Source: Crocosphaera sp. (GTDB lineage: Bacteria > Cyanobacteriota > Cyanobacteriia > Cyanobacteriales > Microcystaceae). From it: a stretch of DNA of 43,170 nucleotides. Under the pieces are notes generated by a model. The model was given only the letters and a program-made list of their open reading frames with translations. It was not told the origin of the DNA and searched no databases. The stretch spans positions 1 through 43,170 of the forward strand of contig NZ_JASJEB010000043.1 of the NCBI RefSeq assembly GCF_030064895.1, written 5' to 3'. Positions 1 through 43,170 of this stretch are shown here, piece by piece; positions within the stretch are counted from its first letter, which is position 1, and every line of letters starts with the position of its first letter. The translations under genes were made by a program, and so were the position numbers.

Positions 1-35
1 TGTCCTTGATTGATAATAGTTGATCTGATTAATTT

Positions 36-68
36 CCCCCCGTCTCCCCATCTCCCCGTCTCCCCGTC
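36..68. repeat. GTCTCCCC tandem repeat
   Basis: An eight-base unit close to GTCTCCCC is repeated about three and a half times, with one CATCTCCCC variant. A similar CTCCCCGTC-rich tract occurs at 29889-29920. Such C-rich tracts are common intergenic low-complexity repeats in cyanobacteria. Confidence 0.7.
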
Positions 69-269
69 AAACTCCAAGAATAAGTTTTTTGCAAAAATGG
101 GATGCTCCCAAAGACAGGAGTTGATCTCTCTCAAAATGTAAATTAGTTATTATTTACTAACCTGATTTATCTAAATACAAATACTGTGGTTGATTTACCC
201 AAGTATTGTCGTGTTTTTACTATTACTAAATTGATGAAAATGAAGATAAGATAAATTCATGTTGATTGA

Positions 270-365
270 GAGCAGACCAATTTTACTGATGATACGATTT
301 TAGGATATTTATTATCTTCATCTGCCGTTGCTCCGTCGAGATACACTTATAGCAATGGTCTGCTC
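270..365. other. Long-range inverted repeat, possible structured RNA
   Basis: The ten bases GAGCAGACCA (270-279) are perfectly complementary to TGGTCTGCTC (356-365). Inside the 76-nt loop, TTGCT and AGCAA close to the right arm can pair, and GATGATA can pair imperfectly with the segment ending CATC near 330. The right arm is followed by a T-rich run. This could be a small RNA or a decayed element; no family is recognised. Confidence 0.3.
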
Positions 366-404
366 CTTATTTATTTAAACCATATCTAATAACTTGTGTC
401 ATTT

Positions 405-436
405 CATTTATCATTTAACATTTATCATTTATCATT
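405..436. repeat. CATTTAT heptamer tandem repeat (STRR)
   Basis: CATTTAT is repeated four times plus a partial unit; the second unit ends in AA. The 7-base period matches the short tandemly repeated repetitive (STRR) class known from cyanobacteria. Confidence 0.75.
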
Positions 437-454
437 CGTTTGAAAGTAGGCTTG

Positions 455-495
455 AAACCTCTCTCAAACTTCTTTTTCCCTAAAGGGAGAGGTTT
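455..495. repeat. Inverted repeat with AAACCTCTC arms
   Basis: AAACCTCTCTC (455-465) pairs with GGGAGAGGTTT (485-495), with one G-T wobble, and TCCCT/AGGGA can extend the stem inside the loop. Both arms are flanked by GAAAC, so it looks like a small palindromic interspersed element and not a terminator. Confidence 0.6.
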
Positions 496-503
496 GAAAC
501 CAA

Positions 504-538
504 AATGTTTAATGTTCAATGTTCAATGTTCAATGTTT
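504..538. repeat. AATGTTC heptamer tandem repeat (STRR)
   Basis: Five consecutive 7-base units occur: AATGTTT, three exact AATGTTC, and AATGTTT. This is a second, unrelated heptamer tract within 100 bases of the CATTTAT tract. Confidence 0.8.
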
Positions 539-802
539 GGTTAAGATGCTTTACCTTGACAGAAATGGGGTGGAATCATAGCTGATTCTCTCCTTTTTAA
601 ATTAAACAGAAGAATGATAAAATGGAATAGATTACATTATATTCTCAAGTATAAATGCTATGAGAAGATAACCAAGCGTGTGCCGATTAAGCCATGAGAA
701 AAGGACATCTTGTCTTCCTTGTCTTGGTTTTGATTAGACTAATGTAGCTTGGTGGAAATAACCCACCAGTCGCAAAAGCCTAAAATCCTTACCAATCGAT
801 AC

Positions 803-847
803 TTTTGCCTTTTGACTTTTTACTTTTTACTTTCGCGTAGCGGCACT
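803..847. repeat. TTTTGCC/TTTTTAC heptamer tract with CGCGTAGCGGC tail
   Basis: Four T-rich heptamers (TTTTGCC, TTTTGAC, TTTTTAC twice) end in TTTCGCGTAGCGGC. The same tract with the same tail occurs at 38033-38078, so the tail is part of a dispersed element and the heptamers are its variable part. Confidence 0.75.
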
Positions 848-1048
848 AGGCTCTATTCTTTACATTTGAATACAAAACTTCATATAAATTAACACTAAGG
901 TTAGATAACTTGATGAAATGTAGCAATATAGGCACATTGACATATCATTTAATTGCTGTTTACCAAGTTTTTTAATAAAGATTTAAGATTTTGTCACATT
1001 AGCCCCTAGACAAACAAAAAGAAATTATTGTAAAAGGATAGCAAGTGA

Positions 1049-1073
1049 AACTAATCCCACTGTGAGATTAGTT
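1049..1073 (+). promoter_or_regulatory. Perfect 8-bp hairpin in the leader of the first gene
   Basis: AACTAATC (1049-1056) and GATTAGTT (1066-1073) are perfect complements around a 9-nt loop. The hairpin ends about 15 nt before the GGGAG ribosome-binding site of the gene that follows and is not followed by a T run. A role in mRNA stability, translation or repressor binding is possible; none can be shown. Confidence 0.35.
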
Positions 1074-1101
1074 AGGCTGTATTAATTGGGAGATGACCAC
1101 C

Positions 1102-1386
1102 GTGTCTAACTTATTTCGTTCCCTACTCTTAAGTGTCTTGCTCAGTTTCGTTACCCCTGTCTTTTTTCTCGGGGCAGTTTTGGGAGCATTACTCACCCTC
1201 AGTTATATTCCAGGAATTGCCTTATTAGGTCAAATGGGACAAGAACTGGTTTTATCGTTTCTTTCCACCTTTGGAGAAGGATATCCCCTACAAGGAGTCT
1301 TAACCATCGGGGTAACTTGTGGAATGGTTGGCGGTTTATTCGATGTTTTTAATTTTTGTTTATATCAGGATATTCGTAGTCAATAG
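1102..1386 (+). CDS. Small conserved membrane protein, function unknown
   Basis: A 94-residue protein with at least two hydrophobic segments, one near the N-terminus (LLLSVLLSFVTPVFFLGAVL) and one near residues 65-85 containing a Gly-rich GVTCGMVGG stretch. I do not recognise a family; the even hydrophobic pattern and the convergent rpiA terminator downstream support a real gene. The start is a choice: an ATG at 1093 directly abuts the GGGAG motif at 1088-1092, which leaves no spacer, while GTG at 1102 is 9 nt from it. I prefer GTG; the ATG adds only MTT. Inner-membrane location is inferred from hydrophobicity alone. Confidence 0.7.
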   Translation: MSNLFRSLLLSVLLSFVTPVFFLGAVLGALLTLSYIPGIALLGQMGQELVLSFLSTFGEGYPLQGVLTIGVTCGMVGGLFDVFNFCLYQDIRSQ

Positions 1387-1405
1387 CTAATTAACTAAAT
1401 ACACC

Positions 1406-1433
1406 AAAAAAGAGGACAAAAATAATTGTCCCC
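1406..1433 (-). terminator. Rho-independent terminator of rpiA
   Basis: Read on the minus strand, GGGGACAA and TTGTCCTC pair (one G-U wobble) around a 6-nt loop and are followed directly by a run of T. It lies 22 nt beyond the rpiA stop codon. It also sits between convergent genes and may stop both. Confidence 0.8.
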
Positions 1434-1455
1434 AGAATATTGCGAGAATATTGGT

Positions 1456-2157
1456 TTAAATTTCTCGAACAACAGGCTTATTATCAATAATTTCACCCAC
1501 TAAAACCACATCTGTCACCCCAACAAATAAACCATTTTCCAGAACACCAGGAATGTTATTAATGGTTTTTTCAAGGGTTGCAGGGTCGTCGATGCTGTCA
1601 AACTTAACATCAACTACTAAGTTACCTTGATCGGTTACCACAGGGCCAGCTTTTTTAACTCCCATGCGTAAATCTGGTTTGCCGCCTAACTGTTCCAACT
1701 TGCGCATCACAGGAACAACGGCTTTAGGGATAACTTCCACTGGCAAAAGAAAAGTTGAACCCAACTTATCCACCAGTTTACCGCCATCAACAACTACAAT
1801 AAACTCTTCTGCCAAACTATCGACAATTTTTTCTTGGGTATGTGCCGCGCCACCACCCTTAATTAAATTCTTTTGAGGATCAACCTCATCAGCCCCATCG
1901 ATGGCTACGTCGATGCGATCGACCACATCTAGGGTGCTTAAAGGGATATTATACTTTCTCGCCAAGACTTCTGCTTGAAACGAAGTGGTAACACCAACAA
2001 TATTTTTTAAGTCTCCCGATTGCAAGCGTTCACCAATATATTGTATGGCGTAGGCAGTGGTTGAACCTGTCCCTAAACCAACAATCGAATCTGACTTAAC
2101 GCGGGCTGCTGCTGCTTTACCCACCTCTTGTTTCATCATCACAACCGGATCTGACAT
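1456..2157 (-). CDS. rpiA: Ribose-5-phosphate isomerase A
   Basis: This cytosolic enzyme interconverts ribose 5-phosphate and ribulose 5-phosphate, in the Calvin cycle and the pentose phosphate pathway. The 233-residue length is normal for RpiA. Signature stretches are visible: [11 protein letters not shown] near residues 27-37, DGADEVD near 88-94 with the catalytic Asp, [11 protein letters not shown] near 100-110, and [10 protein letters not shown] near 124-133. The start ATG is followed by [16 protein letters not shown], usual for cyanobacterial homologues. The gene is a single unit, with its own terminator downstream and the RRM gene 127 nt upstream in the same direction. Confidence 0.97.
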
Positions 2158-2284
2158 GGACGATTTCCTATAATAATCAATGGTGTCATTTTATACAGTT
2201 TTGAGAATTAAGAATAGGGGATAAGTTGGCCTTCAATCAACTATTTCAGGCCACTGAGTCAATCCCTTATCTTTTGTCCAATCC

Positions 2285-2737
2285 TTAATTATTAGAAGAA
2301 GCGGTCAACATTTCTTTGAGTTGAGCTAATTGATCAGCCCAACGGGGATCGGGTTGAAAGCTTTCGTTAGAAGAACCGCCACTGGATGAGGTAGAACGAT
2401 TATTGCGTTTTTTGCCACCACCTTTTTTGGACTTGGTTGGTGCAGGTTTACTTTCTACATTTTCCTCTTCACCCTCTTTCCCTTTGCTACGAGGTAATGC
2501 CTTCTCAATTTTGAGAGGATTATCCATGAAAGTCTGACCATTGTATTTTTCAATAAATGCGTCAGCTAATTCGTCATTGGGAACGGTAACGAAGGCAAAA
2601 CCACGACATTTGCCGGTCTTGCGTTCTTTAATGACCTTAATAGATACGATTTCGCCCCCATCCACGAATAATTCTTCTAGGGTTTGACGTTCTAGATTGT
2701 CCTTGGGTAAATTACCTACATATAAGCGAATAGGCAT
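2285..2737 (-). CDS. RRM-type RNA-binding protein
   Basis: A 150-residue protein with one RNA-recognition motif: RNP2 is LYVGNL at residues 5-10 and RNP1 is KCRGFAFV at 43-50, with the aromatic residues needed for RNA stacking. Residues 83-130 are a low-complexity, basic and Ser/Gly-rich tail (KKGGGKKRNN), typical of cyanobacterial Rbp proteins, and the last 20 residues form a short amphipathic helix. Members of this family are cold- or stress-induced and some help localise thylakoid-protein mRNAs; which role applies here is unknown. A strong GGAGGT ribosome-binding site lies 10 nt before the ATG. The upstream leader is long (about 700 bases to nblA) and contains the palindrome GACGATTCGTC and a hairpin at 3078-3103. 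Confidence 0.93.
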   Translation of the reverse strand: MPIRLYVGNLPKDNLERQTLEELFVDGGEIVSIKVIKERKTGKCRGFAFVTVPNDELADAFIEKYNGQTFMDNPLKIEKALPRSKGKEGEEENVESKPAPTKSKKGGGKKRNNRSTSSSGGSSNESFQPDPRWADQLAQLKEMLTASSNN

Positions 2738-3077
2738 TTAAGAGATACCTCCAGTAATTGAGTTGATAAAAAACTTGCTCAAGCTGCCTGTTTGGGGGCT
2801 CGTTTGGCTAAAAGTCCATAGAAAATAAGAAACGACTCTACTATGACTTTCCAAGCCATAAGAAAGGCTTAGTTGCCCCTTATTGGCTTGTGCCATTGAA
2901 ATCACTTTTTCTTTAACGATACTAAGATCAGACGATTGCATCATTGAGACTTGGCTTTTTCCTGTTCTATTGATAGAAATGGATTGAACGGATAATGCCC
3001 TATTAGATTATTACAGATTGTATAGACGATTCGTCAAATTATCCTCTAAAAAAAAAATAATTTTCTTATCAGCTAAT

Positions 3078-3103
3078 TAGATAGCTTGACTCGCTGCTAT
3101 CTA
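3078..3103. promoter_or_regulatory. Perfect 8-bp hairpin in the RRM/nblA intergenic region
   Basis: TAGATAGC (3078-3085) and GCTATCTA (3096-3103) pair perfectly around a 10-nt loop. On the minus strand the hairpin precedes a T10-like run about 20 nt later, in what would be the RRM gene leader. Confidence 0.35.
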
Positions 3104-3181
3104 TTATCCACTGTTTCTTGCCTAAAAGCTAGGGTTAAACTTTCTGTATATTGTTATCTTTTCAGTATATTTTTACCACTA

Positions 3182-3204
3182 TTGTTCACTTTGAGCAACT
3201 TTTT
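3182..3204 (+). terminator. Terminator-like hairpin upstream of nblA
   Basis: TTGTTC (3182-3187) and GAGCAA (3193-3198) pair with one wobble around ACTTT, and the stem is followed by CTTTTTG. No gene ends just before it on this strand, so it would terminate an unannotated short transcript, or it is a chance match. Confidence 0.3.
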
Positions 3205-3436
3205 GTTAAAAAACTTGCTAAAAATGATGTTGTGTGCATAGTCATGCAACTTGCCTGGGTACTCTAAAAACGAACAAGGAACTTTGACCCACAAGGATGA
3301 GTCACCGTATTTCACACACAAGGTAGACATTCTGTCAATTCTTTGTTACATTACTTTATTATTGAAGGTAAGTTATTGAATTAACTGCTCACTCAAGTAT
3401 TGCAACAGCAAATCTTTGATTAAATAAGGAGCCATT

Positions 3437-3601
3437 ATGGAAAACACTTCATGTAATTTAACATTAGAACAACAATTTGAAATGAAACGGATGCGTGATG
3501 CTGCCAACCAAATGAGTCGGGAGCAAGCATTAGATTTATTAATGCAAGCATCAAGATTACTAATGGTTAAAACCAATGTTATTCGCAATTTGGGCAAATA
3601 A
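3437..3601 (+). CDS. nblA: Phycobilisome degradation protein NblA (first copy)
   Basis: A 54-residue protein of the NblA family, small helical dimers that bind phycobiliproteins and the Clp protease adaptor machinery to trigger phycobilisome breakdown when nitrogen or another nutrient runs out. The family pattern is clear: LTLEQQFEMKRMRDAANQMS, then the REQALDLLMQASRLLMVKTNVIRNL helix with the usual central hydrophobic face and a C-terminal Asn-x-x-Arg-x-Leu. The ribosome-binding site AAGGAG ends 5 nt before the ATG. A second, diverged copy follows 56 nt downstream, matching the tandem arrangement seen in Synechocystis. The Cys at residue 6 is unusual for the family N-terminus. Confidence 0.93.
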   Translation: MENTSCNLTLEQQFEMKRMRDAANQMSREQALDLLMQASRLLMVKTNVIRNLGK

Positions 3602-3657
3602 CTCCTTTTTTAACCGTTAATACCGAGCTAATTTTTAATTAACATAGAGAGGTCATT

Positions 3658-3834
3658 ATGGACGCAAAAGCATTTGAATTGTCCCTAGAACAACAATTTC
3701 AACTCCAATGTTTACAAAAGGAGTTCCAAGACTTAGAAAGAGACCAAGTCATCGATTATTTAGTTGAGACAATGCAGCAAATCATGGCTAGAGACAATCT
3801 GATCAGAGATTTGATGAAAAACGAACTCTTCTAG
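3658..3834 (+). CDS. nblA: Phycobilisome degradation protein NblA (second copy)
   Basis: A 58-residue NblA: FELSLEQQFQLQCLQKEFQD followed by LERDQVIDYLVETMQQIMARDNLIRDLMKNELF, with the canonical SLEQQF start motif and the RDNLIRDLMK end motif. It has its own weak ribosome-binding site (GAGAGG) and is probably co-transcribed with the copy upstream. The two copies share only the family core, so this is an old duplication; in relatives the two act as a heterodimer. A hairpin with a T run at 3989-4009 is the likely transcript end. Confidence 0.95.
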   Translation: MDAKAFELSLEQQFQLQCLQKEFQDLERDQVIDYLVETMQQIMARDNLIRDLMKNELF

Positions 3835-3988
3835 TGTCTTTAGATTAGACATTCTCCATCTCGTGTCAAGCTTCTGCTTCATGAAACCTACACAAACCTA
3901 CACGGGTTTACTGCTCAGTCCCTATGTCGACCGATGTAGACGACTCCTTATAGTCCACAGGAGTTCATCGATAAGCTAACGGCGTTTT

Positions 3989-4009
3989 CAACAAATTATT
4001 GTTGTTTTT
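3989..4009 (+). terminator. Probable terminator of the nblA unit
   Basis: CAACAA (3989-3994) and TTGTTG (3999-4004) pair perfectly around ATTA and are followed by TTTTT. The stem is short and AT-rich, and it lies 155 nt beyond the second nblA stop codon. Confidence 0.5.
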
Positions 4010-4188
4010 CGAGATTAGTAACAGGTTTCTAGAACTTATTGATAGTTTCTTTCCTTTACTTTTTCCAGCTTGGTCTTCACTCATTTGAGGAAGGATAACC
4101 TGAGTAAGCCTCTGTTGTAACCGTAGTCATTCTAGCACTTAATTTCAAGGTAAGTCAATGTTTGACTGATAAAGGTTTGTTAATAAAG

Positions 4189-4207
4189 ACTAGACACTAG
4201 GTCTAGT
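4189..4207. repeat. ACTAGAC hairpin
   Basis: ACTAGAC (4189-4195) and GTCTAGT (4201-4207) pair perfectly around ACTAG. A T7 run starts 14 nt later, so it might act as a weak plus-strand terminator. Confidence 0.35.
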
Positions 4208-4327
4208 ATTGTAGAGATTTTTTTCTTGTAGAAAAAGCTATTATCTTCTACGCAAATGCAGAAGAGGGACAAGGGGTGTTGGGAGGTCAATCTATAGCTC
4301 GAGACTCTATGCTAAGGAAATGTTATT

Positions 4328-4654
4328 TTAATTTTTTCTTCGCCAAACCCGAAACATCAACCCCAAACAGACTAAAATGTAACCCGATGTGAGCAGGCCG
4401 TTAAAATATAGTAATCGGAATGTAAGTGTTTCCGATGTTTGTAAAGAGCTTAACCAGAGTAAGCTATAAGCTATTGCCCAAATAAAGGTTAGTTTGAGGG
4501 AAAAACGACTGGCCGACAATACTTTATTGCTCCCTTGATGATGGTAAACTGTCCAAAGCGCAGGAACCCAACCAACTACAGGGATAAGACGGGTTATTTG
4601 TGCTAACTTTTCTAGTTTTTGCTCTTGAAATGGATCATTATGGCGATTCTTCAT
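4328..4654 (-). CDS. Small three-helix membrane protein, function unknown
   Basis: A 108-residue protein with a charged N-terminus, then hydrophobic segments near residues 24-38, 52-70 and 79-101, ending in the basic FRVWRRKN. I recognise no family. It is divergent from mobA, whose start lies 60 nt away, so the two share a promoter region; that spacing suggests no functional link by itself. A location in the plasma or thylakoid membrane is inferred from the segments. Confidence 0.65.
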   Translation of the reverse strand: MKNRHNDPFQEQKLEKLAQITRLIPVVGWVPALWTVYHHQGSNKVLSASRFSLKLTFIWAIAYSLLWLSSLQTSETLTFRLLYFNGLLTSGYILVCLGLMFRVWRRKN

Positions 4655-4714
4655 TATTCTAGCCCTTAAATGATGGACAATTGATAAATAATTAATTGAT
4701 TATATTTTGATAAT

Positions 4715-5335
4715 ATGGAAACACCTTTGAAAAGGGATCTTAGTGCCATTATCCTTGCAGGAGGAAAAAGTTCTCGTATGGGTAAAGATAAAGCACTGAT
4801 AGAGATACAAGGTGTTCCCTTATTACAGCGTACTGCTACCTTTATTAAAGGATATGCTAACCCAGTTTATATTATTACCCCTTGGATAGAACGTTATCAA
4901 AGGATTGTTCCTGCAAACTGTCAGTTATTGCGAGAAAATTGTCCTTCTGGGAAAACTCAAGGTCCCTTAGTCGGATTCGCTCAAGCATTAGTTTATGTTA
5001 AGACAGAATGGGTTTTGTTGTTAGCCTGTGATTTACCTAATCTAACCATTCAAGCAGTAGAAGAATGGTTAAAACAGTTACAGAAAGTTGATGATCAGGC
5101 CATCGCTTGTTTACCCCGTCATCAAAAAGGATGGGAACCCTTGTCTGGGTTTTATCGTTCTTCGAGTTTAACTTCCTTAGATAGCTTTATTCAAGCAGGA
5201 GGGCGATCATTTCAACAATGGTTACAACTTCATTGTGTTCAAGAATTATTGGTGAGCGATCGCTCAGTTCTTTTTAATTGTAATACCCCGATGGATCTTA
5301 CAAGAGTGACATTCTCGCACGCTAACTACGTTTAG
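4715..5335 (+). CDS. mobA: Molybdenum cofactor guanylyltransferase
   Basis: MobA transfers GMP from GTP to molybdopterin-Mo, giving the guanine-dinucleotide cofactor used by enzymes such as nitrate reductase. The nucleotide-binding loop AIILAGGKSSRMGKDKALIE (residues 11-30) is complete, with the Lys that contacts GTP, and the metal-binding Asp lies in LLLACDLPNLT near 104-114. WEPLSGFYR is the usual downstream motif. The 206-residue length fits the family. The ATG has only a weak ribosome-binding site. No other moco gene is adjacent. Confidence 0.93.
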   Translation: METPLKRDLSAIILAGGKSSRMGKDKALIEIQGVPLLQRTATFIKGYANPVYIITPWIERYQRIVPANCQLLRENCPSGKTQGPLVGFAQALVYVKTEWVLLLACDLPNLTIQAVEEWLKQLQKVDDQAIACLPRHQKGWEPLSGFYRSSSLTSLDSFIQAGGRSFQQWLQLHCVQELLVSDRSVLFNCNTPMDLTRVTFSHANYV

Positions 5336-5414
5336 GGTACTTGACCATAGACATTTGAGTATTTTTTGTCTTAATATGGATGTACGATACGCCTGAATAG
5401 CGAGAAGAAGATTA

Positions 5415-5732
5415 ATGTCAACAGTAACCGAAAATGATCTCAAACGACTGGAGGAATTGATCAACAACCGTTTTGATCGCTTAGAAGAGGGACAAAAAGC
5501 TTTAGAAGAGGGACAAAAAGCTTTAGAGAAAGGACAAATAGAGATAAAAGAAAGATTAGCAGTCATCGAAACTCGTCAAGAAGACTGGAAACCATCCATT
5601 GACAAAATATCAGATTTAGCTGAAAAAGTCGGAGAATTAAAAAATTGGAGACAAATAGTAATTATCGCTATTACAGCAAGTATTAGTGGTGTTGTTGGTT
5701 GGGTACTTCGGGGAGGAACTTTTAAACCCTAA
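5415..5732 (+). CDS. Coiled-coil protein with C-terminal membrane anchor
   Basis: A 105-residue protein: residues 1-60 form a coiled coil, and a hydrophobic segment near 80-98 (IVIIAITASISGVVGWVLRGG) anchors the C-terminus. The centre holds three tandem 7-residue units, LEEGQKA, LEEGQKA and LEKGQIE. The first two come from an exact 21-base duplication (5481-5501 and 5502-5522) and the third is a diverged copy, so coil length changes in whole heptads. Such proteins are frequent in cyanobacteria; no function is known. The upstream gene mobA ends 79 nt before. Confidence 0.75.
   Translation: MSTVTENDLKRLEELINNRFDRLEEGQKALEEGQKALEKGQIEIKERLAVIETRQEDWKPSIDKISDLAEKVGELKNWRQIVIIAITASISGVVGWVLRGGTFKP
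5481..5543 (+). repeat. 21-bp tandem repeat encoding coiled-coil heptads
   Basis: Three 21-base units lie in frame; units one and two are identical and unit three has several substitutions. Each unit encodes one heptad of the coiled coil. Confidence 0.85.
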
Positions 5733-5756
5733 ATTAATCTAATTTAAGATTTTTCA

Positions 5757-6089
5757 TTAATTCAACCAAAAAATCTTTCTTTGTGTTGGGTGTAAACGGG
5801 GACTTTGTTCTTCCATCACTTTATCAATTTTATGGGGATCAAAATTGTGTCGAAAATCATCCCTTAACTGAGAAACTCGTTTTTCTGTTTCTTCTACTTC
5901 TACTCTAATCTCTTTTAACTGCGCTTTTTGTGACCATTGATGGGGAATTAATTGAAATAAGCTAACCATGGCCACGGCAGATAAAATGCCATTAATTGCT
6001 AATTTAATTGTGATTTCTGTGGCTACCCATTGATGTTCAGAGTTAGCAGTGGCAACTGGTTGACGACGGGAACGACGTTGTCTAGACAT
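5757..6089 (-). CDS. Conserved cyanobacterial membrane/coiled-coil protein
   Basis: A 110-residue protein with a strongly basic start (MSRQRRSRRQ), one hydrophobic segment near residues 27-48 (TIKLAINGILSAVAMVSLFQLIP), and a coiled-coil region near 55-80 (LKEIRVEVEETEKRVSQLRDDF). The layout, basic tail then a TM and a periplasmic coiled coil, resembles FtsL/DivIC-type proteins, but I see no decisive motif and give no name. It converges on the coiled-coil gene on the other strand with only 24 nt between stops. psaM lies 113 nt upstream on the same strand. Confidence 0.75.
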   Translation of the reverse strand: MSRQRRSRRQPVATANSEHQWVATEITIKLAINGILSAVAMVSLFQLIPHQWSQKAQLKEIRVEVEETEKRVSQLRDDFRHNFDPHKIDKVMEEQSPRLHPTQRKIFWLN

Positions 6090-6202
6090 GGATGTATGTT
6101 AAACAGATAACTTTTCTATAACAATCTATCCACCCCAAAGAAAAACCGAAAACAATGGCTTTTATTGGGATGAATAGCTATCTGTTTTATTAAACGAAAC
6201 AG

Positions 6203-6295
6203 TTACTTATAAAGTTCCGTGGCTAAGCGAAAAGCGAGAAAGCCGGGAAGCAAAGAAATCAGTAAAGCAATTACAATTTGGGTTTCAGATAACAT
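6203..6295 (-). CDS. psaM: Photosystem I subunit XII, PsaM
   Basis: A 30-residue single-helix thylakoid membrane protein. The sequence MLSETQIVIALLISLLPG continues to FLAFRLATELYK, which matches PsaM (the SDTQ-x-ALxxALxPxxLAFRLxTELYK pattern). PsaM sits at the trimer interface of photosystem I. The ribosome-binding site AGGAGAT lies 10 nt before the ATG. The gene is too short for usual length cut-offs and is easily missed. It is a separate unit, with the Usp gene 99 nt downstream in the same direction. Confidence 0.95.
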   Translation of the reverse strand: MLSETQIVIALLISLLPGFLAFRLATELYK

Positions 6296-6394
6296 CGATA
6301 GTGATCTCCTAGAATCGGATTAGTTTTATCCTTACTTTGCATCATCAATGCCTCTTTGTGAAACATTCTGTTACAAAGGTTTAACTTTTCTTGT

Positions 6395-7249
6395 CTACAG
6401 GCCCTCTTTACGAACCATGAGGACAGGACAGTTTGCTTTAACCCGAACATAATCTGATAGAGATGTTCCTAAGAGGCGATCCAAGTCTGGTATTGCTTTG
6501 GCGATGGAAGGACGGCGATCGGGCGATCCCAACAACAGTAAGTCCACGTTGTATTCTTCTGCCAAACTACAGATTTGTTCGGCCGGCCGACCCCCTGTGA
6601 CAGCACAACGATAAGGAATACCCATCCGTTTCACTTTTTGCGCTGCTTCTGAGACAATGGGGTTATTCTCCATTTCTGCTTTTGAGAGAGGCAGTAAGTC
6701 TGATTTAATATCAGGGTTAACCCTACCAAGGATTAATTCTGCTCCTTGATAGTCTCGTAATAGATACAAGGCTAAATCTAGGGCATATTGGGACGCAGGA
6801 GACTTATCTAGGGCAACCATGACCCGTTTAATCTTTTTCACATAGACATCATCCTTAACCAACAACATGGCGTGATTGCTGAGTTGGAAGACGTATTGAC
6901 TGACAGATTGGTTTAAGATGGCTTGGAGACGTTGTAGACCCCGTGAACCCATAATAATTAAATCGGCATCGATCTCATCAGCAACCTTACAAACGGTGTC
7001 TTTGGGGTCTCCTTGGCGTAGCATGGTGGAGACACGAGTGGGATCTAATTCCAGTTTTTCGAGGGTACTGGCCACCAATTTTCCCCCTTCTTCCCATTTA
7101 TCGCTGATTTCCGTGGTGGTGATCTGAGGAGGGACAACGTGCAGAATATTCAAAGCTGCTCGTTGAATAGCAGGAAGATCCATCAACACTTCCAGCATTT
7201 CTTGGGTTTTTCCTTTTCCTGATTCAGTATATAAGATTTTTTCGAGCAT
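6395..7249 (-). CDS. Tandem-domain universal stress protein
   Basis: A 284-residue cytosolic protein with two UspA domains (roughly 1-136 and 140-284). Domain one ends with IIMGSRGLQRLQAILNQSVSQYVFQ, and domain two with LLLGSPDRRP and later NCPVLMV; both resemble the ATP-binding loop, but the G-x2-G-x9-G(S/T) spacing is imperfect in each, so nucleotide binding is uncertain. The protein probably supports stress tolerance, as the family does, with no specific partner visible. The gene has its own start after an AT-rich gap and no operon partner. Confidence 0.9.
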   Translation of the reverse strand: MLEKILYTESGKGKTQEMLEVLMDLPAIQRAALNILHVVPPQITTTEISDKWEEGGKLVASTLEKLELDPTRVSTMLRQGDPKDTVCKVADEIDADLIIMGSRGLQRLQAILNQSVSQYVFQLSNHAMLLVKDDVYVKKIKRVMVALDKSPASQYALDLALYLLRDYQGAELILGRVNPDIKSDLLPLSKAEMENNPIVSEAAQKVKRMGIPYRCAVTGGRPAEQICSLAEEYNVDLLLLGSPDRRPSIAKAIPDLDRLLGTSLSDYVRVKANCPVLMVRKEGL

Positions 7250-7334
7250 GGATTGAATCTCAATTATTAACCATGATTAACTGTTTATTACTATTAGAAT
7301 ACTGCTATTTTTTGCCATTATATTTAACATTTTA

Positions 7335-8120
7335 TTAAGCTCGAATGGTCTCTGATAGGTCTACACCCCTTAAGTTAGTTTGTTCTAGATTGGTTCCTAC
7401 TAAATTTGCTCCCCGTAGGTTGACTCCTTCTAGGTTGGCATAACTGAGATTAGCATAACTCAAATTTGCTCCTTGTAAACTCGCTCCTTGTAGGTTAGCG
7501 TGGGCTAAATTACTCCATCTTAAATCCAGGCGATCGCCTTTAATTTCTTGTAGATTGGCATGAACAAAATAACTATGACATAAATGGCATTGAATCAATT
7601 GTGCCTGAGATAAATTAGCTCGATAAAAATAAGATGATTGTAATTCAGCTTCATACAAACTAGCTTGGGAAAGATTGGCTTCACAAAAGTTAGTTTCTTG
7701 TCCATAAACTTCACTTAAGTTAGTACGATTGAGTTGAGCTTGACTAAAATTTGCTTTTTGGATTTGACTATTTCTTAGGGATGTTCCAATTAAATTTGCT
7801 TGATATAAATGAGCTTGAATTAAGTTACTTTGGCGTAGATTTGCTCCCATTAAGTTAGCTTGTTTGAGGTTGGCGTAACTGAGGTTTGCTGCGGTTAAGT
7901 TGGCCTGGTTTAGCTGTGCTTTTTCTAAGTTTGCCTGGATGAAATTGACTCTTTCTAAATTAGCTTTACTTAAATTAACTTGGCGAAAATTCCCTTGTTT
8001 AAGATTTTTTCCTCTTAGATCAATTTCTTGTAAATCTGGGCTAATTTGAGGGTTATTTTTTCGCCAAACCATCCATATATTTTCTTTTTCTAAGATTGCT
8101 AAATGTTCTTGATTGGCCAT
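7335..8120 (-). CDS. Pentapeptide-repeat protein
   Basis: A 261-residue protein. After a 30-residue head, residues 31-256 are about 45 consecutive pentapeptides of the A(N/D)LxX type (for example NLSKANLERVNFIQANLEKA), which fold into a right-handed quadrilateral beta-helix. There is no signal peptide, TM or enzymatic domain. Cyanobacterial genomes carry many such proteins and the function of most is unknown; DNA-mimic activity is known in a few family members but cannot be inferred here. A Uma2 gene starts divergently 168 nt away. Confidence 0.93.
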   Translation of the reverse strand: MANQEHLAILEKENIWMVWRKNNPQISPDLQEIDLRGKNLKQGNFRQVNLSKANLERVNFIQANLEKAQLNQANLTAANLSYANLKQANLMGANLRQSNLIQAHLYQANLIGTSLRNSQIQKANFSQAQLNRTNLSEVYGQETNFCEANLSQASLYEAELQSSYFYRANLSQAQLIQCHLCHSYFVHANLQEIKGDRLDLRWSNLAHANLQGASLQGANLSYANLSYANLEGVNLRGANLVGTNLEQTNLRGVDLSETIRA

Positions 8121-8288
8121 AATTATACTTGCTTTTTGAATTGCCTTTATTAATACTTTACCAAATTATGGTAAGGTTTGACTTTTTTTTATATATTTTA
8201 GACATATATTTTCAAATTAAACAAATATGCTAAGATGACAAAGATCAAGATTGTCGTGACAATTATTTGAGGAGAATTAACAATAATT

Positions 8289-8834
8289 ATGTATAGTGTT
8301 GCTAAATGGTCAGTAGCAGATTATCACAAAATGATTGAGGCGGGAATTTTAAGCGATCGCAGTGTAGAATTAATCTCAGGAGAAATACTAGAAATGAGTC
8401 CAGAAGGTCCTTTTCACCACTATCTTAATATTAGTATTGTTGAGTATCTACGGTCACTGTTAGGAACAGAAGCTGTTATTAGTGAGGGACATCCTATTAC
8501 TTTAACTGACTCGGAACCAGAACCAGATATTGCTGTTGTTCGTTCCCCTTATAAATTGTATCTTAATCATCATCCTTACCCAGAAGATATTTACTGGTTA
8601 ATTGAAATTGCTGATAGCACTTTAGGCAAAGATTTAGGTATTAAAAAAACAATTTATGCTACCGCTAATATTCAAGAATATTGGGTAATTGCTCTCAATT
8701 CAAAAACATTAAAAGTCTTTCAATATCCTGAAAATAATGATTATAAAATCAAAAAAGACTATAATAGTGGTTTTGTTTCTCCCTTATCCTTTCCTGAAAT
8801 TAAAGTCTCTGTTAATACACTATTAGGAAATTAG
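8289..8834 (+). CDS. Uma2-family (DUF820) putative endonuclease, first copy
   Basis: A 181-residue protein with the Uma2/DUF820 layout: the WSVADYHKMIEAGIL start, VELISGEILEMSPEG (residues 26-40), EPEPDIAVVR near 77-86, and DIYWLIEIADSTLGKD near 99-114. The PD-(D/E)xK-like acidic residues, Asp in the EPDIAV stretch and Glu with downstream Lys in LIEIADS, are kept. The family is abundant in cyanobacteria and its function is unsettled. A close paralogue lies on the opposite strand at 9723-10277, with the sulfotransferase gene between. The sulfotransferase starts 7 nt after this stop, so the two are co-transcribed. Confidence 0.9.
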   Translation: MYSVAKWSVADYHKMIEAGILSDRSVELISGEILEMSPEGPFHHYLNISIVEYLRSLLGTEAVISEGHPITLTDSEPEPDIAVVRSPYKLYLNHHPYPEDIYWLIEIADSTLGKDLGIKKTIYATANIQEYWVIALNSKTLKVFQYPENNDYKIKKDYNSGFVSPLSFPEIKVSVNTLLGN

Positions 8835-8841
8835 ATTAAGT

Positions 8842-9714
8842 ATGTCAATTACGAGAAAAAAACCAAGTTATTACAATCATAACGGATTTTTAATGCCGAT
8901 GGGATTCCCCGTTGAAGGGTTTACTTCTGCACTAAAATATCAAGCACAACCGTCAGATATTTTTCTTGTTACTTATCCTAAATGTGGTACAACTTGGACA
9001 CAATATATTCTATTGTTAATGCAGCATAAAGGAAAACCTTTATCCCCCTCAGAAAAATTAGAAACTTATATCCCTCATTTAGAAGAAGTAGGAAAAGAAT
9101 CTATAGAAAAGTTACCTCAACCTAGAGTTATAAAAACCCATTTACCTTATAATTTAACCCCTTATCATCCACAAGCAAAGTATATTTATGTTGCTAGAAA
9201 TCCTTTTGATTGTGCGGTATCATTTTATCATCATACTCGGGGTTTTATTAAACATTATAATTTTGCTGATGGAAGTTTTAATGACTTTTTTGAATGTTTT
9301 ATAAGGGGAGAAGTTGACTTTGGAGATTATTTTGATCATTTAATTCCTTGGTATGAACATAAAGATGATGAAAATGTTTTATTTTTTACCTACGAAAGCA
9401 TGAAAGTTAATCTTAAGATAATAATTATAAAAATAGCAAACTTTCTAGGAGGAGATTATTTAAACTGTATAGAAAATGAGCAAATTTTAAACAAAATTAT
9501 TGATAATAGTTCGTTAAAAAACATGAAAATCAATCAACAGCGTTGGTCTAGTAAACGTCCTGAAAATATGCCATCTTTTATTAGGAAAGGAGAAATAGGA
9601 GACTGGAAAAATTATTTTTCGGATGAACAGCAGCAAAGATTGAAAGAAAAGTTTATGATGAGATCTGCTGGAACTAGATTAGAAAATATTTGGTTAGATA
9701 AAGGTATTTTTTAG
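8842..9714 (+). CDS. SULT-type (PAPS-dependent) sulfotransferase
   Basis: A 290-residue soluble enzyme of the cytosolic sulfotransferase type. Visible motifs: the 5'-phosphosulfate loop YPKCGTTWTQ (residues 45-54), the catalytic His in RVIKTHLPYNL (H100), the 3'-phosphate site ARNPFDCAVSFYHH (118-131), and the C-terminal RKGEIGDWKNYF (248-259). The expected residues are all present, so it should transfer sulfate from PAPS to an acceptor alcohol or amine; the substrate is unknown. It has no good ribosome-binding site and follows the Uma2 stop by 7 nt, which suggests translational coupling. It is not next to any polysaccharide or natural-product cluster, and the gene is AT-rich, like its neighbours. 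Confidence 0.92.
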   Translation: MSITRKKPSYYNHNGFLMPMGFPVEGFTSALKYQAQPSDIFLVTYPKCGTTWTQYILLLMQHKGKPLSPSEKLETYIPHLEEVGKESIEKLPQPRVIKTHLPYNLTPYHPQAKYIYVARNPFDCAVSFYHHTRGFIKHYNFADGSFNDFFECFIRGEVDFGDYFDHLIPWYEHKDDENVLFFTYESMKVNLKIIIIKIANFLGGDYLNCIENEQILNKIIDNSSLKNMKINQQRWSSKRPENMPSFIRKGEIGDWKNYFSDEQQQRLKEKFMMRSAGTRLENIWLDKGIF

Positions 9715-9722
9715 ATAATTAA

Positions 9723-10277
9723 CTATTCTAAAGCCATCAACTTTTTAACATCAATTTCTACTTTTGGGAAAGCAAGAGGATTGATAATTTCTTCTTGATA
9801 TGTTTTGGTGATTTTATAATCATCTGCTTGAGGATTTTGGAAAACGTATAATATTTTATTCTTAATATCAATTACCCAGTATTCAGTAATATTAAATTTA
9901 GCATATAAAGCCTTTTTGTCTATTAAATCTTTATTAAGGGTACTATCTGCAATTTCGATAAGCCAATAAATATCTTCAGGATAGGGATGACGATTAAGAT
10001 ATAAAGTATCTGGACTGCGAACAATGGTAATATCTGGTTCTGGTTCTGAATCTAATAATGTGATGGGATGAGATTCCATAATTTCTGCTTCATTGCCTAA
10101 AATTGATCGTAAGTATTTAACCCCTCGATGATTTAGAAAACGATGAAAGGTTTCTTCAGGACTCATTTCGATAATTTCTCCTGAAATTAATTCTACATGA
10201 TGATTATTGATAATTCCAGCTTCAATCATGCGGTGATAATCTTCTATTGTCCATTTCATTAAAGTGTATGTGGTCAT
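9723..10277 (-). CDS. Uma2-family (DUF820) putative endonuclease, second copy
   Basis: A 184-residue Uma2 protein with the same motifs as the copy at 8289-8834: WTIEDYHRMIEAGII, VELISGEIIEMSPEE, EPEPDITIVRSPDTLYLNRHPYPEDIYWLIEIADSTLNKD split over residues 78-114. The two copies look about two-thirds identical by eye and are arranged tail to tail around the sulfotransferase, whose stop is 8 nt from this one's stop on the other strand. It is the last gene of a possible minus-strand run that begins with the histidine kinase, with a 66-nt gap before it. Confidence 0.9.
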   Translation of the reverse strand: MTTYTLMKWTIEDYHRMIEAGIINNHHVELISGEIIEMSPEETFHRFLNHRGVKYLRSILGNEAEIMESHPITLLDSEPEPDITIVRSPDTLYLNRHPYPEDIYWLIEIADSTLNKDLIDKKALYAKFNITEYWVIDIKNKILYVFQNPQADDYKITKTYQEEIINPLAFPKVEIDVKKLMALE

Positions 10278-10343
10278 ATCATTAAACCTGTTAAAACAAG
10301 TTGAGAAAGATTATTATAAAGAGATGTTTTAATTTATAATATT

Positions 10344-10709
10344 TTATTTATTTTGATCAACCTGAAAAAATGCTCCTAAAATTCCACCAAACCAACCTAA
10401 AGTAGTAAAAAATACGTTTTGCATAAAATCAGGTGTTGATTTATCTGGATAAACCAAAGAATAAATAAAGATAAAGACAAACGAAGTGATACACACCCCC
10501 ATTAATAGTTTGTTGATCTGAGTAATAATTCTAAGTTTTATTTCTCTCTCAGTAAGTTTTATTTCTTTCTCAGAAGGCTCCTCTGTATTAACTTCATTAA
10601 TCTCAATGATCCTAGTTGCATCAACATTGACTTTTTCTTGATTAAAATTAGTTTTACCTAACCAAATAAACCTAATATATTTAGAGAAAAACTCTGTTAA
10701 TTTATTCAT
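10344..10709 (-). CDS. Two-TM membrane protein in the kinase-protease unit
   Basis: A 121-residue protein, no recognised family. Residues 1-65 are polar and charged, with a Glu-rich stretch near 45-62. Hydrophobic segments follow at about 69-88 (LLMGVCITSFVFIFIYSLVY) and 97-115 (NVFFTTLGWFGGILGAFFQV), so the N-terminal part is probably cytoplasmic. Its ribosome-binding site AGGAGT overlaps the stop codon of the protease gene upstream, and the gap is 15 nt, which makes co-transcription and coupling very likely. Its role could be an effector or anchor for the protease; that is inference. Confidence 0.75.
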   Translation of the reverse strand: MNKLTEFFSKYIRFIWLGKTNFNQEKVNVDATRIIEINEVNTEEPSEKEIKLTEREIKLRIITQINKLLMGVCITSFVFIFIYSLVYPDKSTPDFMQNVFFTTLGWFGGILGAFFQVDQNK

Positions 10710-10724
10710 TATTTCCTATTACTC

Positions 10725-11138
10725 CTAACTAGAGGTATCACAAGATCCTGGACACTGATAAATCCATCTTTTCTCTTGTCCATCAAACATTACTTTATTT
10801 TGGTTAAGAATATCTCTACCAATTAGTCCATAGCTTTTAGGAGTAGCTATCACTTCAATATTAGAAAAGCTCTCATCTCCCAATCTAATATTAACAAAAT
10901 AAGTTGTTCTTTCAACAGTAGTATCGTTAACACCACGAACATTAACGGAACTATAGTTTAATCCACCTAGTTGTTTAATTTTTTTTTCTGGCAAACAAGT
11001 CATCACTGCTGCAGTATCAAAAATAGCATCAATATCTATCTTTTTTGAATCATCAGATGGGTTAAAGACTGTGATAACAGTATCTGGACTGGGTAAATCT
11101 TGATGTTGAAGATTTCCATATTTTCCTTTTATGGGCAT
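10725..11138 (-). CDS. Retropepsin-like aspartic protease
   Basis: A 137-residue protein of the single-lobe, dimer-forming retropepsin-like class (clan AA). The active-site motif is IFDTAAVMTCLP with Asp at residue 41, where the usual DTG or DSG is replaced by DTA; the hydrophobic partner motif LIGRDIL at 105-111 is the usual second signature. There is no signal peptide. The start is uncertain: in-frame TTG at 11204 would add 22 residues, while the ATG at 11138 begins MPIKGKYG; neither has a clear ribosome-binding site. The protein lies third in a four-gene unit after a histidine kinase and a receiver protein. The substrate is unknown. Confidence 0.82.
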   Translation of the reverse strand: MPIKGKYGNLQHQDLPSPDTVITVFNPSDDSKKIDIDAIFDTAAVMTCLPEKKIKQLGGLNYSSVNVRGVNDTTVERTTYFVNIRLGDESFSNIEVIATPKSYGLIGRDILNQNKVMFDGQEKRWIYQCPGSCDTSS

Positions 11139-11301
11139 GGGAATGATTTTGTGAAAAACTAAATATTCTTCATGATAAGACCACGAAGAATACCATGATA
11201 ACAATATTTCTAATGAAAATCAAAACCTTGTCTTAAGTCGTAAGTTAGACAATATTTTTTGATTATCAAATAAATTTCAAAACTGAGTTGTTATTAACAA
11301 T

Positions 11302-12045
11302 TTAGACTAGCTCATAATAGGGTAACTCAATGGTATCATTATATTGTTGAATTTTTTTTAAAAAACAGGATTCTTTAGGATGATGGTGTTGTAGTCGTTG
11401 AAGTAATTTTGTTTTATTCAAATCACTATCAATAATGTTTCCATTTAGAAAAGCAATATACTGACCTTTATATTGATTTAATGATTCCTTTGAATTAATC
11501 AAATTTTCATAAGCTTGAACATTAGGATCTAATTTTTTGTAAAGTTTTTCAAGTTCATCTCGAGTATCTTGTAAACCCGCTTCTAAAACTTGTTCATGGG
11601 CTTCTAAAACTCCAAGTGCATGCTTCAAAATTTCAGGTTCTATTTTACTACGAATAACTTCTTTTAAATCTGCTTGTTTGTGGATAAAACCATCAGCATT
11701 CAAGTTATTTGCAAGTGTTTCATATTGTTGATGAGCAGATAGAACAAACACAGGAATATTACTATTAATTCCTTTGATTTCTTCTAAAGCATTCAATCCT
11801 TCTTGTTCTCGACTTTCTCCCATGTGTACATCAAGAAGAAAAAAGTACGATTCTTGATCACCTGCTGGAGAAACTGTTGTTTGTGTCTTATCAATTAGAG
11901 AAACTGCTGTTTGTGTATTATCGATTAAGGTAACACGAAAATTCAACTCTTCTTCTAAAATATCTTTGACCGTGTTTTGAATTACACTATCATTTTCCAT
12001 TAAAATGACTTCTACTCTTGGTCTTGGAATCAAAGGAAAAACCAT
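11302..12045 (-). CDS. Receiver-domain protein with DUF5678-like C-terminus
   Basis: A 247-residue protein. Residues 11-135 form a receiver domain: acidic pocket E17 and D19, phospho-acceptor Asp in FFLLDVHMG (D72), and Lys in GFIHKQ (K123). Residues 41-60 contain a 10-residue tandem duplication (IDNTQTAVSL/IDKTQTTVSP) that pushes D72 about 15-20 places later than usual. Residues 140-176 form a coiled coil. Residues 178-232 (ENLINSKESLNQYKGQYIAF then LNGNIIDSD, LLQRLQHHHP) resemble the small DUF5678 domain; I call this with moderate confidence. No DNA-binding domain is present. A leader with GGAGG precedes the ATG, and the histidine kinase lies 175 nt upstream in the same direction. Confidence 0.82.
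   Translation of the reverse strand: MVFPLIPRPRVEVILMENDSVIQNTVKDILEEELNFRVTLIDNTQTAVSLIDKTQTTVSPAGDQESYFFLLDVHMGESREQEGLNALEEIKGINSNIPVFVLSAHQQYETLANNLNADGFIHKQADLKEVIRSKIEPEILKHALGVLEAHEQVLEAGLQDTRDELEKLYKKLDPNVQAYENLINSKESLNQYKGQYIAFLNGNIIDSDLNKTKLLQRLQHHHPKESCFLKKIQQYNDTIELPYYELV
11868..11927 (-). repeat. In-frame 30-bp tandem duplication in a receiver domain
   Basis: Two 30-base units, 11868-11897 and 11898-11927, differ at three positions. They encode the repeated DxTQTxVS segments before the phospho-acceptor Asp of the receiver protein, so the reading frame is kept. Confidence 0.9.
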
Positions 12046-12220
12046 TTTAAAACCTCCTTAAAAATAGAGAAACTAAGTTTATATAAGTAGTTAGACAAAG
12101 TTAACATGAACTATGAAATCAATGAACAGGAAATAAGCACAAGACAATAGTTTAAGCTTAATTGATCTGACACTTGCCAACACAAAATCTTCTATCTATG
12201 ACTACTGATAACACATTTTC

Positions 12221-14029
12221 CTAAGATTTTGTTGTTATGTAACGTCTCAGAGGGATTTTAACATAAAATTTACTTCCTTTTCCAATTGTAGAATTAAAAT
12301 AGATTTTCCCACCATATTGATTTAGTATTTGCCGCACAACATATAGACCTAATCCCGTACCGCCTTCACTTTTTTTCGTTGTAAATCCTTTCTCATATAC
12401 TCGCTCACCAATATCATTACTAATCCCTATTCCATTATCTTCAATAGTAATTAAGATATATTCAATTGTTTGCGACCTGTCAATACAGGTTTCAATGGAA
12501 ATCTCTCCTTTTTTGGGTGCGGCTTTATGAATAGCTTTTTCAGCATTAGTCAGCAAATTGAAAATAATATGTTTGATTTTTCTCTCATCAATAGCAATAA
12601 CAGGAATTGTATCATCAGATTTTAGATTAACTTCAATGTCTAAATTACTTAAGTCAAACCAAAAATTTTGAATAACTTCTTTGATGGCTACATTAACATT
12701 AACAGAAATAGGTTCATCTGTTTTTAAGTCATTAATTACTTCTTTAATACGTCGATTGATAAACTGCATTTGTTTTTCAATTAAATCTCTATTTCTATTG
12801 CTTAGATTACCATTATGAACTAATTTTTGACAAACCTGATAAAAGTTAATTAATTCGGTTTTGTATTGATGTAAAATCCTATGAGATAAATTATCAATAC
12901 TTATCAAAAGAGATATATTTCGCTGATTATTAAGCATTTCATTGATTTTTTTGAGTATATGAATAATTTTTACCCTAGAAATAATTGCTGCTGTTAAAAA
13001 GGCGATTTGCTCTAGAAAATTTTTATGATCTTGATAAAATTTGTGTTTATATTGGGTATAAACAGATATAGTTCCAACGCATTCATCTTGGACATATAAA
13101 GGAAGACAAGCAATAGATTTAAGATGATTATTTTTAATCCATTCTTGATTATTAAATCTTTTGATTTCAAACTCATTAATATCCTCAATATATATAGGCT
13201 TTTGGCTTTCATAAACTTGTCCAACAATCTTACTTCCCGCTTTCACAGAACCATCTTTTCTTCCTTCCCAAGAAATATTATGAGTGCTAGATCCAATTTT
13301 AAGATATAAATCATTGTTGTCATCAGGAATACGAATAATACATACTTGATAAGGCAAAAAATCTGCTGTTAAACTTTTTCCAACTAGATCATAAACTTCT
13401 TGTAAATTAAAGTTTCTTTGGGAACGTTCTAACTCAACTAATTTTTTAATTAATCTTTTATCAATGCCTAAAGATTGTTTTTGCTTAAATAAAGAAATAA
13501 AATCAGCAACCACTCTACCAATCATCATTAACCAATAAACATCTTCTCGTTTAAATCTTTTTGATTTTCTTTTATTAAAAACTGTAAGGGTACCAAAGGT
13601 TCGATAGGAACCATTTAGAGGAACTGAAATTCCGCACTTTAATTCACCTAATTTTTCTTTATACAAATCTCCATTTACCATTGAATATTCCTTCTCAAGG
13701 TTATTAGAATATTGGGGATCTCCATGACCATACTCAGCATCATAAGGAGGAATAGCTTTTCCTGAAAAACTTTCTCCTGGTAGATATTGTTCATCAGGAA
13801 ACCAGGAATTATCTATTTTATTTCCATCTTTATCAATGCCATCAATTCCTATTCGTTTAATTATGCCATCTTTAGAAAACAAAAATAAAGAAGCAACTTG
13901 AACATTCAATTGTTTACGAACTTCAGCTAATGCCATCCTAACAACTTCATCAATACTCTGACAGTGCGTTAAATTCTTACTAATATCATTGAGATTTTTT
14001 AATTCTTGACGAAGTTCTTCAGTGTTCAT
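12221..14029 (-). CDS. GAF-GAF sensor histidine kinase
   Basis: A 602-residue protein without TM segments, so probably cytosolic. GAF-type sensor domains occupy about 19-180 and 207-352. A helical dimerisation region follows at 355-435 with a candidate phospho-His in DNLSHRILHQ (H383), which is not a typical HisKA H-box (no HE pair). The ATPase part is complete: N-box NLLTNAEKAI (491-500), G1 DNGIGI (531-536), F-box-like KGFTTKK (547-553), and G2 GGTGLGL (556-562). The ligand of the GAF domains is unknown; neither shows the Cys needed for a bilin. It is the first gene of a minus-strand run with the receiver protein, the protease and the TM protein, and its likely partner is the receiver. Confidence 0.9.
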   Translation of the reverse strand: MNTEELRQELKNLNDISKNLTHCQSIDEVVRMALAEVRKQLNVQVASLFLFSKDGIIKRIGIDGIDKDGNKIDNSWFPDEQYLPGESFSGKAIPPYDAEYGHGDPQYSNNLEKEYSMVNGDLYKEKLGELKCGISVPLNGSYRTFGTLTVFNKRKSKRFKREDVYWLMMIGRVVADFISLFKQKQSLGIDKRLIKKLVELERSQRNFNLQEVYDLVGKSLTADFLPYQVCIIRIPDDNNDLYLKIGSSTHNISWEGRKDGSVKAGSKIVGQVYESQKPIYIEDINEFEIKRFNNQEWIKNNHLKSIACLPLYVQDECVGTISVYTQYKHKFYQDHKNFLEQIAFLTAAIISRVKIIHILKKINEMLNNQRNISLLISIDNLSHRILHQYKTELINFYQVCQKLVHNGNLSNRNRDLIEKQMQFINRRIKEVINDLKTDEPISVNVNVAIKEVIQNFWFDLSNLDIEVNLKSDDTIPVIAIDERKIKHIIFNLLTNAEKAIHKAAPKKGEISIETCIDRSQTIEYILITIEDNGIGISNDIGERVYEKGFTTKKSEGGTGLGLYVVRQILNQYGGKIYFNSTIGKGSKFYVKIPLRRYITTKS

Positions 14030-14150
14030 TTTTAATACTCAATGTAATTTCTGACAATCCACGTTCTACAATATTAAACAGCCCAAAAAGAAGATTCCTA
14101 ACAGTGGGACAAATTGTTACTTTATTTAACTTCCAAAAGGTTATACAATC

Positions 14151-14741
14151 ATGCTTTGGCCTTATAAAACCCCTGGTATTCCTGATAATCTCTTTGCAAG
14201 ACTACCAGGTATCCCCCTCAGTAAACGAGAAGTGCGTCTACTGCTCATTTCCGCCTTAAGATTGAAACAAAACTCAGTAGTGTGGGATATTGGTGCAGGA
14301 ACCGGTACTATTCCCGTTGAACTTGGCCTATTATGCCCTGATAGTCAAATTATTGCAGTTGAACGAGACGAAGAAGTGGTTAGTCTCATTGGTCAAAACT
14401 GCGATCGCTTCGGTGTAAAAAACGTGAAGATTTTTGAAGGACAAGTCCCTAACTGTCTCAACGAACTAGATCCATTACCTGATCGCATCTGCCTCGAAGG
14501 GGGAAAACCCATCAAAGATATCCTAACAGAACTTTGGCAACGATTAAAGCCCGAAGGAAGGCTAGTAGCCACTGCTTCTAACTTAGAAAACCTTTATCTG
14601 ATTTCAGAGGGTTTATCAGCCCTCCAAGCGCGGAATATAGAGGTAGTTCAAGGAGGGGTGAACCGTCTCGAAACCAGAGGAATTTCTCAAACTCTGGCTG
14701 CGGTTGATCCGATATTTATTCTCAGTGGTGAAAAATTTTAA
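14151..14741 (+). CDS. cbiT: Precorrin-8/6B methyltransferase subunit CbiT
   Basis: A 196-residue S-adenosylmethionine methyltransferase of the CbiT type (the C-terminal half of CobL), acting in cobalamin synthesis at the C15 methylation and decarboxylation step. The SAM-binding loop is VVWDIGAGTGTIPVE (residues 43-57), and the acidic end of strand two is AVERDEE (69-75). The start is MLWPYKTPGIPDNLF; GIPDNLF and LTKREVR-like SKREVRLL are typical of CbiT. The CobL N-terminal half (CbiE) is not in this window, so the two activities are probably on separate genes. The gene is divergent from the kinase, with about 120 nt between. Confidence 0.88.
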   Translation: MLWPYKTPGIPDNLFARLPGIPLSKREVRLLLISALRLKQNSVVWDIGAGTGTIPVELGLLCPDSQIIAVERDEEVVSLIGQNCDRFGVKNVKIFEGQVPNCLNELDPLPDRICLEGGKPIKDILTELWQRLKPEGRLVATASNLENLYLISEGLSALQARNIEVVQGGVNRLETRGISQTLAAVDPIFILSGEKF

Positions 14742-14884
14742 GGTTTTGTAGGATAGAAAAAGAGGCAATTACTAAGAATTCTGGAAAATTGGTCGGGTGA
14801 AGGGAAAAAAATTTGTTAACCTTTCATAAGGAATCCTTAATCTTATTGGTTCATAACTCCTCACCTTAATCTATTTCTATCATT

Positions 14885-15772
14885 ATGCCTTGGACTCGAA
14901 TTATTACGGCCATTGTTGCTATTTTCCTCGCCTTGGGAATGTTAATTGTCGGGGGATGGTATTTTACCGTCGGACTCTGTGTTATCGTCTTTTTGGGACA
15001 ACTGGAGTATTTTCAATTAGTTCGCGCTAAAGGGATCGCCCCGGCAGCGAAAACAACTCTGGTGGTATCTCAAATATTATTGATCAGTTCCGCCATCGCC
15101 CCACCCCTGACGGACGCTTTATTTCCCTTAACTGGGGCTTTAATCTGTTTTTACCTATTATTTCAGCCAAAATTAGCCAGTATTGCTGATATTTCCACCT
15201 CAGTCTTAGGACTATTTTATGGAGGTTATTTACCAAGTTATTGGGTAAGATTACGAGTAGGTTTTGCCCATGCTGTTCCTACTGTGGATGTAGCGAGTAG
15301 CAATTTACCGTTTATGGGTTATTGGCCGGAATCCTGGACCGAACCCAAATTATTTCCCCCTGCTTTAACCGTCACTTGTTTAGCGTTTGGTTGTATTTGG
15401 GCGGCGGATATTGGGGCTTATATTATGGGAAAATGGTTAGGGAGAACCCGTCTGTCTGATATTAGTCCCAAAAAAACAGTAGAAGGGGCATTATTTGGCT
15501 TATTAGGAAGTATTATTGTTGGAGAAATTGGTGCTTGGTATTTGGGATGGCCTTATTGGTATTTAACAGGAATGGTTTTAGGGCTATTAATTGGTATTGT
15601 TAGTTTATTGGGCGATTTAACAGAATCGATGATGAAAAGAGATGCGGGAGTTAAAGATTCTGGTCAATTAATTCCTGGCCATGGTGGCATTTTAGATCGA
15701 ACGGATAGTTATGTTTTTACTGCCCCTTTAGTCTATTATTTTGTTACTTTATTCTTACCTTTATTACAGTAA
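14885..15772 (+). CDS. cdsA: Phosphatidate cytidylyltransferase
   Basis: CdsA makes CDP-diacylglycerol from phosphatidic acid and CTP, the precursor for phosphatidylglycerol, the only phospholipid of cyanobacterial thylakoids. The 295-residue polytopic membrane protein has about seven hydrophobic segments and ends with the CDS signature: KRDAGVKDSGQLIPGHGGIL then DRTDS near residues 251-275, including the metal-binding Asp residues. AADIGAYIMGKWLGRTRLSD and SPKKTVEG near 177-205 are also family hallmarks. The gene is preceded by 143 nt that contain no obvious terminator; it may be read from the cbiT promoter. Confidence 0.95.
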   Translation: MPWTRIITAIVAIFLALGMLIVGGWYFTVGLCVIVFLGQLEYFQLVRAKGIAPAAKTTLVVSQILLISSAIAPPLTDALFPLTGALICFYLLFQPKLASIADISTSVLGLFYGGYLPSYWVRLRVGFAHAVPTVDVASSNLPFMGYWPESWTEPKLFPPALTVTCLAFGCIWAADIGAYIMGKWLGRTRLSDISPKKTVEGALFGLLGSIIVGEIGAWYLGWPYWYLTGMVLGLLIGIVSLLGDLTESMMKRDAGVKDSGQLIPGHGGILDRTDSYVFTAPLVYYFVTLFLPLLQ

Positions 15773-15803
15773 ATAGAGTTAACTGTCTTAACAGTGTCAA
15801 CCT

Positions 15804-15838
15804 CACTCCTGCCTCCTGCCTCATGCCTCCTGCCTCAT
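15804..15838. repeat. CCTGCCT heptamer STRR overlapping a gene end
   Basis: Four to five heptamers of the CCTGCCT/CATGCCT type are present. The tract supplies the last residues and stop codon of the epimerase gene read from the other strand. A related three-unit tract occurs at 21132-21157. Confidence 0.8.
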
Positions 15839-16873
15839 CTCAATCCCTAATCCAGCTAAATTATTAAGGCTTAATTTTCCTTCTTTTAGACTAACTCCTT
15901 GAAAGGGATCATCTATTAAGTTTAAGTGACTATCTAAGTCTAAATAATCAGCATAAGCAGCTAAATGAGTCATAGCAGTATTAGCTAAACTACTATCAGA
16001 ATAACAACCATACATAACTTGTAATTTACAAGTTTTAGCTACGGCGATCATTCTCATTACCTCACTTAATCCTCCTGCTTTCATTAGTTTAATATTAATG
16101 CCATGAATATAGGGAGATAGTTTGATAATATCTTCACTTTGAAAACAACTTTCATCCACAAAAATAGGTAAAGGCGATCGCTGATATAATTGGGGTAAAT
16201 TGCCCTCATCTCCTACTTTTAAAGGTTGTTCTAAATATTTAACATTTTGTTTAGCTAACCAATCACTCATAACAATAGCTTCTTTTAATGTCCATCCTCC
16301 GTTAGCATCTACTGTTAAAGGAAGATGGGGAGTTGCTTCACGGATAGCTAAAATCATCGCTTTATCTGCTTCTATTCCCTCTGGAGAACCCAACTTAATT
16401 TTTAATAGTTTTACATCCATAAAATTGAGCCAATTTCTCACTCTTTCAACTGCTTTTTCTGGGGAACTAATTCCAATTGTTACAGAGGTAGAAAAACAGC
16501 GATCGTCTTTTAATCCCCAAAGTTTCCAAAGAGGTAAATTAACCTTTTTTCCTAACCAATCATACAAAGCAGTATCAATGGCAGCGCGTAGGGAAGAATT
16601 CAGCTTACTTTCTAATAAAATGCTTTCTATTTCTTGTCTTTGTAAGGGATGATATTTTTCTAGATTAGGAATAATTTTTATTAATTCTTGTTTTAATTTT
16701 TCACTATTTATACTACTTTTTTTTGTTACTGAGAAAGGAGAAGCTTCGCCCCAACCTTCTATTTCTTCTGCTTCTATTTTGATCCATAAATTAGTATTTT
16801 TAGCAGTAGTTCCCCGACTAATGGTTAAAGGAAAGCGTTTATGAACGGTAAAAGGTTGAATGGTAAGACGCAT
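15821..16873 (-). CDS. Dipeptide epimerase (enolase superfamily)
   Basis: A 350-residue member of the muconate-lactonizing subgroup of the enolase superfamily, closest to L-Ala-D/L-Glu epimerases that recycle murein peptides. The catalytic set is visible: KIKLG with Lys at 158 and 160, TVDANGGW (D189), EQP (E215), VDES (D240), and Lys in NIKLMKAGG (K262 or K265). A menaquinone-pathway o-succinylbenzoate synthase is the main alternative, but the TAALYDWLGK-like segment and the EQPL motif favour epimerase. The ATG at 16873 is preceded in frame by TTG. The C-terminal MRQEA and the stop are made from the heptamer repeat. Confidence 0.85.
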   Translation of the reverse strand: MRLTIQPFTVHKRFPLTISRGTTAKNTNLWIKIEAEEIEGWGEASPFSVTKKSSINSEKLKQELIKIIPNLEKYHPLQRQEIESILLESKLNSSLRAAIDTALYDWLGKKVNLPLWKLWGLKDDRCFSTSVTIGISSPEKAVERVRNWLNFMDVKLLKIKLGSPEGIEADKAMILAIREATPHLPLTVDANGGWTLKEAIVMSDWLAKQNVKYLEQPLKVGDEGNLPQLYQRSPLPIFVDESCFQSEDIIKLSPYIHGINIKLMKAGGLSEVMRMIAVAKTCKLQVMYGCYSDSSLANTAMTHLAAYADYLDLDSHLNLIDDPFQGVSLKEGKLSLNNLAGLGIEMRQEA

Positions 16874-17074
16874 CAAATTTACGAAAGTTTATTAACAAGC
16901 AACAAACCCTAAAAAATTAATTAATCAACTAAGGGAATATTTATTGTTACTGTATCATAAAAGCTAATCCATCAGGTAAATTTACTTATGGATTATTATC
17001 TGAGAGTCTTTAGCAGAAAAGAAGACAGAGAACACATTTCTATCCCATATCCATCCATTGAGGTTTAAATAATT

Positions 17075-17320
17075 ATGTGTTTAGCGGTTCCTGGAAAAGT
17101 GGTTAGTATTAGTGGAGATGATCCCTTATTGAGAAAAGGAAAAGTTAGTTTTGGGGGAGTCATTAAAGAGGTTAGTTTAGCTTATGTTCCCGAAGTAAAA
17201 ATTGATGACTATGTAATTGTTCATGTGGGGTTTGCCCTTAGTATTTTAGACCAAGAAGCAGCAGAAAAAAGTCTCGCCGAATTTCGAGAAATGGAAGCGA
17301 TTTTATCAACAGACAATTGA
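17075..17320 (+). CDS. hypC: Hydrogenase assembly chaperone HypC
   Basis: An 81-residue cytosolic protein of the HypC/HupF family, which carries the Fe(CN)2CO group from HypD to the large subunit of NiFe hydrogenase. The required N-terminal Cys is present in MCLAVPGKVV, and the VSLAYVPEVKIDDYVIVHVGFALSILD stretch is typical of the OB-like fold. No other hyp or hydrogenase gene is nearby, which is common in cyanobacteria with scattered hyp genes. Its stop lies 17 nt from the stop of the convergent response regulator. Confidence 0.96.
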   Translation: MCLAVPGKVVSISGDDPLLRKGKVSFGGVIKEVSLAYVPEVKIDDYVIVHVGFALSILDQEAAEKSLAEFREMEAILSTDN

Positions 17321-17337
17321 TAACTGTTAACTGTTAA

Positions 17338-18096
17338 TTATCCAAACCGATAACCAAACCCCCGAACCGTAATTAAATATTGGGGTTGACTGGGATCTTG
17401 TTCCAATTTTTCCCGTAACCAACGAATATGAACATCAACAGTTTTGGTATCTCCTAAAAAATCCGGTCCCCAAATTTGTTCAATCAATTGGTCCCTTGAC
17501 CAAACCCGACGGGGATAACTCATAAACAATTCTAATAAACGATATTCCTTAGGGGAAAGGTTAACTTCTTGTTCCCCTAGTGTCACGCGACATTCTTGGG
17601 TGTAGAGGGTAATATCACGAAACTGTTTAACAGAACTCGATGAAGAACTGGTGAAGTTTTGACGGCGAATTAAAGCCCGACAACGGGCGACTAATTCTCG
17701 CATACTAAAAGGTTTAGTCAAATAATCATCCGCCCCCACTTCTAAACCCAAGACACGGTCAGTTTCGCTGGCCTTGGCACTGAGAATTAAAATAGGAATA
17801 ATATTGCCGTGATAACGCAAGAGACGACAGATATCTAAACCATTCACTTGAGGTAACATCAAATCTAAAACCAACATATCAAATTCCGTTGCTGTTGCCG
17901 TCGGATTTTCCTCTTCCTGTTGTAATAGATTGAGTGCCGTTCTTCCATCGCTAACTGCGGTGATGTCATAACCTTCCTCTTCCAAGGCCAGGACAATCAT
18001 ATCTCTGATCACGTCTTCATCTTCCACCACCAGGATGCGGTGAGTGTTGACTACAGAAGAGTTAGGGGGATTTTGATTGGTATCAATAGACAACAT
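17338..18096 (-). CDS. OmpR/PhoB-type response regulator
   Basis: A 252-residue transcription regulator. The receiver domain (about 20-138) has acidic E25/D26, phospho-acceptor Asp in MLVLDLMLP (D78), Ser/Thr in LILSAK and Lys in LTKPF (K128); a Glu/Ala/Thr insert at 61-71 lengthens the loop before D78. A poly-Ser linker near 145-151 leads to a winged-helix domain ending YLITVRGFGYRFG. The sequence is not RpaA or RpaB by recollection of their receivers, and I give no name. The cognate kinase is not adjacent, as usual in cyanobacteria. The gene is divergent from the creatininase-like gene, about 106 nt away. Confidence 0.92.
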   Translation of the reverse strand: MLSIDTNQNPPNSSVVNTHRILVVEDEDVIRDMIVLALEEEGYDITAVSDGRTALNLLQQEEENPTATATEFDMLVLDLMLPQVNGLDICRLLRYHGNIIPILILSAKASETDRVLGLEVGADDYLTKPFSMRELVARCRALIRRQNFTSSSSSSVKQFRDITLYTQECRVTLGEQEVNLSPKEYRLLELFMSYPRRVWSRDQLIEQIWGPDFLGDTKTVDVHIRWLREKLEQDPSQPQYLITVRGFGYRFG

Positions 18097-18202
18097 AATT
18101 AACCTAATTTGTGATTCTATGCCAATATAGACAACAAAACTAAACCGTTAGAATGGAAAACATTCTCATCCTTGTTATACCACTGAATCAGGATTAAGTA
18201 CT

Positions 18203-18949
18203 ATGTTGCTACATTTAATGACCTGGCCCGAAGTCCAAGACTATTTACAAACCAATACAGGGATAATTCTTCCCATTGGTTCAACCGAACAACACGGACC
18301 AACCGGGTTAATTGGAACCGATGCAATATGTGCAGAAGCGATCGCTAAAGGAGTAGGAAAAGCGACTCAAACCGTAGTTGGACCGACGATTAATGTAGGG
18401 ATGGCGTTACATCATACGGCCTTTCCTGGCAGCATGAGTTTACGACCTAGTACCCTGATTCAAGTAATCCTTGATTATCTTACCAGTTTAACAGCAGCCG
18501 GATTTACTCGTTACTTTTTTATTAATGGTCATGGCGGTAATATTGCCACTTTAAAAGCTGCTTTTTCTGAAAGTTATTATCATTTATCCCATCTCAATCT
18601 GCCCCAAGCAGATCAAGTTCGAGCTAAGGTAGGGAACTGGTTTATGTGTCGTTCAGTTTACCAAAAAGCTAAAGAATTATATGGAGCTCAAGAAGGATCT
18701 CATGCGACTCCTTCTGAAGTAGCTGTAACTCAATTTGTTTATCCTGAGTCTATTAAAAATGCTTCTTTATCTCCTGATGTTAATTCGGGTTATCCTATTT
18801 ATGGAGCAACGGATTTTCGCGCCCATTATCCTGATGGTAGAATGGGATCAAATCCAGCTTTAGCAACCCCCGAACATGGTAAAGAATTGTATGAATTAGC
18901 TGTTAAAGAATTGAGTGAAAGTTATTTGAAATTTGCTCAAGCTGATTAA
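18203..18949 (+). CDS. Creatininase-family amidohydrolase
   Basis: A 248-residue protein of the creatininase fold. The metal-binding set is visible: STEQHGP (E29, H31), LIGTDA (D40), NGHGGN (109-114) and GSHATPSE near 172. The length matches small family members. The family includes creatinine amidohydrolase and enzymes of F420 or riboflavin-related synthesis; a creatinine substrate is unlikely in a cyanobacterium and the real substrate is unknown. It converges with the glycosyltransferase gene and the two ends overlap by 4 nt. Confidence 0.88.
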   Translation: MLLHLMTWPEVQDYLQTNTGIILPIGSTEQHGPTGLIGTDAICAEAIAKGVGKATQTVVGPTINVGMALHHTAFPGSMSLRPSTLIQVILDYLTSLTAAGFTRYFFINGHGGNIATLKAAFSESYYHLSHLNLPQADQVRAKVGNWFMCRSVYQKAKELYGAQEGSHATPSEVAVTQFVYPESIKNASLSPDVNSGYPIYGATDFRAHYPDGRMGSNPALATPEHGKELYELAVKELSESYLKFAQAD

Positions 18950-19935
18950 CTTAAATTAGAGTTTTCTAACTGTTTAGAATCTTGTTGATTCTCAAACCCG
19001 TAACGTTCTCGAATTAAATAGAGAGGACGTTGTTTGGTTTCTTCATAAATACGGCCTAAATATTCTCCGAGTATTCCTAATGTAATTAACTGTACACCCC
19101 CAATAAAGAGTATTGTAACCATCAAAGACGCATATCCAGGCACATCGATGCCTAAAATAATCGTTCTAATAATGAGAAAACTACCATAAATAAAAGCTAA
19201 TAAAGATAAAACAACTCCTAAATAACTCCAAACTTTTAAAGGCACTAAACTAAAAGAAGTAATCCCATCTATGGCAAAATTCCATAACTTCCAATAATTC
19301 CATTTGGTCGTCCCTTGGAGTCGGTTGGGGCGATCGTATAATACATAAGTCTGTTTGAAACCAACCCAAGCAAATAACCCTTTCATAAAACGAGTCCTTT
19401 CCGGCATGGTTTTGATCGCTTCTATAACTCGTCTATCTAGTAAACGAAAATCTCCAGTATCACGGGGAATAGGAACACTACTAATACGACCAATTATACG
19501 ATAAAAGGCATTAGCTGTTGTCTTTTTAAACCAACTTTCTCCTTGTCGTGAACGACGTTTTCCAGAAACAACATCGTACCCTTCTCGCCATTTTTCAACA
19601 AATTGTTCGATTAATTCAGGGGGATCTTGTAAATCAGCATCAATAGGGATAATAGCCTTTCCTTGAGCGTTTTCTAACCCTGCGGTTAGGGCAATATCTT
19701 TGCCAAAATTACGAGAGAGACTAATAACTTTAATCTCTGGACAACGATGATGATAATTAATTAAAAGTTCTAGGGTTCGATCTTTGCTACCGTCATCTAT
19801 ACACACAATCTCATAGGATAAGCTTAGATGATTTAAAACCTTGAACAGCCTCTCAAAAAGCACATCAAGACCCTCTTCCTCATTGTAACAAGGCACAATA
19901 ATTGATATTTCTACTTGATTAGGATTAAAAGACAT
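18946..19935 (-). CDS. GT2 family glycosyltransferase (polyprenyl-phosphate type)
   Basis: A 329-residue GT-A enzyme. The start IIVPCYNEEEGLDVLFERL and the DDGSKDRT motif (47-54) are the nucleotide-sugar loop; IPIDADLQDPPELIE (97-111) holds the DxD metal site; the acceptor region includes YDRPNRLQGTTKWNYWKLW. Two TM segments near 235-257 and 268-292 follow, as in GtrB-type enzymes that put glucose or another sugar on undecaprenyl phosphate. The lipid-linked product and its pathway are unknown. Start ATG lies 105 nt from the divergent purM gene. Confidence 0.92.
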   Translation of the reverse strand: MSFNPNQVEISIIVPCYNEEEGLDVLFERLFKVLNHLSLSYEIVCIDDGSKDRTLELLINYHHRCPEIKVISLSRNFGKDIALTAGLENAQGKAIIPIDADLQDPPELIEQFVEKWREGYDVVSGKRRSRQGESWFKKTTANAFYRIIGRISSVPIPRDTGDFRLLDRRVIEAIKTMPERTRFMKGLFAWVGFKQTYVLYDRPNRLQGTTKWNYWKLWNFAIDGITSFSLVPLKVWSYLGVVLSLLAFIYGSFLIIRTIILGIDVPGYASLMVTILFIGGVQLITLGILGEYLGRIYEETKQRPLYLIRERYGFENQQDSKQLENSNLS

Positions 19936-20040
19936 AATGCTATTGCCAATTCTTAAGAGACTATATCTCGATAAATAAGTTAATTATGAAAGTTTTAGAG
20001 GATAAATTCTTCTGAGATATTTAAGAGAATATCAGTTACA

Positions 20041-21102
20041 ATGACTGAATGCAAGTTAACAGAGTTTCTCCAGTTTTCTATGGACTATCAAGACGCAGGG
20101 GTTAATATTGAGGCCGGTCGTTCATTTGTCGATAAAATTCGTCGTTCTGTGGAGAGTACCTACAGTTCCCAGGTTTTAGGAGGATTAGGGGGTTTTGGAG
20201 GTTATTTTGAGTTACCCACAGGTTATGAAAATCCTGTTTTAGTTTCTGGTACCGATGGGGTAGGAACTAAGTTAAAAATCGCTCAAGCTATCAATTCTCA
20301 TCATACTATTGGTATCGATTTGGTGGCTATGTGTGTCAATGATATTTTAACTTCTGGGGCTAAACCTTTATTCTTTTTAGATTATTTGGCTACAGGAAAA
20401 TTAAACCCTCAACAATTGAGTGATGTGGTAACAGGAATTGTGGAAGGATGTCGTTTGAGTGGTTGCTCTTTATTAGGGGGAGAAACCGCAGAAATGCCGG
20501 GTTTTTATGGAGTGGGTGAATACGATGTGGCAGGATTTTGTGTGGGTATTGTGGAAAAAAGTAAACTGCTGGATGGTTCACAAATTCAGGTTGGTGATGT
20601 GGCTATTGGGTTAAGTAGTAGTGGAGTTCATAGTAATGGTTTTAGTTTAGTTCGTAAAATTGTTGAAGTTAATGATATAAACTGGAGCGATCGCTTTGAT
20701 AAATTAGGTGAGAAAACTTTAGGAGAAGTTCTCTTAACACCGACACAAATTTATGTTCAACCTATTCTAGAAGCGTTAAAATCAGGTTCGGAAATTAAGG
20801 CTATGGCTCATATTACAGGAGGGGGTTTACCTGAAAATTTACCCCGTTGTTTAAAGGAAAATCAATCTATTAAAATTAATCCAGAAGCTTGGCCAGTTTT
20901 ACCTATTTTTCAATGGATTGCTGATATGGGAAATGTTGAATCTTCTGCTATGTTCAACACTTTTAATATGGGAATTGGTTTCGTTATTATTGTTCCTAAA
21001 AATCAAGCAATTAGTACCATAGAATGGCTTAAAAGTAAAGATATATTAGCTTATGAAATAGGTGAAGTTATGGAAGGAAACAGAGAGCTAATTGGAATAT
21101 AA
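20041..21102 (+). CDS. purM: Phosphoribosylformylglycinamidine cyclo-ligase
   Basis: PurM (AIR synthetase) closes the imidazole ring in purine synthesis, using ATP. The 353-residue protein has [20 protein letters not shown] near the start, [13 protein letters not shown] (67-79), [15 protein letters not shown] (90-104), and the [13 protein letters not shown] loop near residue 257. Start choice: ATG at 20041 gives a 13-residue extension ([13 protein letters not shown]) before MDYQDAG, which is the usual PurM start; a second ATG lies there at 20080. Neither has a good ribosome-binding site, so the shorter form (20080) is equally plausible. The ABC permease gene follows 90 nt downstream. Confidence 0.95.
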
Positions 21103-21131
21103 GTAGTCGGACATAAATATAGCTGTAAAGC

Positions 21132-21157
21132 TACTCCTGCCTCCTGCCTCCTGCCTC
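21132..21157. repeat. CCTGCCT heptamer STRR
   Basis: Three exact CCTGCCT units follow ACT, in the gap between purM and the permease. The unit matches the tract at 15804-15838. Confidence 0.8.
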
Positions 21158-21192
21158 TTCTCAACTGTAAAGTTTATTTTTTTGTTTCTGAA

Positions 21193-22107
21193 ATGAGTTT
21201 TTTGGTGGATTATTTAGCAGCAACAATTCGTTTATCTATTCCTCTTGGTTTTGCTGCTTTAGGAGGAATGTGGTCAGAACGTTCTGGGGTTTTAAATATT
21301 GCTTTAGAAGGAATGTTATTAACAGGAGCTTTTGTGAGTGCTTCTATTGCTTTGCTAACTAATAATGCTTGGTTAGGATTAATACTAGGCTCTGTAATTG
21401 CTGGATTAGTTGCATTATTACACGCTTATTTATCTATTACTTTAAAAGTCAATCAAATTGTCTCAGCTTTAGGAATTAATTTATCTATAAGTGGATTATC
21501 TGCTTTTTTGAGTCGCCTTATTTTTTCCCAAAGAGCTACCAATACATTACCTAAACTATCCATTTTTGATTGGTTAACTTCTGAAAAATACAAGTTGATT
21601 TTATCTGTTGAAAACTTATTTGTATTTTTCTTGATTTTTTGTGCATTTTTTAGTATTCATATCTTATTTGATACAAATTTTGGCTTGTCAGTTAGAGCCG
21701 TAGGTCAATATCCCTTAGCCGCAGAAACAGCAGGAATTTCTGTTAACTTCATTCGTTATATTTGTGTAACTTTATCGGGGCTATTATGTGGAATTGGGGG
21801 AGCTTATTTAGCCCTAGTTCATATCCAATATTTTGCTGAAGGAATTGTCTCCGGAAAAGGATATATTGCCCTAGCTGCCGTAATTTTTGGAAGGTGGCAC
21901 CCTCTGGGAATAATGGCAGCTTGTTTTTTATTTGGAGCAACAGAAGCCCTACAGTTAAGAATACAAGCTTTTAATCTCAATATTCCCTATCAATTTTTGA
22001 ATGTGTTGCCATATCTTGTTGCTTTATTAGCATTATTAGGATTAGGGGGTAAAGTCTCCCCACCCAAAGCCTTAGGGATTGCTTACAATAAAGAAATTAG
22101 AGAATAA
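21193..22107 (+). CDS. ABC transporter permease, nucleoside/BMP type
   Basis: A 304-residue polytopic membrane protein of the branched-chain/BMP permease superfamily, probably the second permease of a nucleoside- or simple-sugar importer (NupQ/YufQ type). The family signature is LGGMWSERSGVLNIALEGML (residues 23-42), followed by about eight TM segments and GKGYIALAAVIFGRWHPLGIMAA near 220-242. The ATP-binding subunit, the other permease and the binding protein are not in this window, so the transporter must be split over other loci. The weak ribosome-binding site and 90-nt gap from purM leave co-transcription open. Confidence 0.9.
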   Translation: MSFLVDYLAATIRLSIPLGFAALGGMWSERSGVLNIALEGMLLTGAFVSASIALLTNNAWLGLILGSVIAGLVALLHAYLSITLKVNQIVSALGINLSISGLSAFLSRLIFSQRATNTLPKLSIFDWLTSEKYKLILSVENLFVFFLIFCAFFSIHILFDTNFGLSVRAVGQYPLAAETAGISVNFIRYICVTLSGLLCGIGGAYLALVHIQYFAEGIVSGKGYIALAAVIFGRWHPLGIMAACFLFGATEALQLRIQAFNLNIPYQFLNVLPYLVALLALLGLGGKVSPPKALGIAYNKEIRE

Positions 22108-22198
22108 TGCTATTACGAAATGCCACCATAAGCACAGTTTACGATAGAATAATCGAAATTTAAAAAATGCCAATAAATCAGATAGTGAGGAGTGTGTT

Positions 22199-24904
22199 GT
22201 GTTGAGGAAAGTCAAAAGGGAACAAACTAAGCCATTGAAGAAAAAAAAAGTAGTTTTTAGTCTAAAATCCCTACTGAAATTACTTTCACCCCTCATTGCT
22301 TCGAGTTTCTTAATCACACCCTCCCATGCACTCCTGGGTAGAGTAGGAGTAGTGAGAAGTCCCGAAAATCAACAACAGTGGACATCCATTCGGAATCGTC
22401 TCCTCGCCACCGGAATGCAATTTTGTTTGCTCGAAGCAGAAAATTGGCAGACAGCAGAAGACCTTAGAAACGTTCGCACCCTATTTCTGCCCAATATAGA
22501 AACCATTACCGGGCAACAGGCAGAAGCCATAGAAAATTTGGTATCAAGGGGCGGAAATCTGATTGTTAGCGGACCAACGGGTAATTTATCTGAATCTGCC
22601 GTTAGAGACCAGTTACGGGCTTTATTTGGGGCTTATTGGGGCTTTTCTACCTCCAGTCCTTCTACCATCAGAGTTCAAGATACCAGTCAACTTGGCTTCG
22701 TTAACCCGGCCAGTCTCAGTGGTTCTTTGATCGGGGGGGTGATCATTCCCAGTTCCCTTACTGCTCAACCCCTTGCTGTCTGGTTAACAGAAAACAAACC
22801 TCCGGCAGTCATGATCAATGAGCAAACCATTTTTTTAGGGTGGCGTTGGGGGTTTAATGGTGTAACCTCTGCCGCCTTTGATGTTACTTGGTTAAAAACT
22901 GTTTTAAATCGCTATGGTATCAACGAAACCAATCAATTAGTCGCAGAAAATAGTGGAGAAATTCCCCCTTGCAATATAGTAGATTTCAATACCCCTCAGC
23001 AATCTTCCCCCATTTTGCCCCCTGTATATCTTCCCCAACCAGAAAAACCTCAAACCACCCCAGAACAAACTTTAATTAAAATCGATCTCACCCCAGAGTC
23101 TTCTCTTCCCTCAGAAATTTTGATCAGCGATCGCCGTTCTCAAGGGTTGAATTATCGGCCAAATCCTGCCACAGTGCCGGGTATTTCCCCTCAACAAGCC
23201 CAAAACATGACAGAGGAGTTATCTAACCTCATTGTTCGCTTTGAAAGTACCCTGATCGCCTCCCTTGCCCATAACCAACCAATTTCCAACCAAAATAATT
23301 TAGCCCTGAGTCAGTCCCAAGAAGCTCTCAAGCAAGCTAAACTTAGTCTGCAACAATTTCAAGGATTATTACAACAAAAACAAGACAAACAAGCGCGACA
23401 AGTCTGGTTAAAGGCCCGTCGTAGTCTCTGGGATAATTATCCTAGCGATCGCTCTGTGGCTCAACCGGAAGTGCGGGCTATGTGGTTAGACCGGGGCAGT
23501 ATTGTCAAAACCAGTTCAGAAGCGGAGTTAGCGGTATTATTCGACCGTATGGCCGAAGCTGGTATTAATACGGTTTTCATGGAAACTGTCAACGCTAGTT
23601 ATCCTATTTATCCTTCTAAGGTAGCACCGGAACAAAACCCCTTAACTAAAGGTTGGGACCCCCTCAAAGTTGCCATTAAATTAGCCCACGAACGCAACAT
23701 GGAACTTCATGCTTGGGTTTGGGTGTTTGCGGCAGCTAATCAAGGTCATAATAAGGTCTTAGAACAACCGAAAAATTATTTAGGGCCAGTGCTTTCCCGT
23801 AATCCTGATTGGGGAATAACGGATAAAAAGGGTAATTATTTTGATCAGGGGCAACAATTTAAAAAGGCTTTTCTTGACCCTGCTAACCCCAGAGTTCAAG
23901 ACTATTTACTGTCATTATTTGATGAAATTGTTCGGAATTATGATGTAGATGGAATTCAATTTGATTACATTCGTTATCCCTTTCAACAACCGCAAATTAA
24001 TCAAACTTTTGGTTATAGTAAATCCTCTCGTTATCTGTTTCAAGAAATGACTGGGGTTGACCCTATAGAAATTTCTCCCGGCCATCGTTTATGGAATCAA
24101 TGGACGGAGTTTCGTGTTAATCAAGTTGATAGTTTTGTGGCCAGAGCATCTCGTCATTTAAAAAGGGTTAAACCTGAGTTAATTGTTTCTGCTTCTGTCT
24201 TTCCTATTGAACAAAGAGATCGCGTCTTTCGTTTGCAACAAAATTGGGAAGAATGGATGAGACAAGAATGGGTTGATATGATAGTTTTGATGACTTATGC
24301 TCTCGATACTGATAATTTGGAAGAACGGATTAAGTTAGTTTTTGATGATAGTTTATCTCGCTCTGCTTTAGTGATTCCTGGGTTACGTTTATTGAAGGTT
24401 CCTGACCCTGTGACTATCGATCAATTACAATTTGTTCGTAATTTGCCTATTAGTGGTTTTTCTCTCTTTGCTACGGAAAATTTGACTCCTTCTTTACAAG
24501 GTTTATTGAGTCGGGTTCAAAGTTCTGAAAATACCCAACCTTTACCCTATCGTCAACCTTTTAAAACGGCTTTATTCCGATATCAATCTCTACAAAAAGA
24601 ATGGAGATTTTTAGCGGATAAACAAAGGTTAAAAATGGATAAAAACACCTTAAAAAATATTGATAATCAAGGACAAAATTTAGAAAAAGCTTTGGAACAA
24701 CTAGCAATGAAACCATCACAGCAAAATTTAAAAATAGCTCAACAAACTTTAAGGGAATTTAAACAACAGTTTCCTAACTGGATGAGAAACCATAAACAAA
24801 TTTATACTTATCAAGTTCAAGTTTGGGAAAACAGACTAGAAACTTTAGATAAATTATTAGTTTATGGAGAAAGAAAAATGATTAGCAATTCTCGACTAAG
24901 ATAA
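22199..24904 (+). CDS. Secreted GHL10-type glycoside hydrolase-like protein
   Basis: A 901-residue protein with a signal-peptide-like start (hydrophobic 28-44, Ala-rich cleavage near SHA). Residues 45-250 form a glutamine-amidotransferase-like region with GGNLIVSGPTG; residues 250-420 are low-complexity, Gln/Pro-rich linker and coiled coil; residues about 425-770 are the glycosyl-hydrolase-like family 10 domain (RAMWLDRGS, LHAWVWVFAAA, DGIQFDYIRYP, MIVLMTYA); a coiled coil closes the protein. The D-G-I-Q-F-D-Y-I-R-Y stretch carries the catalytic-type acidic residues. Substrate unknown; possibly cell-wall or exopolysaccharide glycans. The start is GTG at 22199, preceded by TGAGGAG. Confidence 0.88.
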   Translation: MLRKVKREQTKPLKKKKVVFSLKSLLKLLSPLIASSFLITPSHALLGRVGVVRSPENQQQWTSIRNRLLATGMQFCLLEAENWQTAEDLRNVRTLFLPNIETITGQQAEAIENLVSRGGNLIVSGPTGNLSESAVRDQLRALFGAYWGFSTSSPSTIRVQDTSQLGFVNPASLSGSLIGGVIIPSSLTAQPLAVWLTENKPPAVMINEQTIFLGWRWGFNGVTSAAFDVTWLKTVLNRYGINETNQLVAENSGEIPPCNIVDFNTPQQSSPILPPVYLPQPEKPQTTPEQTLIKIDLTPESSLPSEILISDRRSQGLNYRPNPATVPGISPQQAQNMTEELSNLIVRFESTLIASLAHNQPISNQNNLALSQSQEALKQAKLSLQQFQGLLQQKQDKQARQVWLKARRSLWDNYPSDRSVAQPEVRAMWLDRGSIVKTSSEAELAVLFDRMAEAGINTVFMETVNASYPIYPSKVAPEQNPLTKGWDPLKVAIKLAHERNMELHAWVWVFAAANQGHNKVLEQPKNYLGPVLSRNPDWGITDKKGNYFDQGQQFKKAFLDPANPRVQDYLLSLFDEIVRNYDVDGIQFDYIRYPFQQPQINQTFGYSKSSRYLFQEMTGVDPIEISPGHRLWNQWTEFRVNQVDSFVARASRHLKRVKPELIVSASVFPIEQRDRVFRLQQNWEEWMRQEWVDMIVLMTYALDTDNLEERIKLVFDDSLSRSALVIPGLRLLKVPDPVTIDQLQFVRNLPISGFSLFATENLTPSLQGLLSRVQSSENTQPLPYRQPFKTALFRYQSLQKEWRFLADKQRLKMDKNTLKNIDNQGQNLEKALEQLAMKPSQQNLKIAQQTLREFKQQFPNWMRNHKQIYTYQVQVWENRLETLDKLLVYGERKMISNSRLR

Positions 24905-24911
24905 GAACAAT

Positions 24912-25044
24912 TATAGTAGTTCCCATACTTGTGAGGTACATAGTTTTCTAGTTTTAGGAGTTCGGAGTTCGGAGTTCGGAGTTCGGAGTTCGGAGTTCGG
25001 AGGAGCGATATTAGGTGTACCTCATGAGTCCGGGAAACGCTATA
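24912..25044 (+). mobile_element. MITE-like element, copy 1 (expanded)
   Basis: A 133-base element bounded by TATAG and CTATA. Its ends form imperfect terminal inverted repeats, 22 of 29 positions matching. It has no ORF of its own. The nearly identical copy at 26255-26344 lies in reverse orientation. Outside the heptamer array the two agree at 75 of 85 positions by my alignment. TATA at both ends is compatible with TA target duplication, as used by IS630/Tc1-type transposases. Confidence 0.75.
24956..25002 (+). repeat. TTCGGAG heptamer array inside the MITE
   Basis: Six exact TTCGGAG units directly follow AGGAG. The other MITE copy has the short TTAGA at this place, so the array is a private expansion of 7-base units in copy 1. 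Confidence 0.9.
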
Positions 25045-25294
25045 AGGTTGAATTTTATTATTGATGACACGACAAATTATCATTAATAAGTTAAGAATAT
25101 TCGTTGTTCATGGGAATGATAATTTAGGAATTTAACCAAACTATAACCCGAACCACCCCTAACCCCTCCCAGGAGGGGAATAGGAGTAGAATATAGAATT
25201 AATTTTGTTGTTAATTATTCCTGATAATTAAAAGTAGGAATATGAAAAATGTAGTAAAATAAAACAATTACAGGCTTAATTTAGTTAAAAATTC

Positions 25295-26242
25295 ATGTCT
25301 CAAACCTCTATTAATAGTCCTAGAATTTTTTGGAAAAATCCCCTCGCTTGGTTATCAAGTTTCTGGGAATTTTCTCGTCCTCATACCATTGTTGGTACAA
25401 GTTTAAGTGTCTTCGCTTTATATTTAATTGCTTTATCAACTGTAGATAGTATGGTTAATTTGGAAAATATTCAATATTTTTTAATTGCTTTATTTCCCTG
25501 TTTATGTGGCAATATTTATATTGTTGGATTAAATCAATTAGAAGATCAAGAGATAGATAAAATTAATAAACCTTACCTTCCTCTAGCATCAGGAGATTTT
25601 TCTCAGGTTCAAGGACGTTATATTGTCGGTATAACAGGAATTTTAGCTATAATTACTTCCTGGTTAGGAGGTATGTGGTTAGGGATAACAGTGGTTCTTA
25701 GTTTGCTTATTGGTACTGCTTATTCTTTGCCTCCCATTAGGTTAAAAAGGTTCCCTTTGTTAGCTGCTTTTTGTATTTTTACGGTTAGGGGAGTTGTTGT
25801 TAATTTAGGTGTATTTTTATACTTTATTTACTCTTTCACTACCACACCTTTTCTAGTGCCTGAAGTTTTAATTTTGACTGCGTTCGTGGTTATTTTTACC
25901 ATTGCGATCGCCATATTTAAAGATGTTCCCGATCTCGAAGGGGATAAGGAATATAATATTAAAACCTTCACGATCATACTAGGAAAAAAAGCAATTTTTA
26001 AAATTTCTTGTGGTGTGATTATCTTTTGCTATTTAGGAATGATAACAATTGGATTTTTATCAAAGTTTAACATCAATCAAGTATTATTGATAGGTTCTCA
26101 TATTGCCTTACTAATCTTACTATTATGGCGTAGTCAAAAGGTTGATTTAGAAAACAAAAATTCCATTGCTCAATTTTATCAGTTTATCTGGCGATTATTT
26201 TTCTTGGAATATTTATTATTTCCTCTTGCTTGTTTAGTTTGA
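25295..26242 (+). CDS. hpt: Homogentisate phytyltransferase (UbiA family)
   Basis: This 315-residue membrane enzyme attaches phytyl diphosphate to homogentisate, the first committed step of tocopherol synthesis. The start FWEFSRPHTIVGTSLSVFALY is characteristic of the HPT/VTE2 group. The two Asp-rich motifs are present: NQLEDQEIDK (residues 80-89) and KDVPDLEGDKEY (209-220), with about eight TM segments. The gene is flanked by two MITE copies in inverted orientation, at 24912-25044 and 26255-26344. A plastoquinone- or chlorophyll-type prenyltransferase is the alternative, but the N-terminus favours HPT. Confidence 0.92.
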   Translation: MSQTSINSPRIFWKNPLAWLSSFWEFSRPHTIVGTSLSVFALYLIALSTVDSMVNLENIQYFLIALFPCLCGNIYIVGLNQLEDQEIDKINKPYLPLASGDFSQVQGRYIVGITGILAIITSWLGGMWLGITVVLSLLIGTAYSLPPIRLKRFPLLAAFCIFTVRGVVVNLGVFLYFIYSFTTTPFLVPEVLILTAFVVIFTIAIAIFKDVPDLEGDKEYNIKTFTIILGKKAIFKISCGVIIFCYLGMITIGFLSKFNINQVLLIGSHIALLILLLWRSQKVDLENKNSIAQFYQFIWRLFFLEYLLFPLACLV

Positions 26243-26254
26243 TGTAATGTAATA

Positions 26255-26344
26255 TATAGTGTTTTTCAGACTCATGAAGTACACCTAATATCTAACTCCT
26301 AAAACTAGAAAACTGTGTACCTAAAAAGTATGAGAACTGCTATA
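26255..26344 (-). mobile_element. MITE-like element, copy 2 (short form)
   Basis: A 90-base element in reverse orientation to the copy at 24912-25044. The left 49 positions match 44 and the right 36 match 31. It begins 12 nt after the phytyltransferase stop codon. It lacks the heptamer array and so represents the likely ancestral length. Confidence 0.75.
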
Positions 26345-26492
26345 TTATTTACATTTTAAATTTGAACACTAACACCCTTTTCTAGACTGTACAAGCAGGA
26401 GAGTGATTTTACATTTGTAATCTTGAGTTTAATCCTGATAAAGTGGTAAAATAACCCATAATTTATCAATAGACAAGGAAGCCATAAAAACG

Positions 26493-27869
26493 ATGGCCAT
26501 AGCTTATATTATCGGACTAGGTAGATCAGGTATTGCTGCAGCAAAATGTCTCAAACAAGACGGATGGGAAGTGATAATTAGCGATCGTGCTACTTCCGAG
26601 AGTCTAAACCCTTTACAGCAACAATTGCAAGCAGAAGGAATTACAGTTAAATTAGGTCATACACCTAACTTAAATTCTAGTGCCTTACCTCAATTAATTG
26701 TCGTTAGTCCGGGTGTTCCTTGGGATATTCCTTTGTTAATAGAAGCCCGTGAAAAGAATATTGATACTATAGGAGAAATAGAATTAGCTTGGCGATATCT
26801 TAACTCATCTCCGTGGGTAGGTATTACAGGAACAAATGGCAAAACCACCACCACTGCTTTAGTTACAGCTATTTTTAAAGGGGCAAAATTAAATGCACCT
26901 TCTTGTGGCAATATCGGTTATGCTGCTTGTGAATTAGCCTTATCTAAATTACAAAAAGATAGCACATCTAACTATGATTGGATAATCGCAGAAGTTAGTA
27001 GTTATCAATGTGAATCATCTCAAGAATTAAGCCCTAAAATTGGTCTTTGGACAACCTTTACTGCCGATCATTTGAGTCGTCATAAAACCCTGGAAAACTA
27101 TTACGCAATTAAAGCATCTCTCTTATATCGTAGTGAATATCAAGTCTTTAATGGTGATGATCCTTATTTACATCAAACCGGTTTACATCAATGGGCCGAT
27201 GCTTATTGGACAACTATAAAAGGCAAAGATAATTTACTTTGTGATCCTAGTAAAGGGGTTTATATTCAAGATAATTGGATTGTAGCTTTTGGAGAATTAA
27301 TTTTACCTTTAAATCTTTTTAAAATGCCAGGTTCTCATAATCAACAAAACCTTTTAATGGCTATTGCAGCAGCTAGATTAGCAGGTATTGAAAAAGGGGC
27401 GATCGCCTCAGCAATAGCAACATTTACCGGTGTTCCTCATCGCTTAGAATATATCATAACAATTGATGGAATTGACTTTATTAATGATAGTAAAGCAACT
27501 AATTATGATGCAGCAGAAGTTGGTTTATTATCCGTAAAATCTCCTGTAATCTTAATAGCAGGAGGAGAAGGGAAAGAGGGAGATAATAATAAATGGATTG
27601 CCCAAATTAAGTCAAAAGCTGCTAAAGTATTACTGATCGGTGAAGCTGCTGAAAATTTTGCCAAATGTCTTCATGATGCTAAGTATCATGATTATGAAAT
27701 TGTAGAAACAATGGATAAAGCAGTAGTAAGAAGTTTAACTGTAGGACGAGAACTTAAGGCAAAAGTAGTTCTTTTATCCCCTGCTTGTGCAAGTTTTGAT
27801 CAATATCAAAGCTTTGAACATCGAGGGAATCATTTTAAAGAATTATGTCAACAACTAAAAGAAAATTGA
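26493..27869 (+). CDS. murD: UDP-N-acetylmuramoyl-L-alanine--D-glutamate ligase
   Basis: MurD adds D-glutamate to UDP-MurNAc-L-Ala in peptidoglycan precursor synthesis, using ATP in the cytosol. In this 458-residue protein the N-terminal Rossmann loop is GLGRSGIAAA (8-17), the P-loop is GTNGKTTT (113-120), and the Mur ligase middle domain contains AEVSSYQ and TADHLSRH. The C-terminal domain has FINDSKATNYDA and LLSPACASFDQYQSFEHRG, both MurD hallmarks. The ATG lies after AAGGAAG. The gene stands alone, with a hairpin terminator downstream. Confidence 0.97.
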   Translation: MAIAYIIGLGRSGIAAAKCLKQDGWEVIISDRATSESLNPLQQQLQAEGITVKLGHTPNLNSSALPQLIVVSPGVPWDIPLLIEAREKNIDTIGEIELAWRYLNSSPWVGITGTNGKTTTTALVTAIFKGAKLNAPSCGNIGYAACELALSKLQKDSTSNYDWIIAEVSSYQCESSQELSPKIGLWTTFTADHLSRHKTLENYYAIKASLLYRSEYQVFNGDDPYLHQTGLHQWADAYWTTIKGKDNLLCDPSKGVYIQDNWIVAFGELILPLNLFKMPGSHNQQNLLMAIAAARLAGIEKGAIASAIATFTGVPHRLEYIITIDGIDFINDSKATNYDAAEVGLLSVKSPVILIAGGEGKEGDNNKWIAQIKSKAAKVLLIGEAAENFAKCLHDAKYHDYEIVETMDKAVVRSLTVGRELKAKVVLLSPACASFDQYQSFEHRGNHFKELCQQLKEN

Positions 27870-27908
27870 TTTCTGGGATAAAACTCAATTATTATAGCCT
27901 TACCAATT

Positions 27909-27984
27909 AATATTAGGACATTTTATTTATTTTTGTTTCGTTTTTACCTATTCCCTAAAACAAAAATTTATATGTCCTAATATT
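27909..27984. terminator. Long inverted repeat between convergent murD and LOG genes
   Basis: AATATTAGGACAT (27909-27921) and ATGTCCTAATATT (27972-27984) are 13-bp perfect arms, and ATTTTTGTTT/AAACAAAAAT extend the pairing inward. A T run follows the right arm on the plus strand (TTTTTTT from 27983). Placement between convergent gene ends fits a bidirectional terminator, or a small palindromic element. Confidence 0.6.
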
Positions 27985-28031
27985 TTTTTACAAGTCAATT
28001 AATTATCAACTATTAACTGTTAACTGTTTAA

Positions 28032-29096
28032 CTATTTCCATTCGGGATGAGGTTCAATGGGTAAACAAGTACCAAATTTATTAATTTGATTAATCATTTG
28101 ATAAAGTCTTCCTGAATTACGCCGATTAAAATGTAAAGTTAAACGGGGAAGATTTAGGGTTTCATCGTTTATTTCTGGAGGCAATTCCGAACTTTTTTCA
28201 ATTTTTCCTTTAACTAAAATATCAGTGTATTCTTCATTCAATTGTTCTACTTGTTCATAGGTTAATTCTGTATTAAGTCGCAACACTAATAAATCATCGA
28301 TATAGCGACTGGAATGATAAACACAATAAAACTCACGAATTACATTACAAGCTGTGGCTAAACTATCAGTAATAGTATAAAGACTAGAATCCTCTGCACT
28401 AATTAAACCCCGTGACAATAAATTGTTATAATTATATTCATTCCAAGTTTTCCAATAGTCTCCCCCAGGTTCATCAATTAAGACTAAAGGACAAGGGCCA
28501 TATTTTCCAGTTTGACAGAGAGTTAAAGTTTCAAATGCTTCGTCTTGAGTCCCAAAACCACCAGGAAATAAAGCCACTGCATCACTTTCTTTTAAGAAGA
28601 AAAGTTTACGGGTAAAAAAGTATTTAAACTTAATTAATTTCTCATCTCCAGCAATAAAAGGGTTGCTTCCTTGTTCAAAGGGTAAGTCAATATTTAAGCC
28701 AAAAGAATGTTGTCTTCCTGCACCCTCGTTTCCTGCCTCCATAATACCGCCTCCGGCCCCTGTTAAAACCATAAAGCCAAACTGAGTAATATAACGGGCA
28801 AATTCCACTGCAAGGCGATATTCTGAACTTTGGGGGGATAAACGGGCCGACCCAAAAATGGTAACCTTACGAGTGTGACGATAGGGATAGAATACCTCAA
28901 AGCCTTTTTCTAAGTCTTCTAAGGCAGTAGTCAGTATTTTCCAGTCTAAACTATCAACTTCTTCCCCAGCAATGCGTAATAGGACTCCTAATGCCCGCTC
29001 TATCAATTTACCATGTTGATGTTCGGCTAAATTGTCTATCAGTTTTTCTATGTCTGAGGTGAGAGAAGATTGATGATGATTAGCAGATAAGGTCAT
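28032..29096 (-). CDS. LOG-family protein (lysine decarboxylase-like fold)
   Basis: A 354-residue protein of the LOG/TIGR00730 type, a Rossmann fold whose close members hydrolyse cytokinin ribotides or nucleoside monophosphates. Signatures: VTIFGSARL (78-86), LTGAGGGIMEAGNEGA (111-126), and the PGGFGTQDE motif (178-186) with conserved Glu. An N-terminal extension of about 75 residues and a C-terminal extension with TYEQVEQLNEEY distinguish it from short plant-type LOGs. Function in cyanobacteria is unknown; nucleotide turnover is plausible. The gene converges with murD. Confidence 0.88.
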   Translation of the reverse strand: MTLSANHHQSSLTSDIEKLIDNLAEHQHGKLIERALGVLLRIAGEEVDSLDWKILTTALEDLEKGFEVFYPYRHTRKVTIFGSARLSPQSSEYRLAVEFARYITQFGFMVLTGAGGGIMEAGNEGAGRQHSFGLNIDLPFEQGSNPFIAGDEKLIKFKYFFTRKLFFLKESDAVALFPGGFGTQDEAFETLTLCQTGKYGPCPLVLIDEPGGDYWKTWNEYNYNNLLSRGLISAEDSSLYTITDSLATACNVIREFYCVYHSSRYIDDLLVLRLNTELTYEQVEQLNEEYTDILVKGKIEKSSELPPEINDETLNLPRLTLHFNRRNSGRLYQMINQINKFGTCLPIEPHPEWK

Positions 29097-29261
29097 AATT
29101 GAGAAAGTAGAACTAAAATAAAAAGATTATGGATACATTAATAATCTGGAAAGATTGGATTATTTTCTGGCAATCTATTTTTGTTTACTCTTATTCTACC
29201 GAAGTTATGGTCTAATGTTAAATAGTTAGATTTTCATGGTTAATAATTCTTATTAGTTATA

Positions 29262-29819
29262 ATGGCATCTCCCATTGGTCATAGTTTGGCAGGTTTTTTA
29301 GGCTTTTTTTTAGTTTCTGAAAATGAGCAATTTTTGAAGTATTATTCATCAAAACGATTGATTATCACTGCTATTTTAATCGCTAATTTGCCCGATATCG
29401 ATTTTATTTTGGGTTATTTATTATATCAAGACTTTAATATTATTCATCGTCAATTTACTCATAGTTTTTCTGTTGGATTTATTGTTTGTATTATTCTTTA
29501 TTTTTGCCTAAGATTTTCGAGAAAAATCCCCTATTTATTTCTTGTTTGGTTATGGGGACTTTATTTTAGTCATACTGTATTAGATATGTTAGCTGATGAC
29601 AGTAACCCTCCGGCTGGAGTACAATGTTTTTTTCCTTTTACTACTAATTATTTTGCTTTTCCTTTTCCTATTTTGGGGAGACTTACTTTCACAGGAGGAA
29701 TTATCCAACTCAACAATTTTTTAGCTGTCTTACAAGAAACAGTTGTAATTTCTTCAATATCTTTTCTTATTCTCTTAATTGTCAAAAAATTTAAAAAATG
29801 CGACACAATTAATAATTAA
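29262..29819 (+). CDS. YdjM-like membrane metal-dependent hydrolase
   Basis: A 185-residue membrane protein of the DUF457/YdjM type. Conserved polar residues lie at membrane boundaries: H7 (PIGHSLAG), D45 and D47 (LPDIDF), H62 and H67 (IHRQFTHS), and H/D in SHTVLDMLADD near residue 107. This pattern suggests a zinc-dependent hydrolase active at the membrane. About four TM segments are present. The reaction is unknown, and many family annotations come from similarity alone. It is divergent from the LOG gene. Confidence 0.82.
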   Translation: MASPIGHSLAGFLGFFLVSENEQFLKYYSSKRLIITAILIANLPDIDFILGYLLYQDFNIIHRQFTHSFSVGFIVCIILYFCLRFSRKIPYLFLVWLWGLYFSHTVLDMLADDSNPPAGVQCFFPFTTNYFAFPFPILGRLTFTGGIIQLNNFLAVLQETVVISSISFLILLIVKKFKKCDTINN

Positions 29820-29888
29820 TCCTATATTGGTAAGCTGTTGTGCATTTAAACCGCATATCATGAAGTTAAGCAACAAATTAGCAAACCT

Positions 29889-29920
29889 TCTCCCCGTCTC
29901 CCTTTCTCCCCGTCTCCGGT
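29889..29920. repeat. CTCCCCGTC repeat tract
   Basis: Three to four imperfect CTCCCCGTC-type units, the second occurrence of this repeat in the window. Confidence 0.65.
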
Positions 29921-29979
29921 ATCAGTCTAGTATAGTAAATTAGATGCTTAACCGGTTAGGGTTGGTTGACTTGCTGAAA

Positions 29980-30066
29980 CGGAGAGGGAGGGATTCGAAC
30001 CCTCGATGGGTGTTACCCCATAACTCCTTAGCAGGGAGCCGCTTTCAACCACTCAGCCACCTCTCC
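29980..30066 (-). tRNA. tRNA-Ser (anticodon GCU)
   Basis: The minus strand folds as a class II tRNA. The acceptor stem is GGAGAGG/CCTCTCC, the D-arm contains GGTTGAAAGC, the anticodon loop is CTGCTAA closed by CTCC/GGAG, the T-arm is GAGGG TTCGAAT CCCTC, and the variable arm is long. The discriminator base is G. No CCA follows in the DNA (GTTT instead), as is usual in cyanobacteria, so it is added enzymatically. It reads AGC and AGU codons. Confidence 0.97.
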
Positions 30067-30218
30067 AAGGCACAGTATATAATCATAACAGATAAATCGG
30101 GTTTCTAGCAATTTTTTTTTGTTTCGTTAAGTATTGCAACATAATCATTGACACAAATCCCTTAATTCTTAACATTAAAAACTAATAGACATCTTTTTTC
30201 TAGGAGAACTCACCTCTG

Positions 30219-30479
30219 ATGTACTCAACTCTTTTTTTGGCTGTTACAGGTACTACCGTCCAATGGAGTCCCAAAGTTGCCTTAGTTATGATCGCTTGTA
30301 ATGTTTTGGCCATTGTCATCGGCAGTTACACCATTGCCAAACCCAACGAAGGCCCCGGTTTGCCGGCACCTAATATGTTTGGTGGTATGAGTTTAGGCGC
30401 ATTACTAGGAACCACTAGCTTTGGCCACGTTCTGGGGGCTGGTGTTATCTTAGGTTTAGCTAGTAGTGGCTTACTCTAA
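30219..30479 (+). CDS. psaK: Photosystem I subunit X, PsaK
   Basis: An 86-residue thylakoid membrane protein with two helices: TTVQWSPKVALVMIACNVLAIV (residues 13-34) and GALLGTTSFGHVLGAGVILGLASSGLL (60-86). The linker IAKPNEGPGLPAPNMFGGMS is typical of PsaK. The subunit sits at the edge of photosystem I and helps energy transfer from antenna proteins. Its upstream region has AGGAG 10 nt before the ATG. It is a single unit, with an imperfect hairpin 26 nt beyond its stop. Confidence 0.97.
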   Translation: MYSTLFLAVTGTTVQWSPKVALVMIACNVLAIVIGSYTIAKPNEGPGLPAPNMFGGMSLGALLGTTSFGHVLGAGVILGLASSGLL

Positions 30480-30504
30480 GTTTAGTTTTGTTTAACCTAA
30501 TGTG

Positions 30505-30547
30505 GGGCATAATTCTCTTATCTTTTACGGGTTAGGGAATTCTGCCC
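30505..30547. terminator. Imperfect hairpin downstream of psaK
   Basis: GGGCATAATTC (30505-30515) pairs with GAATTCTGCCC (30537-30547) with one mismatch around a 21-nt loop. No T run follows. It could stabilise the psaK mRNA 3' end instead of terminating transcription. Confidence 0.4.
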
Positions 30548-30732
30548 GACCAGCAAACAAAACGGCTTAGCCTCCACTCTGTCAAGACTTGTGCTATTGT
30601 TAAAGGGTGGGACATTTGTGTCTTTACGTTAAAAATTGTTTTATTTTGTTGAAACTGTATCTTTGATGACGGATAATTGGGTATTAGTCATTATTAGTGT
30701 CGTGTTCAGCAAGCTTTGCGAGGCAGTTCGTT

Positions 30733-30963
30733 ATGGTTAAGATCATTCAGTCTCCCACCACCTACACCATTGATGTCATTAAAGGGGAGGCAGCTAGGTT
30801 AGTTCGAGAAAGAAGACTTCATCAACGACAACCTATTTATACTCTTTGCAAATATATTCCTGCCCGTGAATGGCCTGGTGTAGAATGTGAACTGGAAAGA
30901 CATGATTTTCTTCTCAGAGACTCTATCATTGATTTATTAAGTAAGCAAGAATGGCGCGATTAG
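30733..30963 (+). CDS. DUF4327 family cyanobacterial protein
   Basis: A 76-residue protein, MVKIIQSPTTYTIDVIKGEA followed by ARLVRERRLHQRQPIYTLCKYIPAREWPGVECELERHDFLLRDSIIDLLSKQEW in shorter pieces, which fits the small conserved cyanobacterial DUF4327 family. Function is unknown. I choose ATG at 30733; an in-frame GTG at 30697 would add 12 residues not seen in the family. Its stop is 6 nt before the lipoprotein start, so the two may be co-transcribed. Confidence 0.85.
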   Translation: MVKIIQSPTTYTIDVIKGEAARLVRERRLHQRQPIYTLCKYIPAREWPGVECELERHDFLLRDSIIDLLSKQEWRD

Positions 30964-30969
30964 AAGATA

Positions 30970-31500
30970 TTGGCTGATATTTTGTCCATTTCTGTGAAAA
31001 TCCGTTTTCGTATTTTTATATTTTCTACTCTGTTCATGGGGATGATGTTAAGTAGCTGTCGTCACCCCCTTCTTATCACCCCAGAAATACCCACAGGAGG
31101 ACTGAATACTAAGTCCCCTGAAGAATACCCAACTTATAGCGGAGACGGTCGTTATTTGGCGTTTGCATCGGAACGTAAAGGTCATCGGGACATCTATCTT
31201 TTCGATTTACAAGAAAAACGTCTTGTCTCTTTACCCAATCTTAATCGCAGAGATTCCAGTCAGGATCAACCTGGTTTAAGTTTTGATGGACGTTATCTGG
31301 TTTATGTTTCCACGGAACGGGGTAAACCAGATGTCATGGTTTACGATCGCAACAAACAGCGATCAACTCTACTCACGGCCAATGTTCGGGGTTCTGTGAG
31401 GCAACCTACCATTACAGGGGATGGATCTCAAGTGGCCTTTCAAACCAGTCAACTAGGAGAATGGAATATTGCGATCGTTGACTATCAAACCACTCCTTAA
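30970..31500 (+). CDS. TolB-like beta-propeller lipoprotein
   Basis: A 176-residue protein with a lipoprotein-like start: hydrophobic segment then LSSC with the lipid Cys at residue 30. The mature part has three WD40-like/PD40 repeats (YPTYSGDGRYLAFASERKGH, PGLSFDGRYLVYVSTERGK, PTITGDGSQVAFQTSQLGEW), as in TolB C-terminal domains, but too few for a closed propeller on its own. The start codon is TTG at 30970, 6 nt after the DUF4327 stop. Location in the periplasm or outer membrane is inferred. Its end overlaps the convergent downstream gene by 4 nt. Confidence 0.82.
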   Translation: MADILSISVKIRFRIFIFSTLFMGMMLSSCRHPLLITPEIPTGGLNTKSPEEYPTYSGDGRYLAFASERKGHRDIYLFDLQEKRLVSLPNLNRRDSSQDQPGLSFDGRYLVYVSTERGKPDVMVYDRNKQRSTLLTANVRGSVRQPTITGDGSQVAFQTSQLGEWNIAIVDYQTTP

Positions 31501-31820
31501 CTGTTAGCTTCGTTTAGCCATTGATTGACATCTGCGGCAAAATCTTCATAACGACGTAGGGATGTTACTTTCACTTTAACATACTGTCCCATTGTTTTCA
31601 TAATGGGTAGAGTAAAGAGGATTTGATCAAGCATATCGGGAGAGTTTACGTTAACAATAGCAATAACCCGTCTTTCTCCCACACACTTCCATAAGTCTAC
31701 TACAACACCAGCTTTTTTGGCGTTTAAAGCTGTTTCTGCTTCTTGTGACCAAATAGAGAAGAGATCGGTTTGGGTCATTGTGGGACCGTATTCTACCTGA
31801 AAATCGAGAAGATAAAGCAT
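31497..31820 (-). CDS. Muconolactone-isomerase-like protein
   Basis: A 107-residue protein of the MIase/dimeric alpha-beta barrel type: MLYLLDFQVEYGPTMTQTDL, then WSQEAETALNAKKAGVVVDLWKCVGERRV split over residues 24-53. In cyanobacteria this family occurs without an aromatic-degradation pathway, so the real role is unknown. The ATG is preceded by AAGGATG. It converges with the beta-propeller lipoprotein and overlaps its end by 4 nt. Confidence 0.8.
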   Translation of the reverse strand: MLYLLDFQVEYGPTMTQTDLFSIWSQEAETALNAKKAGVVVDLWKCVGERRVIAIVNVNSPDMLDQILFTLPIMKTMGQYVKVKVTSLRRYEDFAADVNQWLNEANS

Positions 31821-31911
31821 TTTTCATCCTTGTAATTACTAATTATTGGGAACATATTTTAACTATTTTGTTCCTCAATAATAAAAACAATCAATATAGC
31901 AAAATAGAAAA

Positions 31912-33603
31912 ATGGATAACAGAGGAGTGGTGAGTATCCCTGATACAAAAAGACTAACTGCTTTAGAAGAGTCATTGACTAAACAGTTAGAACAGTCTGG
32001 TTTATCTCCTGTACCTTTATGGGTCAATTGTTTTTTAGGAGAGGTTTTGCTTGTTTTAGTGGAATTTTCTGATAATTATTATTTTAATTTAGAAAAAATT
32101 CAAGCTTTCTTATATAAAAGACTCAAAAAAGAGAATTTATCTCAAGATTATTTTGTGGAAATTTATTATTTCATTGATGGTAAATATTGCTCCTTAGAGT
32201 TAGATAAAAAAGCAAATTCATTAATTACATTATCTTCTGAAATATTTAATAAATATAGAAATTTAGGTTTAAAATGGCAACAAAAACCAACTGATTCTTC
32301 TAAGAAAAAAAATCAGGCTAATCAATTATCATGGTTAGTGATGGGTTGGAGTTTGGCAACTATCACAACTATTAGTCTTGTTTATGGGTTAACTCGTCCT
32401 TGTGTTTTTGATAAATGTTCGGACATTTATCAAGCAGAAAAACTTTTTTCTAAGAGTGAAATATTGTTGCAGAATCCCCTGAATGATGCTGAACTTAATC
32501 TAGTTAAAAATAATTTAAAATCAGCTATTAATTTATTGGCTAAAATTCCTTTCTGGTCAGATTATTATCAAGAATATTCTCAACTTAAGAATCAATATCA
32601 ACAACAGCTAGATGATATTTTATTACTAGAATCTGCTAAAAATAAACAAGCAAAAGCAATATTGTTATCTCAACAATCATCTCTATCTATTCAACAATTA
32701 GAAGCAGTTAAACAAAAATTAAAAACTGCCATTGCAAAGATAGAATTGATTAACGATAACGATGTTTTAGAAGAAGTAAAAAACAAAGAATATCAAGAAT
32801 ATTCAAAAAATATTCAACTCATTAATCAAAAAATAGTAAGAGAAAAGCAAGCTAATAAGAGTCTAAAACAAGCAAAATTAGCAGCATCCTTAGCTCAAAG
32901 GAAAGAAAATGCTGCCGACAATCTAAACAGTTTACAATTAGTTTATAACAGTTGGAAAATAGCTATAAAAAGTTTGCAGGAAATACCAGCAGAAACAACT
33001 AGTTATCCAGAATCTCGTCTTCTTTTAAAAACCTATATATCTAATAAAAATAGAATTGGAAAACGAAAAGAACAAGAAAGTATCGCAGTGAAAATGTATG
33101 AAAAAGCGAATAATTATGCTAAATTAGCTAAAAAGTCAGAGCAAAATAATCAATGGTTACAAGGAGTTAACTATTGGAGTATGGCTACAGTTCATATTAA
33201 TAAAGTTCCTAGAAATACCTTTAAATGGAAAGAGGTTCAACCGTTAATATCAACTTATAAACTATCATTCGCTAAAGCTCGAAATAAATCAAATGAAATC
33301 AGAAAATTAGAGAAAATTTCATCAGAATTAGATGCAATTTGTAACAGTGAAGAGCCAATATGTAAGTATGATATTACAGAAAAAATAATTAAAATCCAAC
33401 TAAAATCCAACTATTTAGAACAACTATGGATGATTGCCTTACAAGCAAAAGCAAAAGGAAATTTACAAATTCAAGTGGAACTTTTAAAACATCTTTCTAC
33501 CTTTGAACACCGCTTACAAACAATGAGTAATCAAACAGGAAAATCAATAGAAGTCTATAATCCTCAAGGAAAATTAATGACTGTGTATCATAGACAACAG
33601 TAG
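31912..33603 (+). CDS. Large conserved-type hypothetical with one TM
   Basis: A 563-residue protein without a recognised family. Residues 1-120 are a soluble N-terminal region with a possible small alpha/beta fold. One TM segment lies near 138-160 (LVMGWSLATITTISLVYGL). Residues 165-520 are almost all helix with Lys/Gln/Glu-rich coiled-coil character, and the last 30 residues (SIEVYNPQGKLMTVYH) look like a short beta unit. The layout, cytosolic head and long helical tail, suggests a structural or scaffolding role; this is inference. A Lys-rich start is not a signal peptide. Confidence 0.7.
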   Translation: MDNRGVVSIPDTKRLTALEESLTKQLEQSGLSPVPLWVNCFLGEVLLVLVEFSDNYYFNLEKIQAFLYKRLKKENLSQDYFVEIYYFIDGKYCSLELDKKANSLITLSSEIFNKYRNLGLKWQQKPTDSSKKKNQANQLSWLVMGWSLATITTISLVYGLTRPCVFDKCSDIYQAEKLFSKSEILLQNPLNDAELNLVKNNLKSAINLLAKIPFWSDYYQEYSQLKNQYQQQLDDILLLESAKNKQAKAILLSQQSSLSIQQLEAVKQKLKTAIAKIELINDNDVLEEVKNKEYQEYSKNIQLINQKIVREKQANKSLKQAKLAASLAQRKENAADNLNSLQLVYNSWKIAIKSLQEIPAETTSYPESRLLLKTYISNKNRIGKRKEQESIAVKMYEKANNYAKLAKKSEQNNQWLQGVNYWSMATVHINKVPRNTFKWKEVQPLISTYKLSFAKARNKSNEIRKLEKISSELDAICNSEEPICKYDITEKIIKIQLKSNYLEQLWMIALQAKAKGNLQIQVELLKHLSTFEHRLQTMSNQTGKSIEVYNPQGKLMTVYHRQQ

Positions 33604-33720
33604 AGAGATCCCATCGATGCCAGAATTTTAGCGTGATGGACTATACACGATCGCACCTGATTGGTTATACTGGACATCGCAAAGCAAACAATATAAGTCG
33701 ATATACTTAACTTAACATCA

Positions 33721-33933
33721 ATGACAACTCAAACTCTTTCCCGTGTATCTTCCGACTCTTCTAAAACAACCACCAAAAACTCTCATAATCAAACTTATGG
33801 GGTCAAAGATGGAGAGAATCGGATGATGAAAGTGAGAGAAACCTATTCAGTAACACAACAAGTCAAATATTTACATTTACAAGCTGAAATTGATGTACTT
33901 CTGCAACAACTACAAACCTTAAAACAAAATTAA
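33721..33933 (+). CDS. Small hypothetical protein
   Basis: A 70-residue protein with a Ser/Thr-rich, disordered first half and a predicted helix at the end (YLHLQAEIDVLLQQLQTLKQ) with leucine repeats, so it may dimerise. I do not recognise a family. It has its own terminator at 34015-34050, which supports a real short gene. No functional link to neighbours is visible. Confidence 0.6.
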   Translation: MTTQTLSRVSSDSSKTTTKNSHNQTYGVKDGENRMMKVRETYSVTQQVKYLHLQAEIDVLLQQLQTLKQN

Positions 33934-33987
33934 GGAAAAATTCTCTATAAATTAAACGATAAATTCGACATTTAAGCGTTTTTCGAC

Positions 33988-34031
33988 CTAATCTCCTTTA
34001 ACAATCTTTCTAATCTCCTGTAACAATCTTT
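33988..34031 (+). repeat. 22-bp tandem duplication
   Basis: Two 22-base units, 33988-34009 and 34010-34031, differ at one position. The second unit also forms the left half of the terminator that follows, so the duplication has copied the 5' arm of that hairpin. Confidence 0.85.
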
Positions 34032-34050
34032 GATTGGACAGGAGGTTTTT
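34015..34050 (+). terminator. Strong rho-independent terminator
   Basis: CTCCTGT (34015-34021) pairs with ACAGGAG (34038-34044), and the inner CAATC/GATTG pairs around TTT. A TTTTT run follows. It lies 81 nt after the stop of the small gene at 33721-33933. Confidence 0.88.
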
Positions 34051-34089
34051 GTGTTATGGGTCTTCAGAAAATTCTCATTAAATTAAATA

Positions 34090-34117
34090 TAACTTAAGGA
34101 AAGCTCGTGTTAAGTTA
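34090..34117 (+). promoter_or_regulatory. Perfect hairpin upstream of topA
   Basis: TAACTTAA (34090-34097) pairs with TTAAGTTA (34110-34117) around a 12-nt loop, 128 nt before the topA start. It could be an operator or leader structure. The topA ribosome-binding site is weak. Confidence 0.35.
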
Positions 34118-34244
34118 CCTAAAAGGGGTTATTTTTTATAATAGATGTTCCGATTACCTTTTTCTGTAATTGATAAGCTAGGAATAAGCCCATTACCCAG
34201 GCTTGATGAGATCCGCTAAAATTGCTTGATTATTAACAACGATT

Positions 34245-36887
34245 ATGTCAACCCTTGTTATTGTTGAATCACCAACCAAAGCCCGTACTATTAGAAATTA
34301 CTTACCCAAAGGATACCAAGTCGAGGCATCTATGGGCCATGTTCGGGATCTTCCGGCTTCAGCCGATGAAATACCCGCCTCCTATAAAGACAAAGATTGG
34401 GCTAACTTAGGGGTCAATGTCGAAGATGGCTTTGAACCCATTTATGTCATCCCCAAGGGCAAAAAAAAGGTGGTTCAGGGGTTAAAATCAGCCTTGAAAA
34501 GCGCAGATGAATTAATCTTGGCCACTGACGAAGATAGAGAAGGGGAAAGCATCAGTTGGCATTTATTACAACTTCTCAAGCCCAAAGTTCCCATCAAACG
34601 CATGGTGTTCCATGAGATCACCCGTGAAGCTATCCAAAAATCCCTGAAAAATTGTCGGGATATTGACGAAAATTTAGTCCATGCCCAAGAAACTCGCCGT
34701 ATTTTAGACCGTTTATACGGTTACACCCTTTCACCCTTACTCTGGAAAAAAATCGCTTGGGGACTGTCCGCCGGACGGGTTCAATCGGTGGCTGTACGTT
34801 TGCTGGTAAAACGGGAACGGGAACGCCTCGCTTTCCAATCTGGGGGCTATTGGGACCTGAAAGCCTTACTGGAAAAAGAAAAAAGTCCCTTTGAAGCCAA
34901 GTTAATCACCCTTGAGGGCAAGAAAATCGCTACGGGTGCTGATTTTGACCCCAACACTGGTAAAATCGCTCAGGGGCGCAAGGTGGTGCTTCTCAGCGAA
35001 GAAGAGGCCAACGCCCTCAAAGATAGATTAGAAGGGAAAACTTGGACTGTTAATAAGAAGGAAGAAAAAGCTACCACCCGTAAACCCTATCCTCCTTTTA
35101 CTACTTCCACCCTGCAACAAGAATCTAACCGTAAACTGGGTATATCGGCGCGAGATACCATGCGCATCGCCCAGAAACTCTACGAAGAAGGTTATATCAC
35201 CTATATGCGGACGGACTCGGTTCATCTGTCTGATGAAGCCATTAAAGCAGCTAGAAGTTGCGTTGAGGAAAAATATGGTAAGCAATATTTAAGCCCCAAA
35301 CCCCGTCAATACACCACCAAAAGCAAAGGAGCCCAAGAAGCACACGAGGCCATACGTCCGGCTGGTAATCGCTTCCGTACCCCCCAAGAAACGGGGCTAT
35401 CGGGTCAAGAATTTGGCCTTTATGACCTGATTTGGAAGCGTACTGTAGCTTCTCAGATGGCTAACGCTAAATTAACTCAAATTACCGTTCTTTTGGACGT
35501 GGAGGACGCAGGGTTCCGTTCTTCGGGGAAACGGATCGATTTTCCTGGGTTTTTCCGTGCCTATGTGGAGGGTTCTGATGATCCCGATGCTGCTATTGAA
35601 AACCAAGAGGTGATCTTACCGCCTTTGGAAGAAGGTGATCATCCTGACTGTAAAGAGCTAGATGTCTTGGGCCACGAAACCCAACCTCCGGCAAGATATA
35701 CGGAAGCTTCCCTGGTGAAAATGTTGGAAGGGGAAGGGGTTGGCCGGCCTAGTACCTACGCCAGTATTATTGGGACTATCCGCGATCGCGGTTATGCCCA
35801 AATGCGCGGTAAAGCTTTAGTTCCCACGTTTACTGCTTTTGCTGTGGTCAGTTTACTGGAAACCCATTTTCCTGATTTGGTAGATACTCAATTTACCTCG
35901 AAAATGGAACAAACCCTGGATGAAATTGCTACAGGGGAGGCCCAATGGGTTCCCTATCTGAAAAAATTCTATTCGGGGGAAGAAGGGTTAGATACTCAGG
36001 TTAAGGTACAGGTTGATCAAATCGATCCTGGGGTAGCTAAGGCGATTAATTTGGAGAATTTGGACGCAACGGTAAAAATTGGTAAGTTTGGTCCTTATGT
36101 GGAAGTTTTGCAGGAGGAGGAAAAAATTACCGCGTCTATTCCCACTGATTTAACACCTTCGGATCTCGATCCTGAACAGGTTAACAAGTTATTGAAACAG
36201 AAAACGGAGGGACCGCAAAAAGTAGGGTTACATCCAGAAACTGGAGAAGCTATTTATCTTTTGATTGGTAGTTACGGTCCTTATGTACAGTTGGGAGAAG
36301 CTAGTGAGGAGAATAAGAAGCCAAAACGTGCTTCTTTACCCAAAGGAACTAATGCGGAAGATGTCACCCTAGATATGGCGGTGGGGTTATTGGCCTTACC
36401 TCGTTTACTGGGAACCCATCCGGAAACTGGGGCAAAAATTAAGGCCAGTTTGGGACGGTTTGGCCCTTATGTGGTGCATGATCAAGGGAAAGAGGGGAAA
36501 GATTATCGATCGCTGAAAAAAGAGGATGATGTCTTAACTGTTACCTTGGAAAGGGCTTTGGAATTATTAGCCCAACCCAAACGGGGACGGGGTGGTGGTC
36601 GTACCAAGAAACCTTTAAAAGAGTTGGGGGTTCATCCTGAAGATAAAGAAGCGGTTAATGTTTACGAGGGTCCTTATGGGGTTTATGTTAAACACGGTAA
36701 GGTGAACGCTGGTTTACCGGAAGGGGAAACCGTTGAAACTATTACCTTAGAAAAGGCTTTGGAGTTGTTAGCAGCTAAGGCTACAACTAAGAAGAAAACT
36801 ACTCGTAAAACCACTACTAAGAAGAAAACTACCACAAAACGCACGACTAAGAGTAAAAGCAGTACAACTAAAAAGACAGATTCTTAA
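34245..36887 (+). CDS. topA: DNA topoisomerase I
   Basis: Type IA topoisomerase that relaxes negative supercoils. In this 880-residue protein the Toprim motifs are VIVESPTKA (5-13) and DEDREGE (95-101); the catalytic Tyr lies in [10 protein letters not shown] (Y320). A series of topoisomerase C-terminal repeats follows ([41 protein letters not shown]), without zinc fingers, as in cyanobacteria, and a Lys/Thr-rich tail ends the protein. The length is normal for the group. The gene is a single unit, and a hairpin lies 41 nt beyond its stop. Confidence 0.97.
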
Positions 36888-36927
36888 GGTTCATCATGTC
36901 TGATAGATGTTTGTATTTGTAACAGTA

Positions 36928-36952
36928 GTAGGGTGGGCAATGCTCACCCTAC
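36928..36952 (+). repeat. GTAGGGTG/CACCCTAC hairpin after topA
   Basis: GTAGGGTG (36928-36935) pairs with CACCCTAC (36945-36952), with more pairing (GGC/GCT-like, one wobble) inside. This palindrome belongs to a widespread cyanobacterial interspersed type. No strong T run follows, but it may help terminate topA. Confidence 0.55.
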
Positions 36953-37159
36953 AGGGTTTTGTAAGAAAGAAAAACTAGAAGTGAAATTAAGATAATGGTT
37001 AACTTTTCCGTGAAGATTAGAAATTTTTGTCTTTACTATATTGTTTTTCCTAGTGCGATCGCTTAATTAATCTTGAGTCTTAATAATACAAAATAACTGT
37101 TTTACTCAAGATGGGGTTGGGGCGATCGGTATTTAGAAAAAATATTTTTGAGCTATTCT

Positions 37160-37190
37160 AAACCCTGTAAGCTTTTCAGAGACAGGGTTT
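37160..37190. repeat. AAACCCTGT hairpin
   Basis: AAACCCTGT (37160-37168) pairs perfectly with ACAGGGTTT (37182-37190) around a 13-nt loop, 170 nt before the sigma-factor start. Confidence 0.6.
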
Positions 37191-37229
37191 GGGGAGAATA
37201 CTATAGAAAAAATTTTTATCTTCCTATCT

Positions 37230-37264
37230 TATAGTGTCACATTCTTGGGTTTTGTGACACTATA
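37230..37264. promoter_or_regulatory. 12-bp perfect palindrome upstream of the sigma gene
   Basis: TATAGTGTCACA (37230-37241) and TGTGACACTATA (37253-37264) are perfect inverted repeats around an 11-nt spacer. The sigma-factor start is 96 nt downstream. The arms contain TGTGACAC, and a GTCACC stretch reappears in the leader near 37338. A regulator-binding site is plausible; a hairpin in the RNA is the alternative. Confidence 0.5.
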
Positions 37265-37335
37265 TAGGTGAAATATAAAAAATTGCGCTATAGAAGTTGC
37301 GCTAAGAACTTTCACAACCAAAGGAGGTGTGTACA

Positions 37336-37347
37336 ATGTCACCATAA
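37336..37347 (+). CDS. Three-codon leader ORF (Met-Ser-Pro) before the sigma gene
   Basis: AAAGGAGGTG (37320-37329), an almost perfect match to the 16S anti-Shine-Dalgarno, is followed after 6 nt by ATG TCA CCA TAA. The stop codon overlaps TAAGGAG (37345-37351), the ribosome-binding site of the sigma gene, whose ATG is at 37360. Ribosomes that finish the mini-ORF would therefore be placed at the next start, which would couple the two or regulate it. No experimental support is known to me. Confidence 0.4.
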   Translation: MSP

Positions 37348-37359
37348 GGAGCATTTTCC

Positions 37360-37926
37360 ATGACGAAACCAAATGATAACCCACTTGCCCTCTATCTATC
37401 AACACTTCTAAAACCGGAACCAGGAGAACAACTGAAGCAATCAAACTACTTTTTTGCTTATGTTAAGCGGTTACTTCGGCAGTATTATTTAACAGATGTT
37501 GATGCTCATGAGGTTTTGAGTGAGTCAGTCCTTCGTGTAATTTCTTACACGAATAAACATGAAATAGAGGTAAAAAGCTATGAAGCAATGTTAAAGAGAT
37601 TTAGTCTCAATGTCATTCGCGAAATGAGTCGAAAACAAAGACTTAAATATCGAGTTGACTATGACTCCATAGAACATAAACTAACTTCTAAACAGTCTGG
37701 TGGTGAACAAGTTTATCAAACCATAGATAACTTACGTTCATTGGATACTTTGTGGAAGCAATTATCTCCACTAGAAAGTGAACTTCTAATCTTACGAATC
37801 ATGAGAGGACTGAATTGGAAAACAATTTCTACATTGTTTTCTGACAAGAAAGTTAGTTGCACTCCCTCATCTTTAAGAAAACGATACGAACGTCTTATCA
37901 AACGTTTACGTCAACAGATGAGTTAA
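37360..37926 (+). CDS. Small sigma-70-like (ECF-type) factor
   Basis: A 188-residue protein with a region 2-like segment at about 28-96 (FFAYVKRLLRQYYLTDVDAH, VLSESVLRVISYT) and a region 4-like helix-turn-helix at 126-185 (LWKQLSPLESELLILRIMRG, LNWKTISTLF, SLRKRYERLIKRLRQQ). Regions 1 and 3 are absent, as in ECF factors. It has no adjacent anti-sigma factor with recognisable motifs, unless the helical protein at 38129-38425 plays that role. A strong AAGGAG lies 8 nt before ATG. The stretch before it has an unusual leader (mini-ORF, palindrome, hairpins). Confidence 0.82.
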   Translation: MTKPNDNPLALYLSTLLKPEPGEQLKQSNYFFAYVKRLLRQYYLTDVDAHEVLSESVLRVISYTNKHEIEVKSYEAMLKRFSLNVIREMSRKQRLKYRVDYDSIEHKLTSKQSGGEQVYQTIDNLRSLDTLWKQLSPLESELLILRIMRGLNWKTISTLFSDKKVSCTPSSLRKRYERLIKRLRQQMS

Positions 37927-38032
37927 TGCAAATCTTTCAAGTTTGATTGATGGGGCTTTCATGTTTAAACACTGTTCCACTACGCATTAAAGTGAGGACA
38001 TAAACAAAGCAGGAAAAACTTTTAATAGTTTT

Positions 38033-38078
38033 TACCTTTTGCTTTTTGCCTTTTGCCTTTTGCCTTTCGCGTAGCGGC
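38033..38078. repeat. TTTTGCC heptamer tract with CGCGTAGCGGC tail
   Basis: T-rich heptamers (TTTTGCC type, four units) end in TTTCGCGTAGCGGC. The same element with other unit variants is at 803-847. Confidence 0.75.
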
Positions 38079-38128
38079 ATAGCCCCCAATCTTACTGATT
38101 ATAAATAATAGCATACAGGTAATCAGCA

Positions 38129-38425
38129 ATGAACAATCTTATTGTCAATGAAAAGCTGATGAAATTAGCTCAAGAATATAATTTCTTGGGAAGGTTATCG
38201 CAGCTATCTGAATCACAGCAAAAACGTTTAGTAGAAATTCTCAAAGTAGCAGAATCTGATCATAATTTCAGTGAAATGCTGAATAAAATTGATCAGACAC
38301 TTGCTGAAGAATTAAACCTTCTAGATAAGAATAGTCTTGATGAATATGAAAGTCAGCGAATGAACATCAGTAAAACATTAGTTTCTAAACTTCCTCAAGA
38401 TTATCGTCTCCTGCTAGAAGATTAA
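38129..38425 (+). CDS. Small all-helical protein downstream of the sigma gene
   Basis: A 98-residue, mostly helical protein of Leu/Glu/Lys/Asn composition: LAQEYNFLGRLSQLSESQQK, LVEILKVAESD, MLNKIDQTLAEELNLL. There is no TM, Cys pair or known motif. It starts 203 nt after the sigma-factor stop, with a repeat tract between, and its own strong terminator follows. It could be an anti-sigma or an unrelated protein; the sequence does not decide. Confidence 0.65.
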   Translation: MNNLIVNEKLMKLAQEYNFLGRLSQLSESQQKRLVEILKVAESDHNFSEMLNKIDQTLAEELNLLDKNSLDEYESQRMNISKTLVSKLPQDYRLLLED

Positions 38426-38474
38426 GTTATGTACTTAATTTTCAATCCAGTGTTTCTGTATCTTACAAGTTAGA

Positions 38475-38504
38475 AAGATGGGAAGACCCATCTTCTTGTT
38501 TTTT
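38475..38504 (+). terminator. Strong rho-independent terminator
   Basis: AAGATGGG (38475-38482) pairs perfectly with CCCATCTT (38487-38494) around AAGA and is followed by CTTGTTTTTT. It closes the helical-protein gene 50 nt after its stop. Confidence 0.92.
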
Positions 38505-38670
38505 AAGGATTCAATAATTGAGTCATAACTAATAAAGTTAAACAGTAAGATACAAAAATAGTGTATAAAACTAATACATTTATAGGAGAATCTTTTGCTT
38601 GCTTACTTTGGAAAGCTTTTTCAGTAATTGTCTTCAATACACTGCTCAAGCTATTCAAAAAGTAAATCAT
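38503..38670 (-). CDS. Possible small TM protein
   Basis: From an ATG at 38670 the reading frame encodes 55 residues: MIYFLNSLSSVLKTITEKAF, a Lys/Gln stretch, then a hydrophobic C-terminal helix (NVLVLYTIFVSYCLTLLVMT). GAGAG lies 6 nt before the ATG. A longer TTG start at 38685 exists. It overlaps the T run of the terminator by two bases. No family is recognised, so it may be spurious. Confidence 0.35.
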   Translation of the reverse strand: MIYFLNSLSSVLKTITEKAFQSKQAKDSPINVLVLYTIFVSYCLTLLVMTQLLNP

Positions 38671-38745
38671 AATTTGCTCTCTCAACTACTTTCAATAAAT
38701 AGTGATTTTGAACAGAGGTTTTGTGACAGGAAATATTATCTTTGA

Positions 38746-38898
38746 GTATTCACAGGTGAAATCGGTTCTTTCAGCCAAATTAAAACCATTACCGTTAATC
38801 TTGTACAAGATCCCCAATCTACTCCCGAACCCAGTACCTTAATTAGTTTAGGGTTGCTTAGTTTAGCAGCAAATGCACCTAAACGTAAAGCGAGTTAA
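38746..38898 (+). pseudogene. PEP-CTERM protein C-terminal relic
   Basis: An open frame without a start codon encodes EIGSFSQIKTITVNLVQDPQ, then STPEPSTLISLGLLSLAANA and a basic end PKRKAS with stop at 38896. The PEPST motif, hydrophobic segment and basic tail are the PEP-CTERM sorting signal used by exosortase. Upstream the frame is closed by TGA at 38743-38745. The hydrophobic part is shorter than normal (about 12 residues), so the relic is decayed. The rest of the parent gene is absent. Confidence 0.8.
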
Positions 38899-38967
38899 GC
38901 ATGGTTTTGGTGGGAAAAAATAACAATAAGACTATTTTGATACACTTCTACTAAAGATGTGTTTCTT

Positions 38968-38995
38968 GTAGGGGTTAACGGGCGTTAATCCCTAC
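38968..38995. repeat. GTAGGG hairpin repeat
   Basis: GTAGGG with TTAACG (38968-38980) pairs with CGTTAA with CCCTAC (38983-38995), one mismatch near the middle. This is a dispersed palindrome typical of cyanobacterial intergenic regions, located just before the HicB gene end. Confidence 0.6.
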
Positions 38996-39014
38996 GGAAA
39001 TGTGTTCATCATAC

Positions 39015-39245
39015 TTACCTAAAATTTTTCACTGTAGCTTTTTGAGGCAATGGGTGTGGGACTTTCTCTCCATTAGCTTCGAGATCAGCTACGACATCTT
39101 TTACCAAGTTTGTAATACCTTCAAGTGCAGCATAACGATCTTCATCAAGATAGGACAAACTAGGATATTCAACGCATAATCCTACAAATTCTTCGTCTTC
39201 AACTGACCAAGTAACTCTATAGTTATAGTTATCGCAGTTAACCAT
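39015..39245 (-). CDS. HicB-like antitoxin, solitary
   Basis: A 76-residue protein with the HicB N-terminal fold: NYRVTWSVEDEEFVGLCVEY, PSLSYLDEDRYAALEGITNLV, then VVADLEANGEKVPHPLP. It lacks the C-terminal DNA-binding domain of long HicB proteins. No HicA-like gene (a short double-stranded RNA-binding toxin) is adjacent on either side; the neighbours are the PEP-CTERM relic and the element before uvrA. The ATG has AAGGA 10 nt before it, and a short palindrome lies 15-34 nt upstream (39260-39279), so it may regulate itself. Confidence 0.82.
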   Translation of the reverse strand: MVNCDNYNYRVTWSVEDEEFVGLCVEYPSLSYLDEDRYAALEGITNLVKDVVADLEANGEKVPHPLPQKATVKNFR

Positions 39246-39259
39246 CTTCCATTTCCTTA

Positions 39260-39279
39260 TAGTATTAATAATGATACTA
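39260..39279. promoter_or_regulatory. Palindrome upstream of the HicB gene
   Basis: TAGTAT (39260-39265) and ATACTA (39274-39279) are perfect inverted repeats with an 8-nt spacer, 15 nt before the HicB start. It is a plausible operator for a HicB-type or other regulator. Confidence 0.35.
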
Positions 39280-39405
39280 AATAGGTAGGTAAAAATAAAT
39301 GTAAGTTTGTAGTTAGTCCTTTAGGACCAGAAAGATAGTCATCATCAAGGCTAAAGCCTTGACTACCTACTTTTCTATTTTTTATTTAATTACACCTACC
39401 TATTT
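39279..39405. mobile_element. MITE-like element with 12-bp perfect ends
   Basis: AAATAGGTAGGT (39279-39290) and ACCTACCTATTT (39394-39405) are perfect inverted repeats 127 bases apart. Inside are two smaller hairpins, GTCCTTTAGGAC and CAAGGCTAAAGCCTTG. There is no ORF. Its position between the HicB gene and the uvrA stop suggests a non-autonomous insertion; no second copy is in the window. Confidence 0.5.
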
Positions 39406-39421
39406 ATGTCAAGCTTTAAGG

Positions 39422-42283
39422 TTAATCTTTATCAGTTGATATGGGATATTGTTTTAAGACTTCTTTTAAATATTGTCCTGTGTAAGAAGTGGGATGTTTT
39501 GCTACATCTTCAGGGGTTCCAAAGGTAACAATATTACCTCCTTGATCGCCTCCTTCTGGTCCTAAATCAATGATCCAATCTGAACAGCGAATCACGTCTA
39601 AATTGTGTTCTATGACTAAAATAGAATTGCCTTTATCCACTAATCTTTGTAAGACATTTAATAAGTGATGAACGTCATAAAAAGACAATCCTGTGGTGGG
39701 TTCATCGATTAAATAGAGGGTTTTTCCTGTTGCCCGACGAGACAATTCTGAGGCTAGTTTAACCCGTTGTGCTTCTCCTCCTGATAAAGTGGGTGCCGAC
39801 TGTCCTAATTTAACATAACCTAAGCCAACATCTACTAGGGTTTGTAATCGTTTGACGGCTTTTGGTATATTTTCAAATACGCTTAATGCTTCTTCTACTG
39901 TCATGTCTAAAACATCAGCAATGGAATAACCTTTATATTTAACTTGTAGAGTTTCTCGGTTGTATCTTGCCCCTTTACAAACTTCACATTGAACATAGAC
40001 ATCGGGTAAAAAGTTCATCTCAATAACATTAACTCCTTGTCCCCCACAATTTTCGCATCTTCCTCCTTTCACATTGAAGGAAAAACGACCTGGTTTATAA
40101 CCCCTTGCTTTGGCTTCTACTGTCTGAGAAAATAATTCCCGAATACCATCAAAAATACCTGTATAAGTTGCAGGGTTGGATCTCGGTGTTCTGCCTATTG
40201 GTGACTGATCAATTACAATTACTTTATCAATAGCATCGAGTCCTGTGACTTCATCTAAGGACTTGGGTAAGGGTACTTTTTTGGTTAGATGATGTTGGAG
40301 GGAAGGATATAATAATTCATTAACTAAGGTAGATTTTCCTGACCCTGAAACTCCAGTAATTGCTACTAATTTTCCTAAAGGTATTTCTACATCAATATTT
40401 TTTAAGTTGTTAGCATGACACTGTTTTAGACAGAGTTTATTTCCATTTCCTGCTCTACGTTTTGCTGGCGTTTTAATTACTTTTTTGCCAGATAAATAGT
40501 CAGCAGTTACAGATGTTTTTGCTTTTAATAGGGTTTTCAAATTACCTTGAGAAACAATGCTTCCCCCATGAATTCCTGCTAAGGGACCAATATCAACTAG
40601 GTGATCGGCGGTTCGGATAGTTTCTTCGTCGTGTTCAACTACGATTAATGTATTACCTAAATCTCTTAGTTTTTTGAGGGTATTTAGTAAACGTCCGTTG
40701 TCCCTTTGATGTAAGCCGATACTGGGTTCATCTAATACATATAAGACTCCTGTTAACCCTGAACCGATTTGGGTGGCGAGACGAATTCTTTGTGCCTCTC
40801 CCCCTGATAATGTTGCCGTTCCTCGGTTTAGGGTTAAATAATCTAAACCGACATCAAGTAAAAATTGTAAACGGTTTCTAACTTCTTTTAGTGCTAATTC
40901 CCCAATTAATTTTTGTCTGGGGGTTAAGTCTAAGTTATCTATTCTGTACAAACATTTATCAATGGAAACACTGGTCAACTCATCAATGCTACATTCTCCT
41001 AAACGGACGGATAAGGCTTCTGGTTTAAGACGTTTTCCGTGACAAACTTCGCAAGTTTGATCAACGATATATTTGTCCATCTTTTGTTTAATTAGCTCTG
41101 AGTTAGTGTCTTTATAATTACGCTCTAATATTTCTAAAATGCCGTCAAATTTTTTATAGTATCCTTTCCCACTATCAAAGCGAGAGTCTTGCTCAAACCA
41201 GATAGGTTCTTCGCTTCCATATAGTAATAAGTCTTGTTGTTCTTTGGTTAAATGATTCCAAGCGGTTTGTATTTCAAAGCCGTGAGCTTGTCCAATACTA
41301 TAGAGTAAGGATAAATAGTAAGAATTATCTTTTTCTGACCAAGGAGCAACAGCAGAATATAAAGGAGCGTTGGGATCAGGTATTACTAAATCAGGAGAAA
41401 ATTTCCGTAAACTTCCTAATCCATGACAATTAGGACAAGCACCATAGGGAGAATTAAAGGAGAATAAACGGGGGGATAATTCTTCCATAACTGCCCCATG
41501 TTCGGGACAAGCAAAGTTTTCAGAAAACATGATTTCTGAAGGGTTATTATTATCTTCATCTCCGAGAATATCTATGACTGCTAATCCGTCAGCATGGGTT
41601 AAACAAGTGCTTAAAGAATCTGCTAATCTTTCTTCTATTCCTTCTTTTTTTATGAGGCGATCGACAACTATTTCGATGTCATGATAATGAGTCTTTTTCA
41701 ATTCAATATTATCGGAAAGTTCTCTCACTTCCCCGTCAACTCTTACCCGTACAAATCCTTGGCTTGCTAAACTGGATAAGAGTTGTTTATGGGTTCCTTT
41801 TTTCCCTCGTACTACAGGGGCTAAAATTTGGAATTTTGTGCGATCTGAAAGTTCCATAACCCGATCGCACATTTGATCGATGCTTTGGGGTGCAATTAAG
41901 CGATCGCAGTGAGGACAATGGGGTTCACCAGCACGACCAAATAATAAGCGTAAATAGTCGTATATTTCTGTTACCGTTCCCACCGTTGAACGAGGGTTAT
42001 GAGAGGTTGATTTTTGGTCGATAGAAATAGCGGGACTTAACCCTTCGATCGCATCTACATCGGGTTTATCTAACTGTCCCAAAAACTGTCTTGCATAAGC
42101 ACTCAGAGACTCGACATAACGTCGTTGTCCCTCAGCGAAGATGGTATCAAACGCTAAAGATGATTTTCCCGAACCGGACACCCCTGTAAACACAATCAGG
42201 CGATCGCGCGGTAGTTCGAGATCGATATTTTTCAGATTATGTTGTCTCGCACCCCGGATACGTATGCTGTTTGACTCGTCCAT
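39422..42283 (-). CDS. uvrA: UvrABC excinuclease subunit A
   Basis: UvrA is the damage-recognition ATPase of nucleotide excision repair. Two ABC ATPase modules are visible: the first Walker A GVSGSGKSSLAFD near residue 38, with signature LSGGEAQRIRLATQIG and LDEPSIGLH, and the second Walker A GVSGSGKSTLVNE, with LSGGEAQRVKLASEL and IDEPTTGL. The zinc-finger Cys pairs CPHCDR, CPEHGA, CEVCHGKRL, CENCGGQG and CEVCKGARY are present. The start is ambiguous: GTG at 42301 overlaps AAGGAG, while ATG at 42283 begins MDESNSIRIRG, typical of UvrA. Length 953-959 is normal. The gene is single, with a 180-nt upstream region. Confidence 0.97.
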   Translation of the reverse strand: MDESNSIRIRGARQHNLKNIDLELPRDRLIVFTGVSGSGKSSLAFDTIFAEGQRRYVESLSAYARQFLGQLDKPDVDAIEGLSPAISIDQKSTSHNPRSTVGTVTEIYDYLRLLFGRAGEPHCPHCDRLIAPQSIDQMCDRVMELSDRTKFQILAPVVRGKKGTHKQLLSSLASQGFVRVRVDGEVRELSDNIELKKTHYHDIEIVVDRLIKKEGIEERLADSLSTCLTHADGLAVIDILGDEDNNNPSEIMFSENFACPEHGAVMEELSPRLFSFNSPYGACPNCHGLGSLRKFSPDLVIPDPNAPLYSAVAPWSEKDNSYYLSLLYSIGQAHGFEIQTAWNHLTKEQQDLLLYGSEEPIWFEQDSRFDSGKGYYKKFDGILEILERNYKDTNSELIKQKMDKYIVDQTCEVCHGKRLKPEALSVRLGECSIDELTSVSIDKCLYRIDNLDLTPRQKLIGELALKEVRNRLQFLLDVGLDYLTLNRGTATLSGGEAQRIRLATQIGSGLTGVLYVLDEPSIGLHQRDNGRLLNTLKKLRDLGNTLIVVEHDEETIRTADHLVDIGPLAGIHGGSIVSQGNLKTLLKAKTSVTADYLSGKKVIKTPAKRRAGNGNKLCLKQCHANNLKNIDVEIPLGKLVAITGVSGSGKSTLVNELLYPSLQHHLTKKVPLPKSLDEVTGLDAIDKVIVIDQSPIGRTPRSNPATYTGIFDGIRELFSQTVEAKARGYKPGRFSFNVKGGRCENCGGQGVNVIEMNFLPDVYVQCEVCKGARYNRETLQVKYKGYSIADVLDMTVEEALSVFENIPKAVKRLQTLVDVGLGYVKLGQSAPTLSGGEAQRVKLASELSRRATGKTLYLIDEPTTGLSFYDVHHLLNVLQRLVDKGNSILVIEHNLDVIRCSDWIIDLGPEGGDQGGNIVTFGTPEDVAKHPTSYTGQYLKEVLKQYPISTDKD

Positions 42284-42481
42284 ATTCTCAAAGCTTAACA
42301 CTCCTTAACTTTTTTATCATAACGTCAATGATGGACAATTGATAATGGATAATGAATAATTGTCATTGGTGAGGTACGAAAAATCTATTTTTCTAGTAGT
42401 GCAAGCATCTTTCTTGCTATCTTTTTATTTACTATTTCGTTATAATATAATTAACTAAATTCAAATCCTGAAGGAAGATAA

Positions 42482-42685
42482 TTGCCAACTATAGAGCAAG
42501 CGTTAAGCTGTGTACGGGTTTGTCAAATGTTGTCAAATCTTTATCAGCAAATTTATTTATTTCGCTATGATTCAAACTTTAAAACCATTTTTATTTTAAC
42601 TAGAAATGAAAATGATGAAGAATTACAAATTGTAATCTTTTCTAATGGTATTTGGAGGTTTATTGATGACGAGACCCAACTATAA
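42482..42685 (+). CDS. Small cyanobacterial protein, DUF6888-like
   Basis: A 67-residue protein, MPTIEQALSCVRVCQMLSNL then YQQIYLFRYDSNFKTIFILT and a C-terminal beta-rich part (VIFSNGIWRFIDDETQL). It resembles the cyanobacteria-specific DUF6888 family as I remember it; this is recollection, not a search. The TTG start follows GGAAG with correct spacing. Its 3' end overlaps the next gene by 20 nt, in a different frame, which implies coupled translation. Confidence 0.7.
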   Translation: MPTIEQALSCVRVCQMLSNLYQQIYLFRYDSNFKTIFILTRNENDEELQIVIFSNGIWRFIDDETQL

Positions 42686-42869
42686 AAAAATGAGTCGTGC
42701 TGAATTAAAACAGTATCTTTTATCTAATAGAAATGATCAAGATGCTTGGAATAGTTTCTTTGAAAAGTTAAGTAATTTAGATCCAGATATTGGTTACTCA
42801 TCTGACTTATCTTCAGAAGAAATGGAGAAACTTTTTAAAACAAAACTAAACCAAACAAATTTAGAGTAA
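42666..42869 (+). CDS. Small cyanobacterial protein, DUF6887-like
   Basis: A 67-residue protein: MTRPNYKKMSRAELKQYLLS then NRNDQDAWNSFFEKLSN and an acidic tail. The start pattern (M-T-x-P-N-y-k-x-M-s-R-x-E-L) fits the DUF6887 family that usually pairs with DUF6888, as recalled. GGAGG at 42653-42658 lies 7 nt before the ATG at 42666, better than the in-frame ATG at 42645. The two genes form an overlapping operon. Antitoxin-like or regulatory roles have been suggested by layout only. Confidence 0.7.
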   Translation: MTRPNYKKMSRAELKQYLLSNRNDQDAWNSFFEKLSNLDPDIGYSSDLSSEEMEKLFKTKLNQTNLE

Positions 42870-42913
42870 CTTAGTCGTAAAATAATGTTAGTTTCTAAGA
42901 GAAATTTAATGGA

Positions 42914-43078
42914 TTAATATTTCTCATAAATACCAGCATGACTGACTGCATAATCAGACAATAAGGGTGTATCGTCATTATGACTTTCTGCCCATTCTTT
43001 GATAGCTTTAAACCGTTCTTCAGAAGTTAGTATTTCAGAGACTGTTTGTAAAGAAAAGATAAAGAAATTAGGCGGCAC
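42914..43078 (-). pseudogene. Antitoxin-like protein C-terminal fragment
   Basis: From a GTG at 43078 the minus strand encodes 54 residues that end ERFKAIKEWAESHNDDTPLL and SDYAVSHAGIYEKY. The end resembles the C-terminus of small cyanobacterial antitoxin-like proteins (xEERxxxxxxWAxSHxxxTPLLSDxAxSRxxIY). The expected N-terminal DNA-binding part is missing: the frame meets a TAG about 20 nt upstream of the GTG, just where IS-like sequence seems to begin. I read this as a gene cut by the IS element to the right. Confidence 0.55.
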
Positions 43079-43124
43079 AGATTTGTGGTTATAAAACTAT
43101 GGAATAAGTTTTTATGACAGTTTT

Positions 43125-43170
43125 ATGAAGAGACGTTCTTATCCGTCAGATATAACAGATTCCCAATGGG
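43125..43170 (+). mobile_element. Start of an IS5-type transposase gene, cut by the window edge
   Basis: From ATG at 43125 the plus strand encodes MKRRSYPSDITDSQW before the window ends. The Y-P-S-D-(I/L)-T-D-x-Q-W pattern is the well-known N-terminus of IS5-family transposases. The IS left end must lie between about 43079 and 43124; I could not define its terminal inverted repeat. The remaining transposase and the right end lie outside the window. Confidence 0.75.

Follow-up and report, generated by a model that had tools for sequence, protein, structure and literature searches.

Four consecutive minus-strand genes in Crocosphaera sp. (positions 10344-14029 of the window, i.e., the whole 43,170-nucleotide stretch that was analysed) appear to form a single pathway, a two-component system whose output would be a membrane-tethered retropepsin gated through the domain DUF5678. 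From sequence comparison, we give this reading a probability of roughly 0.55. The initial annotation had described four minus-strand genes in a row, and the open reading frames lie where it placed them. It had also staked the proposal on the four genes occurring together elsewhere and on the protease and membrane-protein genes not being found alone in most strains, and neither refuting case holds. The order GAF-GAF kinase, receiver-DUF5678, retropepsin and small membrane protein was found in five other cyanobacterial genomes at protein identities of about 20-51%, with one of these cassettes split across two contig ends. With the window included, the cassette is present in six genomes from four families. 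A description of this four-gene system was not found in the literature searched.

The first gene (12221..14029, minus strand) encodes a cytosolic GAF-GAF histidine kinase of 602 aa. Pfam detects two GAF domains (5e-20) and HATPase_c (1e-24; residues 481-595) but lists no HisKA-type family at E≤1, which bears out the claim of an atypical H-box. The window kinase is 44-51% identical to the five other operon kinases. When all six were aligned, H387 (codon 12869-12871), Y389, K390, E392, L393 and I394 were invariant, as were N491, N495, G533, G535, G557 and G559. The kinase has the phosphorylatable histidine and the intact N, G1 and G2 boxes of a two-component kinase. The GAF-GAF sensor was considered as a marker for the system and rejected, since neither a retropepsin nor DUF5678 was seen in any of the eight non-operon loci inspected within the fetched stretch (L099-L104, L106 and L107, leaving out G023, G335 and G380:C218). 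This result counts against the single-pathway reading.

The second gene (11302..12045, minus strand) encodes a response regulator with a receiver domain (about 11653-12009; Response_reg 1e-10), a linker whose length varies greatly among the operon receivers, and a C-terminal DUF5678 (about 11380-11481). E17, D72 (codon 11830-11832) and K123 are invariant in the alignment of six operon receivers, providing the phosphoacceptor aspartate, acidic pocket and lysine of a two-component receiver. The DUF5678 (PF18929) match in the window protein is weak (E 7.9e-4, 19.6 bits, under the Pfam cut-off of 23.2), but it gains support when the tails of five operon receivers are compared, profile to profile, with eight DUF5678 proteins that stand alone (probability 97.6, E 2.8e-12). 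The related tail in Xenococcus scores 29.1 bits. A receiver with a DUF5678-like tail had been proposed in the initial annotation. Against solved structures, the best DUF5678 match reached only E 0.19, and no description of the function of DUF5678 was found in the literature searched. A second receiver-DUF5678 protein, at L045, has a different output, AlbA_2, and counts in favour of the preferred reading.

The third gene (10725..11138, minus strand) encodes a single-lobe retropepsin of 137 aa when counted from the ATG at 11138. This is the most likely start because relatives start at the corresponding place; the alternative is a TTG at 11204. Numbered from this ATG, D41 (codon 11016-11018) is correctly named as the active-site residue, and it is retained in the four operon proteases that were aligned. 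The Pfam families Asp_protease_2 (1.2e-7) and RVP are both over their cut-offs, and the protease profile matches the solved HTLV-1 protease (2.3e-7), with the Ddi1 family at 0.0016 and weaker. The family profile, D-T/S-x active site and single lobe are those of a clan AA, A2-like retropepsin, in agreement with the original assignment of a retropepsin-like protease with a DTA site. The active-site motif in the window is DTAA and not DTGA, which is a point against our preferred reading.

The fourth gene (10344..10709, minus strand) encodes a small membrane protein of 121 aa, recognized by hydropathy and conserved in all operon loci, without a match in Pfam or NCBIfam. It consists of an N-terminal stretch, a variable linker, a transmembrane segment (68-86) and a C-terminal hydrophobic motif around FFTTLGWFGG, which departs in L057. 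Two transmembrane segments had been claimed. The first is clear, but the second (99-117) is weak, and of five further proteins that were scanned, three do not reach the Kyte-Doolittle cut of 1.4 in this stretch. The Shine-Dalgarno-like stretch of this gene (TTAGGAGT, 10721..10728, minus strand) overlaps the protease stop (10725-10727), as had been noted. An overlap between the membrane-protein and protease genes is likewise seen in L059 and L061; in L096, L109 and L057 the two are separated by 6-48 bases. An orphan homologue of the membrane protein, at L110, weighs against a single pathway.

Fusions and gene pairing show that DUF5678 is, at the level of sequence, a partner domain of the retropepsin. 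Of 23 Pfam matches to DUF5678, 14 have a retropepsin either fused or adjacent, and in 12 the two domains share one chain or open frame. Nine matches had no retropepsin beside them, which counts against the preferred reading; six of these look by eye like truncated fusions. DUF5678 also lies directly upstream of all eight strong retropepsins outside the search model. The initial annotation had suggested looking for fusions, and two further kinds were found. In Xenococcus PCC 7305, the protease is fused to the transmembrane segment of the membrane protein. In G010, a GAF-GAF sensor of the same kind is fused directly to DUF5678, in front of a retropepsin as well as a small membrane protein.

The cassette appears to be accessory and easily lost. 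Within the genus, it is complete at this site in the window genome only, and wreckage of it occupies the same site in five of eight relatives, suggesting that the cassette is dispensable or costly. A search of the phylum with the receiver matched 11 of 386 genomes at E≤1e-8. Of the four matches covered, two (G000 and G380) are cassette receivers and two whose open reading frames were read (L014 and L015) are ordinary regulators. At E≤1e-6, 9 of 50 genomes of the family matched, and cassette receivers or their remains account for five (G000, G004, G007, G380 and G010). Spread by phages or plasmids was rejected, since no relative of the receiver-DUF5678 protein was among the 80 stretches that matched patterns in the viral-contig scan, and the window receiver had no tblastn match among 72,556 plasmid records.

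The proposed pathway would begin with the cytosolic kinase sensing a small molecule or state and autophosphorylating at H387. The phosphate would then pass to D72 of the receiver, both residues being conserved. The C-terminal DUF5678 of the receiver may bind the retropepsin and set its activity. Retropepsins are homodimers, according to the available portion of PMC12239564. Because two chains should be needed for one active site, the simplest gate would be induced proximity, in which receiver dimerisation draws two protease chains together. The small membrane protein would anchor the protease to the inner membrane, the expected site of its substrate; the protease-membrane protein fusion in Xenococcus supports such a tether. 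The link from phosphorelay to protease and membrane protein, at first a suggestion from gene order, now has comparative support from the order conserved in five genomes, the DUF5678-retropepsin fusions and pairs, and the protease-TM and GAF-GAF-DUF5678 fusions; the defence role suggested with it is still unproved. A bolder version, which we hold to be unlikely, is that DUF5678-retropepsin pairs are widespread, undescribed cyanobacterial regulated effector proteases. Here they would be wired to a phosphorelay, and receiver dimerisation would activate the membrane-tethered protease by induced proximity, killing or arresting the cell. Bacteria would in that case have a counterpart of death-complex proteases that uses a retropepsin as its building block.

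Another possible explanation, clearly less probable than a gated output, is that DUF5678 inhibits the protease, like the antitoxin of a toxin-antitoxin pair. It would silence the retropepsin until the kinase signal releases it, making receiver-DUF5678 a signal-controlled antitoxin. In toxin-antitoxin pairs, the antitoxin gene usually comes first, and this order fits all eight two-gene DUF5678-retropepsin loci, where the small upstream partner is separated from the retropepsin by -1 to 61 bases. In the DUF5678 protein of L126, the N-terminus also weakly resembles UPF0175 (E 2.8e-4, 21.0 bits, against a cut-off of 27.9), which we take to be an antitoxin family. However, the similar-looking L119 protein has no UPF0175 match at E≤0.05, and the fusion of both domains in 12 of 23 cases is unusual for antitoxins.

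It is doubtful that the membrane protein is instead the substrate, with the protease clipping its variable linker to free or activate a membrane-disrupting C-terminal segment by a gasdermin-like logic. Its gene immediately follows or overlaps that of the protease, which would fit this, as would the variable linker and the conserved glycine-rich C-terminal motif, but the second hydrophobic stretch is weak and the Xenococcus fusion favours an anchor. Mere co-transcription, in which an ordinary stress two-component system sits beside a retropepsin pair and the receiver has no direct control of the protease, is very improbable. The window has wide spacing between genes (175 and 163 bases), and a terminator-like stem occupies 11162-11194, past the TTG start of the protease but before its ATG; both count against the single pathway, and the gaps would suit co-transcription, as would the occurrence of GAF-GAF sensors with other partners. 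Against it, six genomes from four families share the gene order at low identity, and the same parts have been fused independently several times. Scans for promoters (32 found vs 21.2, sd 4.7, in shuffles) and terminator-like sites (2 vs 1.2) were not informative in this AT-rich DNA.

A phage-defence role is possible but unproved. The best PADLOC-DB match for the four proteins was partial, at E 0.0054 (PtuB1), and was rejected along with LmuB (0.0082) and PDC-M58A (0.033) as weak and partial. Type II methyltransferase genes occur near three related loci (neighbours chosen by eye, with no control). These genes, the patchy presence of the cassette and its decay at one site are compatible with defence but are not evidence of it.

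The known outputs of response regulators are mostly DNA-binding domains or nucleotide enzymes. If true, a phosphorelay with a retropepsin of its own would be a new output class; bacterial retropepsins would gain a testable switch and DUF5678 a role as their partner domain. With parts this small, and soluble or close to it, direct tests of binding, phosphotransfer and cleavage are within reach.

SpoIIGA of Bacillus, compared here in its general features, is an aspartic protease that is bound to the membrane and activated by a signal, as we propose for the window protease. It differs in that a single polytopic chain includes the membrane domain and in having no receiver or DUF5678, and Pfam gives the window protease no match to the SpoIIGA family at E≤1. 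Few bacterial retropepsins have been characterised (PMC12239564, in the part available). Those described there, RimB and Rlo of Pseudomonas and APRc of Rickettsia, are likewise single-lobe clan AA proteases with D-T plus a small residue; they differ in that the Rlo proteins have signal peptides and that, in that part of the paper, none is said to act together with DUF5678, a receiver or a kinase. The conflict systems of cyanobacteria that have effector-associated domains (PMC7159879, PMC8195603) are also accessory, and they too combine GAF domains and receivers with effectors that are peptidases. In the available text of these papers, the words retropepsin, aspartic and aspartyl are absent, and the 2020 paper of the two includes no histidine kinase among the vWA-associated effectors. 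Detocs consists of three genes, the kinase DtcA, the buffer receiver DtcB and the response regulator DtcC, in the available part of PMC11728103. It likewise combines a histidine kinase with a response regulator whose output does not act through DNA, but it has a separate buffer receiver and another effector. The initial annotation had named Detocs-like systems as a loose analogy; judged by that part of the source, membership was rejected because the three genes are not all present. A single receiver gene is present in the window and in four unsplit relatives (L010, L023, L059 and L096). PADLOC gave no Detocs-named match at E≤1, in a release that may or may not include Detocs.

The response regulators RssB and CpdR steer proteolysis by ClpXP without binding DNA. 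RssB is an adaptor for RpoS and CpdR a protease chaperone, according to the available part of PMC12974527. As in the window operon, a receiver protein without a DNA-binding output would steer a protease. In those systems, the regulator brings substrates to an AAA+ protease that the cell as a whole shares, whereas the operon described here has a dedicated retropepsin and a regulator that appears to carry the protease's own partner domain.

The cassette lies on contig C37 of a 5.5-Mb Crocosphaera genome (G000), where four ORFs run in one direction on the minus strand. Pfam identified three of them: a GAF-GAF histidine kinase (12221-14029), a receiver-DUF5678 protein (11302-12045) and a retropepsin protease (10725-11138, from the ATG). 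The fourth, a small membrane (TM) protein (10344-10709), has no family in Pfam or NCBIfam. The ribosome-binding site of the TM gene overlaps the protease stop, as the initial annotation had claimed. The canonical kinase H-box is H-E-x-x-N/T-P. In the operon kinases, both the acid after the H and the P are absent; an N or T four residues after the putative phospho-accepting H387 is kept in the five kinases inspected. This position is linked to phosphatase activity in other kinases.

The full gene order was also found elsewhere. A receiver search returned it from a second Crocosphaera (locus L010: kinase 3054-4916, receiver 2224-2961, protease 1775-2206, TM 1376-1726, all minus) and from a Microcystis aeruginosa genome (L023: kinase 4260-6086, receiver 6123-7094, protease 7122-7598, TM about 7573-7911). 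A protease-led scan of genome contigs returned five loci, among them a complete cassette in a Prochloraceae MAG (L059: kinase 4906-6702, receiver 6709-7527, protease 7651-8037, TM 8021-8401). Order-level searches with kinase and TM profiles, each covering 388 genomes, added one more complete unit (L096: kinase 960-2765, receiver 2802-3677, protease 3704-4126, TM 4133-4480) and one cassette split over two contigs. In the latter, the kinase ends about 450 bases short of one contig end (L098), and the receiver, protease and TM genes start some 460 bases in from the end of a second contig (L109); we infer that these halves adjoin in the genome. Counting the split cassette, the set is present in six genomes including the window's, from four families by taxonomy labels. 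Identity to the window across the five relatives is 44-51% for the kinase, 26-35% for the receiver and 20-44% for the TM protein; for the protease it is 33-40% in the three relatives aligned. The "operon-like unit" of the initial annotation is upheld as a conserved cassette by this co-occurrence, and domain fusions add an argument for its wiring.

Among 388 genomes, nine gave a total of 11 matches to the TM profile, five being the profile's own rows. In three of the other six, a retropepsin stands immediately ahead of the TM gene (L096, L109, L097); L112, at the window's site, and L111, next to kinase remnants, are themselves remnants, and L110 is an orphan homologue of 194 aa. The GAF-GAF kinase profile gave 23 matches, spread over 20 of 388 genomes, and retropepsin and DUF5678 were absent from eight of the fetched loci. 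Judged by these matches, the sensor is common to other systems and the TM protein hardly so. At L099, the same kind of sensor without a kinase (4125-5627) adjoins a protein of 190 aa (3488-4060) that carries an HEYGHH motif and matched nothing in Pfam; the two are perhaps a sensor-metalloprotease pair. At L101, the sensor and DUF1822 share one chain.

The wider find is the DUF5678-retropepsin family behind the cassette. The Pfam DUF5678 model gave 23 matches in 20 of 146 cyanobacterial genomes and none in 14 control genomes. Eleven matches are single predicted ORFs of 178-230 aa with DUF5678 followed by retropepsin. L031 holds both in one open frame with the predicted start between them, and L030 and L042 carry them as overlapping or adjacent genes. 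This gives 14 of 23 fused to or beside a retropepsin, as scored with a retropepsin profile built partly from seven of the 23 loci; Pfam independently detected DUF5678 and retropepsin in each of two fused proteins submitted (L028, L036). By eye, six of the other nine (L026, L027, L029, L034, L041, L046) resemble a truncated fused protein, and L043, L044 and L045 do not. L045 encodes a receiver-DUF5678-AlbA_2 (Schlafen-type) fusion (1060-2112), a second receiver with DUF5678 and a different output.

The operon-type retropepsin profile matched 55 of 195 genomes at E<=1e-5. Thirty retropepsin loci were inspected, four of them (L115-L118) the model's own; matches without a stored locus, including two of middling strength in genome G467, were left out. 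In all eight of L119-L126 (E 5e-19 to 4e-13), a same-strand DUF5678 gene immediately precedes the retropepsin, at a gap of -1 to 61 bases. None of the 18 weaker loci (L127-L144) has a DUF5678 gene within about 1.5 kb on each side. Operon receiver tails matched the eight upstream proteins in a profile comparison (probability 97.6, E 2.8e-12), and Pfam found DUF5678 in five of the five submitted (E 2e-6 to 0.04). The L126 protein (961-1455) also has a weak N-terminal UPF0175 match below the cut-off (E 2.8e-4), and the similar-looking L119 protein gave none at E<=0.05. Apart from the cassette protease, G000 has a single match to this profile at E<=1e-5, a TPR-retropepsin with a protein kinase gene next to it (C103 13000-17000; L167 1954-3306).

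Several variants join these parts differently. Xenococcus PCC 7305 (L058, also numbered L108) has a pentapeptide-DUF5678 protein, then one 243-aa chain with an N-terminal retropepsin and a C-terminal operon-type TM segment. G010, from another genus of the window's family (L056/L114), encodes a 509-aa GAF-GAF-DUF5678 protein without kinase and receiver, then a retropepsin and a membrane protein (111 aa) from another family than the operon TM protein. Signal input can thus attach directly to DUF5678, as would be expected if DUF5678 is the protease's control handle. A second small membrane protein family adjoins DUF5678-retropepsin genes at L042 (2240-2551) and L114 (4299-4634), once on the opposite strand. 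Odd-order fused ORFs at L011 (6739-8166) and L097 (3477-5273) look like products of in-frame deletions. Pentapeptide-repeat proteins with a C-terminal retropepsin occur at L010 (227-1330), L009 (7875-8978) and L011 (8931-9845). Their catalytic D is replaced by N or S-E (NTGA, NTDA, NSEA), two of the three have a DUF5678-like middle part, and they are perhaps inactive pseudo-proteases. A 232-242-aa protein in three genomes (L058 3336-4034, L009 7169-7897, L011 8237-8938; no Pfam family for the L058 copy) lies between cassette genes and the pentapeptide-DUF5678 or pentapeptide-retropepsin gene.

The initial annotation had proposed a phosphorelay controlling the protease, with the TM protein perhaps as anchor or substrate. 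The analysis established the components with their conserved residues, gene order and fusions; in the mechanism inferred from these, phosphate would pass from kinase to receiver, DUF5678 would bind the retropepsin and the TM protein would tether it at the membrane, where a putative substrate would lie. Retropepsins are homodimers with one aspartate per chain, according to PMC12239564. Since two chains must supply their aspartates, receiver dimerisation would be a natural switch, pairing protease chains and so activating them. An equally simple explanation is that DUF5678 inhibits the protease and the signal releases it.

All 9 genomes of the genus carry the flanking methyltransferase gene, and each member's site was compared with the window proteins by tblastn. 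The cassette is complete at this site in the window only. G004 retains TM and a fusion of kinase residues 1-475 to the protease, and lacks the ATPase domain and receiver; fragments remain in G005, G002, G003 and G008. No cassette sequence was found at E<=0.01 in G001 and G006, and the fetched G007 stretch stops at a contig end, short of the other flank. Elsewhere, G004 has a second, complete cassette, and G007 has one with a broken kinase, its first part missing beside transposase-like ORFs and the rest interrupted by a stop. Comparing the window with the partial G004 copy gave dN/dS values of 0.27 (GAFs), 0.42 (H-box region), 0.55 (protease) and 0.47 (TM); two flanking genes gave 0.07 and 0.23. 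Decay of the G004 copy may explain the higher values. The cassette is probably old at this site and repeatedly lost. A costly or situational role, such as defence, would be consistent with this loss, and so would plain niche-dependent signalling.

Ten cassette neighbours, picked by eye without a control set, were compared with PADLOC models. Type II methyltransferases matched near L010, with a restriction-enzyme-like gene, near L109, and as a fragment near L009. The Uma2-type gene adjoining the window cassette (9723-10277) matched the candidate family PDC-S03 (7e-17), and a CbiT-like methyltransferase matched the mad2 model, which contains a methylase. The NTPase near L059, the sulfotransferase and two others had no PADLOC match. 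From such a sample, these neighbours are a lead only towards defence. A Uma2-type paralogue (8289-8834), 62% identical to the first, flanks the sulfotransferase gene on its other side.

The DUF5678-retropepsin pairing appears undescribed, because searches of a literature set that excludes most subscription papers and preprints gave no description of it. In that set, the one mention of DUF5678 found was unrelated. PMC12239564 concerns bacterial retropepsins, and beyond it no paper in the set was found that treats retropepsin-like proteases together with histidine kinases or two-component systems. The words retropepsin, aspartic and aspartyl are absent from the main text of the conflict-system papers PMC7159879 and PMC8195603 (eLife). 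By its sequence, the four-gene cassette represents a novel form of two-component signalling; Detocs, loosely likened to it in the initial annotation, has a three-gene make-up according to PMC11728103.
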